A stretch of DNA of 64,000 bases from a virus: positions 1 through 64,000 of the IMG/VR virus record IMGVR_UViG_3300023179_000071. One strand, 5' to 3'. The notes under the pieces were generated by a model. That model had not been told where the DNA came from and searched no databases. It worked only from the letters and a program-made list of their open reading frames with translations. The translations under genes were made by a program, and so were the position numbers. Of the stretch, positions 1 to 64,000 are shown in pieces (the stretch's first letter is position 1; every line of letters begins with the position of its first letter).

Positions 1-3000
1 CTCCCACCCCACCTCCTACTCCTCCTGGCGGTGGATCTCCTCCCACCCCACCTCCTACTCCTCCTGGCGGTGGATCTCCACCATCCGGAGATGCAGAGGC
101 TATGGTTCAAAGATATATGATGGAACTAGAAGCAGCTGCAAAAGCTGTTAAATTACAAACTTATCAAGCGGAAAGATTGGCTGGAGCTACGGCATCGGAA
201 GCCAAGGCTAGAGCAGACGCAGCGGCTTTTGCTGAGTATCAATCTATAGCACAGCAAAGACTGACTACTGCCACAAATGAAGAAAGAGCAGCTATTGATG
301 AAGCTCGTAGTAGAATGTCACAAGTCAGAGGAGGCGCAACCGTTTCTCCAGCTGAGGCTAAGCCTGTTACAGAATCGTTGGCTCGTGGTGGGGCTCCAGC
401 ACCAGATACAACAGATTATAGAAAAGTTGCTCAGGATAATATCCAATCATTACAAGAAATGAATACTAGTGCTCTCGCATGGTCTGCTAGTTCTGTTTTG
501 GCTATCAAGGCATTGAGTGGTATTGTTGGTCCGACAACTGCTTTTGGTAGTGCTCTTTCTGGGGTATCTAATAGTGTTGCTAGTACAGAAGCCCTATTCC
601 TTGGATTAAATAAAGGACTTAGATTTGTTTCAGATATAGGAGTATCAGAAGACTCTGCCAAAAAAATCGAAGAATTTTCTTCAAAATTAATAGATGCTGG
701 ACGCACAGTAAATAATTGGGCAGCAAAACTACCAGACGGTTTATTTAAAAATATAGCATCAAAATTAGGAGGAGGACTAGATCTTGGCGGAGGAGCATTA
801 GGAAAACTCGGATCTCAGCTTCCCAAAGTTATAAGTGGAGTGACCTCATCGTTGATGTCCATTCTTCCAACAGCACAATTAGTTGTTACAGGAATGAATG
901 CAGCAGCTCAAGCCTTTATAGCTTATACTGATGCTATTCGTAATAATAAGATAGAAAATGCTACAAAGTCTTTGGATACTAGCTTAAAAAATGCTAGCAG
1001 TGCTTTAGATATGTACAATACAAATACTATAGATAATGCTAATCAATTATCTGTAGCTAGTGCTGAGATTAGTAGAGCAGCAACTGCCGCTAAAACATTG
1101 GCTGATATTGATAAGACTAATCAAAAATGGAGTACTACTAATTTAATAGGCGAAACTCTAGCTATGGGTGGTGGTGGTGCCGAAAGTAGGGCTCAACGAG
1201 CAGAAATCTTGGATAAAAAAGGAATGGGTGCATATGTAGGATCATTATTAGATTTTACAGGAGGTACTCAACAAAGATATACTCAAGAACTAGCTCCACA
1301 ACAAGCTATCAAGTCTTCCGAACAGTTTGCTAAAGTAGCTACATTAATTCAACAGCAAAATGAAGCAAGATTCAACTCTGGCGAAAGTTCATCAGATATA
1401 ATGAATAGTCCAGAATGGGCACAACAAGCAGAGGTATTGGCAAGAGCAAATGCTGCTACTGAAGAAAGATTACGATTAATAGATGCAGATATAAGTTTAT
1501 CTAAGGCGGCAAGAGATGCAAGAAAGCAGGAACTGATACAATTTGCAGCAACAGGAGCTGTTAGAAATCAAGAAATACAAGCCATTAGAGAAGCAAATAA
1601 CAATAGAGCAAATCAAGAAAGTAATAGTTTATTATATGGTCTAGAAAGAATGCTTCAAAATATGGAGCAAAGTATTAGTTCTGTAACATATTCATTAAAT
1701 AAACTTGCTGATCAGACAGATCTACTAAAATCTTCTATGACAGGAGAAGCCAAGATAGGTGCCACAAGGGTTGATGCTATCAACACATTACAAAATCCTA
1801 ATGTTTCCAGTGATGTAGAAAGAGCACAATCATCTAAAATGGCATCACAATTTTTTGGTTCTCAAGGTAAAGATATAGAAGGATTACTTAATTTTGGTCC
1901 CAAGCTAGAAGAAACAGTCTTATCCACTATTAATAGAACAATAAAAGAAGATCCTAATGCTGGTAGTGGTAAGATAGAAGCTCGTATCACTCAAAATTTA
2001 GAAAGAGAACTAGGTAATCTCAATATTGATGCAGGATTAAAACAAGCCCTATCCAAACAAACAGCTTCTGCTATTACTGAATCTCGTAAAAAGGATGACG
2101 ATAAAACAGATTTCAAGTCATTATTTAGTGAAACAGCGGCATTCGGTAAAGTTGTACAGGCAACCAAAAGAGCACAAGAAGCAGCTGTTAAAGCTTTAGA
2201 ATTCTATCAACAATCAGTTAGCAACTATGCTCAGTCTATGAATGAGATGGTTAGCTTACAAATATCATCTAATGAAAAATTCAGAAGAGCTTCAGAAATA
2301 CGCTCTCGTGGAGAAATTGATTTAGCCAAGACTTTAGGCAAGAATATTTCCTTTGAAACTTCTAAGCAAACAGCTAGAGCCGGTGTTATGAGTCAGGCTG
2401 GGACCACAGATCCAACAGCCATATTTAATAACATAGGACGATTAGAACAAATAAGACAGGGACAGCAAGGCGCTCTTAATTCTGCGGTTCAAGGAGGTCC
2501 ACGAAATCAAAAAGATATCATAGCATTCAATAGAGAGCTTGCATCAACAACTATGGGACTAAGGGAAAATTATTCGGCTCTCAAAGGACTAGCTGAAAGC
2601 ACAGATGTTGCTCAAGCAGCAATGACAAGAATAGGCGAATTAAAAGCAAAAAATGAAGCTGGTGCAAATATCTTAGAAAGATTCGTTACATCTTCACCTA
2701 AAGATCAGGCCAAGCTTAGTGGTGCTTTTGATCGTTTAGAAAGAAATATGAATGGTCAAACTAATAATATGTGGGACTCGGTCAGAGTTCAAGAAGCATA
2801 TAATGATGCTATTCAAAATGGAGCTAGTATGCAGGAAGCTCAAGATGCTGCTGACTCAGCAGCTGCTCAAGATAGAGGAGATACTTTAGAAGCATTTAAG
2901 ATGCTTGCTCCTATGCTTGGAGAAAATCAAGGAGAACTCAAAGCTAACATGCTAGAGTCTATGATGAGAGAATCTGGTGTAGAAACTAGCCCCATGTTTG

Positions 3001-6000
3001 CCAAAGTATTAGAAGGTTTGAGAAATCCAGAAGGCGATCCTCAGATGGCTGAGGCTATTAACCAATACAGACAAGCTACTGAACTACAGGCCCAAGCTAA
3101 TACATATTTAGCCATGCTAGACGGTAGATTGGCTGTAGATATTGGACAACAGTCACAGGCAGCATTTACAAACGCTTTGAATGGAGTAGGTCAAGCATTC
3201 GCTAATACAAATAGTGCAGATATATCTAAAGGAATTAATGAACTAAACAATCATTTAAGAAGCGGAGTTACCAAAGTTAGTGATGTTGGTGGAGGAAATG
3301 CTCTTCCATTTGCTAGAGGAGGAGTTGTAGAATATAGGGCCGTTGGAGGATCAATATTCAAGCCCAAGGGCACCGATACAGTTCCTGCAATGTTAACACC
3401 AGGAGAGTTTGTGGTTAATAAACAAGCAGCATCAGCTAATAAGTCTTTATTAACAGCTATTAATAATGGATATGCTAAGGGAGGCAGTGTTAAATATCTT
3501 GCAGAAGGTGGGTGGGTATCTGATATGCTTGTTCCCGAAAAGGATAGGTTCGGAGAAGCCAAACCTGGTGAATTGTATACTAAATGGGATGATTTCTCTA
3601 AGTTCGGATCAGGTAATGATGTTAAAGCTAATATAGAAAAAATCAAAGCTGATAGTAAAGATATTTATTTCTATAAACCTCATTCATATCCCACATTTTC
3701 TGGTAGAGAAACAGATAGTTCTGAATTATTATCTCAGTTAAGATCTGGTATGGATGGAGATAATTCATTTTTTGGTTTTCTTCCGGATTTTAGTATGGAC
3801 TTAGTTAATACAGCATTGAATATTGCTGGTGCAACAGGTGCGGGTGTTGCTAGTGGCGCTCTTGGCGGAGCAGCTGCGGCAGCTAATCCTGCTCAGTTTG
3901 TAACAGCTAGTCTTGCTGGTAATATGTCGCAGGGGCAGAATACCGCCGGAACTCTTTTGGGTAATGGTGCTTTTGGTACGGCCGCAAGCTGGATATGGGA
4001 AGCTATGAAATTTGTTCCTGGCCTAGGAGGAGTTATTTCTGGTATAGACGCTTTTAAGAAATTAGTTTTTGATTATGATCTTATTGGTGGTGGTCTAGAA
4101 GCTTTAAATGCTGTATTTTCATTAATACCATTCCCTGGAGCCAGTTTATTGGGTAAGGGGGTGAGTAAAGGACTAGGATGGATGTTAAGAATGTTTGGGC
4201 AAACTAAGGTTGCTAGGTTTGGAAAAACCTGGATACCTAAACTAATAGAAGTTACTGGTGCTACAAAACTCATGAACACAGTTAAAGGATGGCTTGGTCA
4301 AGGACCGGCTAACTTAGTAGAAAAACTGCTGCCAGATGTTGTGAAGAAAAAACTAGGTATCAATTTAGCTGGGGCTGGTAAATCTGGTGCAGAGTTAGCT
4401 AGAGAAGGTATTGAAAAGATGTCTCCAGAAATTTTAGCAGATTATAAAGCTTATAGACAGGCTGGTATGGCTGCGGACGAAGCATTGGCCAGAGCTAAAG
4501 GTAGACTTAATTATGTAGGATCATCAGCTAGTGGTATGCAGGCTTCGGCAGCTCAAGCAGCAGCTAGAAATGCTAGCGATGCAGAACGACTCGCAGGACG
4601 AGCTACAATCAACAATATGGCAGCCAGAGTTGCTACCGGCGCTGCCTATGGTGCTGGCGCTATGGGCACAGTAGGTGCTGTGTCTGGCTATATGCAAGGA
4701 AGAACACCTAGTGCTACTATGAGTGGCGCAGATAAGCTGAAAAGTATTACAGAAGTTTTAGGATTTAAAATTCCAGACAAATTCAGAAGTCCTGAAACAA
4801 CAAGTAAAATTTTTGATGAAAATTTAGATAATTTAGCATTATCAGAAGCGCAGATGCAATTAAGTTCTGTAGAAATGTGGTTAAAAGCTATAGACGAAGC
4901 TAATAAATGGTCAGAAACTAATAAGCCTCCTAAATCCAAAGCATCATACGATGGATCATACCACTTTACATCAGAGCCATCAACTAAAAAAGAATATATG
5001 TATGCTACAATTGGAGAAGCTCTTAGTGTAGATTCTATTATGGGTGATCTAAAACCCAATATTATGAAATTCTATAAGAGCGGCAATCCTACACTATCTA
5101 ATAGTCCAGACCCTAATCAGTTAAGTGCTGCTGCCGAATCCTTTATTAAATCACAGGGTCGAGATTTTGATCAATTAATAAGTTCTGACAGCTATAATAA
5201 ATTTCAAAACATCGATGGTATTAAAGCATATGTTCAAGATTATTATGATAGCTTAAAAAAAATTAATACAGCCACCACGACACCAGAAAGCTATAACACC
5301 GCACACTGGAGTCCTGCACAACCATCAAAGCAAAAAGAGGGCAGAATTTCATCTATTCTTGGGTCATTACAAGCTGGCACTCGATATAGCTATGATTTTA
5401 AGAAATCAGAATTAGCTAAGTTCGATAAGTTTCAATGGGGATCAACAGCACCAGTACCCACTAAAGATGGAGAAAAACCAGCAGAAAATAAAGATACCGG
5501 AGATATGTTGACTGTATATGGAACAGAAATGAGGGCTATATGGTCAAATATTAGAGATACTGAAAATGAAACAATTAAAGAGGCTATTAAAAATAAGAAT
5601 ATATGGGATGGAAAAGCAGAAAACGCTTTTAGAATTTACAAGCAAGGGTCCTCTCCCGACCAATATGATCCGCTACCATGGACCACCAACCCATCATTAA
5701 TAACAGATGGAATGAGACAACTAGCGCAACAAGCTACAGAAGATAATATAGCTAGTACTATAGGATTAAAAATGGGGACGGTATCCACTTACGATAAAGT
5801 AATCGATCTGCCGAAAGCAAAAAGAGAACTACCAGTTACTTTTAGTTATCAGCCTTTCCAACAAATTCCACTCCTTGATCCTGCCACAACAGATATAGAG
5901 AGTGAAGTAAATCAGTTTTTGCCTGGAGCATCAACAGAGCCAAGTCCAACACCTGTTCCTGGAGTATTTATTAAATACAGAGGATCAGAAGCAGGCTCTG

Positions 6001-8888
6001 CTACTCTTAATCCATTCGCAGCATTAACCCCAGGCGCAGACAAGTTGATGCCCTATTATAGCAGCGTAGCTAATATGGAAAAGGCTGTTAATGAATGGGC
6101 TTTAGCTAATTTTGATACTATGACAGATTGGAGTTTATTGGGTGTCTCATTAGCAGCAGGATATTCTCCTATTAAAGCTGAAGCAGCAATGAAAATGGCT
6201 GAAAGTATACGCGGAGCAAGAACAAAAAGAAAAAGCAAAGAAGGATCTGTGCCAGATAAAGAATCTCCAGTGAACAGTGCTACAGAATTCCTATTTAAGA
6301 AGGATGCATTATTTTATCAAGATGATTTCTTATCAGCAGTTGAGCCATCATATCCTGAAGCTGCCAATATTATCGGAGCAAAAATACCTAATCTTGTAGA
6401 TATAATGCAAAGACGTGCAGCTAGACAAATAGCTGGTAATAAAGATGCGAAAAAAGCAGAGATATCGGCAAAAGCCAGCTTGGTAAATTTTAAGAGTGAT
6501 GAAATACCTTTATTAGGAGATATTGTTTGGCAAAATGTTAAAAACTTGTCCCTATCAGCTGGCCCTTCGTTATCTAGCGCTGCTGATTGGCAAAATGCTG
6601 CCACCGCCGATGGAGTTGCTCCACCAACCAGTATTACAGGACAAGATGATTTATTAGCAGCAGTTGATTATATAGCTTGGATTCAAGCCAAAGTCTTAAG
6701 ACTAAAAGATAAAGCAGTAGAGCAAAATAAGATAGAATCTGTAGAGAATCTACAATCTGAAGCCGAATTTGGAAAATACATGAGTGCTGGTCGTTTCCTT
6801 AGTCAGCTAGCTTCTGATTCAGAACGACCCGTTACAGCGAATACTAGCATAGGACAGGCTAGCGAAAGACTATATAGTAAATATATGAATGAAAATAAGT
6901 TAGATCAGTATATTAAAAAATCTAGATTTACTGATAAAGATTCAAAGAAAGAAATAGAACAGCAGTTTTGGGATATCCATAAAATCATTCAGGATAAGAG
7001 TTTTGTAGACTATATTCTAGGTTTTGCTAATCAGTCTCGTACAGCTAAGAGATTTAAACAGGTTGTAACCGGTAATGGAAGAGCTGAATTAGGTAGTGAA
7101 CAAAAAGCATTATTACAAGGACAATTTGCTGCTTTTGGTCAATCTAAGAGCGCTACCGCTATGATGGGCGCAGGAGCAAAGGAAGCTGCTCAAACCACCA
7201 TGAAAGTAGCTAGTGCCGATGGTATAGCTGAAGTATCTATTCCAACAGAAATTGATGATGTCATTAACCAGTTTTTAGATACTAGTAAAGTTTATGAACC
7301 TTTATATAGAGAAACTTTAGGTAAGTTATTGGAAACAAATGGAAGAACATATGCGGATAAGTGGACTAAGAGCGGAGATCCAGGATCAGCCGGTTGGTCA
7401 TCCATTTGGGACGAGTATTCTGCTCAATTATCCTCATTGACAAACTTTTTAGTAGACAGAGACAGATTACTGATGAGACCAATTGCAGAAGAAGGATCTA
7501 CTTTATATCCTCCTGCTGTTCTCCCATCTATCGCTGGTAATTTATTCCCAACACTGCAAGCAGTAGCCCAGGTTTCTGGAATAGCTCCTCCAGCAGATGT
7601 GACTATAGAAACATTAATGGAAGCACTGGGTGACAGAGCAGCGATGATGGCACAAATTCAAAAGTTTATAGGAGCAGTGTCTCCGACAGCTCCAGAAGAT
7701 TATGAAAAAAGAGATCAGATGAAAAAAATAGCTAAACAAGCTATGGATTTTTATGAAAATAATTTATCACCATCATCATTACCAAGAGTATTTACACAAG
7801 AAGGTAATGAATTATGGCAAAGAATGCAAGCTAGTTATATGGATGCCAATAAGGCTTACATGGGTTTTGGTGCCGACGGTAGTGATGTATCAACTGGATT
7901 AGGAGCATTAGAAGATATTTATAACCCCTCGCAAATGCCTTATGCTCAAAATACCCTATATGGTCTATACTACAGACTAAATAAAAAGGCTGGCACAAAC
8001 AATACTGTTGAAGCTCTAATGAACGAAAAAGCAGTCAAGGATAAAGCAGCAGCAGCAGGAGCCACTCCAAAACCAGAAACACAGAGCCAGGATGTTCCTG
8101 CCCAAGCAGCCGCAGCAGCACCAAAAGAGCCAGAACCAGGACTACCCCCAGAACCATCTAAAGAAGAAGCAGAAAGAAAAGTTCAAGCAAGAGCTAAGGG
8201 AGGCTTAATTTACAGAGCCGGTGGAGGATCTGCTCCTATTAATTGGACACCCAGAGGCACCGATACTGTTCCTGCTATGCTAACTCCAGGAGAATATGTT
8301 ATCAATAGGGGAGCAACTCAAAAATACTTACCAATTTTAGAAGCCATTAATAATGGAAGTAACACTCAGGGAGCTATAGCATCGGCAGTTCAAGGATCTG
8401 CTCCGGCCACATCATATGCTAGTCGTGGTGGAGTAATTCAGCCTAAATATTTCCGAGTTGGAGGAGATGTTACAGGAGGCACAAGTGGTGTATCTACTTC
8501 ATATAGTATGGGTTTTGATAGCGCTACATTGGCCGCTATCAAGCAATTTGATAATAGCGTACAAGCTCTTGGAGATGCTCTGGCTGGATTGCAGCTTGGC
8601 AATATAAAAATTGATCAGGCTGCTTTGAGTGCATTGGGAGATTTTGCAACCAGATTCGATCAGTTTGCACAAAGCCTATTGAAACTCAATGTTCCACCAG
8701 TTATTAGCATCACAGGACAACATGAGGTGAATGTAAATATTAACGGCACATCTGTATTTAGTAATATGGAAGAAAAGATGAAGCAACTTATTAGTCAAGA
8801 AGTGGATAAGGCTTTCACTCAGCTATCTAAGGAAACCGAAGGAAACATTACTATGAATTATAAGCCACCAACCTCGCCCCTCGCCTAA
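1..8888 (+). CDS. Tail tape measure protein (5' end outside window)
   Basis: This protein would span the tail lumen and set tail length. The frame is open to the left edge of the window, so the first in-window ATG (102) is not the true start. The visible part is about 2,960 residues. Bases 3-101 encode a Pro/Gly-rich repeat, followed by Ala/Glu/Lys-rich helical, coiled-coil-like sequence. The hallmark tape-measure motif GTDTVPAMLTPGE occurs twice, near bases 3368-3412 and 8252-8296, each preceded by a Gly-rich, positively charged RAGG/RAVGG stretch. Ala/Gly-rich hydrophobic segments lie near 3800-4050 and 4600-4700 and could be membrane-active. At about 1.5 angstrom per residue, a family rule of thumb, the length implies a tail over 400 nm. 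It is the first gene of the structural run and is followed after 23 bases by the fibre gene. I am confident of the class; the internal enzymatic content, if any, is not recognised. Confidence 0.88.
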   Translation, partial: PTPPPTPPGGGSPPTPPPTPPGGGSPPSGDAEAMVQRYMMELEAAAKAVKLQTYQAERLAGATASEAKARADAAAFAEYQSIAQQRLTTATNEERAAIDEARSRMSQVRGGATVSPAEAKPVTESLARGGAPAPDTTDYRKVAQDNIQSLQEMNTSALAWSASSVLAIKALSGIVGPTTAFGSALSGVSNSVASTEALFLGLNKGLRFVSDIGVSEDSAKKIEEFSSKLIDAGRTVNNWAAKLPDGLFKNIASKLGGGLDLGGGALGKLGSQLPKVISGVTSSLMSILPTAQLVVTGMNAAAQAFIAYTDAIRNNKIENATKSLDTSLKNASSALDMYNTNTIDNANQLSVASAEISRAATAAKTLADIDKTNQKWSTTNLIGETLAMGGGGAESRAQRAEILDKKGMGAYVGSLLDFTGGTQQRYTQELAPQQAIKSSEQFAKVATLIQQQNEARFNSGESSSDIMNSPEWAQQAEVLARANAATEERLRLIDADISLSKAARDARKQELIQFAATGAVRNQEIQAIREANNNRANQESNSLLYGLERMLQNMEQSISSVTYSLNKLADQTDLLKSSMTGEAKIGATRVDAINTLQNPNVSSDVERAQSSKMASQFFGSQGKDIEGLLNFGPKLEETVLSTINRTIKEDPNAGSGKIEARITQNLERELGNLNIDAGLKQALSKQTASAITESRKKDDDKTDFKSLFSETAAFGKVVQATKRAQEAAVKALEFYQQSVSNYAQSMNEMVSLQISSNEKFRRASEIRSRGEIDLAKTLGKNISFETSKQTARAGVMSQAGTTDPTAIFNNIGRLEQIRQGQQGALNSAVQGGPRNQKDIIAFNRELASTTMGLRENYSALKGLAESTDVAQAAMTRIGELKAKNEAGANILERFVTSSPKDQAKLSGAFDRLERNMNGQTNNMWDSVRVQEAYNDAIQNGASMQEAQDAADSAAAQDRGDTLEAFKMLAPMLGENQGELKANMLESMMRESGVETSPMFAKVLEGLRNPEGDPQMAEAINQYRQATELQAQANTYLAMLDGRLAVDIGQQSQAAFTNALNGVGQAFANTNSADISKGINELNNHLRSGVTKVSDVGGGNALPFARGGVVEYRAVGGSIFKPKGTDTVPAMLTPGEFVVNKQAASANKSLLTAINNGYAKGGSVKYLAEGGWVSDMLVPEKDRFGEAKPGELYTKWDDFSKFGSGNDVKANIEKIKADSKDIYFYKPHSYPTFSGRETDSSELLSQLRSGMDGDNSFFGFLPDFSMDLVNTALNIAGATGAGVASGALGGAAAAANPAQFVTASLAGNMSQGQNTAGTLLGNGAFGTAASWIWEAMKFVPGLGGVISGIDAFKKLVFDYDLIGGGLEALNAVFSLIPFPGASLLGKGVSKGLGWMLRMFGQTKVARFGKTWIPKLIEVTGATKLMNTVKGWLGQGPANLVEKLLPDVVKKKLGINLAGAGKSGAELAREGIEKMSPEILADYKAYRQAGMAADEALARAKGRLNYVGSSASGMQASAAQAAARNASDAERLAGRATINNMAARVATGAAYGAGAMGTVGAVSGYMQGRTPSATMSGADKLKSITEVLGFKIPDKFRSPETTSKIFDENLDNLALSEAQMQLSSVEMWLKAIDEANKWSETNKPPKSKASYDGSYHFTSEPSTKKEYMYATIGEALSVDSIMGDLKPNIMKFYKSGNPTLSNSPDPNQLSAAAESFIKSQGRDFDQLISSDSYNKFQNIDGIKAYVQDYYDSLKKINTATTTPESYNTAHWSPAQPSKQKEGRISSILGSLQAGTRYSYDFKKSELAKFDKFQWGSTAPVPTKDGEKPAENKDTGDMLTVYGTEMRAIWSNIRDTENETIKEAIKNKNIWDGKAENAFRIYKQGSSPDQYDPLPWTTNPSLITDGMRQLAQQATEDNIASTIGLKMGTVSTYDKVIDLPKAKRELPVTFSYQPFQQIPLLDPATTDIESEVNQFLPGASTEPSPTPVPGVFIKYRGSEAGSATLNPFAALTPGADKLMPYYSSVANMEKAVNEWALANFDTMTDWSLLGVSLAAGYSPIKAEAAMKMAESIRGARTKRKSKEGSVPDKESPVNSATEFLFKKDALFYQDDFLSAVEPSYPEAANIIGAKIPNLVDIMQRRAARQIAGNKDAKKAEISAKASLVNFKSDEIPLLGDIVWQNVKNLSLSAGPSLSSAADWQNAATADGVAPPTSITGQDDLLAAVDYIAWIQAKVLRLKDKAVEQNKIESVENLQSEAEFGKYMSAGRFLSQLASDSERPVTANTSIGQASERLYSKYMNENKLDQYIKKSRFTDKDSKKEIEQQFWDIHKIIQDKSFVDYILGFANQSRTAKRFKQVVTGNGRAELGSEQKALLQGQFAAFGQSKSATAMMGAGAKEAAQTTMKVASADGIAEVSIPTEIDDVINQFLDTSKVYEPLYRETLGKLLETNGRTYADKWTKSGDPGSAGWSSIWDEYSAQLSSLTNFLVDRDRLLMRPIAEEGSTLYPPAVLPSIAGNLFPTLQAVAQVSGIAPPADVTIETLMEALGDRAAMMAQIQKFIGAVSPTAPEDYEKRDQMKKIAKQAMDFYENNLSPSSLPRVFTQEGNELWQRMQASYMDANKAYMGFGADGSDVSTGLGALEDIYNPSQMPYAQNTLYGLYYRLNKKAGTNNTVEALMNEKAVKDKAAAAGATPKPETQSQDVPAQAAAAAPKEPEPGLPPEPSKEEAERKVQARAKGGLIYRAGGGSAPINWTPRGTDTVPAMLTPGEYVINRGATQKYLPILEAINNGSNTQGAIASAVQGSAPATSYASRGGVIQPKYFRVGGDVTGGTSGVSTSYSMGFDSATLAAIKQFDNSVQALGDALAGLQLGNIKIDQAALSALGDFATRFDQFAQSLLKLNVPPVISITGQHEVNVNINGTSVFSNMEEKMKQLISQEVDKAFTQLSKETEGNITMNYKPPTSPLA
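2..79 (+). repeat. Two perfect 39-bp tandem repeats coding a Pro/Gly linker
   Basis: Bases 2-40 and 41-79 are identical over 39 bases. In the tape-measure frame this is a 13-residue unit of the form PTPPTPPGGGSPP. The array may continue beyond the left edge. Being a whole number of codons, copy-number change keeps the frame, so linker length could vary between relatives. Confidence 0.9.
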
Positions 8889-8911
8889 GGGTTAATTAAA
8901 AAGAGAAAACT

Positions 8912-11900
8912 ATGAGTATTAAATTTTATGATTTAGTTGGCGAACTAGGAACCCTAACTTTAGATGGTTCAAATAATCCAACCTTAGTTTCTTTAATACA
9001 AGATGGTCTAGCCCTAACCGGTTATAGACCATTTCTTAATAATATTGCAGACAATGATAGGCTTTATCTCAAAATACAACAAACAGCACAAAATGCTTTT
9101 GCTATTGTTATAGGTAAATATGACATTAATGAGTTTGGCGTTAGAACCATTATTATCGAAAGAGTATTATCTAAATTAGGAACATTGAGTGCTGGCACAT
9201 ATGCCGAAGTAACATCTTTTAATGATATCTCTATTAATCATAAAATATCTGCTAATCAATTATTAGTTAAAAAAACATCATTTATTCCGGAAACACAAAC
9301 ATCTGATTATATAGTAGCTCTAAGTGGAAATATTGTAGTTACTTTACCATTAGCCAATATAGATGCTGAAAATGTAAAATATGGATTTTTATTATCTAGT
9401 AAATATAATGGTGGAGATACTCTTACTATTAATGCTTCTGGTAGTAATAGTATTCTAGTTAATGATAATCCAGTTTCTAGTATATCAGTAACCGGCGTTG
9501 GTACATATGTACAATTAATGGCAACGTCTGGAGGAAATTGGTATAAGTTATTTTCTACAGATCTTGTTGCTGGAGAAGCTGGTGGTTCAGTTGTAGGGGG
9601 TTTGTCTAAGAGTGTTCAATTCAATAACGCTGGATCTATAACTGGAGGTAAGTTATTTTGGGATAATAATACTGAAACTTTATATTTTGGAGATACTAGT
9701 AATATACTTAATGCTGACCTTGTAATAAGTGCTACTCAAAATAAAGCATCCGGTATTTATCCACTATATGTTAGACTTAATAATGGTAATTTCTTTGCGC
9801 TAACTAAAGACGGCAAGGTTGCTATCAACACGCCAAGTCTTCCACTATATGAATCGTCTCCCAACTTTCATATGGTTGGACGATGTGCAGTATTTGAAGG
9901 AAATTGTGGATCAGCAGGAGTTGCTCTAACATTATTTAATAATCCAGACGTTGTGCCACTTGTTGGTAGTGTTGGCGGATCCTTTAATATGTCCGCCAGA
10001 AATAGTAATAGAAATGTCGTTAACTATGCACAAATCCAATCCAAGATCTTAAATCCTAATAAAGGAGTTTCTAGCGGTCAATTCTTAGTAAATGTTGATG
10101 TTTCTGGTAGTCCATATAATATTATGTCTATGGATCTATCTAATTTAATAGTTGGTAATAATGATATTTCTAAACTAGTAGATTCTGCTGTATTAGGCAA
10201 AGATAATGCTCTAACCTCAATTTCTGGAGCTAAAGTTTTTGGAAATAATAATACTATTGATAGAGTTAATAATCTATATGTTATTGGTTCGGATAATAGC
10301 ATAGATTTTGTGAAAAACAGTGCTAGATATACCCTATCGGAACCAAATATTAGCACACTATCAGGTTTAGATTGGGATGATCTTGATGATCTACAAGCTG
10401 GAGATATTGTACAGGTTACTAACAATAGTGTTCTAAATGGATATTATATTGCACAAACATCTACATGGACCCCTATCGATGATACTGTAGCTATAGGTTA
10501 TTTCGGCAATGCTAACTTCGTTATAGGTAGTGATAGTACTTTATCTGGAAACAATCTGATTGCTATAGGAAGCAATAGTATTGCTAGTGGCAATAATTTA
10601 TCCGTATTCGGTAATTTCAATAATATTCGTACTCAAAATATATCTCAAATTATACAAAGTAATTTCCAGCCAGACTATTCTACCGTTGTTGGTAATGTTA
10701 ATACATTTGATGCTAGCGGTGTTGTTATTTTAGGTAATAGAAATGCTGGCAGTGGTGTTAGAGCATTAATGCTAAATGGTTCGCTGAATACGATAGGATC
10801 TGGTACTATAGATAGCGTTATTATCGGTAATAATAATAGCTTAACATCGATTAGTGGTATTGTAATAGGTAATCGTAATTTTGGTGTTCAATCATTATCG
10901 ACTATAGTAGGAACGAATAATAATGTAATCGGAGTAAATAATATTGTTCTTGGATCAGACGTGGCCCTCAGTGGTAATAATAATATTTTGACCGGAGACA
11001 CCATAACAGCAAGTGGTAATAGTTCTATTCTGCATGGAGCCAATCACTTCTCTTCAGGACTTAATAATATACTTATTGGCGCTGATATATCAACAACAGG
11101 TAATAATACCTTAGGTTTTGGTAATAATTTAGATATTGTTGGAAACAATAACATAGTCCTAGGTCTCAATAATAGAACAGTAGGTTCAGGCAATGTTCTT
11201 TTTAGTACAAATACCCTAGCATCAGGAAACTTACTTAATAATACTATTTATGGGGCAAACAATCGACTAGATGCGACCGATCATACTTATCTTAATCTAT
11301 TCGGTCAGAACAATTCAGTAGCCTCAGGAACACTGCATAATTTAGTAGTTGGAACAAATAATGATGTAAAAAATAGATTTAATTTTGTATTACAACCCAT
11401 ATCCTTTGTGATTAGTGATAATGGTACTAAATTTACTAATACCACAGGATCGTCTTCGATTAATAACTATAGGGCCGGTGATGCTATAGTTTATATTTCT
11501 AATAATGTTATTGTTGGATCTGGAGTTATTCAGTCCGCGTATATTCCCAATGCTAGTCCAAGTTCTCTGATTATAGAGCCAACTTCCTCATTTACCACAA
11601 TATTGACTACAGTAGATATATTATCATCTACTAAACAACAAGAACTTATAGCTCAATATTCTAGACCAGTAGCTATTGTTGGTAATGAGAACGATGTTGT
11701 TGGATTATCTGGAGTTGTCTTTGGACACAATAATGCTGTTAGCGGATATAATAATACTATTATTGGTAATGATAATATTTATGGTGGAAATAATGCAGTT
11801 ATTATAGGACAAAATTTTGCCGGTAGTGGATTCAATAACCTTGTAAATATAGGTTTTAATAATATTGGTGGATTGTCCGGTTCTGTAATGGTTGGTCAAA

Positions 11901-14900
11901 ATAATACCGGATTAGATACCAAAAATAATATTTTAGGTAGTAATAATTTTGCTACTGGCGATAGTGATGTGATCGGTAGCAATAATAATTTGATTAATGG
12001 AGATATATCCACTGTAGGTAAAAATAATACAGTGATCGGTAAGGGACAAAAAGCATCAGGTGGCATATCGGACATATATGATAGTAAGAACAGATTAGAT
12101 TTTACAGGAATGTTTAGCACACCGATTGCTAGCGGATATTATAGTGTTACATATCAATGTCTATTAATCGATAATGAATTTACATGGCAATATGAAAAGA
12201 GAGATATTGTTTCTGTACAATTGTATAATAATAATTTATTATTGCCAACATATACAGGGCGTATTACAAATGATCCAGTAATTGTTAATGGATTCAAGGC
12301 TATCTTTTTAGATAATACTATTACAGAAGGAACTAATTCTGAATTAGCTAATGTTACTTCCATTAATGAATTTATAGAAAACTATTTTCCAAATCAAATT
12401 CCTACCACAATTAGATTTAGTATACAGCACAAAAAAGATGGTTCTGGATCTATTATTGGTAGTGGTAATTTGGTTATGGGATCACAATTTAGTACAGTTA
12501 TAGGTAACTCTAATCAGGTTGGCATTGATTGGAAAAACCCAGTAGATGTTGTTGCTTCATCTGGACTGGTTCTAGGTAATAATAACCAAATATATCATCC
12601 ATTACAATTTGTTAAGAATGCACAAGGTCAAATCACCAATGTATTACCATCGTATCCAAATACTAGCGGTCTATTCCAAGGCGCTATTGGATTCGATATT
12701 CGTAATGCAGATCCAAATTCTATTAAATTAGGTTTTGATCAAAACACCATCAAAATCTTTGATCTTGGCGGGAAGAAAGACGGATCAGTTGTGTCCGTAG
12801 TTGATCCGAATGTTAATCCTCCTCAAATAACAACTGTTAGTGCAGAAAAAATTGGTCAAGGAATGTTTGAAAGAGGCGTAGTAATAAATGCTGATAATAT
12901 ATCTAATACTTTCCATGTTCTCAATGATAGTCCATTAAAACCATCTGTACTATCAGTACTATCTAATGCTAGTGGATATGTTGGTGTTAATAATAGTTTA
13001 CCTCAATTCGCTCTGGATGTTAGCGGTACAATTAAATCTAATAGATTGATTACTGGCGCGGCATCAGTCAATACTTTACAGATACAAAGCGGTTCGGCTC
13101 CAGGTTATTTCTTATCATCTGTTGATACCAATGGTAATGCTGAATGGGTAGCTGGCGTCAGAGTCGATGTTAGTGGATATCCTGGCACTCTAGTATATTA
13201 TAGTGGCACACCATCTACTGGAGGTAAGGTACAGCCAATTAGTAGCACTTCAGTTGTACAAAATAAAGAATGGTTCTTAAATACATATATTTACGAACCG
13301 TCCGGATGTAATGTTAGTAGAAGTGGTCTAATTTTCGATCAGTATATGAATGTTGATAAATATGCTGTCATGACATTAGACGAACACAGACGATCTGTGA
13401 TGGGATATCCGGTTGAAGATACAGAAAAGTTACTTGGAGTCAATCCTGGTAAAATCGACTACATACAAAAACTAGTTGATCTAGCAAAAGAGAAAAAGTT
13501 CTCGGACGAAAGTCATTTTATTCCTCGTCAATATAATGCGCTATACTTTATACCGGAATCTACAGCTTATAGCACTCCTTCTGCTGATATAGTTAATACC
13601 AGTAGTGCTATGGGTACTCATTTAGCCAAAGCTGGTCAGGCTCAACAAGCTATCTTTGCTATTGGTCGCAGAAAGACGGATTTATCTCAGCCGTTGGACC
13701 TCGAAAGAGGTGAGGACGTTGATCAAAATAATAAACTATTTCCTGGAGGATTATCAGCCCCACAAAGTATCATATCTACTATTCCTAAGAAAGATATGGC
13801 TGGACAGAATAGTTATTTGAGACCCAAATATAAATTCAACTATGATGAGATGGTCAACACCTACACCGCACCGTTCAATAGCTTGGACGATGGCAATCAT
13901 CCACAATCTGCTTTATTTAATAGTATCAGACCAATGACAGGAGGCACTGTTGCTGCCACAGAACCAGGAGGCAGAGCTAAGACTTATCAAAGTTGGTGGT
14001 ATTATGATCCTGCTGATAATACTGGTGGTCAAGGATCCCGACCCATAGAGTTTAGGTATTCCACTATTCAAAGATCTGTTCCAACAGCATTTAATCTTGG
14101 ACGAGAAGAAATCGACTTTGTGATTTATGGTACGGGTTCTAAGTATCCTGATCAGGTATCTAAATTCTTATTTGGCGATGTTAGTCAATATGTAACATGG
14201 AAGAAAACAGGCCTTGGTAGAGAAGACTCTAATTTCCCATTCCTAACCACAGTACCAGCATTTTATTTTAATTCGTCTATTGGGTCATTCATGATCCATA
14301 CTGATAAGCCATCATGGATACCAACAAAGGTTGCTACAGATTGCGAACCTTGCGATCCTGTGCAAAGCGGTATCAATTTTGCTGACCTCACTGTTAGAGG
14401 TTGGATTAGTACCAGTGGTGTTCGTCTTGGACAAGGATTCCGCAGAGCTTATACCACAAATAATGAAGGTCAGCTTGTAGAAGCTGTTGATGGAAAAGGT
14501 AATCCCGTTTATGAGTCTACCAATGGTATGGTACTCATGTCAGACAGTTATGGTTTTGCTGTTTGGACACCTTTGGGCGGAAGCGCAACAACCAACCAGA
14601 CTTTAACAGGAGCATCAACTGGCGGCGGTATCACAGAACAAAATGTAGTATTAACAGAAGGATCTTTGGATCCTATAGGCGCTGTATCTAATACGGGTTT
14701 CGAAAGCCTAGAATCTGATAGCGCAAGACTATTCAGAGATGAGATTAATGTACTGAATGAGTCTACTATATCCAATCCGGTCTTGAGACTTCGCGGAGTA
14801 ACTAGAAATAGCTTGCTATTTGCAAAGAATCCATTACCCAATAGAAATGATGAATTTGCCAATAAGTTTAATGAGTCATCATTACCTACTAATCCAAACG

Positions 14901-16372
14901 AAATGAATATTGATGGTACAGAGAATCTTTTCTATTATGGCTATACTAATGCACTAGCTGGTACAGTATCGTTTAATTCTGAATCTCAAACCACAGAAGT
15001 ACTCATCGATGGAGATGCTACTCGTAGATTTAATGTTAATGATATTGTGCGAGTTTTCTATAAGTATACATCGCTAGTAAATAATCAGGTTACAGAAGTA
15101 TCTACTATCGAAAGAGCCAGAGTCATTGGTATCTATACTGTGAGATTAAGCGAAACCGTCGCAGGCAGATCATCAAGAACTAGTATTGTATTAGATAAAT
15201 CCCTAACTAATGTTGCAGAATCCACATATCTACTTGATTCGAGCGCAGCATTGCGTAAAGTAGCAATTATTTCTCAGAGTATAGGCGGATATCTAACTTT
15301 TAATTTCCCAGGAACCAATCCTGATGTTGTTATTAGCAATAGAGAAAATATTGACACGTCCTTTAATGCTAATGGTAAATTCACTAATTTCGGAGTTTAC
15401 GGATCTAGAACAGGCATACAGGTTCAAACATTATTATACGGAGATAGTATATCTAATAGTGTACAGGTCAAAGATAATAAGCCATATATATATGGTTACG
15501 AAACACGCATAGTTAATAATGTTACTCCTACTGTAGAAAAGAATATTAATAGTACTTTATATTATGACTATAATATTAATAGTGGATATGTGGACGGCAC
15601 ATATAGCGAAGAGACTAGTACTGTTGCTGTGGCTGATGCGAGCGATTTCAAGGTGGGGGATATATTAGAAATATTATTTGATAATAATCAAGATATTAAA
15701 GCAATTATTAAATCTATCCAAGATAAAACTCTAACTATATCTCTCAAGGATATTAATCTTGGTATGTTAGAAAATAAGATTGGTAATATTGCTCGTTCTA
15801 ATACTGGAGGAATACTAAATAATAAATTTAAGATTAGAGTTATAAAGAGACAACTCACAAAAACAGTTAATATTATTGATGGTGGGCTGGTCGTTAATGC
15901 TCAGGATAATGTTCCATTGTATGCGGATTTTTCGGTCAGAGGTTTAACATATACTGATGGATTAATGTTAGGCTCCAGTGACAATAATAACAATCCTATT
16001 ATTAAAGATCAGTCTATACTTTATAGTAATAGGGGCTTAGTATCCGGTAGTAATTTACGTTATGTTGATGTTGTAGCCCTTAATACTAATACCTTGTATA
16101 AGACACTAGTATTTAATAATGAGGAACCGCGAGTTCTATCATTATCAAAGTTTAGAGATAAACCAGCAGAACCGATCAGTCAGACTAATCCAGAAAAAAC
16201 AGCGCCATCATTTGCAAACTTTAGTATGTACGGATCTATTTATGCTCAAAATCTTAGTATTGACAATCTAAGTAAGTTTAATACTATTGATGGTGGAGTT
16301 GTTAAATTTAGAGGAGCTTGTAATAATACCACCAATGTTTGCATTGATCCGCCTCCACAACCAGGTCCATGA
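8912..16372 (+). CDS. Giant tail fibre with YadA-like beta-roll repeats
   Basis: This 2,486-residue protein is a probable trimeric fibre or adhesin. Residues about 420-1045 hold dozens of short repeats of the type IGNNN, VIGSDN, ASGNN and IVLG. This pattern matches the left-handed beta-roll heads of YadA/trimeric-autotransporter adhesins. A short non-repeat break lies near residues 820-910. Residues about 1360-1420 read YVGVNNSLPQFALDVSG followed by GYFLSSVDTNGNAEW, a module frequent just after fibre shafts. The C-terminal 1,000 residues are complex and non-repetitive except for three related pieces (LTVRGWISTSGVRLG and similar, near bases 14380, 15915 and 16210). The extreme C-terminus is Cys/Pro-rich. 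The start is ATG after AAGAG, and the gene lies 23 bases after the tape measure gene. The fold class is well supported; receptor and any enzymatic activity are unknown. Confidence 0.75.
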   Translation: MSIKFYDLVGELGTLTLDGSNNPTLVSLIQDGLALTGYRPFLNNIADNDRLYLKIQQTAQNAFAIVIGKYDINEFGVRTIIIERVLSKLGTLSAGTYAEVTSFNDISINHKISANQLLVKKTSFIPETQTSDYIVALSGNIVVTLPLANIDAENVKYGFLLSSKYNGGDTLTINASGSNSILVNDNPVSSISVTGVGTYVQLMATSGGNWYKLFSTDLVAGEAGGSVVGGLSKSVQFNNAGSITGGKLFWDNNTETLYFGDTSNILNADLVISATQNKASGIYPLYVRLNNGNFFALTKDGKVAINTPSLPLYESSPNFHMVGRCAVFEGNCGSAGVALTLFNNPDVVPLVGSVGGSFNMSARNSNRNVVNYAQIQSKILNPNKGVSSGQFLVNVDVSGSPYNIMSMDLSNLIVGNNDISKLVDSAVLGKDNALTSISGAKVFGNNNTIDRVNNLYVIGSDNSIDFVKNSARYTLSEPNISTLSGLDWDDLDDLQAGDIVQVTNNSVLNGYYIAQTSTWTPIDDTVAIGYFGNANFVIGSDSTLSGNNLIAIGSNSIASGNNLSVFGNFNNIRTQNISQIIQSNFQPDYSTVVGNVNTFDASGVVILGNRNAGSGVRALMLNGSLNTIGSGTIDSVIIGNNNSLTSISGIVIGNRNFGVQSLSTIVGTNNNVIGVNNIVLGSDVALSGNNNILTGDTITASGNSSILHGANHFSSGLNNILIGADISTTGNNTLGFGNNLDIVGNNNIVLGLNNRTVGSGNVLFSTNTLASGNLLNNTIYGANNRLDATDHTYLNLFGQNNSVASGTLHNLVVGTNNDVKNRFNFVLQPISFVISDNGTKFTNTTGSSSINNYRAGDAIVYISNNVIVGSGVIQSAYIPNASPSSLIIEPTSSFTTILTTVDILSSTKQQELIAQYSRPVAIVGNENDVVGLSGVVFGHNNAVSGYNNTIIGNDNIYGGNNAVIIGQNFAGSGFNNLVNIGFNNIGGLSGSVMVGQNNTGLDTKNNILGSNNFATGDSDVIGSNNNLINGDISTVGKNNTVIGKGQKASGGISDIYDSKNRLDFTGMFSTPIASGYYSVTYQCLLIDNEFTWQYEKRDIVSVQLYNNNLLLPTYTGRITNDPVIVNGFKAIFLDNTITEGTNSELANVTSINEFIENYFPNQIPTTIRFSIQHKKDGSGSIIGSGNLVMGSQFSTVIGNSNQVGIDWKNPVDVVASSGLVLGNNNQIYHPLQFVKNAQGQITNVLPSYPNTSGLFQGAIGFDIRNADPNSIKLGFDQNTIKIFDLGGKKDGSVVSVVDPNVNPPQITTVSAEKIGQGMFERGVVINADNISNTFHVLNDSPLKPSVLSVLSNASGYVGVNNSLPQFALDVSGTIKSNRLITGAASVNTLQIQSGSAPGYFLSSVDTNGNAEWVAGVRVDVSGYPGTLVYYSGTPSTGGKVQPISSTSVVQNKEWFLNTYIYEPSGCNVSRSGLIFDQYMNVDKYAVMTLDEHRRSVMGYPVEDTEKLLGVNPGKIDYIQKLVDLAKEKKFSDESHFIPRQYNALYFIPESTAYSTPSADIVNTSSAMGTHLAKAGQAQQAIFAIGRRKTDLSQPLDLERGEDVDQNNKLFPGGLSAPQSIISTIPKKDMAGQNSYLRPKYKFNYDEMVNTYTAPFNSLDDGNHPQSALFNSIRPMTGGTVAATEPGGRAKTYQSWWYYDPADNTGGQGSRPIEFRYSTIQRSVPTAFNLGREEIDFVIYGTGSKYPDQVSKFLFGDVSQYVTWKKTGLGREDSNFPFLTTVPAFYFNSSIGSFMIHTDKPSWIPTKVATDCEPCDPVQSGINFADLTVRGWISTSGVRLGQGFRRAYTTNNEGQLVEAVDGKGNPVYESTNGMVLMSDSYGFAVWTPLGGSATTNQTLTGASTGGGITEQNVVLTEGSLDPIGAVSNTGFESLESDSARLFRDEINVLNESTISNPVLRLRGVTRNSLLFAKNPLPNRNDEFANKFNESSLPTNPNEMNIDGTENLFYYGYTNALAGTVSFNSESQTTEVLIDGDATRRFNVNDIVRVFYKYTSLVNNQVTEVSTIERARVIGIYTVRLSETVAGRSSRTSIVLDKSLTNVAESTYLLDSSAALRKVAIISQSIGGYLTFNFPGTNPDVVISNRENIDTSFNANGKFTNFGVYGSRTGIQVQTLLYGDSISNSVQVKDNKPYIYGYETRIVNNVTPTVEKNINSTLYYDYNINSGYVDGTYSEETSTVAVADASDFKVGDILEILFDNNQDIKAIIKSIQDKTLTISLKDINLGMLENKIGNIARSNTGGILNNKFKIRVIKRQLTKTVNIIDGGLVVNAQDNVPLYADFSVRGLTYTDGLMLGSSDNNNNPIIKDQSILYSNRGLVSGSNLRYVDVVALNTNTLYKTLVFNNEEPRVLSLSKFRDKPAEPISQTNPEKTAPSFANFSMYGSIYAQNLSIDNLSKFNTIDGGVVKFRGACNNTTNVCIDPPPQPGP

Positions 16373-16384
16373 TAGGATATAATT

Positions 16385-17035
16385 ATGCCATTTTCTAAAA
16401 ATGAAATAGTTCCAAAATTTAATAACAGTAACAGAACACCGCCTGTTGCACCAAATACCGCACAACCAGACTATTCGTCAGCCATACAGGGATTTGTTCC
16501 ATTTACTAATCGTATTGTACTCAAAAGAGATGAAACTACTACTAATCATCCGTGTCCTGATGATCTGGCTGTTGGTGAATTGGTACTAAATGCGGTAACG
16601 GGTAATTTGTATACAAAATTAGTATCTGGTCAAGTAGTATATTTTCCAGGAAAAGCAGTATGTCTTACAGGAGGAGATTTACCATCTAATAATTATGGTT
16701 ATGAAATTGAGCCCTCAGATAACTATAGCGATGAGACATATACTCTTTCACGATACGGTGTTAGTATAAGTACACAGACAGGATACTCATTGCGTTTTAA
16801 TCCGGTGCCAAATCCATCTAATGGACTTCCACAGTCATTTAATATTCTATATGGTACAGATCAAAACGGCCCATTTAATATAGTGGCTAGAGTTTCTATT
16901 GTTGCAGACTATTTTGATAAGGGATTCGAGTTCGTGTATATTATTGAAGGAAAGAAAATCCCATTATCTGGAAAATTTAAGGATGGTATATATCCTAATG
17001 GCACATTCGGCTTTATTAAAATAGAAATGATATAA
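16385..17035 (+). CDS. Small fibre-associated structural protein
   Basis: This 216-residue protein carries, near residues 50-80, the sequence DDLAVGELVLNAVTGNLYTK. That is the common phage fibre N-terminal signature (roughly L..GELA.N..DGKLY.K) seen in phage hyaluronidase-type and receptor-binding proteins. The C-terminal half (about residues 110-216) is beta-rich and unrecognised. ATG follows TAGGATATAATT, a good AGGA Shine-Dalgarno site also used upstream of 30904. It starts 12 bases after the giant fibre gene and ends 2 bases before the next, so it is probably co-translated with fibre components. Role as a fibre adaptor or tip is inference. Confidence 0.55.
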   Translation: MPFSKNEIVPKFNNSNRTPPVAPNTAQPDYSSAIQGFVPFTNRIVLKRDETTTNHPCPDDLAVGELVLNAVTGNLYTKLVSGQVVYFPGKAVCLTGGDLPSNNYGYEIEPSDNYSDETYTLSRYGVSISTQTGYSLRFNPVPNPSNGLPQSFNILYGTDQNGPFNIVARVSIVADYFDKGFEFVYIIEGKKIPLSGKFKDGIYPNGTFGFIKIEMI

Positions 17036-17037
17036 TA

Positions 17038-18609
17038 ATGCTATATTCCCATATTATTAGCGATTTGGTAACTATTACAAAGTATAAAGGTACCGAGCCC
17101 TTTAGATTAGCTCCAGACTATACTCTTGATAGTAATGTAGATATCAATAGTGCTAATAATGCTTTTTTAGTAAATAATGATCTAGTTTTATTGACTCATC
17201 AAACTAATGTCACTGAAAATGGACTATATATTTTTAGTAATGGTTTCCTTAATAGATATTATCAAGAATTTTTTGATAAGATAGATAAAATTTATGCAAT
17301 AGATCCGAATAACTCATCTAGTTATATTGGTTTTTTTGGACCAACAGCCAATCTTAACCAGCTCAAAAGAATAGAGCCAAATCAAGGAATAATAATATTC
17401 CACAAATCTTCTGCACAATTACCATACAAATGGTATGATATAGATATTCGATCCAAGCCATCATTAGTTATAGATAAAGAGATTACTCAAAGTAATATAA
17501 GTAATTTGGGTTTTGCTGGATCTAATAATGTTTACGCTATGAATCTAAACTATAAAGACTATCGTCCATTTCCTATTACTCTAAAGATTTCTGGTGCCAC
17601 AGACTTAGCCACATATAAGGTTATGTTAGATTTGGTAAGCTGTCCTGATCCTGAATATATTAGAGTATTAGATAAAATTACATTATCAAAAACATCTATT
17701 TCATTAAGTGGCAGTAATAAAACACTAGTTGTCAATAATAATACATTAAATTCACAATTTAGTAGTAGTTTACAAAATGGAAGTATAGTATGGCTAGTTA
17801 ATAGCAACTATACTATTGATGGATTATATGAACATGATGGATACGGAACATTTACAGCATTGCCAGACTCAGACTATATTTTGCGTACACGCAAATACAT
17901 TATTGATGATGCGGAATTTGATATTCGGAGCATAAGCAACGATTGGTATGTTAATAGAACGCTGTATATTAGTTATCCTGGTCATTATGATTTATATGTG
18001 AAATTAGTTGATCCATCTAATAATACAATTCTATCAGAAGATCATATGTGTTTTGATATAGATAATATTATTAATATGCCCACACCAACGCCCACAGTCA
18101 CCCCAACACCACCCAGACATTCTGTATCATTCGATGATGGTCCTACTCTTAAGATACAAAATTGTGAAAGTTGTGTTAAAGTATTTGTGGGGGCCACTGC
18201 TAATAATCTTAATATTGGTGATAACTACTACTACGAATTTAGCGTATTCGAAAAAGGAGAATCGTTACCAAGAGATACTGATAATGAAACAGGAACTCTA
18301 TTTGAACCCGGCTCTGGCTACTTATCAACAGGATATAGCACACAGAAATTCGGCACATACATAAGTGTTTCAGACAAAGTACGAACCATTATAGAAGTTA
18401 GACTCATTAATCTAACAACAGGTGTTGTATCATCATCATATTTAACATTAGCAGTATGTGATGAAAATTATTGTGATCCACCAGTAACTCCAACTCCAAC
18501 ATCCACACCAGTCAGAGTTAATTATCCTCCGAGACCTACTCCTAGCGTTACATCCACTATAACATCTACGCCAACTACCACTCCAACTCCAACAATTTCA
18601 AAAATTTGA
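17038..18609 (+). CDS. Modular fibre protein with Thr/Pro linkers
   Basis: This is a 523-residue virion protein candidate. Residues about 44-75 contain NNDLVLLTHQTNVTENGLYI, matching a phage fibre motif of the form D.VLV..QT...ENGIY. The sequence around QLPYKWYDIDI near residue 140 is matched by LPYVWYEYFPK in the gene at 18895, and the two N-termini also resemble each other (IISDLVTITKYKG versus TISNQVEIIEYNG). A first Thr/Pro linker lies near residue 350. A Cys-containing Ig-like domain follows (about 365-480), and a second Thr/Pro-rich tail covers residues about 484-523. The Ig-like domain recurs in the genes at 18895 and 22729. There is no signal peptide or transmembrane segment. Exact function is unknown; an adhesin or fibre decoration is the likeliest role. 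Confidence 0.5.
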   Translation: MLYSHIISDLVTITKYKGTEPFRLAPDYTLDSNVDINSANNAFLVNNDLVLLTHQTNVTENGLYIFSNGFLNRYYQEFFDKIDKIYAIDPNNSSSYIGFFGPTANLNQLKRIEPNQGIIIFHKSSAQLPYKWYDIDIRSKPSLVIDKEITQSNISNLGFAGSNNVYAMNLNYKDYRPFPITLKISGATDLATYKVMLDLVSCPDPEYIRVLDKITLSKTSISLSGSNKTLVVNNNTLNSQFSSSLQNGSIVWLVNSNYTIDGLYEHDGYGTFTALPDSDYILRTRKYIIDDAEFDIRSISNDWYVNRTLYISYPGHYDLYVKLVDPSNNTILSEDHMCFDIDNIINMPTPTPTVTPTPPRHSVSFDDGPTLKIQNCESCVKVFVGATANNLNIGDNYYYEFSVFEKGESLPRDTDNETGTLFEPGSGYLSTGYSTQKFGTYISVSDKVRTIIEVRLINLTTGVVSSSYLTLAVCDENYCDPPVTPTPTSTPVRVNYPPRPTPSVTSTITSTPTTTPTPTISKI

Positions 18610-18624
18610 TTAGGAATATAAATT

Positions 18625-18846
18625 ATGCCCTCACAACAATATGGTTCTGATTTTTTAACAAGATTGGTAATGCCCACAAATAAAAAATATTTACCATATC
18701 CATGGAAATGGAAAATAAATCTTACTGATCAGAGCTATACTCCAATAGAAGGCTCTGCAAGCTATTTCCAGAGCTTAAGACAAGTTCCTGGTAATTATCG
18801 TTTAGTCACATCTAATGGTAGCGGCGGTTTTGCAGAGACCGCTTAG
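18625..18846 (+). CDS. Small hypothetical structural-operon protein
   Basis: The 73-residue product is rich in aromatic residues (PYPWKWKINLTDQSYTPIEG). I do not recognise a family. Its ATG follows TTAGGAATATAAATT, a good Shine-Dalgarno match, and the gene sits 15 bases after its upstream neighbour in the same strand and operon, so it is probably real. No catalytic or metal-binding residues stand out. Confidence 0.5.
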   Translation: MPSQQYGSDFLTRLVMPTNKKYLPYPWKWKINLTDQSYTPIEGSASYFQSLRQVPGNYRLVTSNGSGGFAETA

Positions 18847-18894
18847 GTGTAATATATTGTGTGTCAGCTCATTTTGCAAAAAGAGTGATCAATT
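18847..18894 (+). other. 48-base gap, one of the largest in the structural operon
   Basis: The gap between the 73-residue gene and the gene at 18895 holds only the AAAAAGAG sequence that probably serves as the ribosome binding site. I see no convincing -35/-10 pair and no hairpin with a T-run. Confidence 0.4.
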
Positions 18895-20073
18895 ATGACC
18901 GTATCAGAAACCATATCTAATCAGGTAGAAATCATAGAGTATAATGGATATAATAGGCCATTATTTTTTGAATTTATACTATCTAATACAACAATACCAA
19001 AAGGGCTAAAAGATTTTAGTATAAAGGGTATTGGAATTGGACTAACGGTAAATAACTTCACTATTAATGGTGGCACAACAGAATATTCAGTTGCACCAAC
19101 TGTGGAAATTACCGGAGGAGGAGGATCAGGAGCCAAAGCTATTGCTATTTTAAATACCTCCAAGATTGTATCTGGCATACAAATTACCGATCCCGGTCAA
19201 GACTATACTTCTGCACCAACCATTACATTCAGTGGTGGCACAATATCAAAAGCTGGAACAAATCCCACAGGAACAGGTATTTTTAACAAGCCAACTAATT
19301 TTATTCCGCCGCCATCATCCTTGAAACCCAATACTTATGTTTGGATATTAGAAAAGGGAGCATACTTAACACAAGGAGAAGACCAAGATTGGTTATATTT
19401 GGAAGATCTAACTATTCTTATGACAAAAATTAGTAAAATCTATACCACCAATAGTAGGGGTGAATTTTTAGTTAATCAAACTAGTAATATTAATGATAGA
19501 TTAAATCAGATTCATGAGATTATTAATGGTAAAGGATACATTGTGATTAGTGATCCTAGAACCAGCTTGCCCTATGTGTGGTATGAGTATTTTCCAAAAA
19601 TATCATCTACACCCCAAGGTAGAGTTACATTTAATATTGAAGAGTGCTACATAATCAACAAACAAAATACAGACTTTATTGATAATACCGCCAAAGCTAT
19701 CAAATTAGGAGATCAGCGTCATGGCACATGCATGAAAGATCTCTCGGCAACCATCTCAGTAGTTGTAGACCTGACAGATCTGCAAAAAAATAAAGACTAT
19801 CATATTCATTTAGATAGTTTAAATAAAGATGTATACTTTATTGAACAAGATATATACCTTAATAATAATCAATTAGCTAATCACTCTGTATATGCTAAAT
19901 TAAAATTTTTAGAACATAATGTTAATAATATATTTGATATTAGAGTTAGTTTAAATATTGGAAATAATGAAATTGATAGAGATATTCTTAGTATATATGT
20001 AGATTGTCCTCCGCGCCCAGAGCCTACTCCAACACCACGACCAGCTCAACCAGTAGTAAGGATTGTGGAATAA
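18895..20073 (+). CDS. Modular fibre protein, paralogue of the 17038 gene
   Basis: This is a 392-residue protein. Residues about 55-125 carry a repeat of the form SVAPTVEITGGGGSGAKA...GQDYTSAPTITFSGG, found in many phage and bacterial adhesins. The middle region (about 180-245) aligns by eye with the gene at 17038, including LPYVWYEYF against LPYKWYDI. Residues about 275-375 form the Cys-containing Ig-like domain shared with the genes at 17038 and 22729 (ATISVVVDLTDLQKNKDYHI), ending in an IYVDCPP motif and a short Thr/Pro tail. The start ATG is preceded by AAAAAGAG. The gene ends 3 bases before the next one. Function is unknown beyond a probable role as a virion adhesin module. Confidence 0.5.
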   Translation: MTVSETISNQVEIIEYNGYNRPLFFEFILSNTTIPKGLKDFSIKGIGIGLTVNNFTINGGTTEYSVAPTVEITGGGGSGAKAIAILNTSKIVSGIQITDPGQDYTSAPTITFSGGTISKAGTNPTGTGIFNKPTNFIPPPSSLKPNTYVWILEKGAYLTQGEDQDWLYLEDLTILMTKISKIYTTNSRGEFLVNQTSNINDRLNQIHEIINGKGYIVISDPRTSLPYVWYEYFPKISSTPQGRVTFNIEECYIINKQNTDFIDNTAKAIKLGDQRHGTCMKDLSATISVVVDLTDLQKNKDYHIHLDSLNKDVYFIEQDIYLNNNQLANHSVYAKLKFLEHNVNNIFDIRVSLNIGNNEIDRDILSIYVDCPPRPEPTPTPRPAQPVVRIVE

Positions 20074-20076
20074 ACT

Positions 20077-22695
20077 ATGAAACTTAATGCAACATATACT
20101 CTTAGTACCGGCACAACTGTTGATCCAGCATATCTTAATCCGTCTTTTGAGATATTAGGTGACGATAGTGATGCTTTTACTAGTAGTACAAAAGTAAAAA
20201 GTTCAGCAAATTCTGCAACTTATAGTAGTCCATCAACTAGCCATGTTGCGACCACAGAAGCTGGCATTGTTATGGATTTGGGTTCACTAAAAACAGTATC
20301 GTTTATTAGGATCAAGGGTACACTAGGTATAGAGTATGGCACAGGATCATTCTCAACATCAGCAGGCAATCCTATAGTAACATATATTTATGGAAATACT
20401 GCTGATAAAACATCAACAACTAACGTTAAAAATTTTGGGTCATCTAATAAATTTGTGTCTGGTCAGAATGGAATATTTACATCTGTTGGTGATTTAGAAT
20501 ATATATTTGTTGATGATACTTATCAGTGCTCAAATGGTTCTACAGCTTTTCCTTCTCCTATTCCATCTACTCTTCCTAAATTTTTTGATACTAATCAAAC
20601 AGCAAGATACAAAATTCAATATAGCGTTACTGGTAATGCATATCTAGATTTTCAAGATAATATTATCACAGCTCCAAGCGGACAAGCTCTTGATCTTACT
20701 GTGCAATTACCAGGTGGCGTAGGACAAATAAGATATATTAAATTAAGTTGTGTTGGATCAACATCTAATCCTATTAAACGTACATTTAGCTATAAAACAT
20801 CATCAACTATCAATGATGCGTATACTGTTCTGGCAAAACTAGAACCTAACAATATAGATTCCGGTACACTCAATTACTTCTATAATACTAATGTTGCGGA
20901 CTATTATCCAAGAGCCCCTATTGATTTAGGGGCACCTACAGTTGTTGATGCTGTAGCTATAAGGCTATATAATTTTAATAGCGCTTTCATTGGTCTAGCA
21001 TATTCGATTGACGGAACCAACTATACGAATATATCTACTAGTACGAATATACCTATTAGTGGAGGGACCATATATCATCTGTCTAATTCTATTACAGCAC
21101 GATATGTTGCTCTTACCGCAGTAGATTATGGTTCATGGAATGGTACTCAATATTCGTGGTTTGGGTACTATAGTTTCTGGGTAGGGAAAAGATCAGCCTG
21201 TCCATATATAACTTTTAATAGCTCGTCGAACATAACAACAACCGGCGGCTCTATTATAGATAGTTTTTTAACACTATCATCCTTTTATGCTGACGATGGT
21301 ACTGTAGCGCCCAATATTTTTCTTACACAGGATCTTCCTGCAACTACACAATCATCTTTAGGAAGAGCAGCATTCGTTGCAAATGGATATGTTGATCAAG
21401 GAGGATCAGTATCCTTTCAGTGGCAAAAGAAAGAATCTGGGGCATCATCATTTGTGAACATAGTAAATCCTAGTACCACGCCCAATTATTTAGAGCTGAA
21501 TAATTTAACGAGCGCTGCGGACAATGGAGATCAATACCGAGTAATATTATCTGCTCCTGGAGCTACTAGTGTTACTAGTAGTGTTACAACACTAACTGTG
21601 CCAGCAACTTCAGCTGCATACTCTTTGTCTTCTTTTATTAATGATACCCCATCCATACTTTATAATAACATTATTGAAGAAGGTCAAACATTAAAAGTTA
21701 ATATTACTGGTAGTAAAGCTCCTGAAACTTTTAGTTCCAATTCTATTACAGTATATTGGAGAAGATTAGGTTCTGCATCTGATACTGATTTTAATAGTGG
21801 TATTCCAGGAGGATTAGTAACTCTAACGGGTATAGGAGGATCTACTACTCCACAAACAGTTACTGGTCAACTATCATTAATAGTTAAGGCTGACTCTCTT
21901 ACAGAGGGATCAGAAAATTTTCTTATAGCATTCTATGATGATAGTTTATATAGTAATGAAATCTCAAGAACCAGCACATTTACAATTTCTGATACCAGCA
22001 CAGGAGGCGCTCTGCCAGAAATTTCTACAACACCTACAGCAACTCCGCCAGCTACTCCTACTTCAACGCGCCCATTACCTTCAGCAACCAAAGATTCTCA
22101 AGGATGTTTTATTATTCCATTTAAGGAACTAATTTCAAAAACTCCAACTCGCACACAAACACCAACTCCAACAAGTACCATCACAACAACTCCAACAGTT
22201 ACTCCAACTAGAACTTCGTATCCTCCTAATACTCCTAGCGCAACTAAAACTCGCACACCAACTCCAACTCCAACAATTCAGCCAACCAATACTCCACGAC
22301 TAAGTCAAACTCCAACACAAACGCCTACTCCGACCAAGACACCAACAAATACGCCTACTAATACTCAAACCCCTAGTAACACCTCCACCGGTCCTGTCAC
22401 ACCAACACCAACAACAACTAGTACTGTTACAAGATCATCAACACCCACCCCCACAAAAACACCTCAGCCATCAGGAACTCCCACACAAACCCCATCTTGT
22501 ACTGGTACTCCATTTTCCACACCAACATCTTCTCCACCACCATCGCCCACTCCACAATGTCCACTAAGCTCTATTCCATCATGCCCACCGTGTTATGATG
22601 CTATAGTAGTGGAAACTATTATTATTAGTGGATGTTCTCAAGAAATATGGGATTGTGTTTATATTCCAAATTGTGGTCAAAATATTCAGGTATAG
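20077..22695 (+). CDS. Multidomain adhesin: beta-sandwich, Ig, Calx-beta-like, Thr/Pro stalk
   Basis: This is an 872-residue modular surface protein. Residues about 1-380 form a beta-rich region with two discoidin-like stretches (VMDLGSLKTVSFIRIKG; APIDLGAPTVVDAVAIRLYN), which suggests carbohydrate-binding-type sandwiches. Residues about 430-508 are Ig-like, with SFQWQKK and NGDQYRV. Residues about 515-645 resemble a Calx-beta domain (IIEEGQTLKVNITG, VKADSLTEGSENFLIAFYDD). Residues about 650-828 are a very long Thr/Pro/Ser linker, interrupted once by a short hydrophobic piece (SQGCFIIPFKELIS). The last 45 residues hold many cysteines (CPLSSIPSCPPCYD), possibly a disulphide or metal-bound cap. 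It could be a receptor-binding stalk. No catalytic residues were found. Confidence 0.6.
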   Translation: MKLNATYTLSTGTTVDPAYLNPSFEILGDDSDAFTSSTKVKSSANSATYSSPSTSHVATTEAGIVMDLGSLKTVSFIRIKGTLGIEYGTGSFSTSAGNPIVTYIYGNTADKTSTTNVKNFGSSNKFVSGQNGIFTSVGDLEYIFVDDTYQCSNGSTAFPSPIPSTLPKFFDTNQTARYKIQYSVTGNAYLDFQDNIITAPSGQALDLTVQLPGGVGQIRYIKLSCVGSTSNPIKRTFSYKTSSTINDAYTVLAKLEPNNIDSGTLNYFYNTNVADYYPRAPIDLGAPTVVDAVAIRLYNFNSAFIGLAYSIDGTNYTNISTSTNIPISGGTIYHLSNSITARYVALTAVDYGSWNGTQYSWFGYYSFWVGKRSACPYITFNSSSNITTTGGSIIDSFLTLSSFYADDGTVAPNIFLTQDLPATTQSSLGRAAFVANGYVDQGGSVSFQWQKKESGASSFVNIVNPSTTPNYLELNNLTSAADNGDQYRVILSAPGATSVTSSVTTLTVPATSAAYSLSSFINDTPSILYNNIIEEGQTLKVNITGSKAPETFSSNSITVYWRRLGSASDTDFNSGIPGGLVTLTGIGGSTTPQTVTGQLSLIVKADSLTEGSENFLIAFYDDSLYSNEISRTSTFTISDTSTGGALPEISTTPTATPPATPTSTRPLPSATKDSQGCFIIPFKELISKTPTRTQTPTPTSTITTTPTVTPTRTSYPPNTPSATKTRTPTPTPTIQPTNTPRLSQTPTQTPTPTKTPTNTPTNTQTPSNTSTGPVTPTPTTTSTVTRSSTPTPTKTPQPSGTPTQTPSCTGTPFSTPTSSPPPSPTPQCPLSSIPSCPPCYDAIVVETIIISGCSQEIWDCVYIPNCGQNIQV
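22027..22560 (+). repeat. Thr/Pro-rich low-complexity linker
   Basis: About 180 codons composed mostly of Thr, Pro, Ser and Gln/Asn, in patterns such as TPTPTKTPTNTPTNTQTP. The DNA is a degenerate ACTCCAAC-type repeat. It forms an extended mucin-like spacer within the 872-residue adhesin. Confidence 0.85.
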
Positions 22696-22728
22696 ATGGG
22701 GTATAAGTAGTTAGTAAAAGGATTTTTT

Positions 22729-25700
22729 ATGCAAGAAATTACTGTAAACACATGCGAATGCCCATTTGAGGTTTCCGCTATTATCGATCTTTCTGATCTT
22801 GTGCCAGGAACCGTCTATACATATAAGCTATCCTTGATGAATGCGGGAAATGCTGTTTTTCATCCATCTCAAGGAGAATTTTTAGCTGATCAAACTAATG
22901 ACACATTAAATGTTACTATTTATTTAAAAGATAATCCTAATAATTATTATCTCATTAATCTAGAACTATATGATCCATATTATAATCAAACTAGAAGACA
23001 AATAGTATGTATTAGAAATATGGGAACAAATAATTGTGGCGCTACTCAATGTACACCCACACCCACAGCAACCCCCACACGACGCCCATACATACTGGAT
23101 AAGCATTTGGATATAGCTAATTATAAGATTAGCTCGTCCGAGAATAAGGTTTTCGGAGCTTCAAAATCTACTATTACTGTTGGTGATTGGGTAGAATTTT
23201 TAAATAGTGTTGCTCAATATGATGATCTTAATGCGTTATGGAAACCACAAATGGAAAGTGATCTAAATTGTGGTATTAAGCGTACTTATGATGGGTTTTT
23301 CTATGTTTATAGCATTGACGGATGTGATCAAGATGTATTCGGTTGTTATCCTGATGATTCAGAACACGCTAATAGAACTATAAGTTATGTAAGTTGGAGT
23401 GATCTTGCTAGATATATTAATTGGATTCATAACGACAAACCAAAAGGGCGCCAGGGACCAGAAACAACAGAAGATGGATCGTATCCGTTATATGGTAACA
23501 GATATGCTGCTCCTGGTATCCCTTACCGTCCTGGGGCAAGGTTCTGGTTGGATACAACAACAGTAATCCAAGCCTGCCCAATCACTGCAACACCAACTAA
23601 TACTCCTACACCATCAGTAACTATAGGATTAACTCCAACAGCTACCCCAACCACAACTCCTACTAGAACACCAACATCTAGCGTTACTCCTCCGTTATCA
23701 ACACCCACACCAACACAAACATCCACAACAACAGCAACACTATCTCAGACTCCCACAATATCTATTACGGCATCTATTACGGCTACGCCGAGTAAAACAC
23801 CACCTAATACCCCTAATGCTACTCCAACAACCACATTAACGCTCACAGCCACACCAACCAATACTCCGTCCAATCTAGCAACAGGTATAAGGATTACACA
23901 ACATCCAGATATAGATGCATTTACAGTAGTTGGTATTAATAAAACTATTAGCGTATTAGCAGTTGCTGTTCCTAATACAATTACTTTATTATATCAATGG
24001 CAAAGAAGCACGGACTCTGGATCATCATGGTCCACTATTTCTGGAGCAACATCTAGTTCATATACTATTACTAATACATTATTAGTCAATAGCGGAGATA
24101 AGTATCGTGTTGTAGTTAGCGGAATAGCTCCTCCAGGATTGAACAATCCGACGCCAGTGGTAAGTAATGAAAGCACCCTATCTGTTTCACAAGCTATTAT
24201 TACTATAGTAAATCATCCATCTAATGTTGTCACTGCTGATGTTACAGCATCATTTAGCGTATCTGCTACTATTAATCCATCATACTGCACACTATCTTAT
24301 CAGTGGCAAAGAAGTACCGATGGTGGACTTAATTTCTCCACCCTTTCTGGAGCAACATCATCTACTCTCAATTTAACTGGACTAACTAGCGCTAGTAATG
24401 GTTATGTTTATAGAGTAGTAGTATCTGGTAACGGAGGTGCAGATTCGGTAACTAGTAATACAGCAATATTGAGTGTTACAGCGCCAGAAATTTCTATAAC
24501 ATCTCAACCCAATAATGCTGTCTCTGTTGATGCTAGTGCTATTTTCTCAGTATCGGCCATTATTACTAATCTTTCGTCTCCGTATACTTTATTCTATCAA
24601 TGGGAGAGAAGTATCGATAGCGGTTTAACTTTCCAAACTATAACAGGGGCTACATCGGCTAGTTATTCTATTAGTAGTGTAACAGCAGCTGCAAATGGAT
24701 ATTATTATCGTGTTGTAATAACATCAAACGTCGGCTCCTCACCAGCAACGTCTAATTCTGCCCAATTAATTGTTAACGATGATTATGGTGCTCTACTAGT
24801 TTGGGGCTCTAATTCCAATAATCAATTAAACTTTAGTGGTAGCACAACCATACCAAGATTTACAACTAATAATACTAGAATTTATAGATCTGGTTCTGTC
24901 GGTCAAAACCATGCTTTGTTCATCAATGCTAGTGGTATTCTGGAAGGATACGGTATTAACACACTAGGACAGTCCAGTGGAAGTAATACCAATCAGGTAT
25001 TAAAAGTAGCTACAAAGTATAATCACAATATTATTATTAAAACAGAAACAGTTAGTGGTAATTCATTGAATAGATTATATACATGGGGATCTAATCTTTA
25101 TGGTCAGTGTGGACAAGGAGTATCGTCATCGTTTATATCGTCTCCACTCAGCATATCCGGAGATAGTAATAATTATATTGATATTGCAACTGGTGAGAAT
25201 CATAGTTTGGCCGTAAGAGATAATGGTATGATGGTATCATGTGGACGTAATGATGCTGGTCAGCTTGGTATAGGCAACAATAATAGCCAAACATCATTTG
25301 TTACTGTTAGTGGTAATGTAGCAAGTGTATCTTGCGGACAATCTCATTCTGCTGCTATTAATACTAATGGATTATTATATACATGGGGTAATAATAGTAC
25401 TGGTCAATTAGGACTAAATGATACATCTCCTAGAACAAGTCCTGTGCTTGTTAGTGGAGTTAACTGGACAAAAGTTGTTTGCGGACAAAATTTCACAGCA
25501 GCATTAAATAGTAATAATGAATTATATACTTGGGGAGATAATAGCGTTGGACAATTAGGTATTGGTAATACATTATCTACGGGCATACCGATACAGGTTA
25601 GTGGAACTTGGCATGATATTAGTGCTGGTAATCTACATATGCTTGGTATACAGAGCGACGGAACACTATGGGCCTGGGGAAATAATGTACAAAATCAAAT

Positions 25701-27348
25701 AGGAGACAATACATCGACTCAGAGAAATGCTCCTGTTAGAGTAGGTAGCGCAACAGATACACAGTGGGAAAATATTTATGCTGGAGGCAACAGTTCATCT
25801 GCTACCCGTTTAGGAGCAATTATAACAATCTCATCTCAACCTACAGGAGTAGAGTCAAGAAATGGAACAGCTTCATTTAGTGTAGCTGCAAATATTACAT
25901 CAGGAGCATCGTTATCATACCAGTGGCAAGTTAGCTCAAACACAGGATCTTCTTTCTCTGATATTATCGGAGCAACCTCAACAACTCTTAATTTATCAAG
26001 TCTAAATAGTGGATTTAATAGTTATCGATATCGCTGCATAGTGTCTGGATCTCAAGAAGCCTATCCGTTAGCTTCTAGTAGTACAGTCTTAACAGAGCGT
26101 AGCGCAACAGTATGGTATAGAGGCACGGCCGCAACAGACGGAGCTATTCCCGGTACTGTTACAGCATGGACGGAGTGGAATTATACAAGTGATTCTTGGA
26201 GATATAATTCTACTAGTGTTCGTAGAACTTCATCTGCTACAGGTGCGTTTGCTAAAACTAATGGAACCACACTGAAACAAATGGTACGATGTGGACCCAA
26301 TACATTTGCATTTTTACTTTCTGATGGTAATGTATGGTCTACTAGCTCATCGAGCTTTTATGATTCTCTTGGGGGAACAGTACCTACATTTACCGCACCA
26401 AATCCAACCGGAGAGACTATAGTTAAGATTATTGGTAACTATGGAGTATATAGCACTAGTAGCGTGTATTCAAGAGCATTCTTATGGGGCCTTAGCAGTA
26501 GTGGTAAGTTGTACGCATTAACGTATAATTGGAATGGTACCGGATATGGCTCATGGATTCGTATAGGATCAAATTTATTATTCTCTGATGCTGCTGCTAT
26601 CCAATTTACTGGAACATATTATCCAACAGTGCTGGCAATCTCAGCTACTGATGGCACACTATACGGATGGGGAGACCAAAGACTCATTTCTGCTTCAACT
26701 ACTAGTCCAGGAGCTATGTCATCTATCGACACAGCTCCTGTTAGAATTAATACAGATACATGGTCAGCAGTAGCTGGTAATAATGGAGGATTTTTTGGTA
26801 TTAAGAGCGATGGTGCGGTATATCGTATTGTTGGGTTATGGAGTGGAGGCACAGTAAGCGGGTTAAACGGTGGAACTACTACATCGTTTACTACCGGTAC
26901 ATTATCCTCATGGTCTGGTGGTTATGTTGTTCCTGTCTTAGTAGATAATAGTACTGCTTATACAAAATTGGCTGCAAATGGAACTATGCTTATAGGATAC
27001 GATATCAATAATAAATTACATATTAATTCTAATTTCTCTACTGCTAGAAACTTACCAACTGGCTGGAATAATATTACAGAAATTATACCGGGTTCTAATA
27101 CAGCAGCTCAAGGCACTCTAATTATGACAGATAATTATACTAGCGCTAATAATATTGCTATGATAACTGCTGGTACTACGCCGGTGTATAACCAGTACGG
27201 AATTGCAGCTGGAACACTTTGGACTAATACCACCACATGGGGTACCGGATTAACAGCTCCATCAACTCCAATACCTATCAGATCAGATTTCAAATATGCC
27301 ACACCAGATCTATCCACTGGTTACTGGCTAGTACTAAAGGATGATTAA
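22729..27348 (+). CDS. Giant adhesin with half-FGE domain, Ig repeats and RCC1 propeller
   Basis: This is a 1,539-residue modular protein. Residues 1-104 are the Ig-like domain shared with the genes at 17038 and 18895. After a short Thr/Pro linker, residues about 122-284 match the N-terminal half of formylglycine-generating-enzyme/sulfatase-modifying (C-type lectin-like) domains: ITVGDWVEFLNSVA, ISYVSWSDLARYINWIHN, TTEDGSYPLYG, PGARFWL. The domain stops where the family normally continues. A Thr/Pro linker (285-384) is followed by three Ig-like repeats with the YQWQRSTDSG-type core (385-684). Next come seven RCC1 blades (about 686-1030; YTWGNNSTGQLGLND is typical), a fourth Ig-like repeat, and a degenerate second propeller-like region (about 1122-1539, LYGWGD). 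ATG follows AAAAGGA. A receptor-binding role is inferred. Confidence 0.68.
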   Translation: MQEITVNTCECPFEVSAIIDLSDLVPGTVYTYKLSLMNAGNAVFHPSQGEFLADQTNDTLNVTIYLKDNPNNYYLINLELYDPYYNQTRRQIVCIRNMGTNNCGATQCTPTPTATPTRRPYILDKHLDIANYKISSSENKVFGASKSTITVGDWVEFLNSVAQYDDLNALWKPQMESDLNCGIKRTYDGFFYVYSIDGCDQDVFGCYPDDSEHANRTISYVSWSDLARYINWIHNDKPKGRQGPETTEDGSYPLYGNRYAAPGIPYRPGARFWLDTTTVIQACPITATPTNTPTPSVTIGLTPTATPTTTPTRTPTSSVTPPLSTPTPTQTSTTTATLSQTPTISITASITATPSKTPPNTPNATPTTTLTLTATPTNTPSNLATGIRITQHPDIDAFTVVGINKTISVLAVAVPNTITLLYQWQRSTDSGSSWSTISGATSSSYTITNTLLVNSGDKYRVVVSGIAPPGLNNPTPVVSNESTLSVSQAIITIVNHPSNVVTADVTASFSVSATINPSYCTLSYQWQRSTDGGLNFSTLSGATSSTLNLTGLTSASNGYVYRVVVSGNGGADSVTSNTAILSVTAPEISITSQPNNAVSVDASAIFSVSAIITNLSSPYTLFYQWERSIDSGLTFQTITGATSASYSISSVTAAANGYYYRVVITSNVGSSPATSNSAQLIVNDDYGALLVWGSNSNNQLNFSGSTTIPRFTTNNTRIYRSGSVGQNHALFINASGILEGYGINTLGQSSGSNTNQVLKVATKYNHNIIIKTETVSGNSLNRLYTWGSNLYGQCGQGVSSSFISSPLSISGDSNNYIDIATGENHSLAVRDNGMMVSCGRNDAGQLGIGNNNSQTSFVTVSGNVASVSCGQSHSAAINTNGLLYTWGNNSTGQLGLNDTSPRTSPVLVSGVNWTKVVCGQNFTAALNSNNELYTWGDNSVGQLGIGNTLSTGIPIQVSGTWHDISAGNLHMLGIQSDGTLWAWGNNVQNQIGDNTSTQRNAPVRVGSATDTQWENIYAGGNSSSATRLGAIITISSQPTGVESRNGTASFSVAANITSGASLSYQWQVSSNTGSSFSDIIGATSTTLNLSSLNSGFNSYRYRCIVSGSQEAYPLASSSTVLTERSATVWYRGTAATDGAIPGTVTAWTEWNYTSDSWRYNSTSVRRTSSATGAFAKTNGTTLKQMVRCGPNTFAFLLSDGNVWSTSSSSFYDSLGGTVPTFTAPNPTGETIVKIIGNYGVYSTSSVYSRAFLWGLSSSGKLYALTYNWNGTGYGSWIRIGSNLLFSDAAAIQFTGTYYPTVLAISATDGTLYGWGDQRLISASTTSPGAMSSIDTAPVRINTDTWSAVAGNNGGFFGIKSDGAVYRIVGLWSGGTVSGLNGGTTTSFTTGTLSSWSGGYVVPVLVDNSTAYTKLAANGTMLIGYDINNKLHINSNFSTARNLPTGWNNITEIIPGSNTAAQGTLIMTDNYTSANNIAMITAGTTPVYNQYGIAAGTLWTNTTTWGTGLTAPSTPIPIRSDFKYATPDLSTGYWLVLKDD
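23584..23880 (+). repeat. Thr/Pro-rich low-complexity linker
   Basis: About 99 codons of Thr/Pro/Ser-rich sequence (TPTPSVTIGLTPTATPTTTP pattern) separate the half-FGE domain from the first tandem Ig-like repeat of the 1,539-residue protein. Confidence 0.85.
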
Positions 27349-30300
27349 TGAGAATAGCAGTAAACTATAATGATCTTATACAGTATCCGTTAACTATTTA
27401 TAGAGTAGGCGGAGAATTTACATTACGAAATCCGTATGATCATAGCACTATTACTTTATCAATAGGGTATGGTGATGGAAATGGTATTAATGTACCATTA
27501 CAGGTTGGTACTATAGCATCTGAATTTACTAATTTTACATATTCATATGAAGATATTATTAAAATAGCTAAATTAGAAAATGCATATTATACACAATTAA
27601 TATATGCTAGCTTAGAATTGGTAATGTTAGATGCCTATGGTAAAGTTGTAGCTTATCTAACTACTAATAATACTGGTGATCATAATCCTACATTAGTAGG
27701 TCCAGGATATCGTGCTACGATTGAGTTTGGTAGTTTGCCCGAGATTGATAGTTGTTATGGTCCAGAAGCATACTGGGTAATAGGAAAAAATGATAATAGT
27801 AGTGTTTTTAACAATATTTCTGCCTATAAAATTATACCACCAGAAATTATAGTTACTCCTACTCCTACACCCACACAAACACCAACGGTCACTCCGTCAG
27901 TAACATATAGTACAACACCCACTCTAACTGCTACTAACACACAAACACCAACCAAAACACCCGCACCAACTCGCACACAAACTAGCACTCCAACAAGTTC
28001 TATTACTCCTACCCGCACACAAACAGGCACACCAACTCGTACTAGCACACTCACACGAACTCCTACTACAACAACAACATTAACACAATCAACAACCCCA
28101 ACACCAACCCCTACCGCTACTACAACCACCACTTTAACGGCTACGCAAACTTGCACTCCAACAGCAACCAGCACACGCACACTTACTCCTAGTGTTACAT
28201 CTACTACTACTCCTACTCCTAGTGTAACCAATACAAATACTCCAACTGTTACACGCACACCAACAGTAACACCCACACCCACAGCATTAGTATCAAATGT
28301 GTTAGTTTGGGGAGATAATTCATATGGTCAATTAGGAATGAGTTATCTGCTCAATGATAGATTTATTGATCCTCCGAGACTATCAGAACAAACTGTTTCA
28401 GCACTAGCTAACTACCAAAATATACTAAATTATAGAGATAATGGATCATCTGACTCTGTGCTTTTTGATGCTATTGCGCCAGGATCAAATTTTAGTGTTG
28501 GTATAGACTCTAGTGGCTCATTACATAGCGTGGGAGTAAATGCTTGGGGTCAACTAGGATTAGGTAATTTTGAAAGTAAATCAATGTTTACCCGTATTTC
28601 TGATTCTTCTCTGAATGGTGTAGTATTTAAACAGGTTAGTCTCGGAAATATGCACGCGGTAGCATTAGATTCTAATGGTAATGCTTGGACTTGGGGTCGT
28701 AATTCTGATGGTCAGTTAGGAAATCATTATCTACCCAGACCTATTAATAGTATCACAACAATAGATGCTGATATTTCGCTATATGATCTTAAAATTAATT
28801 ATGATGTTAGAGAAGAGTATTCTCTTAATGACGAAGTTATACTAGATTATTATAGTGGATCTATACACAAAACTAGCGTGGCCAAGATATGGGTTGCTCC
28901 AACATATGCTAGTGGAGAAACTAATATTAGAATACAGTGGGAAAATTACGAGGCTTTAGATTTTAGTATTATTCCTACAATAGTATCCAAAACCAAAATT
29001 GATATTGATCCAGGATTATTGGCAAATCCAACACCTAAGCAGCTAAAAGTATACAAAGAGTATAGATATTGCATAGATAACGATACTGTATTTTTTGCAA
29101 CTCCTACACCAACTCCAACTATCAGTTATAGTGCCACCACAACACCAACACTAACATCTACTGTAACTCCATCTACAACATCAACTTTAACAGCTACTCC
29201 TACTAATACTAGTACAACAACACTAACTCCTACTCCTACAGTTAGCCAGTCTCCATCTCCGTCAGCTTCGCCCGGTCAAACTCAAACGCCAACAGCAACC
29301 CCAACATCAACGGCCACTTTAACTGCTACCCCCACAACCACATTAACGTTGAGTGCTACCAGAACACAAACACCTACCAATAGTCCCACACCATCCACTA
29401 CAGTTAGTGTAACCCCAACTAGTTCAGTAACTCCAACTAATACTGGTACTGTTACTCCCACAATGACAGTAACTCCTACAAAACAGTCTTTCCCAGTACT
29501 AACAATTTATGGCGATATTAGTTCAATTTTGACTAATGTTAATAAATCTAGCGTAATGGTTAATGTATATGATGAGAATTCTAGTCCACCATTATTATAC
29601 AAAGTTAAGGTATTGGATGTTGAGTGGCTATCTAATTATGGTATTACAAAAATTCGTATCGACCATCCTGGATTGAATAATCTAGATCCTAAGAGGATGA
29701 AATATGTCTCTATTATACGCTTTAGTAATGAAACCTCTTATGAATACGAAACATTCTCCAGAGTTTATGGTGGAGAATCTCATACGATGGCTATGGATAC
29801 TCAAGGCAGACTATTCGTTTGCGGAAGTAATAAGTATGGCCAATTAGGATTAGGATTGATCCAAGAACTTAATGCTGCAAAAGATATACTAATAGTACAA
29901 AATAAACCTGTGGTGCGTATTGGCTTAACAACAACAATGAGATTAGTTAATCCACCACCCGGTCGTGGCTATTGCTATAATAGAGGTTTTAGCTGGAAGA
30001 AAATTTCGTTAGGCCGGTTCCATACTCTAGCTTTAGATGGTATGGGGCAAATGTGGGTGTGGGGAGATAATGACTTTGGCCAGTTAGGTTTAGGGGATAG
30101 CACAACTCTATTAGCTAAAGCTATTGTAGTACAAGAAAACTATCCGTCTGTTGGTAGTATAGGAGAAAGAGATCTTCCAGACAGAGCAAATGTTGTTATT
30201 CCATATGCACCATTACCAATTAAGATGTATGTATTGCAAGATAACTATTCAGATATACAAAATCAGAGTATAGAAACAGATTACTGGATTGATATTGCTG

Positions 30301-30872
30301 CCGGTGCATACCATAATCTTGCTATCAAGAAAGAATTCTCAAATGTTACATCTTATGGTTCTTTATGGGCTTGGGGAGACAATACTTTTGGTCAATTAGC
30401 AAGAGTTAATACTTCTCCAAAAATTATTTCGTCTAATCCTGATGAGTTAGATATTGCTCAAGTAGATTTTGGATCTGTTAATAATGATAATAGTCGTAAC
30501 TATTGGAGAAGAGTATATGCAAGTCGTATTACATCATTTGCGCTTAAATCTACAGATAATAAATTATATTCATGGGGAGAGAGCAATTTAGGACAAACAG
30601 GAAATGTTACTACTCGTACAGCATTAACTTCTTCTATTAGAAATATTCCTTCTGTAGTGAATTTGCCCACTATTCCTTTTGAATTACCAACTAATGCTAA
30701 CGGTCCATGGGGTACTATTAATATTAGTGGAAATATAGATCAGATAGATAATATTGGTATAGGACATTTGGCCAATCATATGTTAGTGATTCCAAATAGA
30801 CTATTTCCAACACCAACTCCGACTCCTAGTGTGACAGCATCCCAAACGCCAACACCGTCACCTAGTGCATAA
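27348..30872 (+). CDS. RCC1 propeller protein interrupted by a Thr/Pro-linked insert
   Basis: This is a 1,174-residue structural protein. Residues 1-165 are an unrecognised N-terminal domain, then a Thr/Pro linker of about 147 residues. RCC1 blades 1-3 (VLVWGDNSYGQLGMS, VNAWGQLGLGN, AWTWGRNSDGQLGNH) occupy about residues 316-461. The propeller is then broken by about 340 residues: a beta-rich piece, a second Thr/Pro linker (about 585-714) and another small beta domain. Blades 4-7 follow (LFVCGSNKYGQLGLG, MWVWGDNDFGQLGLG, LWAWGDNTFGQLA, LYSWGESNLGQTG), giving the canonical seven in total. The protein ends in a Thr/Pro/Ser tail. The start overlaps the previous stop (TAATG) with AAAGGA upstream, so the two RCC1 proteins are translationally coupled. 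Probable fibre or receptor-binding component. Confidence 0.68.
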   Translation: MRIAVNYNDLIQYPLTIYRVGGEFTLRNPYDHSTITLSIGYGDGNGINVPLQVGTIASEFTNFTYSYEDIIKIAKLENAYYTQLIYASLELVMLDAYGKVVAYLTTNNTGDHNPTLVGPGYRATIEFGSLPEIDSCYGPEAYWVIGKNDNSSVFNNISAYKIIPPEIIVTPTPTPTQTPTVTPSVTYSTTPTLTATNTQTPTKTPAPTRTQTSTPTSSITPTRTQTGTPTRTSTLTRTPTTTTTLTQSTTPTPTPTATTTTTLTATQTCTPTATSTRTLTPSVTSTTTPTPSVTNTNTPTVTRTPTVTPTPTALVSNVLVWGDNSYGQLGMSYLLNDRFIDPPRLSEQTVSALANYQNILNYRDNGSSDSVLFDAIAPGSNFSVGIDSSGSLHSVGVNAWGQLGLGNFESKSMFTRISDSSLNGVVFKQVSLGNMHAVALDSNGNAWTWGRNSDGQLGNHYLPRPINSITTIDADISLYDLKINYDVREEYSLNDEVILDYYSGSIHKTSVAKIWVAPTYASGETNIRIQWENYEALDFSIIPTIVSKTKIDIDPGLLANPTPKQLKVYKEYRYCIDNDTVFFATPTPTPTISYSATTTPTLTSTVTPSTTSTLTATPTNTSTTTLTPTPTVSQSPSPSASPGQTQTPTATPTSTATLTATPTTTLTLSATRTQTPTNSPTPSTTVSVTPTSSVTPTNTGTVTPTMTVTPTKQSFPVLTIYGDISSILTNVNKSSVMVNVYDENSSPPLLYKVKVLDVEWLSNYGITKIRIDHPGLNNLDPKRMKYVSIIRFSNETSYEYETFSRVYGGESHTMAMDTQGRLFVCGSNKYGQLGLGLIQELNAAKDILIVQNKPVVRIGLTTTMRLVNPPPGRGYCYNRGFSWKKISLGRFHTLALDGMGQMWVWGDNDFGQLGLGDSTTLLAKAIVVQENYPSVGSIGERDLPDRANVVIPYAPLPIKMYVLQDNYSDIQNQSIETDYWIDIAAGAYHNLAIKKEFSNVTSYGSLWAWGDNTFGQLARVNTSPKIISSNPDELDIAQVDFGSVNNDNSRNYWRRVYASRITSFALKSTDNKLYSWGESNLGQTGNVTTRTALTSSIRNIPSVVNLPTIPFELPTNANGPWGTINISGNIDQIDNIGIGHLANHMLVIPNRLFPTPTPTPSVTASQTPTPSPSA
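27850..28289 (+). repeat. Thr/Pro-rich low-complexity linker
   Basis: About 147 codons of Thr/Pro with Ser, Arg and Gln, one of the longest such linkers in the window. It lies directly before the first RCC1 blade of the 1,174-residue protein. Confidence 0.85.
29098..29488 (+). repeat. Thr/Pro-rich linker inside an RCC1 propeller
   Basis: About 130 codons of Thr/Pro/Ser-rich sequence lie between two small beta domains that together separate RCC1 blades 3 and 4. The pattern is the same as the other linkers (TPTPTVSQSPSPSASP). Confidence 0.85.
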
Positions 30873-30875
30873 TTG

Positions 30876-30889
30876 ATAATAGCTATTAT
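30876..30889. other. 14-bp perfect palindrome in a 31-base gap
   Basis: ATAATAGCTATTAT is a perfect inverted repeat just after the stop of the 1,174-residue gene. Downstream is TATAGGATATAAAAT, which gives the next gene its ribosome binding site. It is too A+T-rich for a good terminator; an operator, a processing site or chance are all possible. Confidence 0.3.
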
Positions 30890-30903
30890 ATAGGATATAA
30901 AAT

Positions 30904-32955
30904 ATGGGAGTAAAGATATGGTATGCTGGAGTAGATCTAAATAAGTTTGGACCTACTCCGTTCATTAATATGAGTAAAAATACTAATAGAGATAGTGCTA
31001 ATGTACATATCTTATCTGAAACTATTAATATTACTATAGAAGGAAAGATTACAGCATATAAAAAAGGAATTAATGAACAAAATCATAAACCTGGAATAGA
31101 TAGGCTATTAGAGGATGAAAAACAATTACGTCATTTGTTTAGTAGAGACGGAGTATTAGCAGTTCATTGCACTCCGGATAATAGTAATCCTGGTTGGGCA
31201 GGAGCATTGACTGGTGGTAAATTTGGTTTCTGGTGGGATGATACTGTAACGGCTGCTGGTGGTGCGGTTGGTAAAGGCATGATGTGTAAGGTGATTAGTT
31301 ATCAAATTTCTAAAACAGATGATAACTGGGTTCAGAGTATTGATTATAGTATAGAGCTTCAATGTAATCATTCTAAAAATGCCACATTACCACATGCCCA
31401 TCACTATACTATTAGTAGTTACAATGATGAATGGACAATAGAACCTGTTGAAGATACATCCTATTTTCATTTACAGGTTCTTAATAATAATCCTAATGCA
31501 ACATCTCCGCCAAATTTTCCAGCTGGGTTAAATAAATTAGACAATTTAATTCAATTTAGAATAAGTCATAGATTAAGTGCGCAAGGATTGTCTGCTCCAA
31601 TCGGACAATACAATCAGGGTGAAGTAGCAGGAGCTAGTAGAAATTTTAATGAATCAGCATGGTATAATGCTAAACGATTTGTCGAAGAACATTTAAAAAT
31701 GCCACATAATAATATTAATCATGTATTCTTAGCATATAATAATGGAGGATTTGGTCAGCATAGCTATGTTACAGAAGGTAATTTAACAGGAACTAAAACT
31801 CAAGCAGAAGAAATATATCTATATAATCATGTAAGAGCTGTTAATGTTAGCGAATCTAATGGCACATACGAACTTACTGATACGTGGTTGGCATTAAGTA
31901 AACCAACACACTATTTAGAGGATTATAGTGTTGAGGTTACTCAAGATACTAATTTTAATGTTACAGCTCGTATAAATGGAACTGTACAAGGATTAGAGAT
32001 AAAAAAAGGAGGATATAATGAGGGTGCGCCAATGGGTCAAACCACAACACATAATACTTATAATGGTAACTATACTCTTGGTTTAGACTTTAGCAGGATC
32101 GATTTGCAAAATATTAATGAGGGCGCTATTTATAGTACTAAATATAGTAACGCTTTAGAAGCTTGGAGAAATTATATTGAGCCATTATTATATGCTAGAA
32201 CTAATACTATGGCAATGTATATGGTTCAAGGACAAACAACAGCTATAAATGCTAATAGTAGCGTTATAGATAATACACAAAATCAATTAACTAGAAGCGC
32301 TTGGGGAGGAGTTATTCCTTCTGTTACAGACGGTGGATTTTTCCAAATAAGATATCCTCAAAATAATTTTGGAACGTGTGATTATATTGATAAAAAAGAA
32401 AACATTATTTTAGATACGCGATTTGTTAATAAAACTATAGGTAGCGATCCTAGTCGAGGCACCATAACATATAGTTGTGAATTCAATAATAGACGAGGTG
32501 CTAATCAACTTAAGGGCGGAACTATTTTATCACTAAATGTACAAGACTCTAAACCAGCAGATATTGTGGCAGAAATGTTTGTATTAGGAAGAAAAAGAGG
32601 ACCAATATTACAGGACACAGGAAGCAAAACAGCTAAAACACGACAAGTGAGTATAGAAATACAAACACCAATTCCAAGAAATATGGCAGAATTTGATATG
32701 AGATATAATGCTTGTCCAATGTGGACAGGTGGTATCATTTATAAGGATCTACTAAATATTATTGATATGTTAAGGCCAGTATTACCAGACACATGGACAC
32801 CTGTTAAGCTAGCCGAATTGAGGGCTAGAGATAATACTATACAACTTATTAACGGATCATATGCTGGTCAGGTGTATATTAAGTCAGACGATGAATCGTG
32901 GAATCCAATCGAAGGACGTTTTTCCAAGAATATTACTTGGGTTTATGATGCTTAG
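30904..32955 (+). CDS. Virion structural protein, baseplate/tail candidate
   Basis: This 683-residue protein has no family I can name with certainty. It lies directly upstream of a hub-like gene. Position and the absence of Thr/Pro linkers suggest a tail-tube, distal-tail or baseplate component rather than a fibre. Residues about 1-170 are beta-rich (ETINITIEGKITAY, VQSIDYSIELQCNHS). The middle contains FRISHRLSAQGL followed by ESAWYNAKRFVEEHL, resembling a patterned motif in baseplate proteins of other large phages, from memory only. The C-terminal part carries CEFNNRRGANQ and NACPMWTGGIIYKDLLNIID. ATG follows ATAGGATATAAAAT, a good AGGA site. Confidence 0.5.
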   Translation: MGVKIWYAGVDLNKFGPTPFINMSKNTNRDSANVHILSETINITIEGKITAYKKGINEQNHKPGIDRLLEDEKQLRHLFSRDGVLAVHCTPDNSNPGWAGALTGGKFGFWWDDTVTAAGGAVGKGMMCKVISYQISKTDDNWVQSIDYSIELQCNHSKNATLPHAHHYTISSYNDEWTIEPVEDTSYFHLQVLNNNPNATSPPNFPAGLNKLDNLIQFRISHRLSAQGLSAPIGQYNQGEVAGASRNFNESAWYNAKRFVEEHLKMPHNNINHVFLAYNNGGFGQHSYVTEGNLTGTKTQAEEIYLYNHVRAVNVSESNGTYELTDTWLALSKPTHYLEDYSVEVTQDTNFNVTARINGTVQGLEIKKGGYNEGAPMGQTTTHNTYNGNYTLGLDFSRIDLQNINEGAIYSTKYSNALEAWRNYIEPLLYARTNTMAMYMVQGQTTAINANSSVIDNTQNQLTRSAWGGVIPSVTDGGFFQIRYPQNNFGTCDYIDKKENIILDTRFVNKTIGSDPSRGTITYSCEFNNRRGANQLKGGTILSLNVQDSKPADIVAEMFVLGRKRGPILQDTGSKTAKTRQVSIEIQTPIPRNMAEFDMRYNACPMWTGGIIYKDLLNIIDMLRPVLPDTWTPVKLAELRARDNTIQLINGSYAGQVYIKSDDESWNPIEGRFSKNITWVYDA

Positions 32956-32969
32956 TACAAGGACAAGAC

Positions 32970-35900
32970 ATGACATATATACCACCACCAGATCCGCAGT
33001 GTAGCCCTGTTCCTATGGGGAATCAAGCCCCATCATCCTTTAATAACTATAGAACAGGCATTAGTAATTATAGCGCACACACAGGTGATGTTCTCAATGT
33101 TGTTCCTACGCCAACTCCGGCTGTACCATCTCCTACAGCAACACCACATGCTCGTCAAGGTAGTTTAAATGCATGGGGAAATAATCCTCCTGTTCCAGCA
33201 GTTACTAAAACTGCCACACAAACAGCAACTGCCACAACGCCGATTAATCCTATTGATTTTCCAAATTCTATACTACCACGAGGAAATATAGATACTGGAT
33301 TAGCTTTACCAAGCAATATGTTTGGTCCGTATCCTCAAACTTTATTTTTGGGTTGTAGTGTAGCTAGTTTTAATGTTAGTTTAGGTTGGGGTAATCAGCC
33401 ATCTCAATTATCGGTAACTTTAGTTGAAGATCCTAGTCCTCATTATACTATGACATATGACGGAGGATTGTATAGAAATGCCGCTCTAGCTCAGCAAAAT
33501 TCTGTTAATCATTACTATCAAATTTTAAAACCAACAAGAGATGCTAATGGTAATGTTAACGAAGACGCTAAGGCATATAAAACTAGAATAAGGCAATTTT
33601 TAGATACTAATGGTAATATTATTGTTCCTGGTAAATTATTTTATCATTATAATACAACATTAGGAGTTATACAACAAAAATATTGGCTAGGTCCTGATCC
33701 AGGATTCATAGGGGCCAGAAACCGTTTTCGTCGTAATGGTAGAGTTACTCTTGGTACAGATCCTATAACCGGTCAGACTAATGTGGAACTTGGAGAACCG
33801 GTAGATATTATAGGATGTCCGGTCTTTTTTCAATTAGATGATTTTGTGTTTTGTGGTATTGTAAAATCATGGAAAAGCATCAACTCTGGAACAGGAGGAC
33901 GTTCCTATCAAGTAGATATTGAAGGACCAAATGAAATAGTAAATCAAGCTCAGTTGATTTTAAACAATTATTCTGGCGGAGTATTTGTCAAAGGTACAAC
34001 TATGCCAACGCCCCCAAGCGGAGACAGTAATGATGCTAATAGACCATATATTTCTGGTCCATCTAATAATTTCTGGGATAGTAATGAAGTTAACTTGGCC
34101 GATGCCTTTCAGGGTAATATTGGTTTAGATGGTAATATACCTAATATTTTAAATATCTATGGATTTCTGGAAGCAATGGCGCCCGGTGGTTTTGGCGGAG
34201 CTAATATCAATGATAGCGGGATAAGAACAAATAGCGTAGTTTATACTTTAAATTACCTACTAGGAATTCCTGTAACATCAACAGCATTGCCTGGACGAAC
34301 AAACAGAAGTGTTTTTAGTCCTTTTGGAGCATTAGTTGGTCGTAGTCCTATGAGTGCAACTCCAAGAGAAACTCCATTAGACACTTTAGCAATGGAGATC
34401 TATAGACCAAATCTTGGTAGTGTGCCTAAGGCACGAAACTCTATACATCCTATTAATTACGGAGGAAGTAATCCTCAATTATCATTTCCTTTAAGCAGAG
34501 TCAAAGAACGTTCTAGTGGAGGATATGCTACAGATGGCACAGTATCTGGATTTTTAGAAATAGGAGACGATGGGGCAGTATATAGGAATAGCGCACCAAT
34601 TGGTGCTGATGCATCAGGAACAGAATATAATATTTTTGATTTTGGTCTTATCCCACCTGATGATATTAGTGCAACTATTCCATCCGGAGGAAATAATCCA
34701 ATTATTAATCAAGAAGTTAAGCAATTGTACTATTTAGATTTGGGAGAATTACCGGTAGTTCCAAACCAATTAAGAACAGATTGCTCTCAGGGTGTGATGG
34801 ATCTTAATGCATTCATCACAGAAATCTGCGATAAGTCCGGGGTAGATTTTTTCTATGAAATGTTATTCCTAAAGGTATACACAGGGTATCCTGCAATCAA
34901 AATTATCAAATTAAGAACGGTATCCAGAAGAGTACAGCCATCTGATCGAAAAATTTCCGATTATATTGCAAGATTGCGCGAACAAAAAGTGGCTGTTAGT
35001 TCGGTAAGTCTGGGTAAAGAATACAATTCGTCAGCCAAGCCAAGAACAATGCTTATAGGAGCTAAACAACAAAGATTATTTCAAACCAAAAATTATGGTT
35101 TAGCATATAAATCTAGTAATTATTTATATCATACAACATATAAAACTTTTATACACTATGATGATATTTTATCTGGTAGAATTGGACATGCAAAATTCAA
35201 AAATTATTACAGAATGCCCAATCCGTCTTCTGTGCGAGACCCATTAGCATTAAATAGACCAGCATCAATAACAAGACCCAATGAAAAACCAGTAGATAAT
35301 TTTTATCTTCAGGAGGATACTTATAATGTATCTACTGGAGATAATAATATTTTCCCAGCAAAAGGTAACTATTACAAATCTGATAGCTCTATCAGTACAT
35401 CAACTACAGATGTAAATACTATACCAGCTCAAAATGGATCTACAACAATTAAATATTCTGATGTTTTTTTAAGAGATATAGCAAAAGCATTATTTTCTTG
35501 GTCAACAAGCGCATTTGTTGATGCATCTCGTGACAATAATTTTACCCAAAGTTTACATGAGAGAACGCCATTTTGGAATACTTCTTATACAGGAGCCAGC
35601 GGATTTGGCACATCAGCTTCTAATAATTCTAGGAACGCAGGAACAGAAAGTACTATTTTAAGCAATTTTTCACGCGCAATAGCAGAAATTGGTTATAATG
35701 TATGGAATACCAATAATAAATCTCATTATATTACGAATAGAAATAAGTATTTAATTAATAAAGATGCTAGCTGGGGACTAAATGATGGAGATAGTAGATT
35801 CTTACCAATTATGTATTGCAGCGTATGTCCATATTTTGGAACTGTTGATTATATTGATAAATCAAAATCACAATATAATTTAGTTGATAAAACAAGAAAA

Positions 35901-37115
35901 CCCAGACCAGTCTGGTTTGATACATGGCTTAATGGGATTGTTATAGAATTTAATGTTAAAGAACTACCTATTACACGATTAGAATTAGAAGGAATATATA
36001 ATGGCGGAACATTTATAGTACATGAAACAGAGATTAGGGCGGCATTAGCAGGGTATGATTCATGGATCGGCTATCTTAGTATGAGAATACATGATCCTCA
36101 TATTAAGCAAATGATCAAAAATGCTGTTTGTGGTAATAGAACTATTCCTGGAAAAGAAAGAACTAATAATCAAGCAACAAGAAGAAACGAACCGTCCGCT
36201 CCTGGAACAGCTAATATGAATGATACATCAACAACATTTTCTGGTCAAGGAGCCAATAAACCCCAACAAAAAGATACAACATCTGATTGGCAGGCTACCT
36301 CAGATAATGATTGGGATGCTTGCGCTATTTTTTGCGCTTTATTTAAAATAGATACAGCACTTAACCAAAAAACTAAAAGCGCTAATGCTGGATCCTCAAC
36401 ACCAAAGAATCGCGCCGCTGGTCTACAAAGTGCTTTAGTGGATGATCTAAAAACCTTACATGCATTTTTTAAGAGAATTGGTGACGAATATTATGGTAAA
36501 CAATTTATGGTAAGATTGCCCATGGTATTGTCATATAGAGATAGAGATACTATGATTAATATGGATCCCAGACCAACCCCAACACCGGCACCTAATTCTG
36601 CTAATACTGGTAGCACTAGTTCTACTACTGGTGGACCGTCTGGACAACCATCTAATGAAGAAGGAGGTACCGTATCTAATCCTAATGCCGGAAATGTACC
36701 AGCACTCACTCAATTTAAATATGTAAATATAGGATCAGCCGCTAATCCGCGTTATGTTACTGAAGGAACTGGTAAAATCTATTCTAATTATAGTATTAGT
36801 CCAGAAGGAGCATGGGAAGAATATGGTAATAGTATTGATGATTCTATTATGGTAGGAGGATATGCTGCTTCTATTTTTACAGATGAAAATGGTAGAATCA
36901 AACCAATATTAGGATATCCGGCTGATGATAAATTTGATTATGAAGCATATTGGTGTTGTGAATGGGTTAGAGATAATGTATGTAAACTTGTTAATGGTCC
37001 TAATATGTTTTATTTTTATGATATTCTTAAACGATCTAATGCATTATCTAATGCTAATAGATATACAGATTTTGATCGCAGTACTAATAATAACAATACA
37101 AATGCTTGTTCTTAA
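32970..37115 (+). CDS. Putative baseplate hub / tail-tip protein
   Basis: This is a 1,381-residue protein. Near residues 125-150 it reads VASFNVSLGWGNQPSQLSV, and about residues 275-330 contain PVDIIGCPVFFQLDDFVFCG then GRSYQVDIEGP. This arrangement is typical of hub (gp27/gpD-like) domains, in which a force-bearing beta-barrel states that it is measured or wrapped relative to another protein. The N-terminus is Pro-rich with a short Thr/Pro linker and, unexpectedly, an RCC1-like fragment (SLNAWGNNPPVP, residues about 64-75). The C-terminal region has two Cys-containing stretches (YCSVCPYFGTVDYIDK and YWCCEWVRDNVC). ATG follows ACAAGGACAAGAC. The hub assignment rests on one region and position next to other baseplate candidates; no lysozyme or peptidase motif was recognised. 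Confidence 0.5.
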   Translation: MTYIPPPDPQCSPVPMGNQAPSSFNNYRTGISNYSAHTGDVLNVVPTPTPAVPSPTATPHARQGSLNAWGNNPPVPAVTKTATQTATATTPINPIDFPNSILPRGNIDTGLALPSNMFGPYPQTLFLGCSVASFNVSLGWGNQPSQLSVTLVEDPSPHYTMTYDGGLYRNAALAQQNSVNHYYQILKPTRDANGNVNEDAKAYKTRIRQFLDTNGNIIVPGKLFYHYNTTLGVIQQKYWLGPDPGFIGARNRFRRNGRVTLGTDPITGQTNVELGEPVDIIGCPVFFQLDDFVFCGIVKSWKSINSGTGGRSYQVDIEGPNEIVNQAQLILNNYSGGVFVKGTTMPTPPSGDSNDANRPYISGPSNNFWDSNEVNLADAFQGNIGLDGNIPNILNIYGFLEAMAPGGFGGANINDSGIRTNSVVYTLNYLLGIPVTSTALPGRTNRSVFSPFGALVGRSPMSATPRETPLDTLAMEIYRPNLGSVPKARNSIHPINYGGSNPQLSFPLSRVKERSSGGYATDGTVSGFLEIGDDGAVYRNSAPIGADASGTEYNIFDFGLIPPDDISATIPSGGNNPIINQEVKQLYYLDLGELPVVPNQLRTDCSQGVMDLNAFITEICDKSGVDFFYEMLFLKVYTGYPAIKIIKLRTVSRRVQPSDRKISDYIARLREQKVAVSSVSLGKEYNSSAKPRTMLIGAKQQRLFQTKNYGLAYKSSNYLYHTTYKTFIHYDDILSGRIGHAKFKNYYRMPNPSSVRDPLALNRPASITRPNEKPVDNFYLQEDTYNVSTGDNNIFPAKGNYYKSDSSISTSTTDVNTIPAQNGSTTIKYSDVFLRDIAKALFSWSTSAFVDASRDNNFTQSLHERTPFWNTSYTGASGFGTSASNNSRNAGTESTILSNFSRAIAEIGYNVWNTNNKSHYITNRNKYLINKDASWGLNDGDSRFLPIMYCSVCPYFGTVDYIDKSKSQYNLVDKTRKPRPVWFDTWLNGIVIEFNVKELPITRLELEGIYNGGTFIVHETEIRAALAGYDSWIGYLSMRIHDPHIKQMIKNAVCGNRTIPGKERTNNQATRRNEPSAPGTANMNDTSTTFSGQGANKPQQKDTTSDWQATSDNDWDACAIFCALFKIDTALNQKTKSANAGSSTPKNRAAGLQSALVDDLKTLHAFFKRIGDEYYGKQFMVRLPMVLSYRDRDTMINMDPRPTPTPAPNSANTGSTSSTTGGPSGQPSNEEGGTVSNPNAGNVPALTQFKYVNIGSAANPRYVTEGTGKIYSNYSISPEGAWEEYGNSIDDSIMVGGYAASIFTDENGRIKPILGYPADDKFDYEAYWCCEWVRDNVCKLVNGPNMFYFYDILKRSNALSNANRYTDFDRSTNNNNTNACS

Positions 37116-37126
37116 AAGGTTATAAT

Positions 37127-40100
37127 ATGGCTGATCCTAGACCTACCGACGAAACAGGAACAAACGGACCAAATCCTGTTGGGACCAACACGTCTCCTGT
37201 TAACACCACCCCACCAGCACCAGACGATAATACTCCTGTTGATGATGCTGCTGGCGTTACAGCATCTCCTGGTGGAGACAATTCTACTAAAGCTAATAGT
37301 GCTGCTCCTAGTGATCGTAGAGTTGCAAGCATACAGTGCAAACCTCAGGAATTCTTTTATCCAGGATTAAAGTATCAGTTTGGACCAACAGAAGCAATTC
37401 TGATAGAAACTCCTGACCAAAGCAATTATTACAATGCATTTAGTCTATATATGGGCAATTTGAATAGTGCTTCTAGTAGTAATAAAGTTATTAACAGAAT
37501 GAGAAAATTATTTGTTTCTGCTACTGCTGAAGATGAAATGATCTATATGGATCCAGCTAATCTTGGTGATGCTAGAGCAATACTAACAATCAATAGCATG
37601 GTAGCAGTCAATGATTCTGGAAGTCTCGGTTCAGACTCGAATACTAGTCCATCATCGAAACTTGTTCCTGTGGCTGCGGCAGAAGAGTTTGCTCTTTTTA
37701 CACGAACAGGAGACGGAGGAGCATACACTAGTAATACTGGTCCAGCATCAGGATTACTTGATATACTATTGAAACTGATGTCTCCTATGCAGCAGTCTTT
37801 TCTGAAGATCAGCAATAGTTATATCTCTAATAATTCTAATAGTGCTCCTAATTTAGGTAGTACAGCTACTGCGTTTGATGCTGGAGGCAGAATTACCCCA
37901 TCCGAAGAACCAAAGAGTTTGGCAGAACAGATTACACAAAGTTTTCATACATCGAAAAACTTATCATTATCTCCCAAATCTGCATTACCTGGATTTGCTG
38001 CTGTTCCATTATTATCTAATCAGCATGTATATGGTCCATGGATTAATTATCCAGACAAACAAAAACAAACTATTTTTCCATTTTTAATTAATGATACTAA
38101 CCGTAATGTAGCGATGGAAAATATGATAGGACCAGTTAATATAGAGGTTGATAACGATCTAGCTCCTTGGAATTACGGGGGTATGTATGCGTTGGATATG
38201 GCAGTAGAATTAAAGATTATGGAGAAATCGACATATCAACAATTTTTAGAAACTGGTCAGCTTAGTGTGCCGGGATACCCTATTTTTAGTTTAGGTGATG
38301 TATTAACAGAAAATACTAGTACTATTTTTAATTACGAACCTATAGCTAATTCTCTAGGAGGAGTTAATAGTATTACTATCAACAGAAATCCTAATTTTCA
38401 ATCTCCATCCTCAAGCAATATTTCTAATATTCAGGTTAATATTGGTCAACAAAGCGAAACAACATATACATTCAGAACATATCAATCTAAGCTTTCTCTT
38501 TTTAATAAAGATAATTCTGATAGATTAAAGAAACTTATAGTAGAATCACGCAAAAGACAAAGAGAACAGCATCAATTAAGCATAGCTCTTTATGATAGAA
38601 TGAAAAAGAAGCAAGATTTAACATTCAAAACATCTTTTAGAGACTATTTATATGACAGTCTTACCGGTGGAAATAGCCCTGTAGAAATTATGGTTGGTTC
38701 TTTTAATGCATTTGGTAAACAAATACAAACATCGTCATCATCTGGCCGAGCAGCTCCTTCGGCATCAGGATTATCGGACAAAGACAGAACTATAGAAGCT
38801 CATAGAGGTCAAGTTGGCATATTCGACGCCAAAGAAATTTCACGAGAATTAAATAATGCATATTCATCAAAGTCTATGATGAGCCTTGACGGATTCTTTT
38901 CTCCTGTATCATTTTATCCCACCCCTCACTCTAGTACTATTAGTTATGTTAAATATGATAGAAAATTTTGTCCAATATGTAAAGGAAATGGAGTTTATGA
39001 TAAAACTATTAGTCCAACTATTGGGTATCAATCACCAACTATAAAAGCTAGATGTGAATACTGTGAAGATAAAACTAAGGTACCAGATGTTAAAAATTTC
39101 AGTGTTGCTGAGAGCGCACCTCCATTTATACTTGCTTCTGGTCTAAGATTAGCTGTTAGAACGCCAACAGGAGGTACAACTAACACAGATACTGTTATTT
39201 ATGAATATGTGAGCGATAAAAGTTTAGTTAGTAATCCTAAAAAATATCTAGAAGTATTTGGTAAGCGTAATATTAATGTATACAATCTGAACCCTATTAT
39301 TGTAGCTTCTGGTGAATTCAGAAATATCAATGCTTTAGATAACGATATGAGTGGTCATGGTATAGAGATAGTAGCTCGTGGTATGATTGCTCCTAAAAAT
39401 GCATTAGATATTATAGATAATATTGCTGCTGGAGAAGTAATAGTTAATAATGTTAATGGTAATATTTTATATGTTTGGGATAATGCTCAAGGTAAATATG
39501 TGCCTAAACCAAATATATTCCCTGGTAAATTATTAGCAAAAGATTTCTTAGATCTCGACTACGAATTTAGACGATCATATACGCAAAATGCAAATGCTAA
39601 TGACTCAGCAGGACCGCAGCTACCATTACTCAATCAAAGATTTATGAGTTTCAGAGGACCAATGGTTATGCACGGTTGGGGATATGATACAGAGGGGTAT
39701 CCTGTACCAAATGCATCTGGTGAAGCCAAAATGGTAGATAGTTTTGGAAGACCACACAGAACAAAAGACCTAAGAACTTATGGATCGTTTGATCCTCAAA
39801 GTGCTGATGCTGGAGATATTATAATCGGCAGAAATCAAGTATGGGATGCTACTAGAGGAGAATGGTCAAAACCATACAAAGAAATGGCCTTCTTGGAAAA
39901 GTGGGGTCAAACTCCAGAAAAATGGCCGGTTGGACCTATTGATCTTAGGTGGGACTCTGATAGAAAAGTATGGGTAGGACCACAAGCACCGAAGAATGTA
40001 TATGTGGTATTGGAAGAAGACCTTACATTAGAAAGAAATTCTAGAACAACATATCCAGCTAGAGGATTTTTGGATGATTTACAATTTGCAAAAGACCCAT

Positions 40101-40435
40101 TACCAACTGGCTTGCGTAGGGTGGTATTCGTAAAAGACCTATCGGGATATACTGCCCCACGAGGAGCTAAATTATATTGTAAGTATAACGGGGATACGGG
40201 ATTCTACGAGCCTATTTCAAAAACACAAATTATTGCATCAGGAGTAATACAACAAGGATTTAATGCTATAATACATAGCACATATGCTGTTCCTAATAAT
40301 ACTAGAACACAAGATGTTACTAAGATTAATATTCAATTTGTTAATCATTTAAATTTAGAGGCAAAGCCTAATCATAGGGCGCTATTTATATATATGGAAG
40401 GATCTTGGAATTTGATGACGGTAGGAAGGCCATGA
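37127..40435 (+). CDS. Large structural protein with CxxC-CxxC zinc motif
   Basis: The product is 1,102 residues. The ATG at 37127 is chosen because AAAAGG lies 8 bases upstream; a TTG at 37106 is in frame but inside the previous gene. The first 60 residues are Pro/Thr/Asp-rich and probably disordered. Residues about 615-646 hold CPICKGNG and, 24 residues later, CEYC: a DnaJ-like zinc knuckle. Near residue 840 onwards a Trp/Pro-rich region (MVMHGWGYDTEGYPVPNASG, EKWGQTPEKWPVGPIDLRW) recalls phage structural proteins with a tail-associated fold. No enzyme motif was found. The gene ends by an ATGA overlap with the next. I infer a baseplate or tail-tip role from position. Confidence 0.5.
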   Translation: MADPRPTDETGTNGPNPVGTNTSPVNTTPPAPDDNTPVDDAAGVTASPGGDNSTKANSAAPSDRRVASIQCKPQEFFYPGLKYQFGPTEAILIETPDQSNYYNAFSLYMGNLNSASSSNKVINRMRKLFVSATAEDEMIYMDPANLGDARAILTINSMVAVNDSGSLGSDSNTSPSSKLVPVAAAEEFALFTRTGDGGAYTSNTGPASGLLDILLKLMSPMQQSFLKISNSYISNNSNSAPNLGSTATAFDAGGRITPSEEPKSLAEQITQSFHTSKNLSLSPKSALPGFAAVPLLSNQHVYGPWINYPDKQKQTIFPFLINDTNRNVAMENMIGPVNIEVDNDLAPWNYGGMYALDMAVELKIMEKSTYQQFLETGQLSVPGYPIFSLGDVLTENTSTIFNYEPIANSLGGVNSITINRNPNFQSPSSSNISNIQVNIGQQSETTYTFRTYQSKLSLFNKDNSDRLKKLIVESRKRQREQHQLSIALYDRMKKKQDLTFKTSFRDYLYDSLTGGNSPVEIMVGSFNAFGKQIQTSSSSGRAAPSASGLSDKDRTIEAHRGQVGIFDAKEISRELNNAYSSKSMMSLDGFFSPVSFYPTPHSSTISYVKYDRKFCPICKGNGVYDKTISPTIGYQSPTIKARCEYCEDKTKVPDVKNFSVAESAPPFILASGLRLAVRTPTGGTTNTDTVIYEYVSDKSLVSNPKKYLEVFGKRNINVYNLNPIIVASGEFRNINALDNDMSGHGIEIVARGMIAPKNALDIIDNIAAGEVIVNNVNGNILYVWDNAQGKYVPKPNIFPGKLLAKDFLDLDYEFRRSYTQNANANDSAGPQLPLLNQRFMSFRGPMVMHGWGYDTEGYPVPNASGEAKMVDSFGRPHRTKDLRTYGSFDPQSADAGDIIIGRNQVWDATRGEWSKPYKEMAFLEKWGQTPEKWPVGPIDLRWDSDRKVWVGPQAPKNVYVVLEEDLTLERNSRTTYPARGFLDDLQFAKDPLPTGLRRVVFVKDLSGYTAPRGAKLYCKYNGDTGFYEPISKTQIIASGVIQQGFNAIIHSTYAVPNNTRTQDVTKINIQFVNHLNLEAKPNHRALFIYMEGSWNLMTVGRP

Positions 40436-40815
40436 TAGAAAATATAGAATCTATTACATATGACAATGTTGAATTACTCAATGATAGTTTATTTATTATA
40501 CGAGCGCATGAAAAAATAGATAATCATATTAGTAATATAAAAGATCAGTTAATTACAGCCATTGCTATTAAATGTAACCAGATTGGTAAATTAGATCTAA
40601 GAGATCTACTAATTAAGGAAATGGAAATATTATTACAAAATTTTACTACAGATTTTAAAAAAGCCATAGCAGTACTATCTCATTTATCTGATGTAGAGAA
40701 TAAAGCTAATTTAACAACAGCAATGTCATGGTACGAAACTATAGAAGATAAGATAGCTAATGAATTATATCAGGTGTTAACAATATTAGTAAATAAGATC
40801 AATACTCTGGAATAA
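40432..40815 (+). CDS. Small helical hypothetical protein in structural operon
   Basis: This 127-residue protein is largely alpha-helical (NHISNIKDQLITAIAIKCNQ, LLIKEMEILLQNFTTDFKKA). I start it at the ATG at 40432, which overlaps the previous stop as ATGA and has AGGAAGG 3-4 bases upstream; an upstream TTG at 40405 lies inside the neighbouring gene. The small helical build could suit a chaperone or baseplate linker, but no family is recognised. Confidence 0.55.
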   Translation: MIENIESITYDNVELLNDSLFIIRAHEKIDNHISNIKDQLITAIAIKCNQIGKLDLRDLLIKEMEILLQNFTTDFKKAIAVLSHLSDVENKANLTTAMSWYETIEDKIANELYQVLTILVNKINTLE

Positions 40816-40817
40816 CT

Positions 40818-43800
40818 ATGGCTACAATACCAGTTACATTTGAAGCGCAAAGTTTTGTAGCAACAGCACAAGAATTATTAAATATTGCTGCGCAAAATGT
40901 CTACAATACATATCCACCATATAATTTGGATATATATAATAATTATATTCAGCAAACACAAATACCAGCGCAAACCACATTTATTCCAAGGGTCATCCCC
41001 GCCCCTGTATCTGGTACTCAGGCAATTACTGTTATCAGAGAAGATTTACAGAATAAAACAGAAGGAGACATGATATCATACGGAACAAACCATTGCGATA
41101 TTTTTGCATCGGATTTTGATTATGATTTAGATTGGGATACTTTACAAGACAGTCAAATTACAATTAATCAACTGTTACAGTCTCGTATCACTCAATACGA
41201 TGTAGGCATAAGTGGAATATGGAGACCATTCTTTTTATATATAGAACCAGGAAATCCGTCTGTTAAAAATACATTTGTAACTCGTTCAGCATCAGCTCAA
41301 GAAAATCCATATGAAGCTGGACTAGCGTGGGAAAATTTTATTACCATAGATAATCCTATATTGAAGAGCTGGACTCTAAGTGGTGGATCTACATTTAAAG
41401 TTGACTGGAGATTAGAAAAAAATAACTTTCTTACGGCACCAGTATTAGGTGTGCTTTTCTGGTACAGATATTACGATATTGCTAGAGAAACTAATATTAG
41501 AGCCACATATGAGATAAGACCATACGAGGAAACTCAATCTGTAGTTGATCTGCCTGGTATCAGATGGAATAATCAAGACTATATACCAGAATCAGGATAT
41601 AAAAAATATCAGACAACTTCATCTCATACTAATATAGAACGATACGGTATACAGCCAGGATTATCTCTCGGTGATAGAGTCCTTATTAAAGAAGGAGGTA
41701 AAGAATATATCTATGAGGTCACCGATGGATACTGGGAAAATCTTGGAGAAAAAAGATTTATTAATGGCGTAGATATTTATATACCCAATGATCAATTTAC
41801 AGTATATTTTCAGAGTGTTCCAGATAAGGATGATTGGCTATCTGGTCAGCCAACTGAAATAGGTAGTTTTTCATATCCCAGAACAGAGTTAATAACTAAG
41901 GACATAGATAGATATTCAAATATTCTTAATAAGTTGTTAAATTTTGAAAATAATATTGGCTTACAGAATTTATTTCAAATGTCTCCAGTTAATGACTCAG
42001 ATGTTGGCGGCATTACTGCTGGTATATACATGGATCAACAAAAACAAGCAGAATATATGGCTATTAAAAACTTAGCTAGATTTTTATGTACCGCCCCTGT
42101 GTCTGCAACAGAACATATCAAAGCTACAGATATTAATATGACAAATATTAATTTAAAAAATCTTACTTCTAGTATACAAAATTTAAAAACAGATCTGGAA
42201 AATATATTTGGACGAAATGCTTCCCAGCCATCCGTAACAGTTAACGATGTTGCTACTCAACCTATGGCCGGTAATATTCCTATGCCAACCACCAGTGCCG
42301 CACCAAGTATCATGACACAGGTGTATACTGCCAATATCAAAGCACAGAATACAACTTTGAAATCATTTGATCAAAATTTAGTATATACAAAAAAAGATCT
42401 ATTAAAAGCACTATTTCAGCAAAATAAAAAGAATAGATTTATTGAATTTCCTAAGGGCAGAACAACAAAAATAGTATCTAAGTTTAAGATATACGAACCA
42501 CATCTGCGTATTCTATTAGATTTTCAAGATATGAAAACTTTAGGATTAAATAGAACCAATAATGCAGGAGTTTGGTATAAGCAAAGAATTAATGTTGCTG
42601 GTTTAGAATTATATACTCGTTTAAAATTTCCCGACGCAACAGCTCTTGAGCCTAATCAAAAGGAGGCTCTTGTATTAAAGTATATCACAAACAATAATGA
42701 TGATTCGAATAAAACAGAGATTCCAATTATCATGGCTACTGATACCATTAATTCTTCCAAAGAATATTATAATCAGGTTATGAATAGTGTATATGAAAAA
42801 TTTGGTATTGCTAGACTTTTTCAGCAAAAATATAATATCGAAAATAATTTTTTGATTAGTGATAATGCTGGAGAATTTTATGATGTTACGCTTACAAATG
42901 GAAATAATAGATCCAATTTAAAAATTTTCAAAAATACTACTTATCAGGATAACCAAACTTTTGATAATGCTGTTAGATTTTTTAGGTATTCTATAGACGA
43001 ATATGCTCGAACAGTTCCTAAATTTAATAGAACATTATCATTAGTAGAACAACGATTTGATGAGAGAGGTACTGGTGCTCAGAACGGTATTCTTCCAAAT
43101 ATAAAAGAAGTATACATGCATCGTTTGGGTGGTTTTTATTTCCAAGATATATCATTTTTAACAGTTGGTATGAATAAATTTTGGAGAGCACGGACAGCTC
43201 CAACACCAATAGGCCAGGCTCAATATTTTTTGCCTTCTAGTATTCGTGGAGATGTAGGGAATAGACCATTAGATTCAAAAAAGATTACTATAGAGTTTAA
43301 TTGTGGTAATGATACAGATATACAATTATACGGCATTAACGTTACTCATTTAAGAGACGATACATTAGAAAAAGCTACCTGTCGCCCGTTTCCCAATAAA
43401 ATTCCTGTATATGGTGACGAGGTTAGTGTTTATAATGCTGTTATAGGATATGATTTTAATGAGTCTTCTTATTTATTAAGTAATAGATATGCTCCGCCAA
43501 TTGTCGCATATGGTGGCCATAGAGTTGAGGATGTCAATGCTCTAGGCTTAAGAATTATAGATCATCCATTACCCATATCGTCTGGCGTTGGAGGTATATA
43601 TCCTATTGGATCTGGTAACATACTACCACAAGCAGCTAAAAATTCTTTCTACTATAATAGAGATGAAGCTCAGATAGCTGCTGCTGCTAGAGCTGCCGGA
43701 GTAAGTAGCCTAAGAGATAAGTCTTTAGTAAAATGTTTTTTGACACCAACAGATTTTGCTAATGAAATAACATTTAGAAAAGGATTTTTCCATCCGAATA

Positions 43801-46800
43801 AAGGATGGATAGACTATACATTATTACCATCTGGCTTAATAGGTAAAACGGCAGTTAAAGATGAAAATGATTCTCCGTGTAAAAAATATACTGGCAGAGG
43901 AGCATTATTTAGAGAATTAACATTAACAATCGCTGAAAACAATGCCAAGGCCGGATCGCCTCCAGCAGGAAGCGACTATAGGTTAATAACAATAGATCCT
44001 ATGACAGACGAAGCCTATGGGAATGGAGATCGTCAAGTATCAGCATTTCCAAATTTACTAACCATAGATATAGATCAGAATACAAATTTTATTACTCATT
44101 TATCTGCAACATTAAAAAATTTCACGCATCCAGTACCTAAAGAACTTAAAATAGCACTATTTGATTCTCTTGAGCAAAGATGGATAGCTTTTACATATAT
44201 CAAAGCATACCTAGAAAAGTTAGCTAAAAGCGCAGCAGCAAACGAGGACCCTAACTATGCTAGTAAAATACAAAAACAAATAGCACGAGAAAAAAATGCA
44301 TGGCTTGGACCATGGGCGGACAGATCCAGAACAGAACCTAGACATTTATTGTTCCATTCATCATTATTAAATTATAGTAGTAATTTTAATGCTTTCTTTA
44401 CTAATTTTTCTAGGAAAAATTTAGATTATGCTTTTAGTAATGATTTTATAGCTCCACCACAATCTTTAGATTATTATATCGGAACAAGTGGTACATATAC
44501 TGGCTTTTGGGATTATGATGGACCTATCCCTGATCCTGTAGACATAGACGATCCAAATCCTCCTCCTGCTTTTGTTGGAACTTCATCTAGCGAGATAGGA
44601 AGAACCTGGGGCATACAGGCTTCTGATATGGGATCTGAAGACGAGGGAGGTTCTTGTTTTGATTTACAAGTATGTACAGGATGTCCTGTTGTTGGATATA
44701 CTCAATCATATATTTTTAATAGATTTCATTATAATCATGATACATTTAATATGACATATCCAAGTGGATATAATTTTATAGCTAATTTTAGAAATAAAAA
44801 ACACTTATTACCACCTATAAATCTAGATGCTCCCTTTTCCACAATTAATCCAGAGTATCCTAAGCAAAATGTTAGTGCTGGAAATTATCCTGTAGAATTA
44901 GGATGCATACCACAACCAGATCCTCCTAGACCAAGAGAAACCGTAGTACCAGAATTTCCTAAAGAGCCTATTTTTATTCCTCCCTTTCATCCATCATTGG
45001 TTGGATTATTAACATATATGAGTATAGCTAATGATTTACAATCACAAGGCTATGGTTGGGATTTAGGATTTTTAGTAGGAGCATTTTTTCCTAGTCCATT
45101 TTATTTTGGAGCAACCAGAAGAGAGAAGCTTAACAGATATATGGAGAACAAAGGATATTTACAAATCGAGGGTTCTACAGATGATGCGAAACAACTATTT
45201 GGATTCCAAACTAGAAATATAGGTTTGTATGATGATGCCCCATTTGGTCAGGCAGATAAGGTACAGCTAGAGGTAAAACATCCCAATGGATTATGGTATA
45301 ATGTTGAAGCTGATATTTTTAAATACTCGTCACACTCATCTCCTGTATTAGAAAACACTAAGTTTAATTATTTAAAACATACTAAATATTTATCAGAAGG
45401 AGAGACTACGGACCAAAAGTATACTCAACCATTAACATATCCTGGGTTTGATTTTAATATAGGAACCATGCTTAATACTGATAGAATGAGTATGGATGGC
45501 GTTAGAGCATACTACAGTTTTATGAAGGGAGAAAATATAGAATTAAATTACCATACCGTTTATAGTGTGCGTACACAAAGACAAGACGGGAACTGTATAG
45601 TCTGTTCTACAACACAAAAAATAGAATCACATAAAGTGGATGCTACGATAACAGATATCTATATACAAAAAATTAAAAATCCCTGGTATAAAGAAACAGA
45701 ATTGAGAATCCAGAATCCTAGTACAGTAGCGACACAATTAGAACCTCCGCAAAATTTATATCCTGACGATAGTCTAGACGAGAATTCCAACGCTAAAGAA
45801 ATATATAATGCTAAAGTCATTATACAATTTAATCCTCCAATAGACTTATCTAATACTGATCCAGAAGCTGTGGGTCCTAAAACATTTTTAAATGGCGTTG
45901 TACATAAGAGGGCCGGTAATCTATGTACATCTTTTGTTCTATTTGATCCTATAGTAACAGATGGTAAAATAGCACCTAGCGGCGAGATCAATTATAAAAG
46001 AGGATTGAATGATCAAGAAGAGCCTAAGATGTATGCTGGTGGTAAAGCGCTGAATGGATTAGTATACAATAATAATAGTGATATAGTTAACTTTGGTAAA
46101 TGGTCAAATATAAGAGATCGTAGTTTAGGAGCTTTTACATCATCATATATATATGATCAATTATATGCTGAAGGTGGTTTAGGTTGGGGAACCAATCTAA
46201 TGAAGCCAGAATCTATTCCTGTTGTTGGTAATCAAGAGCAGTATCCTAATCTATTAAATTTAGATTATCATTTTAGTAAAACTAACTATTGTGGTAAAGT
46301 CAAATTTACTAAGGGTTATAATGAATCATCAACACATACTTCGTATATAAAATTTAATCCAAGATTAGTTTACCCAAAGATGCCAAAACACCCGTACAGC
46401 ACTACGAAAGAGGATGCATTTATCTCTTTTACGGGATATCCTAGACCACTAGATATTATACCAAATAGAATATATGCGCATAATGTTCTTAATATATCAG
46501 AACAAAATGCAGAAGTTTTAGAAATAAATGCCAAAGAAGCCCATAAACGATATAGACAAAATCCAGACGTATTGGATTATTATCTACCATTCTATGATAT
46601 AACATTAGATAATAGTATACTAGATTTTGATCTTGTAAGTCAATCCCCGGTACAGCCAGGACAAGTTAGCGCTGCTAGCGGAATAGTGCAATTAGAAAAT
46701 ATTTTTAACAATAAAATTAATGTAATATATGATAGTAATTATTATTGGATTAGTGTTCCACATGAGGCTTCTGGAGTTATTAGCGGATCGTCGAAGATTC

Positions 46801-47462
46801 CTTTAGCTGTGATACAAAAATGTTTTCATTCTAAAGGAACTTTCTCTTTCTGTGCTAATATGTGCAATACAGAGGGTATTGGTCCGGTATGGCCTAATAT
46901 GGATAATATTACTAGTTCTCATGAAAGTATATATAAATTACCAAGTGAAATAGTACCAAGAGCCGCTGGAGTTACATATGAAGAAAGACAAACAAAACAA
47001 ACCTACTATGTTGGTTGTGGTGAGACATCCAATGATTCTTTGGTAAGAATGGATGTAACACAGGTTTATGAGGTACCTATGCAAACTCATACATATGTTC
47101 CAGTTTCAGAATTATTCACTAATCCAGAGGTTGTAGTTAGATTCAAATATTTACCAAGAAAAATTCCAACAGATTTCCAAGTCACATTAGGTAATAATAT
47201 TGTTAATCAAAGTCAATTATACTTATGGGAATGCCATAAAACAAATCCGAGACAGCTATATAATGCTAATACTATTACTAATACTCCTCCATTCTATCAA
47301 ATTCTTAATGAAATGATTTTTAGAGCATGGTTCGGAGAAAGACAAAAAATTGCCTTACAGGATACATATGACAGAAAAATCTTTGTTACCCAAAATCATT
47401 ACAAATGGGTTCCTTATGACTATGATGATAGCGGAAAGTTTGCGAATGAAAGGAATATCTAA
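40818..47462 (+). CDS. Giant structural protein of unknown fold (2,214 residues)
   Basis: This is the second largest complete protein of the window. It has no Thr/Pro linkers, RCC1 blades or YadA-like repeats. It is rich in Asn, Tyr and Pro. Mixed alpha/beta regions include a conserved-looking Cys pair (SCFDLQVCTGCPVVGY) near residue 1280, a CIVCSTTQ motif near residue 1600 and a FCANMCNTEGIGPVWPNMDN stretch near residue 2015. The size and location at the end of the structural operon suggest a baseplate wedge, tail-tip or virion-packaged protein. I recognise no polymerase, peptidase or hydrolase signature. ATG follows GGAATAACT, 2 bases after the previous stop, and the gene ends in a TAATG overlap with the zinc protein. 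Function unknown. Confidence 0.45.
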   Translation: MATIPVTFEAQSFVATAQELLNIAAQNVYNTYPPYNLDIYNNYIQQTQIPAQTTFIPRVIPAPVSGTQAITVIREDLQNKTEGDMISYGTNHCDIFASDFDYDLDWDTLQDSQITINQLLQSRITQYDVGISGIWRPFFLYIEPGNPSVKNTFVTRSASAQENPYEAGLAWENFITIDNPILKSWTLSGGSTFKVDWRLEKNNFLTAPVLGVLFWYRYYDIARETNIRATYEIRPYEETQSVVDLPGIRWNNQDYIPESGYKKYQTTSSHTNIERYGIQPGLSLGDRVLIKEGGKEYIYEVTDGYWENLGEKRFINGVDIYIPNDQFTVYFQSVPDKDDWLSGQPTEIGSFSYPRTELITKDIDRYSNILNKLLNFENNIGLQNLFQMSPVNDSDVGGITAGIYMDQQKQAEYMAIKNLARFLCTAPVSATEHIKATDINMTNINLKNLTSSIQNLKTDLENIFGRNASQPSVTVNDVATQPMAGNIPMPTTSAAPSIMTQVYTANIKAQNTTLKSFDQNLVYTKKDLLKALFQQNKKNRFIEFPKGRTTKIVSKFKIYEPHLRILLDFQDMKTLGLNRTNNAGVWYKQRINVAGLELYTRLKFPDATALEPNQKEALVLKYITNNNDDSNKTEIPIIMATDTINSSKEYYNQVMNSVYEKFGIARLFQQKYNIENNFLISDNAGEFYDVTLTNGNNRSNLKIFKNTTYQDNQTFDNAVRFFRYSIDEYARTVPKFNRTLSLVEQRFDERGTGAQNGILPNIKEVYMHRLGGFYFQDISFLTVGMNKFWRARTAPTPIGQAQYFLPSSIRGDVGNRPLDSKKITIEFNCGNDTDIQLYGINVTHLRDDTLEKATCRPFPNKIPVYGDEVSVYNAVIGYDFNESSYLLSNRYAPPIVAYGGHRVEDVNALGLRIIDHPLPISSGVGGIYPIGSGNILPQAAKNSFYYNRDEAQIAAAARAAGVSSLRDKSLVKCFLTPTDFANEITFRKGFFHPNKGWIDYTLLPSGLIGKTAVKDENDSPCKKYTGRGALFRELTLTIAENNAKAGSPPAGSDYRLITIDPMTDEAYGNGDRQVSAFPNLLTIDIDQNTNFITHLSATLKNFTHPVPKELKIALFDSLEQRWIAFTYIKAYLEKLAKSAAANEDPNYASKIQKQIAREKNAWLGPWADRSRTEPRHLLFHSSLLNYSSNFNAFFTNFSRKNLDYAFSNDFIAPPQSLDYYIGTSGTYTGFWDYDGPIPDPVDIDDPNPPPAFVGTSSSEIGRTWGIQASDMGSEDEGGSCFDLQVCTGCPVVGYTQSYIFNRFHYNHDTFNMTYPSGYNFIANFRNKKHLLPPINLDAPFSTINPEYPKQNVSAGNYPVELGCIPQPDPPRPRETVVPEFPKEPIFIPPFHPSLVGLLTYMSIANDLQSQGYGWDLGFLVGAFFPSPFYFGATRREKLNRYMENKGYLQIEGSTDDAKQLFGFQTRNIGLYDDAPFGQADKVQLEVKHPNGLWYNVEADIFKYSSHSSPVLENTKFNYLKHTKYLSEGETTDQKYTQPLTYPGFDFNIGTMLNTDRMSMDGVRAYYSFMKGENIELNYHTVYSVRTQRQDGNCIVCSTTQKIESHKVDATITDIYIQKIKNPWYKETELRIQNPSTVATQLEPPQNLYPDDSLDENSNAKEIYNAKVIIQFNPPIDLSNTDPEAVGPKTFLNGVVHKRAGNLCTSFVLFDPIVTDGKIAPSGEINYKRGLNDQEEPKMYAGGKALNGLVYNNNSDIVNFGKWSNIRDRSLGAFTSSYIYDQLYAEGGLGWGTNLMKPESIPVVGNQEQYPNLLNLDYHFSKTNYCGKVKFTKGYNESSTHTSYIKFNPRLVYPKMPKHPYSTTKEDAFISFTGYPRPLDIIPNRIYAHNVLNISEQNAEVLEINAKEAHKRYRQNPDVLDYYLPFYDITLDNSILDFDLVSQSPVQPGQVSAASGIVQLENIFNNKINVIYDSNYYWISVPHEASGVISGSSKIPLAVIQKCFHSKGTFSFCANMCNTEGIGPVWPNMDNITSSHESIYKLPSEIVPRAAGVTYEERQTKQTYYVGCGETSNDSLVRMDVTQVYEVPMQTHTYVPVSELFTNPEVVVRFKYLPRKIPTDFQVTLGNNIVNQSQLYLWECHKTNPRQLYNANTITNTPPFYQILNEMIFRAWFGERQKIALQDTYDRKIFVTQNHYKWVPYDYDDSGKFANERNI

Positions 47463-47875
47463 TGAATGTTTACGATTTAATGTGTGAGTTTATACGTATC
47501 GAACAATTCAAGTACAAATGTCGCCTATGTGGTTCTATAGCAATGAGTTTTGATCCTATAGAATATCCATCAATTATTTGTTCTAAAAAAATAGAAATGT
47601 ATCCACCACAAGATTATGGCATCGTTTTTAAGCCCATAGATCCAAACACTAGCACAGAAACTCAAATAAAACAGGATGAACTCATAGATGATATTAAAAA
47701 ATGCTCAATAGAACAAATTGATCAAAGATATCAAATATGCTCGTCTTGTGAGTTCTATAAGAATAATACTTGTGAAAAATGCGGATGTCATGCTGTTAGA
47801 GATCAGATTTATATGAATAAACTGGCATGGAAGGACCAAGAGTGCCCTATAGGCAAATGGAAAAAATTAACTTAG
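47462..47875 (+). CDS. Small multi-Cys zinc-binding phage protein
   Basis: The product is 137 residues. Near the N-terminus is KCRLCGS, with a further Cys at ICSKK. The C-terminal 45 residues read CSSCEFY, CEKCGCH and then CPIGKWKK. A pattern of CxxC...CxxCGC...K...CPxGKW recurs in small proteins of T4-like and other large phages (family knowledge). It is likely a zinc-ribbon fold; partner and role are not known. Start ATG overlaps the upstream stop (TAATG) with AAAGGA 8 bases before. Last gene of the plus-strand operon; its stop overlaps the stop of the opposing glycosyltransferase gene by 4 bases. Confidence 0.6.
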   Translation: MNVYDLMCEFIRIEQFKYKCRLCGSIAMSFDPIEYPSIICSKKIEMYPPQDYGIVFKPIDPNTSTETQIKQDELIDDIKKCSIEQIDQRYQICSSCEFYKNNTCEKCGCHAVRDQIYMNKLAWKDQECPIGKWKKLT

Positions 47876-48615
47876 AGAAACTTAGGATTTTGTTGCAATA
47901 TTGCAGGGATCATCCAGTAGGATACTATTTGTGGATATAGGGTTAAGATATAATTATACTCCCAATCTATTGGGGTAGCAAATTTATGTTCCATGAATTT
48001 TTCAGCTATAAATTTAGCGATATGATTTTTTATCAGAATACAATCAGCATATCTAGATCGAGGTATTTCTATATATCTCTCATTAATAATTTTAGGTTCC
48101 GTAGAAAATATTGACGGCATCAATATAGACCTCTGTTGCAATATAACAGAAAGATCGAATCCCGAGACATTTCTAAAAGTTGAATCGAGAGATTTCTTTC
48201 CTGATGATATCCAGAGCAAATCAGCATCGTTTGGTAAGTTTTTATTTAATTCTTGTAGATCATTTTCTATAGTAGACTTATTAGGGATATAAATATCATC
48301 TTCACATATCATTGACCATTGATTTGGATCTGGATTCTGAGCAATTTTTTCCAGAGCTGTTAGATGATTTAAGCAAACACACAAGGCTCTATCTGGTATA
48401 TATCCTTCTGTATAGTTTAGTTTTGCAATTCTATCTGATGCATTAGTGCTATATTTAGATCGATCACTATCTGACAATTCTCTATAATCGTATTTGTATA
48501 TACGATCTATGCTATTAAAAAAAACAAAGCGAGTCAGGATTTCTAACTCGCCTTGTAATTCGATATATCTATCTGATTTATCATCAGCGATAATACATAA
48601 CTGATCTAAATTCAC
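47872..48615 (-). CDS. Glycosyltransferase family 25-like protein
   Basis: This 247-residue protein resembles GT25 (LPS/LOS galactosyl- and collagen-type transferases). CVCLNHLTALEKIA stands in the position of the family's GC..SH motif, followed by WSMICEDDIYIP, containing the acidic EDD (nucleotide-sugar/metal) motif. A C-terminal IPRSRYADCILIKNHIAKFI plus the PIDWEYNYIL stretch matches the typical acceptor-side pattern with a conserved D. Start is GTG, overlapping the previous gene's TGA (GTGA). It ends the minus-strand operon. Its sugar donor and acceptor cannot be read from sequence. Confidence 0.68.
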   Translation of the reverse strand: MNLDQLCIIADDKSDRYIELQGELEILTRFVFFNSIDRIYKYDYRELSDSDRSKYSTNASDRIAKLNYTEGYIPDRALCVCLNHLTALEKIAQNPDPNQWSMICEDDIYIPNKSTIENDLQELNKNLPNDADLLWISSGKKSLDSTFRNVSGFDLSVILQQRSILMPSIFSTEPKIINERYIEIPRSRYADCILIKNHIAKFIAEKFMEHKFATPIDWEYNYILTLYPQIVSYWMIPAILQQNPKFL

Positions 48616-48959
48616 TTCTTTTTAGAATCCTTTTCTGACTTCTCATCCTTAGTCCACTTATGCCATCCCTTATTAGGCAGATAGTTACCATCGTCATCCT
48701 TGCGCTTGGGAAATAGCGTACCACCCTTTTTATGCTGACCGAATGCTAGAACAGCACCACAATCACCACATCTTAATTCGAAATAGTCATTTCCTTCAAC
48801 ATTTCGAACAATAAACTTAATATTAGTACTACCACACAATCCGCACTTTTCTTCACCGAAAATTTCTTGTATGGAAGCTAGTTCCTTGAATACTTCCTTT
48901 TGACCAGCGCCTTCAACCTCAAACTCTAATCGGTCACCAACTTTATATCTTAATTTCAT
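48612..48959 (-). CDS. Zinc-ribbon protein, possible recombination/DNA-binding partner
   Basis: The 115-residue product has CGLCGS and CGDCGA separated by about 22 residues, a classic zinc ribbon, followed by a Lys/Glu/Ser-rich tail that is likely disordered. Before the ribbon is a VGDRLEFEVEGAG beta stretch. It overlaps both neighbours by 4 bases (ATGA upstream, GTGA downstream), so it is translated with the putative annealing-type protein before it. DNA binding is a plausible guess from the neighbour only. Confidence 0.5.
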   Translation of the reverse strand: MKLRYKVGDRLEFEVEGAGQKEVFKELASIQEIFGEEKCGLCGSTNIKFIVRNVEGNDYFELRCGDCGAVLAFGQHKKGGTLFPKRKDDDGNYLPNKGWHKWTKDEKSEKDSKKK

Positions 48960-49684
48960 GATTCACCTTTCCATGTATCGGAGTAGCCTTTGAATTCTGA
49001 CGGAATAGCCTCAAGGTTTTGTTGTAACTTTGATAGCTCTCTAATAATAGAGATACCATCAGGATAGTCAATATTCCTAATATTCTTTTCTTCCATACCA
49101 AGACTAGCTACTACTTTTAATGGATTAATATCTATTCTTTTAGCAATTACATCTATAAAATTGATCTGATTGGGAGTAATCTTAGAAACGGTATTACCGT
49201 CAGGATCATCTTCTATAGTTGACGATATTTCTTCTGCTGCTACAACTTTGCGCAGTTTTAATGCTCGTCTTAAAGCTCGGCCTTCTGCCCGTGTTTCTGC
49301 CACGGCTACCGGATGGTTGCGATATACCTTATCGCAGTTACCCCAGTAAACGTCCGCAGAGCCATCCACGGTCTGGATATTAAAACCTTCCGGGTCGGCC
49401 TGTTCTGGATTTAAACGATAGGTAAGAGAATGCACCACCGTGGCCCTTTTTTCATTATCTGGACTTGGAGACTGGACTACCGTGGAGGTTGATGACATTA
49501 ACCTACAGTTTAAGGCCACTTCAAAAATTCGCCTCAAACCATCTGTTGTGGGATTACCAGCGATTTTTTCATCATCGGATAAAAGAGTTAAAACATGATC
49601 TGTCCATTCTAGATCATTAGGAGTAGGATTTCTTTTAGTAACAGTATCCATTTCGTTTTCGGCGGTGTTCTTACTTTTTGTCAT
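48956..49684 (-). CDS. Putative ssDNA-annealing/recombination accessory protein
   Basis: The 242-residue product contains DGLRRIFEVALNCRLMSSTS followed by SADVYWGNCDKVYRNHPVAV and AETRAEGRALRRALKLRKVV. The last (A.AETRA.GRALR.AL) recalls a C-terminal core helix seen in phage single-strand annealing and Rad52/ERF-like proteins, from memory only. Its C-terminal half (residues about 165-242) looks like a small helical domain (KITPNQINFIDVIAKRID). The ATG at 49684 has AGGAG 10 bases upstream; the TTG at 49693 is in frame but leaves only 1 base after that site. It lies between an endonuclease-like gene and a zinc-ribbon gene. I am unsure of the exact family. Confidence 0.4.
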   Translation of the reverse strand: MTKSKNTAENEMDTVTKRNPTPNDLEWTDHVLTLLSDDEKIAGNPTTDGLRRIFEVALNCRLMSSTSTVVQSPSPDNEKRATVVHSLTYRLNPEQADPEGFNIQTVDGSADVYWGNCDKVYRNHPVAVAETRAEGRALRRALKLRKVVAAEEISSTIEDDPDGNTVSKITPNQINFIDVIAKRIDINPLKVVASLGMEEKNIRNIDYPDGISIIRELSKLQQNLEAIPSEFKGYSDTWKGES

Positions 49685-49689
49685 AAAAT

Positions 49690-50484
49690 TCAATCTCCTA
49701 TTTCTATAATATTGTCCTGAATAATTTTGCTACTGATCTTTTCTATAGTAGATATAATATTTTCCAAAATAAGAGATGAGCGAGCTTTAGAAAAATCATG
49801 ACATTGCTTGATTCTTATCAGCTTTATCCCTTTTCCAAGTAATAGTCCTGTTTTTTTAGAATCGTATGATTGATTTCTTTGTAGAGCATCCTGACCCCAT
49901 ACTGGCTCAAAATGAGATGGCCCATCAATCTCTATTGCTATGTTATGTGATGGCAGGAAAATGTCGAGTTGTAATTTTGTATTTGATAGGAATTGTTCTT
50001 TGTGAAAATCTACTCTGTATCCATTGTGCAATAGGCCATTGAGGATAAATTTTTCTAGCTTAGATCCTTCTTTACTAGATCGTCTAACAGCGTCAATAGC
50101 CTTCTTTTGCATTAATTGTTTTTGGTCTTCTGATAGATTATCCCACTGTTGTTTAGCTTGTAAAACTCTATTCTGTTTTTCTGTTTGAGATAATTCATTC
50201 CAGCTATTCATAACCCCAAGTCCTATTTTCATAGTTGTTTGTTGGTCTCTTTGAGTGCCCTTGGTTGGATGTTTATGTTTACCAGTTTTTAAAGCATTTT
50301 TCTGAGCATTACTTTTATCCCTTAGGGATATATTAAATTTTTTAGCGTCTCTTCTAATTTTATTAGGATATGTTTGGAGTTTTTCAGCTACATCTCCCAG
50401 ACTCATTTTTTTATTTACATATAAATCTAGGATAATTCTTTTCTTTTCAGAATCAGATAATTTATTATAGTTTAATATGCTCAT
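49690..50484 (-). CDS. HTH plus Vsr-like nuclease, possible homing endonuclease
   Basis: The 264-residue protein has an N-terminal helix-turn-helix (MSLGDVAEKLQTYPNKIRR, about residues 28-46) and a following NUMOD-like basic segment (ISLRDKSNAQKNALKTGKH). The C-terminal part (140-240) has E144, LQLDIF (D174), IAIEIDGPSH (E185, D187, H191), R203 and KLIRIKQ, the arrangement of Vsr/DUF559-type PD-(D/E)XK nucleases. This mixture resembles free-standing EDxHD homing endonucleases of phages. It could alternatively be a DNA repair nuclease. It overlaps the upstream gene by 20 bases, and lies amid glycosyltransferase genes, which fits a mobile gene. Target site unknown. Confidence 0.62.
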   Translation of the reverse strand: MSILNYNKLSDSEKKRIILDLYVNKKMSLGDVAEKLQTYPNKIRRDAKKFNISLRDKSNAQKNALKTGKHKHPTKGTQRDQQTTMKIGLGVMNSWNELSQTEKQNRVLQAKQQWDNLSEDQKQLMQKKAIDAVRRSSKEGSKLEKFILNGLLHNGYRVDFHKEQFLSNTKLQLDIFLPSHNIAIEIDGPSHFEPVWGQDALQRNQSYDSKKTGLLLGKGIKLIRIKQCHDFSKARSSLILENIISTIEKISSKIIQDNIIEIGD

Positions 50485-50962
50485 ATATGCTTTCTGGAGT
50501 ATTATCTGGTAATAATATTGATGGTTTCCAACAAATATCTAATAGTGGCTTAAAATCTTTGACAGTAGTACATAATATGTCGTTATTTTCTACATAGTAT
50601 TTATGTAGCTCATTATGTCTTGTTAGCCTTAGGGTCAGATTATCTTTTGGTTGATTATTAATAGTTTCTGTCCATTCGGGAGCATTACATATAAAGATTT
50701 TTTGTTTTGATATGCAGTCAGATACAAAAATCATATCTTTTAGAGTAAAACAAATCAAAGGTCCCTTAAAATACTTAGCTTCATTAATATGCAGCGTTGC
50801 AAAACTATTAAATGATGTTATATTACTAAAGTAATAGGTATTGAAAAGTATATGATCTAAAAATGGCGCAGCTATACTAAGTCTGTTTATAGTATCCAGT
50901 ATAAATTTGGATTGCTGATCATTTTCTATATTTAGTGCTACAAATCCTATTGTTTTGTTCAT
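50465..50962 (-). CDS. Hypothetical protein in glycosyltransferase operon
   Basis: I do not recognise this 165-residue protein. It begins MNKTIGFVALNIEN, has a beta-alpha-beta flavour with a central ICFTLKDMIFVSDC strand region and a later LLDICWKPSILLPDN. An N-terminal strand and a region containing APEWTET could be part of a Rossmann-type GT-B half, but no donor-binding motif is visible. It overlaps the downstream nuclease gene by 20 bases and the upstream gene by 4 (ATGA), so it is co-translated with glycosyltransferase-like genes. Confidence 0.45.
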   Translation of the reverse strand: MNKTIGFVALNIENDQQSKFILDTINRLSIAAPFLDHILFNTYYFSNITSFNSFATLHINEAKYFKGPLICFTLKDMIFVSDCISKQKIFICNAPEWTETINNQPKDNLTLRLTRHNELHKYYVENNDILCTTVKDFKPLLDICWKPSILLPDNTPESIYEHIKL

Positions 50963-51759
50963 AGTAAATTTTTCTCTATAAAATTCTTATACGAGTTATT
51001 TTTAATATCCTGAATACTAAGAGATGGCTTGGGTAGATTGTTTATATTTTCTAGATTTTCTTTTGTAATCTGTGTTTTTTTAATCCAGTTGTTGCTTTCT
51101 GCTGTCAATACTGGTTTGTCTAGCATAAGAGCATAGCCCAAAAAACTATTATTCAGAGCAAGAAATACTCTACAATTATTAATAAGCTCTATAAAAACAA
51201 TATCGTCTATAAATCCTAAATTTTGCGGATGAGATATATTGAGACCATCGAACATCTTGATATTAAGTGTTGTGTTAGGATATAATAGATTCTCTAATTC
51301 CAAAGGTATCTTTTCAATACCGCTTAGATGAGTTAATATATCGATATTCGGTATGTCTTTTTTCTTATTATATGCATTCAATAAATATTCACTATAATAG
51401 TTATCTAATTTAATAGTGCTCGGCTTTACATTTTTAATATCAGCACAATCCTTATTATGTACCAAACACTTGATACCCCTATTAGAGGCATCATTATACA
51501 GTGACTTATTCATTCTATCAAAATATAGGAAAATATTCTGAGGATGCTCGGTCTCTTGCATAAATCCTATGGTTTCTGAATTTATACTAGATGAGCAAAA
51601 TACATACTTATGATTTTTTCTTTCTGTCTCACTATCCGAATAGTAGCTATCGTATAGGTTGCTATGGCTATATTGCTCTACCTCTCCATATGCTATCAAA
51701 TCATAGGCGAGATGATGTACTACTTTAGTAAGAGTTGTAAATTCTAATGTAAATTTCAT
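50959..51759 (-). CDS. GT-B-like degenerate glycosyltransferase
   Basis: The 266-residue protein is A+T-rich with many Asn, Ile and Lys residues. Its C-terminal half contains VFLALNNSFLGYALMLDKPV followed by LTAESNNWIKK, which matches the general form of a GT-B donor-binding region (small residues, then a conserved Pro and a nearby acidic residue). The N-terminal region (YVFCSSSINSETIGFMQE, NIFLYFDRMNKS) could be the acceptor half. No complete E-x7-E motif is seen, so the enzyme may be divergent or inactive. It begins 1 base after the upstream stop. Confidence 0.4.
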   Translation of the reverse strand: MKFTLEFTTLTKVVHHLAYDLIAYGEVEQYSHSNLYDSYYSDSETERKNHKYVFCSSSINSETIGFMQETEHPQNIFLYFDRMNKSLYNDASNRGIKCLVHNKDCADIKNVKPSTIKLDNYYSEYLLNAYNKKKDIPNIDILTHLSGIEKIPLELENLLYPNTTLNIKMFDGLNISHPQNLGFIDDIVFIELINNCRVFLALNNSFLGYALMLDKPVLTAESNNWIKKTQITKENLENINNLPKPSLSIQDIKNNSYKNFIEKNLL

Positions 51760-51760
51760 T

Positions 51761-52438
51761 TTATTTATGATTGACTGTAATGAGTGAGTTATTGTAAATA
51801 TATGTATTACTAGTGGGATATAAACTTAATAGCAGATTGATACTTTCAAAAAATAACATATTAGTATTTGCATCTATAATATTTAGTAATGATGTTTTTG
51901 CCTCTGGTTGAAGCATAAATATTTCTGACCATTTGGGACTTAGCTCGTAGCATAAATATTCCACTTTGCCATTATGGTGAGTACATCCTATTTTGAAAAA
52001 CTTATTAGTACAATTTTTGATACAAAAAATATGGTTAGTATTATTGTTGCATTGTTGAAAAATATTTTTACGCAATATGGTATAATTACTAATTATAATT
52101 GTTGGGTAGTTATTGTCAATTTGTTTTAGGGCTAATCCTATTGCATACGACTGGCCATATGTTTCATAATGATCATTATCTATAATCTTAATATCATTGC
52201 CAAAATTGATTTTTTTCTTAACTTTATCCTTATCAAAACCCAGTACTATGTTAATTGATGCTATCTTTTTAATATGTTTTCGTATACTATGTAATTGATG
52301 TTTTATTAGCGTATCGCTATGGTTATCTATCTTAATAGGCATTAAACTTTTGGATCCAATTGATTTCATGCCTTTAGTAATTTCATAAGCTAATAATATA
52401 ACATTATAGTAATTATATGTAGATGATATTTTTTTCAT
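51761..52438 (-). CDS. Nucleotidyltransferase-like (sugar-nucleotide pyrophosphorylase fold)
   Basis: The 225-residue product resembles NTP_transferase GT-A fold proteins. GMKSIGSKSLMPI aligns with the G-x-G-x-R/K...PK(A/P)L nucleotide-binding loop, followed by LIKHQLHSIRKHI and INIVLGFDKDKV, the usual second strand-helix pair (Q.. and G+), then YPTIIISNYTIL where the metal-binding Asp is normally present. Several key residues look replaced (the GGxGxR loop is degenerate), so activity is doubtful. Context suggests it could supply or choose activated sugar for the neighbours. Confidence 0.42.
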   Translation of the reverse strand: MKKISSTYNYYNVILLAYEITKGMKSIGSKSLMPIKIDNHSDTLIKHQLHSIRKHIKKIASINIVLGFDKDKVKKKINFGNDIKIIDNDHYETYGQSYAIGLALKQIDNNYPTIIISNYTILRKNIFQQCNNNTNHIFCIKNCTNKFFKIGCTHHNGKVEYLCYELSPKWSEIFMLQPEAKTSLLNIIDANTNMLFFESINLLLSLYPTSNTYIYNNSLITVNHK

Positions 52439-52943
52439 TATCTACTAGTTTGTTAATCAGTGGCTCGTCATTATTTTTATTTAGAATCATGTGTGTAGAA
52501 AAAGGAATAACCAACCCACAGTATGGATCGTCTTTTTTCATTATGCTGTCTATATTTTTTATAGATGCAAATAATGGCGTTATCTTTTCTATATAATCTT
52601 GTTCACAATCAGATATGCTGTCATAAACAATATAATGCGTTGTGCTATTTTTTCTAATATTAGTATCCAACACAACATCTATACTTTCTGTAAAAGGATA
52701 TTGAGGTAATGTGATCTCATGTATTTTCCATGGATACTTTTTATCTATTTCTTTGATATACTCCAATAATCCTACAAAATCATAATCGTATTCTGGCTTG
52801 TATACTAAAGAACAGAACCCAATAGGCCCGTCATAATTTAATACTTCTTTGATTTTTTCTTTATCAAATTTGTCAACAAATATGATATAGTAATAACTAT
52901 TATTGAGTTCTTTGGATGGTAATTTTAGTGGAGTATCCGTCAT
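52413..52943 (-). CDS. Hypothetical protein, possibly GT-A-like
   Basis: The 176-residue protein has no clear match. Features are YYYIIFVDKFDKEKI, GFCSLVYKPEYDYDF and TTHYIVYDSISDCEQDYIEK near residue 105, loosely like the donor/metal region of GT-A proteins (a strand then D-x-S/D). It overlaps both neighbours (26 and 44 bases). The overlap lengths show compact coding rather than regulated spacing. Assignment is tentative. Confidence 0.4.
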   Translation of the reverse strand: MTDTPLKLPSKELNNSYYYIIFVDKFDKEKIKEVLNYDGPIGFCSLVYKPEYDYDFVGLLEYIKEIDKKYPWKIHEITLPQYPFTESIDVVLDTNIRKNSTTHYIVYDSISDCEQDYIEKITPLFASIKNIDSIMKKDDPYCGLVIPFSTHMILNKNNDEPLINKLVDNEKNIIYI

Positions 52944-53313
52944 ATATAACCTGCTTTATTGAGAGATTGTGTCTTGATAAGATATCGCTTAAATCTTTTT
53001 CAAAGAAAAAGCATTTTTTATTCGATAGTGTTTTATTTACGTCTTCAATAGATATTTTATTATATCCAATATCATTGTAAACTTTATCAAAATTAATAAA
53101 TTCTAAACACATTATACCGCTATTTATTTTTATCTTTCTACTGAGGCCACCAACAATAGGATCTAATTCTGTCGCATTAGTTGTATTTAGCTCATTAAAT
53201 GATAGCACATCACAAGATCCATTAGGAACCGATGATATTTGTTCGATGCTTACATTATTCGCTCCTGTAATCTTAGAATCACTATTTATATATGTATGAA
53301 TATGCTTTGTCAT
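52900..53313 (-). CDS. Methyltransferase-like fragment
   Basis: The 137-residue protein shows VPNGSCDVLSFNELNTTNAT followed by LSRKIKINSGIMCLEFINFD. This recalls the post-motif-I part of class I methyltransferases, where a D-V-hydrophobic stretch is followed by an R.L..GG-type turn. No N-terminal GxGxG SAM-binding loop is present, so it may be a truncated or degenerate methyltransferase or an unrelated protein. It sits in the glycosyltransferase operon with a 4-base overlap upstream. Confidence 0.35.
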   Translation of the reverse strand: MTKHIHTYINSDSKITGANNVSIEQISSVPNGSCDVLSFNELNTTNATELDPIVGGLSRKIKINSGIMCLEFINFDKVYNDIGYNKISIEDVNKTLSNKKCFFFEKDLSDILSRHNLSIKQVIYDGYSTKITIQRTQ

Positions 53314-54227
53314 TTTCTAACCTTCTGTGTTACTGTTGATAATACATCACGAATATCTGATTGAGCTTTATCAAAATTATTATCTAATAGCATTTTATTT
53401 TTTTCCATACTAATCTTACTAAACGTTTGACTATAATTGCTAAGTAAAGGCTGGACACCCTTAATAATCTGTTCTATGTTTGAAATATTATGAATCAGTC
53501 CGGGATATTGTATGCTTCTATTGTCGCTAGTGAATAATATATTACAAAAACACATAGCATATTTTGTTTCTATAATAGACAAAGGATCTACTGAAAAAAT
53601 AATTTTTGTTTCAGAAAAAGCTTTGTATATATACTCATTAGTACTATCTGGTTGAATAATTTGTATTTTTATATTAGGCAGAGAAGTCTGTATGGTGGCC
53701 AATATCTGCTCTATTTTTAGAGGATCATTACTGTTCTGTAGAATTCCTATATCTATTGTTTTGGTTTTTTCGCTAATATTACTGGATACAAAATCATCCC
53801 GTAGAGATGGTTGTATAAGGTGTGTTTTAAGTATTCCTAGTTCTTGTGTCAATTTATGATGACTAATTTGATCATAGCATAGAAAAGTCATATGACGACA
53901 TTTTTGTAATACCTGTGCATTAGTTGTTAATAAATTTGTTATATTTATAACTCCTGGTAAATGCATATGATCTAAATGTTTAGCTATTTCTACGGAGCCT
54001 ATCCAACAATCATAATATATAGGAGGAGCATTAATTTCAGGAATAACAAAAGCGTTTCCTGGTCTATTACCACTTTCCGCAGGTGGCATTATTACTAATA
54101 AATTATTTTGATCTAATAAATTATCAATATAATTATCTATAATAGAATTATATGGTTGATAAGCAACATTAATACTATCTGATACTGCTCGTTGTATTGT
54201 AGATCCTACATTATATCCAAAGAACAT
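53310..54227 (-). CDS. GT-B-like glycosyltransferase-related protein
   Basis: This is a 305-residue protein. The first third has a Rossmann-like pattern (NLLVIMPPAESGNRPGNAFV, IYYDCWIG), and the C-terminal half shows KTIDIGILQNSNDPLKIEQI, IKIQIIQPDS, IKIIFSVDPLSIIETKYAMC and NILFTSDNRSIQYPGLIHN. This follows the order of the GT-B C-terminal domain (re-start strand, then a helix with an acidic residue, then a P-G region), but the E-x7-E signature is weak. AGGAG lies 8 bases before the ATG. It overlaps the upstream GT4 gene by 22 bases. Likely structural homologue of a glycosyltransferase; activity uncertain. Confidence 0.45.
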   Translation of the reverse strand: MFFGYNVGSTIQRAVSDSINVAYQPYNSIIDNYIDNLLDQNNLLVIMPPAESGNRPGNAFVIPEINAPPIYYDCWIGSVEIAKHLDHMHLPGVINITNLLTTNAQVLQKCRHMTFLCYDQISHHKLTQELGILKTHLIQPSLRDDFVSSNISEKTKTIDIGILQNSNDPLKIEQILATIQTSLPNIKIQIIQPDSTNEYIYKAFSETKIIFSVDPLSIIETKYAMCFCNILFTSDNRSIQYPGLIHNISNIEQIIKGVQPLLSNYSQTFSKISMEKNKMLLDNNFDKAQSDIRDVLSTVTQKVRK

Positions 54228-55372
54228 AATTGTTCTCCTATGCTAGCAATAGAAAATTTATTACTATATGCTTTTATATTTTCTGATAATTTATTACGCT
54301 CATTAGTAGATAAATTTTGATGGTGATTAAATGCATGACGTAAAGTTTGTCTTATATCTAGTATAGTGGGCTCGGCAGATAGCTCTAACTCGCATTCGTG
54401 ATCTAGTCTAATATTTGCGGGATTAGCTTCCGAAATTTCTAATCTAGATGGAATAATTAGTCCTGCAATATTAGTGTCTATCAGCTCTGATGCTCCGGTG
54501 TTTTCTACCGCTATAGGATATTTTCCAAGACACAATGCTTCGGCTAATGGCCTACAGAAAGCTTCTCCTTTAGATGGACAGACAAATATATCGCATGAAT
54601 GATGTAGTCTAATAAGATTATTTCTATCAAGATTATCTGCTATAAGTATCAGATTGGGAGTTAATGTTCTATTATATTTATTTCTACCAATTGTTTCATT
54701 CACACCAGAGATAATGGCCTCTCTTCTTGAGTTATCCATTTTATCGGTTTTGATAACTAGAAGTGCTTTTTCTCTGGATTGAAACTCATAATTAAAAGCT
54801 AGTATCAGATTAATAATATTTTTACGAGGAATAAATGAACCAATAAAATAAAACTTAGTAAAATCTTTATATTTAGAAGATAATGATAGCATATCCATGG
54901 AATCATTATTAATGGATGATTCTATGATATTAATTTCTTTTGTATTTATCGGTTGAGATACGCTATGAATAGGTGTCTTGACTCCGCTATCGTGTAGTGT
55001 TTTTTGTTCTAGTAATGATGGCACACATACATGATCCATGCGATTAAAGATCTGTTTGATATATGCAGAATGAGCCAAATTAGTTTGTTCAAAAACGCAA
55101 AATGCAATATTTTTATATGGATATATAGGACATATGGCTTGGGGCAATGCTTTTTGAATAATAATATCTATATTAGATAAACTCTTTTCCTCATAAGTTT
55201 TTAGATCATCTTCCAAAACCCTGTCTACGCTATTTGATAGAAAAATTGGTCTAGCCTGTAGATTATGGCCTAACTTATTAGTTGCATATGCTAAAGATCG
55301 TAGATAGTCTTTTGACGCAGCTCCCCATCCATCGTTTTGTCTATAAGGGGCAACATATAGTATATTGCTCAT
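54206..55372 (-). CDS. GT4-family glycosyltransferase
   Basis: This is a 388-residue GT-B enzyme of the group-1/GT4 type that moves a sugar from an activated donor. The N-terminal acceptor half begins MSNILYVAPYRQNDGWGAAS, with a Gly-rich turn after strand 1. The C-terminal half opens with YFIGSFIPRKNIINLILAFN (the G-x-x-x-x-x-K/R-N start of the donor domain), and the catalytic site shows SKGEAFCRPLAEALCLGKYP, containing the spaced glutamates. The following IAVENTGASELI gives the usual G-ASELI region. Its ATG overlaps the previous gene by 4 bases with GAGGG upstream. Donor and acceptor are not readable from sequence. Confidence 0.8.
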   Translation of the reverse strand: MSNILYVAPYRQNDGWGAASKDYLRSLAYATNKLGHNLQARPIFLSNSVDRVLEDDLKTYEEKSLSNIDIIIQKALPQAICPIYPYKNIAFCVFEQTNLAHSAYIKQIFNRMDHVCVPSLLEQKTLHDSGVKTPIHSVSQPINTKEINIIESSINNDSMDMLSLSSKYKDFTKFYFIGSFIPRKNIINLILAFNYEFQSREKALLVIKTDKMDNSRREAIISGVNETIGRNKYNRTLTPNLILIADNLDRNNLIRLHHSCDIFVCPSKGEAFCRPLAEALCLGKYPIAVENTGASELIDTNIAGLIIPSRLEISEANPANIRLDHECELELSAEPTILDIRQTLRHAFNHHQNLSTNERNKLSENIKAYSNKFSIASIGEQLCSLDIM

Positions 55373-57033
55373 GAGGGCTCCCTCTCATTTGCGTATCTGA
55401 TATAGTCCTCGCTATTAAGAACTGCTTTATTTGACATAGCATATTTGATAAGATTTTGATTTTCAATATACTTATTATATATCTCAATTAGATTTTGAAA
55501 ATCAAACTTTTTAATATTCATTCCATTAATAGTAAATCCGTAATCACTAGACTTTAGTAAATTCAATGTCATCATATTATTTAATAGAGCTGGGTTCCCA
55601 ATTCTGTCCGCACAAACATATCTCATAGCTTCGTATGACTTATTAAATTGCTTGAATTCATTGATATCTAGTTTCGATAAATAGTTCGATGGAATATTAC
55701 CCCAGTGATTTCTATTGGGATTAGCTAAAATCTGATCGAATACTTTCATCCATGTGTTAGCTGTTTTATCCCAGTTGAAATTTTTCTCTGTTAATTCTCT
55801 TACTTTTATTTTTATAGATTTTTTATCTTCTTTATCTAGATGTAAATAATTCCATAAATAATATATTAGTTGATTATTATCTGGATAAACCCTATATGCC
55901 TCTGTTTCTAACTCTTTAAAAAATGTTTGTGGTTGTACTGGATATCCTTCAAGAATTTTAACAATATCCGACATAGCACTATAATTAACAGAAACAATAG
56001 GAATACCACACGCACCGGCTTCTACCTGAGGCATTCCAAAACCCTCACAAATAGCATACTGTACATAAATATCAAATGTATTGTATACAGAATTTAATTG
56101 GTCAGATGTTATGCCATCGGCTACAGATGGAAATGTAGCTGTTTTTTGACCGCAATGAGGGCACTGTTTTATAGAGTGAGTAAAGGTATGAGCATGAATC
56201 TTGGAACAACTTTTGCAGAAGTATGTGAATAGTACTCTTTTGCCCATATTATTTTCTTTGAGAATATTGGGCAGATTCCATCCTGCGTCTGGATAACTGG
56301 TATGCAGATACAAATAAACATCTTTGCCTAGATCTTTATTTTGCATTTCAAGCTTATCTAAGAGTAATCTGATAGATTGTATTAACTCCGGGATCAGCTT
56401 TCTTTTTTGATTTCTCATTACAGAGCCTATTATTTGCATTGATTCTGGCAAATTGAGCGTCTGTCTTGCTACTTCTGATCCTATGGGGCGGAATGTTTTC
56501 ATATCTACCGCCGGAGATGCAGATCCTTCGTATTTGATTTTATTATTAGTTTGGTTCATTAAAACGCTGCCACCCCAATCAGAATAAGATAATACAGCGT
56601 CAGCATTCATATATACATCTAACCACTCCTCTTGTTGTGGTTGAGAATCGACAGTTGGCATTACCACCCAACTATAAAAAGGTCTGAGAACAGAAAACTT
56701 TTGATAAGCGTTCATCCAGAAATCCCTAATATCGAATACAATATCAGGCATAAAATCTAGAGCTACTCTTTCAAATCTCCACTTACCAAATGCATTTTCT
56801 CCGTTGCTATTATATTCTTGATATCGAGGATCATTTTCCTTTACTGCATTTGGATAGTATTTCCATGGAATATTTCTATCTCTAGGATCTCCAAGAATAC
56901 CATAAGAAGCAAATTCCGCTACCTCATACTTTCCAGAATCGTGCAATCTGGTTAGAAGCTCTTTTGCATAAGTGCTATATCCCGAATGCAAAAAGCTAGC
57001 TTCGGAACACATTAAAATTTTGGGTTTTGGCAT
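55369..57033 (-). CDS. GT4-family glycosyltransferase with inserted zinc ribbon
   Basis: This 554-residue GT-B protein begins PKILMCSEASFLHSGYSTYA, where G-Y-x-T follows strand 1 as in GT4 enzymes. The donor half starts near residue 200 (MQIIGSVMRNQKRKLIPELI), with NTFDIYVQYAICEGFGMPQV then EAGACGIPIVSV carrying the E-G-F-G-x-P-x-x-E-A signature. Between them, about residues 272-296, lies CKSC...CPHC, a zinc-ribbon insertion unusual for this family. The C-terminal 100 residues are an unrecognised helical extension (IEIYNKYIENQNLIKYAMSN). It is first of the glycosyltransferase operon, 70 bases after ssb; AGGAC lies just upstream of the ATG. Confidence 0.8.
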   Translation of the reverse strand: MPKPKILMCSEASFLHSGYSTYAKELLTRLHDSGKYEVAEFASYGILGDPRDRNIPWKYYPNAVKENDPRYQEYNSNGENAFGKWRFERVALDFMPDIVFDIRDFWMNAYQKFSVLRPFYSWVVMPTVDSQPQQEEWLDVYMNADAVLSYSDWGGSVLMNQTNNKIKYEGSASPAVDMKTFRPIGSEVARQTLNLPESMQIIGSVMRNQKRKLIPELIQSIRLLLDKLEMQNKDLGKDVYLYLHTSYPDAGWNLPNILKENNMGKRVLFTYFCKSCSKIHAHTFTHSIKQCPHCGQKTATFPSVADGITSDQLNSVYNTFDIYVQYAICEGFGMPQVEAGACGIPIVSVNYSAMSDIVKILEGYPVQPQTFFKELETEAYRVYPDNNQLIYYLWNYLHLDKEDKKSIKIKVRELTEKNFNWDKTANTWMKVFDQILANPNRNHWGNIPSNYLSKLDINEFKQFNKSYEAMRYVCADRIGNPALLNNMMTLNLLKSSDYGFTINGMNIKKFDFQNLIEIYNKYIENQNLIKYAMSNKAVLNSEDYIRYANEREPS

Positions 57034-57103
57034 AAGTCCTGTCCTAAAACAAAGGAGGAAGGGGACTCTCGTCCCCTATCCTAGCTTCTAAAGAATCACT
57101 TAA
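57034..57103 (-). other. 70-base gap between ssb and the glycosyltransferase operon
   Basis: The gap holds the hairpin listed next and, before the downstream ATG, an AGGACAGGACTT Shine-Dalgarno sequence. No second promoter is visible. Confidence 0.5.
57056..57082 (-). terminator. Stem-loop with GAGA tetraloop after ssb
   Basis: On the minus strand AGGATAGGGGAC-GAGA-GTCCCCTTCCT forms an 11-bp stem with a single bulged base and a GNRA loop. The T-rich stretch CCTTTGTTTT follows, so it may be an intrinsic terminator or attenuator. The T-run is interrupted, so efficiency could be partial, allowing some read-through into the glycosyltransferase genes. A role in mRNA stability is an alternative. 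Confidence 0.5.
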
Positions 57104-57490
57104 TCAAAATGCAACTGTCTCTTCTTCTTCTTCCTCTGAAGAAGCGTTTGCTACCTTCTTGGAAATCTTTGTGATCTTGGAAAAATTATTAACTCTAACC
57201 TTTAGAGTGCTATGCTTTACGCCGTCCTTTTCCCACGAGTCATTACGAAGGGTTCCTTCTACTAGAACCAGATCACCCTTCTTGAAAGATGCAGCAATAG
57301 TTTCTGCACCACTATCCCACGCTTCACAAGAGATAAAGGAAGTTACTTTGTCCTTGCTTCCGTTTGCCCTGCTAAATTCTCTAGAAACAGCAACAGTAAA
57401 GTTGACAACAGCAGTCTTCTTTTCTGATACTGTGATATGTCTTAATTCAGGATCCCTTGTTAGATTTCCTCTCAAAATTACAATATTCAT
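57104..57490 (-). CDS. ssb: Single-stranded DNA-binding protein
   Basis: The 128-residue bacterial-type SSB coats ssDNA in replication and recombination. It has the OB-fold pattern MNIVILRGNLTRDPELRH, ...AVVNFTVAVSREF, TSFISCEAW, FKKGDLVLVEGTLRNDSW and TLKVRVNNF. The acidic C-terminal tail ends EEEEEETVAF, close to the DDDIPF tip used by bacterial SSBs to bind partner proteins, so interaction with polymerase or repair proteins is expected. I begin it at the ATG at 57490 with AGGAG 8 bases upstream rather than the longer in-frame start at 57526. It is preceded by a near-consensus promoter and followed by a stem-loop. Confidence 0.93.
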   Translation of the reverse strand: MNIVILRGNLTRDPELRHITVSEKKTAVVNFTVAVSREFSRANGSKDKVTSFISCEAWDSGAETIAASFKKGDLVLVEGTLRNDSWEKDGVKHSTLKVRVNNFSKITKISKKVANASSEEEEEETVAF

Positions 57491-57532
57491 ATTCAATCTC
57501 CTAAAGTCAAAAAGTAAACCGACCACAGCGTT

Positions 57533-57560
57533 ATTATAACTGGGGCTCCTACAGTGTCAA
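57533..57560 (-). promoter_or_regulatory. Near-perfect sigma70-type promoter for ssb
   Basis: On the minus strand TTGACA (57560-57555) is separated by 16 bases from TATAAT (57538-57533). Both hexamers are full consensus. The -35 box overlaps the stop codon of the dnaE C-terminal gene. Transcription would start about 7 bases after TATAAT, around 57526, giving a short leader before the ssb ATG at 57490. Host RNA polymerase is the likely user. Confidence 0.8.
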
Positions 57561-59182
57561 GATTCCGGTATAAAACATTTCTCGACAATTAGGCCACTTC
57601 CAGCTTTCTTTGATTTGGTGCCGATAAACACTAAAACCTCATTCTCTTTTAATAGGTCTTTAAATTCATCATATTGTTCCGGAAACATAACTACAGAGTC
57701 AAGACCACCTGAGCTATCAAATATCTCTAAAAAAGACATACTAGCTCCTTTATTTTTACCTTGCTTAGTTTTTGTAATACTAAGCCTACTAATTTCACCC
57801 ATAATGGCTACTTTTTTGCCACTATTAACAGTATGGAATTCTTTACATGAAACTAGATTTGACTCATAATTTTGCATATAGCAATCTGTTTTCGTGCATG
57901 TCAATGGGATGCCGAGTAGTCCCGCTTCTGTTTCTGCTATCCATTGCATATTATCTTTTAATGCATATGGTGGATTGTCTATACTTGAAATGAATTCCTG
58001 TACAAGCGACTGTCTTTTCTTTGTAACTTTGCAATCGGTTAACAGTCTAATAAATATATCTCTAAATTTAATACTACTTATATCTATATTTTTGTCTACT
58101 ATTTGTGCTATCTCTTTTTTTGTCAACTTATTTAACATTTCTAGATAGAATAATAATTCTGTTCTAGGTATCTTATACTCATCAAATGCCCCAACAGAGA
58201 CTATAGCTTTTGCTGCTGCACTATTAATATTAACCATTAATCTACAAAATGTTGGTATTATTCCAGTAATATTTTTATTTATTAAAGTTAAATGTAGTTT
58301 TGCTATTGTGTCGTATACAGAATCTCCAACACCCTTTATATTTGTAATTCCAAAATGGATAGTATTATCAATAATGGCAAACTCTTTATTCATATGTTTA
58401 AATTTTGGTAATAAAACATCTATATTCATAGAGTTAGCATTATGAATAAGTTCTTTGATTTCCTGATGAGGATCTATTTTATCTTTTGCAAATCTCAGAT
58501 AAGAAACAAAGAATATTTGAGGGAAGTGCGCCTTGGCATATGCTGATAGATAGCCATTGATAGCATAACTAACAGCATGGCTTTTATTAAATGAATACCT
58601 TTGGCTTTTCTCAATCCACCCGAATATTTCTTCTGCTTCATGTTCTGTAACAATATGTTTATCATTGCAACCATTGATAAAAATTTTCTTGAGCTTTGCC
58701 ATTTCTTCTGGCTTCTTTTTTCCAATAGCTTTTCTCAACATGTCAGCTTCTTGCAGATCAAAGCCTGCTAGCTCTTGTGCTATTTGCATACTTTGTTCTT
58801 GATATACCATTTCACCATATGTAGTTTCTAGTATATTTTTTAGACTTGGATTATAGTAATCTATACTTTCTTGTCCATTTTTTCTATCTATAAAATGATT
58901 ACTAACGCTTTTACCATCCCTGATAGCCTCCAGACATCCTGGCCTCATGATACTAATAAGGCCAGCTAGTTGTTCTATATTTTCCGGCTTGAGTTTTTTG
59001 GCCATACTTTGCCCAAGTCTTGACTCTAACTGGAAACATCCCTTGGTATTACCATCGGATATTAATTTCCAGGTTCTGGAACAATCAAGAGGAATGGTGT
59101 TAACATCAAAATCCATTAACTCAATATTATTAGAGTCAACTGGAAATCTGCACCCGCAATCGAACTGATAGTATTTGCTCAT
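57557..59182 (-). CDS. dnaE: DNA polymerase III alpha, C-terminal half (split gene)
   Basis: The 541-residue product carries the fingers, HhH and OB regions of DnaE. The start MSKYYQFDCGCRFPVDSNN is not part of ordinary DnaE and includes a CGC pair. The DnaE match begins at VNTIPLDCSRTWKLISDGNT and KGCFQLESRLG, continues with EQLAGLISIMRPGCLEAI, VYQEQSMQIAQELAGF, YSFNKSHAVSYAINGYLSAY, an HhH region (HFGITNIKGVGDSVYDTI) and an OB-fold (VAIMGEISRLSITKTKQGKN). It ends soon after the OB-fold, so the tau-binding C-terminus of bacterial DnaE is missing. It must pair with the N-terminal half encoded upstream. The ATG overlaps the exonuclease stop (ATGA). The CGC extension may help the halves associate (inference). 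Confidence 0.88.
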   Translation of the reverse strand: MSKYYQFDCGCRFPVDSNNIELMDFDVNTIPLDCSRTWKLISDGNTKGCFQLESRLGQSMAKKLKPENIEQLAGLISIMRPGCLEAIRDGKSVSNHFIDRKNGQESIDYYNPSLKNILETTYGEMVYQEQSMQIAQELAGFDLQEADMLRKAIGKKKPEEMAKLKKIFINGCNDKHIVTEHEAEEIFGWIEKSQRYSFNKSHAVSYAINGYLSAYAKAHFPQIFFVSYLRFAKDKIDPHQEIKELIHNANSMNIDVLLPKFKHMNKEFAIIDNTIHFGITNIKGVGDSVYDTIAKLHLTLINKNITGIIPTFCRLMVNINSAAAKAIVSVGAFDEYKIPRTELLFYLEMLNKLTKKEIAQIVDKNIDISSIKFRDIFIRLLTDCKVTKKRQSLVQEFISSIDNPPYALKDNMQWIAETEAGLLGIPLTCTKTDCYMQNYESNLVSCKEFHTVNSGKKVAIMGEISRLSITKTKQGKNKGASMSFLEIFDSSGGLDSVVMFPEQYDEFKDLLKENEVLVFIGTKSKKAGSGLIVEKCFIPES

Positions 59183-59868
59183 TGTGTTACAAAAGAGTCT
59201 CTAAATTTTATTTTCTTTGATAGATTTCTATGTAGTTTTAGGAAACGGATAAGTAGTTCAGCACAATCATTGACATCTTTCAATGCATCATGGGCGCCAG
59301 CCTTACTAATACCCATATAGTCTCTAATATTATCTAGTGTGAGATTTTTGATATCGCTATTGCTTTCGAACCAATAAAATAGCAGATTCATCATATCCAA
59401 AGTATCTCTTGGATAAAATAAACTAGATCCATTTTCGCTATTGATATATCCAAATTTACGACTAAATCTTTCCACAATTTTCATGTCAAATCTCAATATA
59501 TTATATCCAGAAGCAACAGGTGCAGAAAACATACTTTTTTTACTTCTGTTCAAATGATATATTTCTAGATACTGAGAAAACATTGACCATGCTTGTTGTT
59601 GAGACATTGCATTCTGCCAAGACTTAAGAATATCTTCTTTACTGCAAGCTCTAACCTTTGCGTGGAAATCTAGTATATCGCTATCTTGATAGGTATATTC
59701 TGGATCGTTTTCTAATTTTTCTGGTTTAACATGAATATTAAATGCTGAATCTTTAATAATAGATAAATTATATGGATCTACTATGATTGCGGCTATCTGA
59801 ACAGGGCTGCAAGTATCTGTATCTGTTCCATCTGTTTCAAAGTCAAATATACATATTTTGTTTTTCAT
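59179..59868 (-). CDS. dnaQ: DnaQ-like 3'-5' exonuclease (proofreading)
   Basis: This 229-residue DEDDh exonuclease probably serves as the epsilon-type proofreader for the split polymerase. Exo I is KICIFDFETDGTD (D and E), Exo II is ASGYNILRFDMKIVERF (D), and Exo III is GAHDALKDVNDCAEL (H and D). Length is normal for a stand-alone domain. Its start and stop each overlap neighbours by 4 bases (ATGA), so it is translated with the RCC1 gene before it and the polymerase half after it. It could also function as a general DNA-repair nuclease. Confidence 0.88.
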   Translation of the reverse strand: MKNKICIFDFETDGTDTDTCSPVQIAAIIVDPYNLSIIKDSAFNIHVKPEKLENDPEYTYQDSDILDFHAKVRACSKEDILKSWQNAMSQQQAWSMFSQYLEIYHLNRSKKSMFSAPVASGYNILRFDMKIVERFSRKFGYINSENGSSLFYPRDTLDMMNLLFYWFESNSDIKNLTLDNIRDYMGISKAGAHDALKDVNDCAELLIRFLKLHRNLSKKIKFRDSFVTQ

Positions 59869-62369
59869 ATGGTTATGCCAGTTTCGTCCTTTAGTGCTTC
59901 AAGAATAGAGAATGGATTATTATAGTATATATGTAGATTAAGCTGATGTCCACAAAATATCCTACCAAGGCTATCACGAACCCTGACACACCCTATAAGG
60001 TAGTTGACAGACATGGGTCTGTCCAGAGTAATTTTTGTAATATTTAGTTTTGAATCATATATAACGGATTCAGCATTAAAAGTTGCTGTTTGCTGATAAA
60101 TATTGTCTATTTCTTCTTTATTTGGATCGGGATTAGATGATCTTACCCAATAGCTAATTTTAACAGCTCCTGGTAATATTTTGCCAGTCACATTATATGG
60201 TACAATTAACGTTTGTCTATCTGGTTTATACTCATAAGATGAACTAGTTTCTGTAATTTTTAATTCTCTAGAAAAATATGTATAGCATACAATACGATCT
60301 ATAGGGATATTGATATAATGATACCCCCTGTTTACGCTATTCATATAGTATGATTCAAAAGCGTTAAGCATCTTGACATATCCGTCTGTGGATAAAGTGC
60401 CGTTCGATAATTTGTATAACGGCTGCCCACTTGATGCATCAAAGTATATTTTGCCTTGTAACTGTGTATTGAAAATATCTCTTAATAATCTAAAAGAATC
60501 TCCTGTAATTTTTTCATACCTTATTGCATCAGGGGAATTAGTGTTACCAGAAGTATCAGGCTTACCATTTCTGATAGCATCATATAGCTCTTCTAGTTCT
60601 ATTTTTGTAAAACCAAAAAAGTATTTTGTAAGTTCTGGATCAGTTTTTTCATTAAGAAAATATTCGATTAGTTGTTTAGCGTATGTGCCTATATTATAGG
60701 TAATATATCTACGACCACCAGCAGCAAAAGAATCTACAACAACATAGCAAGCGTATAGCCATTCTGTAAGTTCCGGGGCTATTGCTGGCTCATTATTCCA
60801 TCCATTGCACGTAGGTATAGGATCAGACGATTCCTGTGCTTTAATTCTAATATATGGATCAACAAAATTTTGAGCAAATGCACTTTTACCTTGTGATAAC
60901 TCGTACCGTATAAGATATGGTGGGGTCATGAATAGGTCTTCTATTAGAACACGATTATTCTCATCTACAGGCCATCCTACGGTTTTATAGATAATTTTTG
61001 GATCTGTTGGGTCTTTTTCATTTTTTACAGTATAGAAAAACCCACTATTCGGAGACATAAAGATTTCTAATAGCTTTTCATTAGTTTCGAAAGTATTAAA
61101 TGGTTCGCAAAAACCATCATATAACCAAAATCTATTTGCTGTTACATACTTAATGGGTTGGTTCTTCTCATCTGTTCTAAAAAAATATACTGGGGCACTT
61201 CTATCATAAAAATTTATAGGTATAGGATTATCTGGAGAAGACGTGTGTAAATTGAATGCATCTCCAGGCAACAGCTTATAGGAACTCACTTCTTCAAAGT
61301 ACGGAGGAAAATCACCTTTCACGAAAACTTCTCTTGCGCTCAATTTTTCTACAGGAGTATCTAAATTAAATTCATCATCTGGATTTTCTGTGAAGTGCAA
61401 TCCTCCGAATAGAATTATATCTAATAAATTTTTCTTACCAGTAGCTAACATCATGCCTTTTAAGGTAAAGGGGTCCATTTTGTTGGGATATGGACCACCC
61501 ATATAGTCGATTCCAGCTAGAGGTGAATCAAATACAAAATTTGTACCGTATTGTTCTTTAGCAGAGAATACCGTTGCTCTTTTATCTCCTATAAAATCTG
61601 TGAATGTAAATGTTTGTATACTAGGATAAACGGCCGGCACTGTACTCTTAAGTTCTCTGTACTTTCTATGCATACATAAAGCATTTACTGGGCAACATCC
61701 CAAATCTATCTGGTATGTGTCAACTTTTTTATATACCAACCTCTCCCTATTGAAAGGATCATATAGAGTAAAATAATCTCCTAATGATAATTGTCTAAAT
61801 GTAGTAAATTCTTGTGGTATAAGATCGCCAGACCAATCTGAAAAAACTTCTCTTCCACTACTAATTCTGGCTATTATAGTTTTGGGGCCAGTATCAACAG
61901 TTAGAAATGCTTCTCCAGATGGATCAGTATAGTATAGTAAAACCATTTCCCTATTAACTTCTACAATTTTAGAACCAAGATTTTGAAATGTTCCAAAACA
62001 GTATGACTTTTCACTAGTTTGTGAAATAATAGTGAAGTATAATCCAATATTTAGATCTATAGGCTTGCTTTGATTTATTGGAACGTCTTTTTTATTCGGT
62101 AAGGTAAGATATTTGGTTGATTCGGGTAAGCCCATTTGTCCTTCTATATTGGACCCCCACATCCATATACTTTTATCTTCCTTTATGGCAACAGAATGAT
62201 TTGCTCCTACCAGCGCTTCTACCCATGGGATAGCGTCGTATTGAGGTATTCCAGTAATTACCTTGTGTGTATCTGGAGTATCTTCTATGCTTCCTATACC
62301 CAATTGGCCATATTGATTATCGCCAGATGAGTATAGATCTCCATTCTGTATATAGAGTATATGTCCCAT
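59865..62369 (-). CDS. RCC1-repeat protein between the two dnaE halves
   Basis: The 834-residue protein begins with RCC1-type blades: LYSSGDNQYGQLGIG, IWMWGSNIEGQMGLP and a weaker SYCFGTFQN, all within residues 1-130. The remaining 700 residues are unrecognised and look structural (beta-rich, many Tyr/Phe/Pro, isolated Cys such as LGCCPVNALCMH). It shares the RCC1 module style with the adhesins at 22729 and 27348, on the opposite strand. Gene ends overlap the exonuclease start by 4 bases; AGGA lies close upstream of the ATG. Its presence in a replication operon is unexpected. Possible roles are a virion protein expressed with replication genes, or a scaffold for polymerase assembly. Neither is shown. 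Confidence 0.6.
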   Translation of the reverse strand: MGHILYIQNGDLYSSGDNQYGQLGIGSIEDTPDTHKVITGIPQYDAIPWVEALVGANHSVAIKEDKSIWMWGSNIEGQMGLPESTKYLTLPNKKDVPINQSKPIDLNIGLYFTIISQTSEKSYCFGTFQNLGSKIVEVNREMVLLYYTDPSGEAFLTVDTGPKTIIARISSGREVFSDWSGDLIPQEFTTFRQLSLGDYFTLYDPFNRERLVYKKVDTYQIDLGCCPVNALCMHRKYRELKSTVPAVYPSIQTFTFTDFIGDKRATVFSAKEQYGTNFVFDSPLAGIDYMGGPYPNKMDPFTLKGMMLATGKKNLLDIILFGGLHFTENPDDEFNLDTPVEKLSAREVFVKGDFPPYFEEVSSYKLLPGDAFNLHTSSPDNPIPINFYDRSAPVYFFRTDEKNQPIKYVTANRFWLYDGFCEPFNTFETNEKLLEIFMSPNSGFFYTVKNEKDPTDPKIIYKTVGWPVDENNRVLIEDLFMTPPYLIRYELSQGKSAFAQNFVDPYIRIKAQESSDPIPTCNGWNNEPAIAPELTEWLYACYVVVDSFAAGGRRYITYNIGTYAKQLIEYFLNEKTDPELTKYFFGFTKIELEELYDAIRNGKPDTSGNTNSPDAIRYEKITGDSFRLLRDIFNTQLQGKIYFDASSGQPLYKLSNGTLSTDGYVKMLNAFESYYMNSVNRGYHYINIPIDRIVCYTYFSRELKITETSSSYEYKPDRQTLIVPYNVTGKILPGAVKISYWVRSSNPDPNKEEIDNIYQQTATFNAESVIYDSKLNITKITLDRPMSVNYLIGCVRVRDSLGRIFCGHQLNLHIYYNNPFSILEALKDETGITI

Positions 62370-62396
62370 TAAATCCTACTTACTTTGAACCCTATG
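62370..62396 (-). other. Gap between the 60-residue gene and the RCC1 gene
   Basis: The 27 bases hold TAGGATTTA, which provides the ribosome binding site for the RCC1 gene, and nothing else recognisable. Confidence 0.5.
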
Positions 62397-62579
62397 CTAT
62401 TTAATAGTTACCGTAGCATTATCTGGAATAAAAACCTTCTCACCAGTGCTTGCGATAACAGCATTTAGTTTTCTGCAACAAGAAACCCTAACTTCTGCTG
62501 TTTTTCTATATTCTGTATTATTATAGACAAATACTGTATCAATTGTAATATTAGCAAATGTTGTTTGAAGCTCCGACAT
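62397..62579 (-). CDS. Small 60-residue hypothetical protein
   Basis: This protein is predicted to be all beta (VFVYNNTEYRKTAEVRVSCC, KVFIPDNATVTIK), with a CC pair near the middle. It overlaps the end of the upstream polymerase N-terminal half by 29 bases and has AAAGGG 9 bases before its ATG, which supports translation. No enzyme motif was found. Its size and place between the dnaE halves leave open a role in polymerase assembly, but this is only context. Confidence 0.5.
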   Translation of the reverse strand: MSELQTTFANITIDTVFVYNNTEYRKTAEVRVSCCRKLNAVIASTGEKVFIPDNATVTIK

Positions 62580-64000
62580 AATTTTTACCCTTTAATAAAG
62601 ATTGGATACACATGATTTTATCTAACATACCGATACCTAAAATATCAAACTTAACTATACCTAATGATTCTAAATCTTGCATTTCCATTCCTGCAATACT
62701 GTTACCAGTCTTAGAATCATACACCATAGGACAAATACCATCTAAATTGTGTGCTGAAATTGCGATACCAGCAGCGTGTTTAGATTGATTTGATTTGGTG
62801 CCTTCTAATCTAATAGCTTGTTCAAAGCGTTTGGCAAATAGTCCCGTGATTGTTCCATCCTCTTTAATTTCGCACCAATCTTTAAATTTATCTGGAGTAT
62901 TCTCTAAAGCCCATTGTATAATAGATGACTCTCCTCTATCTTCTTTCATTTCTTGTAAATCATCTGCTATTTTAGCTTCATCAGGAATATGTTTAGTTAT
63001 TTGATTCATTTCTTCATATGATAACCCACCATAAACTCTCAGAACTTCCTTGAGCGCTCCTCGTCCTTTCATTGTATTAAAAGTTATCATTTGAGATACT
63101 TTACTATCTCCATATTTACTCTTTATATATGAGATAACACTATCTCTGGTGGTCATAGGAACGTCTATATCTATATCTGGCATAGAAACTCTATCGCCAG
63201 TGTTTCTTCCTGCATTATAAAATCTTTCAAAAAGAAGATCATATTTTATGGGATCAATATTTGTAATTTCTAATAAATATGAAACTAGACATCCAGCAGC
63301 AGATCCTCTACCCGGACCAGGAAGCCAAGAATTACTTCTAATAAAATTGACTATATCTTGCACAATAAGAAAGTATCCTGATAATTTAGCTCCTTGTAAA
63401 ACAGAAAGTTCCTGTTTAATTCTATCTGCATAAATTTTTTGATCTTCTTCTGAAGCTTTGGTAAAGCCACGCTTTCTCCATCCGTCTCTACATAATTGTC
63501 TCAAGTATTCATCTTCATTTTCAATAAATTCTGGTAATTGTGGCCTATTAAGAATATTGTAATCTTCGCACATATCAGATACTAGATTAGTATTTGCTAA
63601 TTCTTCTTGAGTATGCAATGATTCCATTTCGTCACCAGATAAGATATAAAAATTATCAGATTTAAAAAAACAACCCAATGGAACACTCTCATTGTTAATA
63701 ATCTTTTTATTGATTTCTGGAAATGTTGTTTTGAGTGTATTGCATAATAAAACTCTTTGGTCTATTGCGTCTTCTTTATTTGCGTAGTGAGCATCTGGCG
63801 TTGCTATAATTTTGATACTATGTTTTTTGGACAGCGATCTCATAATATCTGTTAAGACTGTTTGAAATGGCAAATACTCTCTGTCCATTAGTTGGGCTTC
63901 TAGGCAGATATTTTCAGAACCAAAGATAGATTTTAATTGATCTATTAATAGAGATGCTCTAGTCAAATCCGAACCATTACCAACCGCATCGGCAACATTT
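62551..64000 (-). CDS. dnaE: DNA polymerase III alpha, N-terminal half (start beyond window)
   Basis: The frame is open to the right window edge (GNGSDLTRASLLIDQL), so the true start is outside; the TTG at 63966 is not it. The visible 482 residues carry part of the PHP domain (IIATPDAHYANKEDA, LCNTLKTTFPE), then the palm core GPGRGSAAGCLVSYLLEITN, the acidic cluster PDIDIDV (catalytic Asp401/403 in E. coli) near base 63170, and VKFDILGIG with the third catalytic Asp (Asp555 in E. coli) near base 62640. The protein ends 25-30 residues later (MCIQSLLKGKNYVGASNNIC), just before the fingers. All catalytic aspartates are in this piece; the rest of the enzyme is encoded at 57557-59182. No intein N-terminal signature is visible at the end. 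Confidence 0.9.
   Translation of the reverse strand, partial: NVADAVGNGSDLTRASLLIDQLKSIFGSENICLEAQLMDREYLPFQTVLTDIMRSLSKKHSIKIIATPDAHYANKEDAIDQRVLLCNTLKTTFPEINKKIINNESVPLGCFFKSDNFYILSGDEMESLHTQEELANTNLVSDMCEDYNILNRPQLPEFIENEDEYLRQLCRDGWRKRGFTKASEEDQKIYADRIKQELSVLQGAKLSGYFLIVQDIVNFIRSNSWLPGPGRGSAAGCLVSYLLEITNIDPIKYDLLFERFYNAGRNTGDRVSMPDIDIDVPMTTRDSVISYIKSKYGDSKVSQMITFNTMKGRGALKEVLRVYGGLSYEEMNQITKHIPDEAKIADDLQEMKEDRGESSIIQWALENTPDKFKDWCEIKEDGTITGLFAKRFEQAIRLEGTKSNQSKHAAGIAISAHNLDGICPMVYDSKTGNSIAGMEMQDLESLGIVKFDILGIGMLDKIMCIQSLLKGKNYVGASNNIC

Follow-up and report, generated by a model that had tools for sequence, protein, structure and literature searches.

Gene content and domain layout of the locus

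The window analysed here is a stretch of 64,000 nucleotides, positions 1-64000 of a virus record of 81,876 bp, in which a DNA polymerase III alpha subunit (DnaE) was found as two separate open reading frames on the minus strand, designated dnaE-N and dnaE-C. The former occupies positions 62551..64000 of the window and continues to position 64425 of the record (L002:551-2425, minus strand). Extension of the contig, as proposed in the first-pass annotation, completed this half to 624 aa, with the full PHP domain and palm/thumb. Pfam matches over the cut-off were obtained for PF02811 (PHP) and PF07733 (DNA_pol3_alpha), the latter reaching the last position of the profile. The reading frame ends 25 residues beyond the VKFDILGIG motif, with the stop codon at 62551-62553. 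All three catalytic aspartates, D417, D419 and D594, are located in dnaE-N and were found in each of the 37 N halves aligned. Conservation in the aligned relatives also extended to the PHP metal-ligand positions H8, H10, D17, H42, E67, H87, H139, D211 and H213, with departures at positions 8 and 10 in a few sequences that start elsewhere or are truncated at the start; the roles of both sets of positions we take to be those of established DnaE knowledge.

The second half, dnaE-C (57557-59182, minus strand; 541 aa), carries the fingers, HhH and OB-fold. Its sequence opens with MSKYYQFDCGCRFPVD and holds KGCFQLES as well as an intact SFNKSHAVSYA. DNA_pol3_finger and HHH_6 were matched over the Pfam cut-off; the OB-fold match fell just below the curated cut-off, and the OB region aligned to residues 949-1055 of E. 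coli alpha. Modelled alone, dnaE-C was predicted to adopt the fingers-HhH-OB fold of Pol III alpha, with 4iqj and 2hpi as top structure matches.

In structure comparisons, each half matched its own, complementary part of Pol III alpha. Against PHROG 405, a phage family of intact polymerases, dnaE-N covered positions 41-615 and dnaE-C positions 622-1074. The two are tiled without overlap, so no part of the polymerase core is missing or doubled. In alignments to solved structures the cut separates palm from fingers and corresponds to a point between approximately residues 575 and 585 of E. coli alpha. The initial reading, in which the first piece holds the three aspartates and ends about 25 residues past VKFDILGIG, and the second resumes with KGCFQLES and holds the fingers, HhH and OB, was thus confirmed by coordinates, sequence text, Pfam and alignment. 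Indeed, the features of C-family membership (PHP, palm, fingers, Asp triad, HhH and OB-fold) are all present, except for the single polypeptide: the reading frames were separate in all distinct loci of the split clade.

Three genes lie between the halves in the window, all of them on the minus strand. Next to dnaE-N is an ORF of 60 aa with a VSCC...NA motif (62397-62579), overlapping dnaE-N by 29 bp and without a Pfam match. It was present in one copy per record, always between dnaE-N and the exonuclease gene, in 15 of 15 viral records of the window's subclade. A role as a general third subunit was rejected because the protein is absent from other subclades, where dnaE-N and the exonuclease gene may overlap or lie only a few bases apart; being confined to the window's large subclade, it is at most accessory. 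The second gene (59865-62369) encodes a protein of 834 aa with Pfam RCC1 repeats. A large gap between dnaE-N and the exonuclease gene was found, besides the window, only in loci L003, L004, L005, L007 and L008, and the RCC1-like protein was rejected as a part of the enzyme, being a local insertion in the window's kin.

The third gene (59179-59868) encodes a DEDDh 3'-5' exonuclease (RNase_T) of 229 aa and shares a 4-bp ATGA overlap with the start of dnaE-C. It matched PF00929 (E 5.8e-12) and PHROG 192, "DNA polymerase exonuclease subunit" (E 2.6e-20), and the motifs DFET and HDALKD could be read in the window sequence. An exonuclease gene was situated between the halves in every locus spanning both flanks. 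Of the statement that three genes separate the two pieces, all three therefore stand for the window, whereas the exonuclease alone is general across the clade. Judged by its gene position, it is likely the proofreading (epsilon-like) subunit of the split polymerase. A distance of 164-235 bp separated dnaE-N from the exonuclease gene in 88 of 94 distinct loci, almost all from the window's subclade, and in other subclades the spacing ran from a 4-base overlap to approximately 1.3 kb; the junction of the exonuclease gene with dnaE-C was mostly an overlap of a few bases. Such spacing suggests that dnaE-N, the exonuclease gene and dnaE-C may be transcribed as one unit. Frame breaks in single genes were seen in a few loci, e.g., in the exonuclease of L019.

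Directly downstream of dnaE-C lies an SSB gene (57107..57490, minus strand), recognized by Pfam and PHROG matches. The upstream genes on the same strand encode a PD-(D/E)XK nuclease, a dNMP kinase, a Toprim primase, a DnaB helicase, RecA and PhoH, together with a B12-type ribonucleotide reductase for which the matches were around the cut-offs. With SSB, primase, helicase, RecA and PhoH as neighbours, the region of the split dnaE is a replication module.

Distribution of the split and selection on the two halves

The queries used to scan IMG/VR were each of the two halves, an alignment of C halves and another, more distant one; the loci obtained were read for gene structure. Loci with both genes comprised the set from the N query, 79 from the C query and 69 more distant ones. 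Approximately 148 distinct loci of the split clade, originating from many samples, were scorable by profile, and all of them were cut at the same palm/fingers junction. The comparison set consisted of 83 DnaE from other groups of bacteria and phages, all intact. The first-pass annotation had named two finds that would weaken its reading, a single-ORF relative and a second, intact dnaE in the same genome, and had proposed a search of metagenomic phages for the same split. The split was found in all distinct both-gene loci, and no intact dnaE was seen in the clade among the approximately 148 loci scored. The window's record gave one palm match and one fingers match and no second intact dnaE, so that neither of the two weakening finds was made and the earlier reading holds. 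Likewise, a single match of each kind was obtained in 27 of 28 further viral records of 74-244 kb, the completeness of which is not established; in the remaining one an insertion bearing LAGLIDADG interrupts the palm. Neither the window's record nor any of the 28 further ones gave a family A or B polymerase, PF00136 being absent from all 29.

In comparisons with the closest relatives dN/dS was 0.06-0.09 for the N half and 0.02-0.04 for the C half where dS could be estimated, and these values are rough since dS was near saturation. Both halves are under purifying selection. They also co-diverge: when 34 loci were compared in pairs, the identities of the N halves correlated with those of the C halves at r = 0.90, and none of 2000 permutations reached as high a value.

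These results bear on two other explanations of the locus. According to the first, the break is an artefact or a mark of gene decay, i.e., a frameshift, a misassembly or a pseudogene. The break itself and the few single-gene frame breaks, as in L019, would fit such an origin. However, the same junction recurs in approximately 148 distinct loci from many samples, both halves are under strong purifying selection, and they hold the sole C-family palm and fingers of their records. The relatives split at the same site led us to reject sequencing error and misassembly, and we regard the probability of any artefact or decay as negligible.

The second explanation assigns the halves separate jobs, N acting as a PHP nuclease or nucleotidyltransferase and C as a DNA- or clamp-binding factor, with the genome copied by a host polymerase or another one. 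It draws on the conserved PHP metal-ligand positions of N and on the fact that a joint fold of the two halves is a proposal. Against it, all catalytic aspartates and the fingers motifs are conserved, the halves co-diverge, the 28 further viral records gave no family A or B polymerase, and the window's record contains a replisome gene set. We therefore consider separate jobs improbable.

The viruses are a large uncultured group and, judged by gene content, are phages. When the window's halves were compared with the INPHARED phage collection, the best matches were only approximately 34% (N) and 31% (C) identical, and two other clade members behaved alike; thus, no cultured member of the clade was found there. 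Three contigs in the split clade come from MAGs: L087 and L258 belong to one named Lokiarchaeota, and L086 to a Flavobacteriales MAG. These contigs may be binning accidents and thus give no host assignment.

The nature of the break

A catalytic subunit encoded by two genes is also found in cyanobacteria, where the DnaE halves are joined by split inteins (PMC3919608). In addition, introns and homing-endonuclease genes interrupt other parts of dnaE in the present clade and in other phages. In Bacillus phage KLEB27-3 the dnaE frame is in pieces, with the break in the fingers and a homing-endonuclease gene in the gap, and in L235 and its kin dnaE is broken at the catalytic PDID motif of the palm by a LAGLIDADG-bearing insertion. 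The endonuclease genes in these gaps suggest introns there. By analogy, the two halves studied here could be united as proteins, by a split intein, or through their RNAs, by a trans-splicing intron.

The sequence at the junction argues against both routes. Firstly, only 25 residues follow the palm motif in dnaE-N, which leaves no room for an intein half, and in dnaE-C a conserved segment at the start, described below, runs straight into the fingers without any intein sequence. The earlier observation that intein motifs are missing at the break therefore holds for both ends, and a split intein was rejected. Its further point, that the break differs from the cyanobacterial one, was borne out as well: in cyanobacteria the break is at FNKSH and is mended by protein trans-splicing, whereas in the split phages the break is between palm and fingers, SFNKSHAVSYA is intact within the C half, and there is no intein. 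Secondly, no Rfam intron family was matched in 7.5 kb of the region, no endonuclease gene is present between the halves in the window, and an intron at the junction was rejected. What lies between the halves throughout the clade is an ordinary conserved enzyme, the exonuclease, and the gaps between the genes range from overlap to 2.8 kb. Joining of the halves is thus very improbable, and non-covalent assembly is, on this sequence evidence, the reading that we infer to remain.

A cysteine hook at the start of dnaE-C

The N terminus of dnaE-C (59081..59182, minus strand) forms a clade-specific hook, a segment of 20-30 residues predicted to fold as a three-stranded sheet with strands at residues 3-6, 12-16 and 19-23. 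It carries a CGC pair (C9, C11); C34 comes after the segment, within the motif L-[DE]-C-x-x-T-W. All three cysteines were present in 142 of 148 split loci, whereas CGC with a downstream Cys occurred in none of the 83 intact DnaE, 82 of which have Asp at position 34. The extra CGC segment had been described in the first-pass annotation as absent from normal DnaE and as a possible docking or metal element; the former is confirmed by these counts, and the conservation of the clade-specific CGC together with a third Cys fits the latter. With moderate confidence, we regard the hook as a candidate metal-binding docking element. It is not strictly required, since it was lost about three times, in L007/L008, in L077, L297 and L308, and in L328 and L336. 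The two members of the last lineage have Asp at position 34, as in intact enzymes.

One more cysteine, C565 of chain N, was Cys in 140 of 148 split rows; in the intact DnaE scored at this position the residue was nearly always V, I, L, T or A, with one Cys. A strict partnership of C565 with the hook was not supported, as C565 remains Cys in the lineages which have lost the hook; a holder of the hook, L264, is without C565. An inter-chain metal staple, in which CGC and C34, possibly with C565, bind one metal and so replace the peptide bond between palm and fingers, is a tentative idea and in our judgement a doubtful one. In its favour are the counts of C9, C11, C34 and C565 in split and intact enzymes and the Asp found at position 34 in one of the three lineages without the hook; the behaviour of C565 in those lineages and in L264 speaks against it. 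If the staple were true, assembly of the active replicase, perhaps with the exonuclease, would be a controllable step.

Comparison with other polymerases and descent of the split

Bacterial C-family replicative polymerases are single-chain enzymes. The split enzyme has the same domains in the same order as bacterial DnaE (E. coli 5fku, Thermus aquaticus 2hpi) and shares with it the Asp triad, the PHP ligand positions, KGxFQLES, FNKSH, HhH and OB. It differs in consisting of two chains, in the Cys hook on the second chain and in Cys instead of Asp at position 34. Moreover, little follows the OB-fold in chain C, compared with approximately 100 further residues in E. coli alpha.

A minimal Pol III encoded as two standalone proteins, which were proposed to reconstitute the enzyme, was described from group 2.2 jumbo phages (Iyer et al., 2021; PMC7824862). 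That version is without other Pol III domains, its genes are distant from each other, and a family B polymerase is found alongside (PMC7824862). The clade studied here retains PHP, HhH and OB, carries both genes in a single cluster and yielded no family B polymerase, so that the two are set apart by description. A literature search covering mainly open-access papers found no paper on a palm/fingers-split phage DnaE or on this clade.

The cultured Rossellomorea phage phiT1 (PV767480) has two genes annotated "DNA polymerase III subunit alpha", gp20 and gp18, whose products of 573 and 469 aa are likewise divided between palm and fingers at this junction; a 49-aa ORF separates the genes. Identities are only 33% and 29%, and phiT1 differs from the split clade in having no CGC hook, no exonuclease gene between the halves, and Asp at position 34. 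The split clade itself received a support of 100/100 and was separated from intact DnaE by a branch of 1.41 changes per column. Since all members of the main clade are split and form one fully supported group, one event suffices within it, and a single fission at the base of the phage clade would have been retained since. Whether phiT1 goes back to the same event is a matter of ancestry and leaves the proposed assembly of the halves untouched. The shared junction combined with a missing hook and a kept Asp, as well as the highest identity of phiT1 (43%) being to an intact phage DnaE, speak for a second fission that struck the same weak spot independently, i.e., for more than one origin of the palm/fingers split. 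On the other hand, a common clade of phiT1 and the split group was not rejected (p-AU 0.903 in the quick tree, 0.335 in the careful tree), and the main clade is wholly split and fully supported as one group. We lean slightly towards an independent origin in phiT1.

A probable replicase of two chains

As alpha is encoded here by two separate proteins, a working enzyme must be assembled from parts. We consider it highly probable that the C-family alpha subunit of these viruses consists of two separately translated polypeptides, which assemble non-covalently and replicate the virus DNA. In such an enzyme chain N would supply PHP and the palm with the three catalytic aspartates, and chain C the fingers, HhH and OB domains, the two adopting the arrangement of intact Pol III alpha with no peptide bond between them. 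The exonuclease encoded next to them would join as the proofreading subunit, and the overlapping or closely spaced genes may keep the amounts of the chains matched. At the new interface the Cys hook (C9, C11, C34) could fold round a metal and take the place of the covalent link.

A read-through of locus L169, comprising the palm, a small ORF, an out-of-frame linker and the C half, was modelled with low confidence (pLDDT 57.7, pTM 0.45), and this model deviated from intact Pol III by an rmsd of more than 13 Å. The beta-clamp domain (Pfam PF02768) was not found in 15 records, which, as regards processivity, counts against a two-chain replicase.

Judged from its sequences, the clade has long and broadly maintained in two chains a replicative polymerase that normally consists of one. 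It would mean that a covalent link of palm and fingers can be dispensed with as long as the halves are held together in another way, the clade-specific hook being a candidate element of assembly, and the gene order N, exonuclease, C suggests joint core assembly of polymerase and proofreader. A natural split polymerase is thereby on offer for biochemistry and engineering. For annotation pipelines the clade is a warning, as such pieces get treated as fragments.

Genes between the polymerase halves

Two genes of the window were considered in the region between the N-terminal (PHP and palm) and C-terminal (fingers) pieces of the DNA polymerase III alpha. The first, a single-copy gene at 62397-62579, encodes a small protein of 60 aa in which a CC pair is invariant. 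Throughout the window's subclade it was always positioned in the interval leading from the N-terminal piece to the exonuclease gene, and some members matched PHROG 2183, a family of unknown function. The second encodes an 834-aa RCC1-repeat protein (59865-62369), and its insertion into the replication gene cluster was restricted to the nearest relatives of the window. The beta sliding clamp domain (PF02768) was not found in 15 viral records of the split clade, including G000; for processivity, these viruses may depend on the clamp of their host or on an unrecognised protein.

Other interrupted polymerases

The cultured Rossellomorea phage phiT1 (L248, PV767480) carries a DNA polymerase III alpha cut at the same palm/fingers junction as in the split clade, into pieces of 573 and 469 aa separated by a 49-aa ORF. 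The Cys-bearing CGC hook of the clade was absent from the phiT1 polymerase. In Bacillus phage vB_BauM_KLEB27-3 (L253) two polymerase ORFs flank an HNH endonuclease gene, the break falls within the fingers, and the interruption is probably an intron. Two-piece dnaE frames were also observed in Bacillus phage Jayan (L246), Lactobacillus phage Maenad (L247) and Bacillus phage vB_BpsS-140 (L257), where the breaks are located in the thumb/palm part, not between palm and fingers.

In record G026 (locus L235; L260:3996-7070) the N half carries a further break within its palm, where the catalytic PDID motif is interrupted by an insertion containing a LAGLIDADG ORF (L260:4853-5746); this insertion is probably an intron. 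The adjacent ORF (L260:6989-7999) gave another LAGLIDADG match, and comparable palm interruptions were present in L242 and in L333.

The split viral polymerase was also encountered on two contigs (L087 and L258) of the archaeal MAG Candidatus Lokiarchaeota Hel_238_bin13, which may be either misbinned virus contigs or viruses infecting that host.
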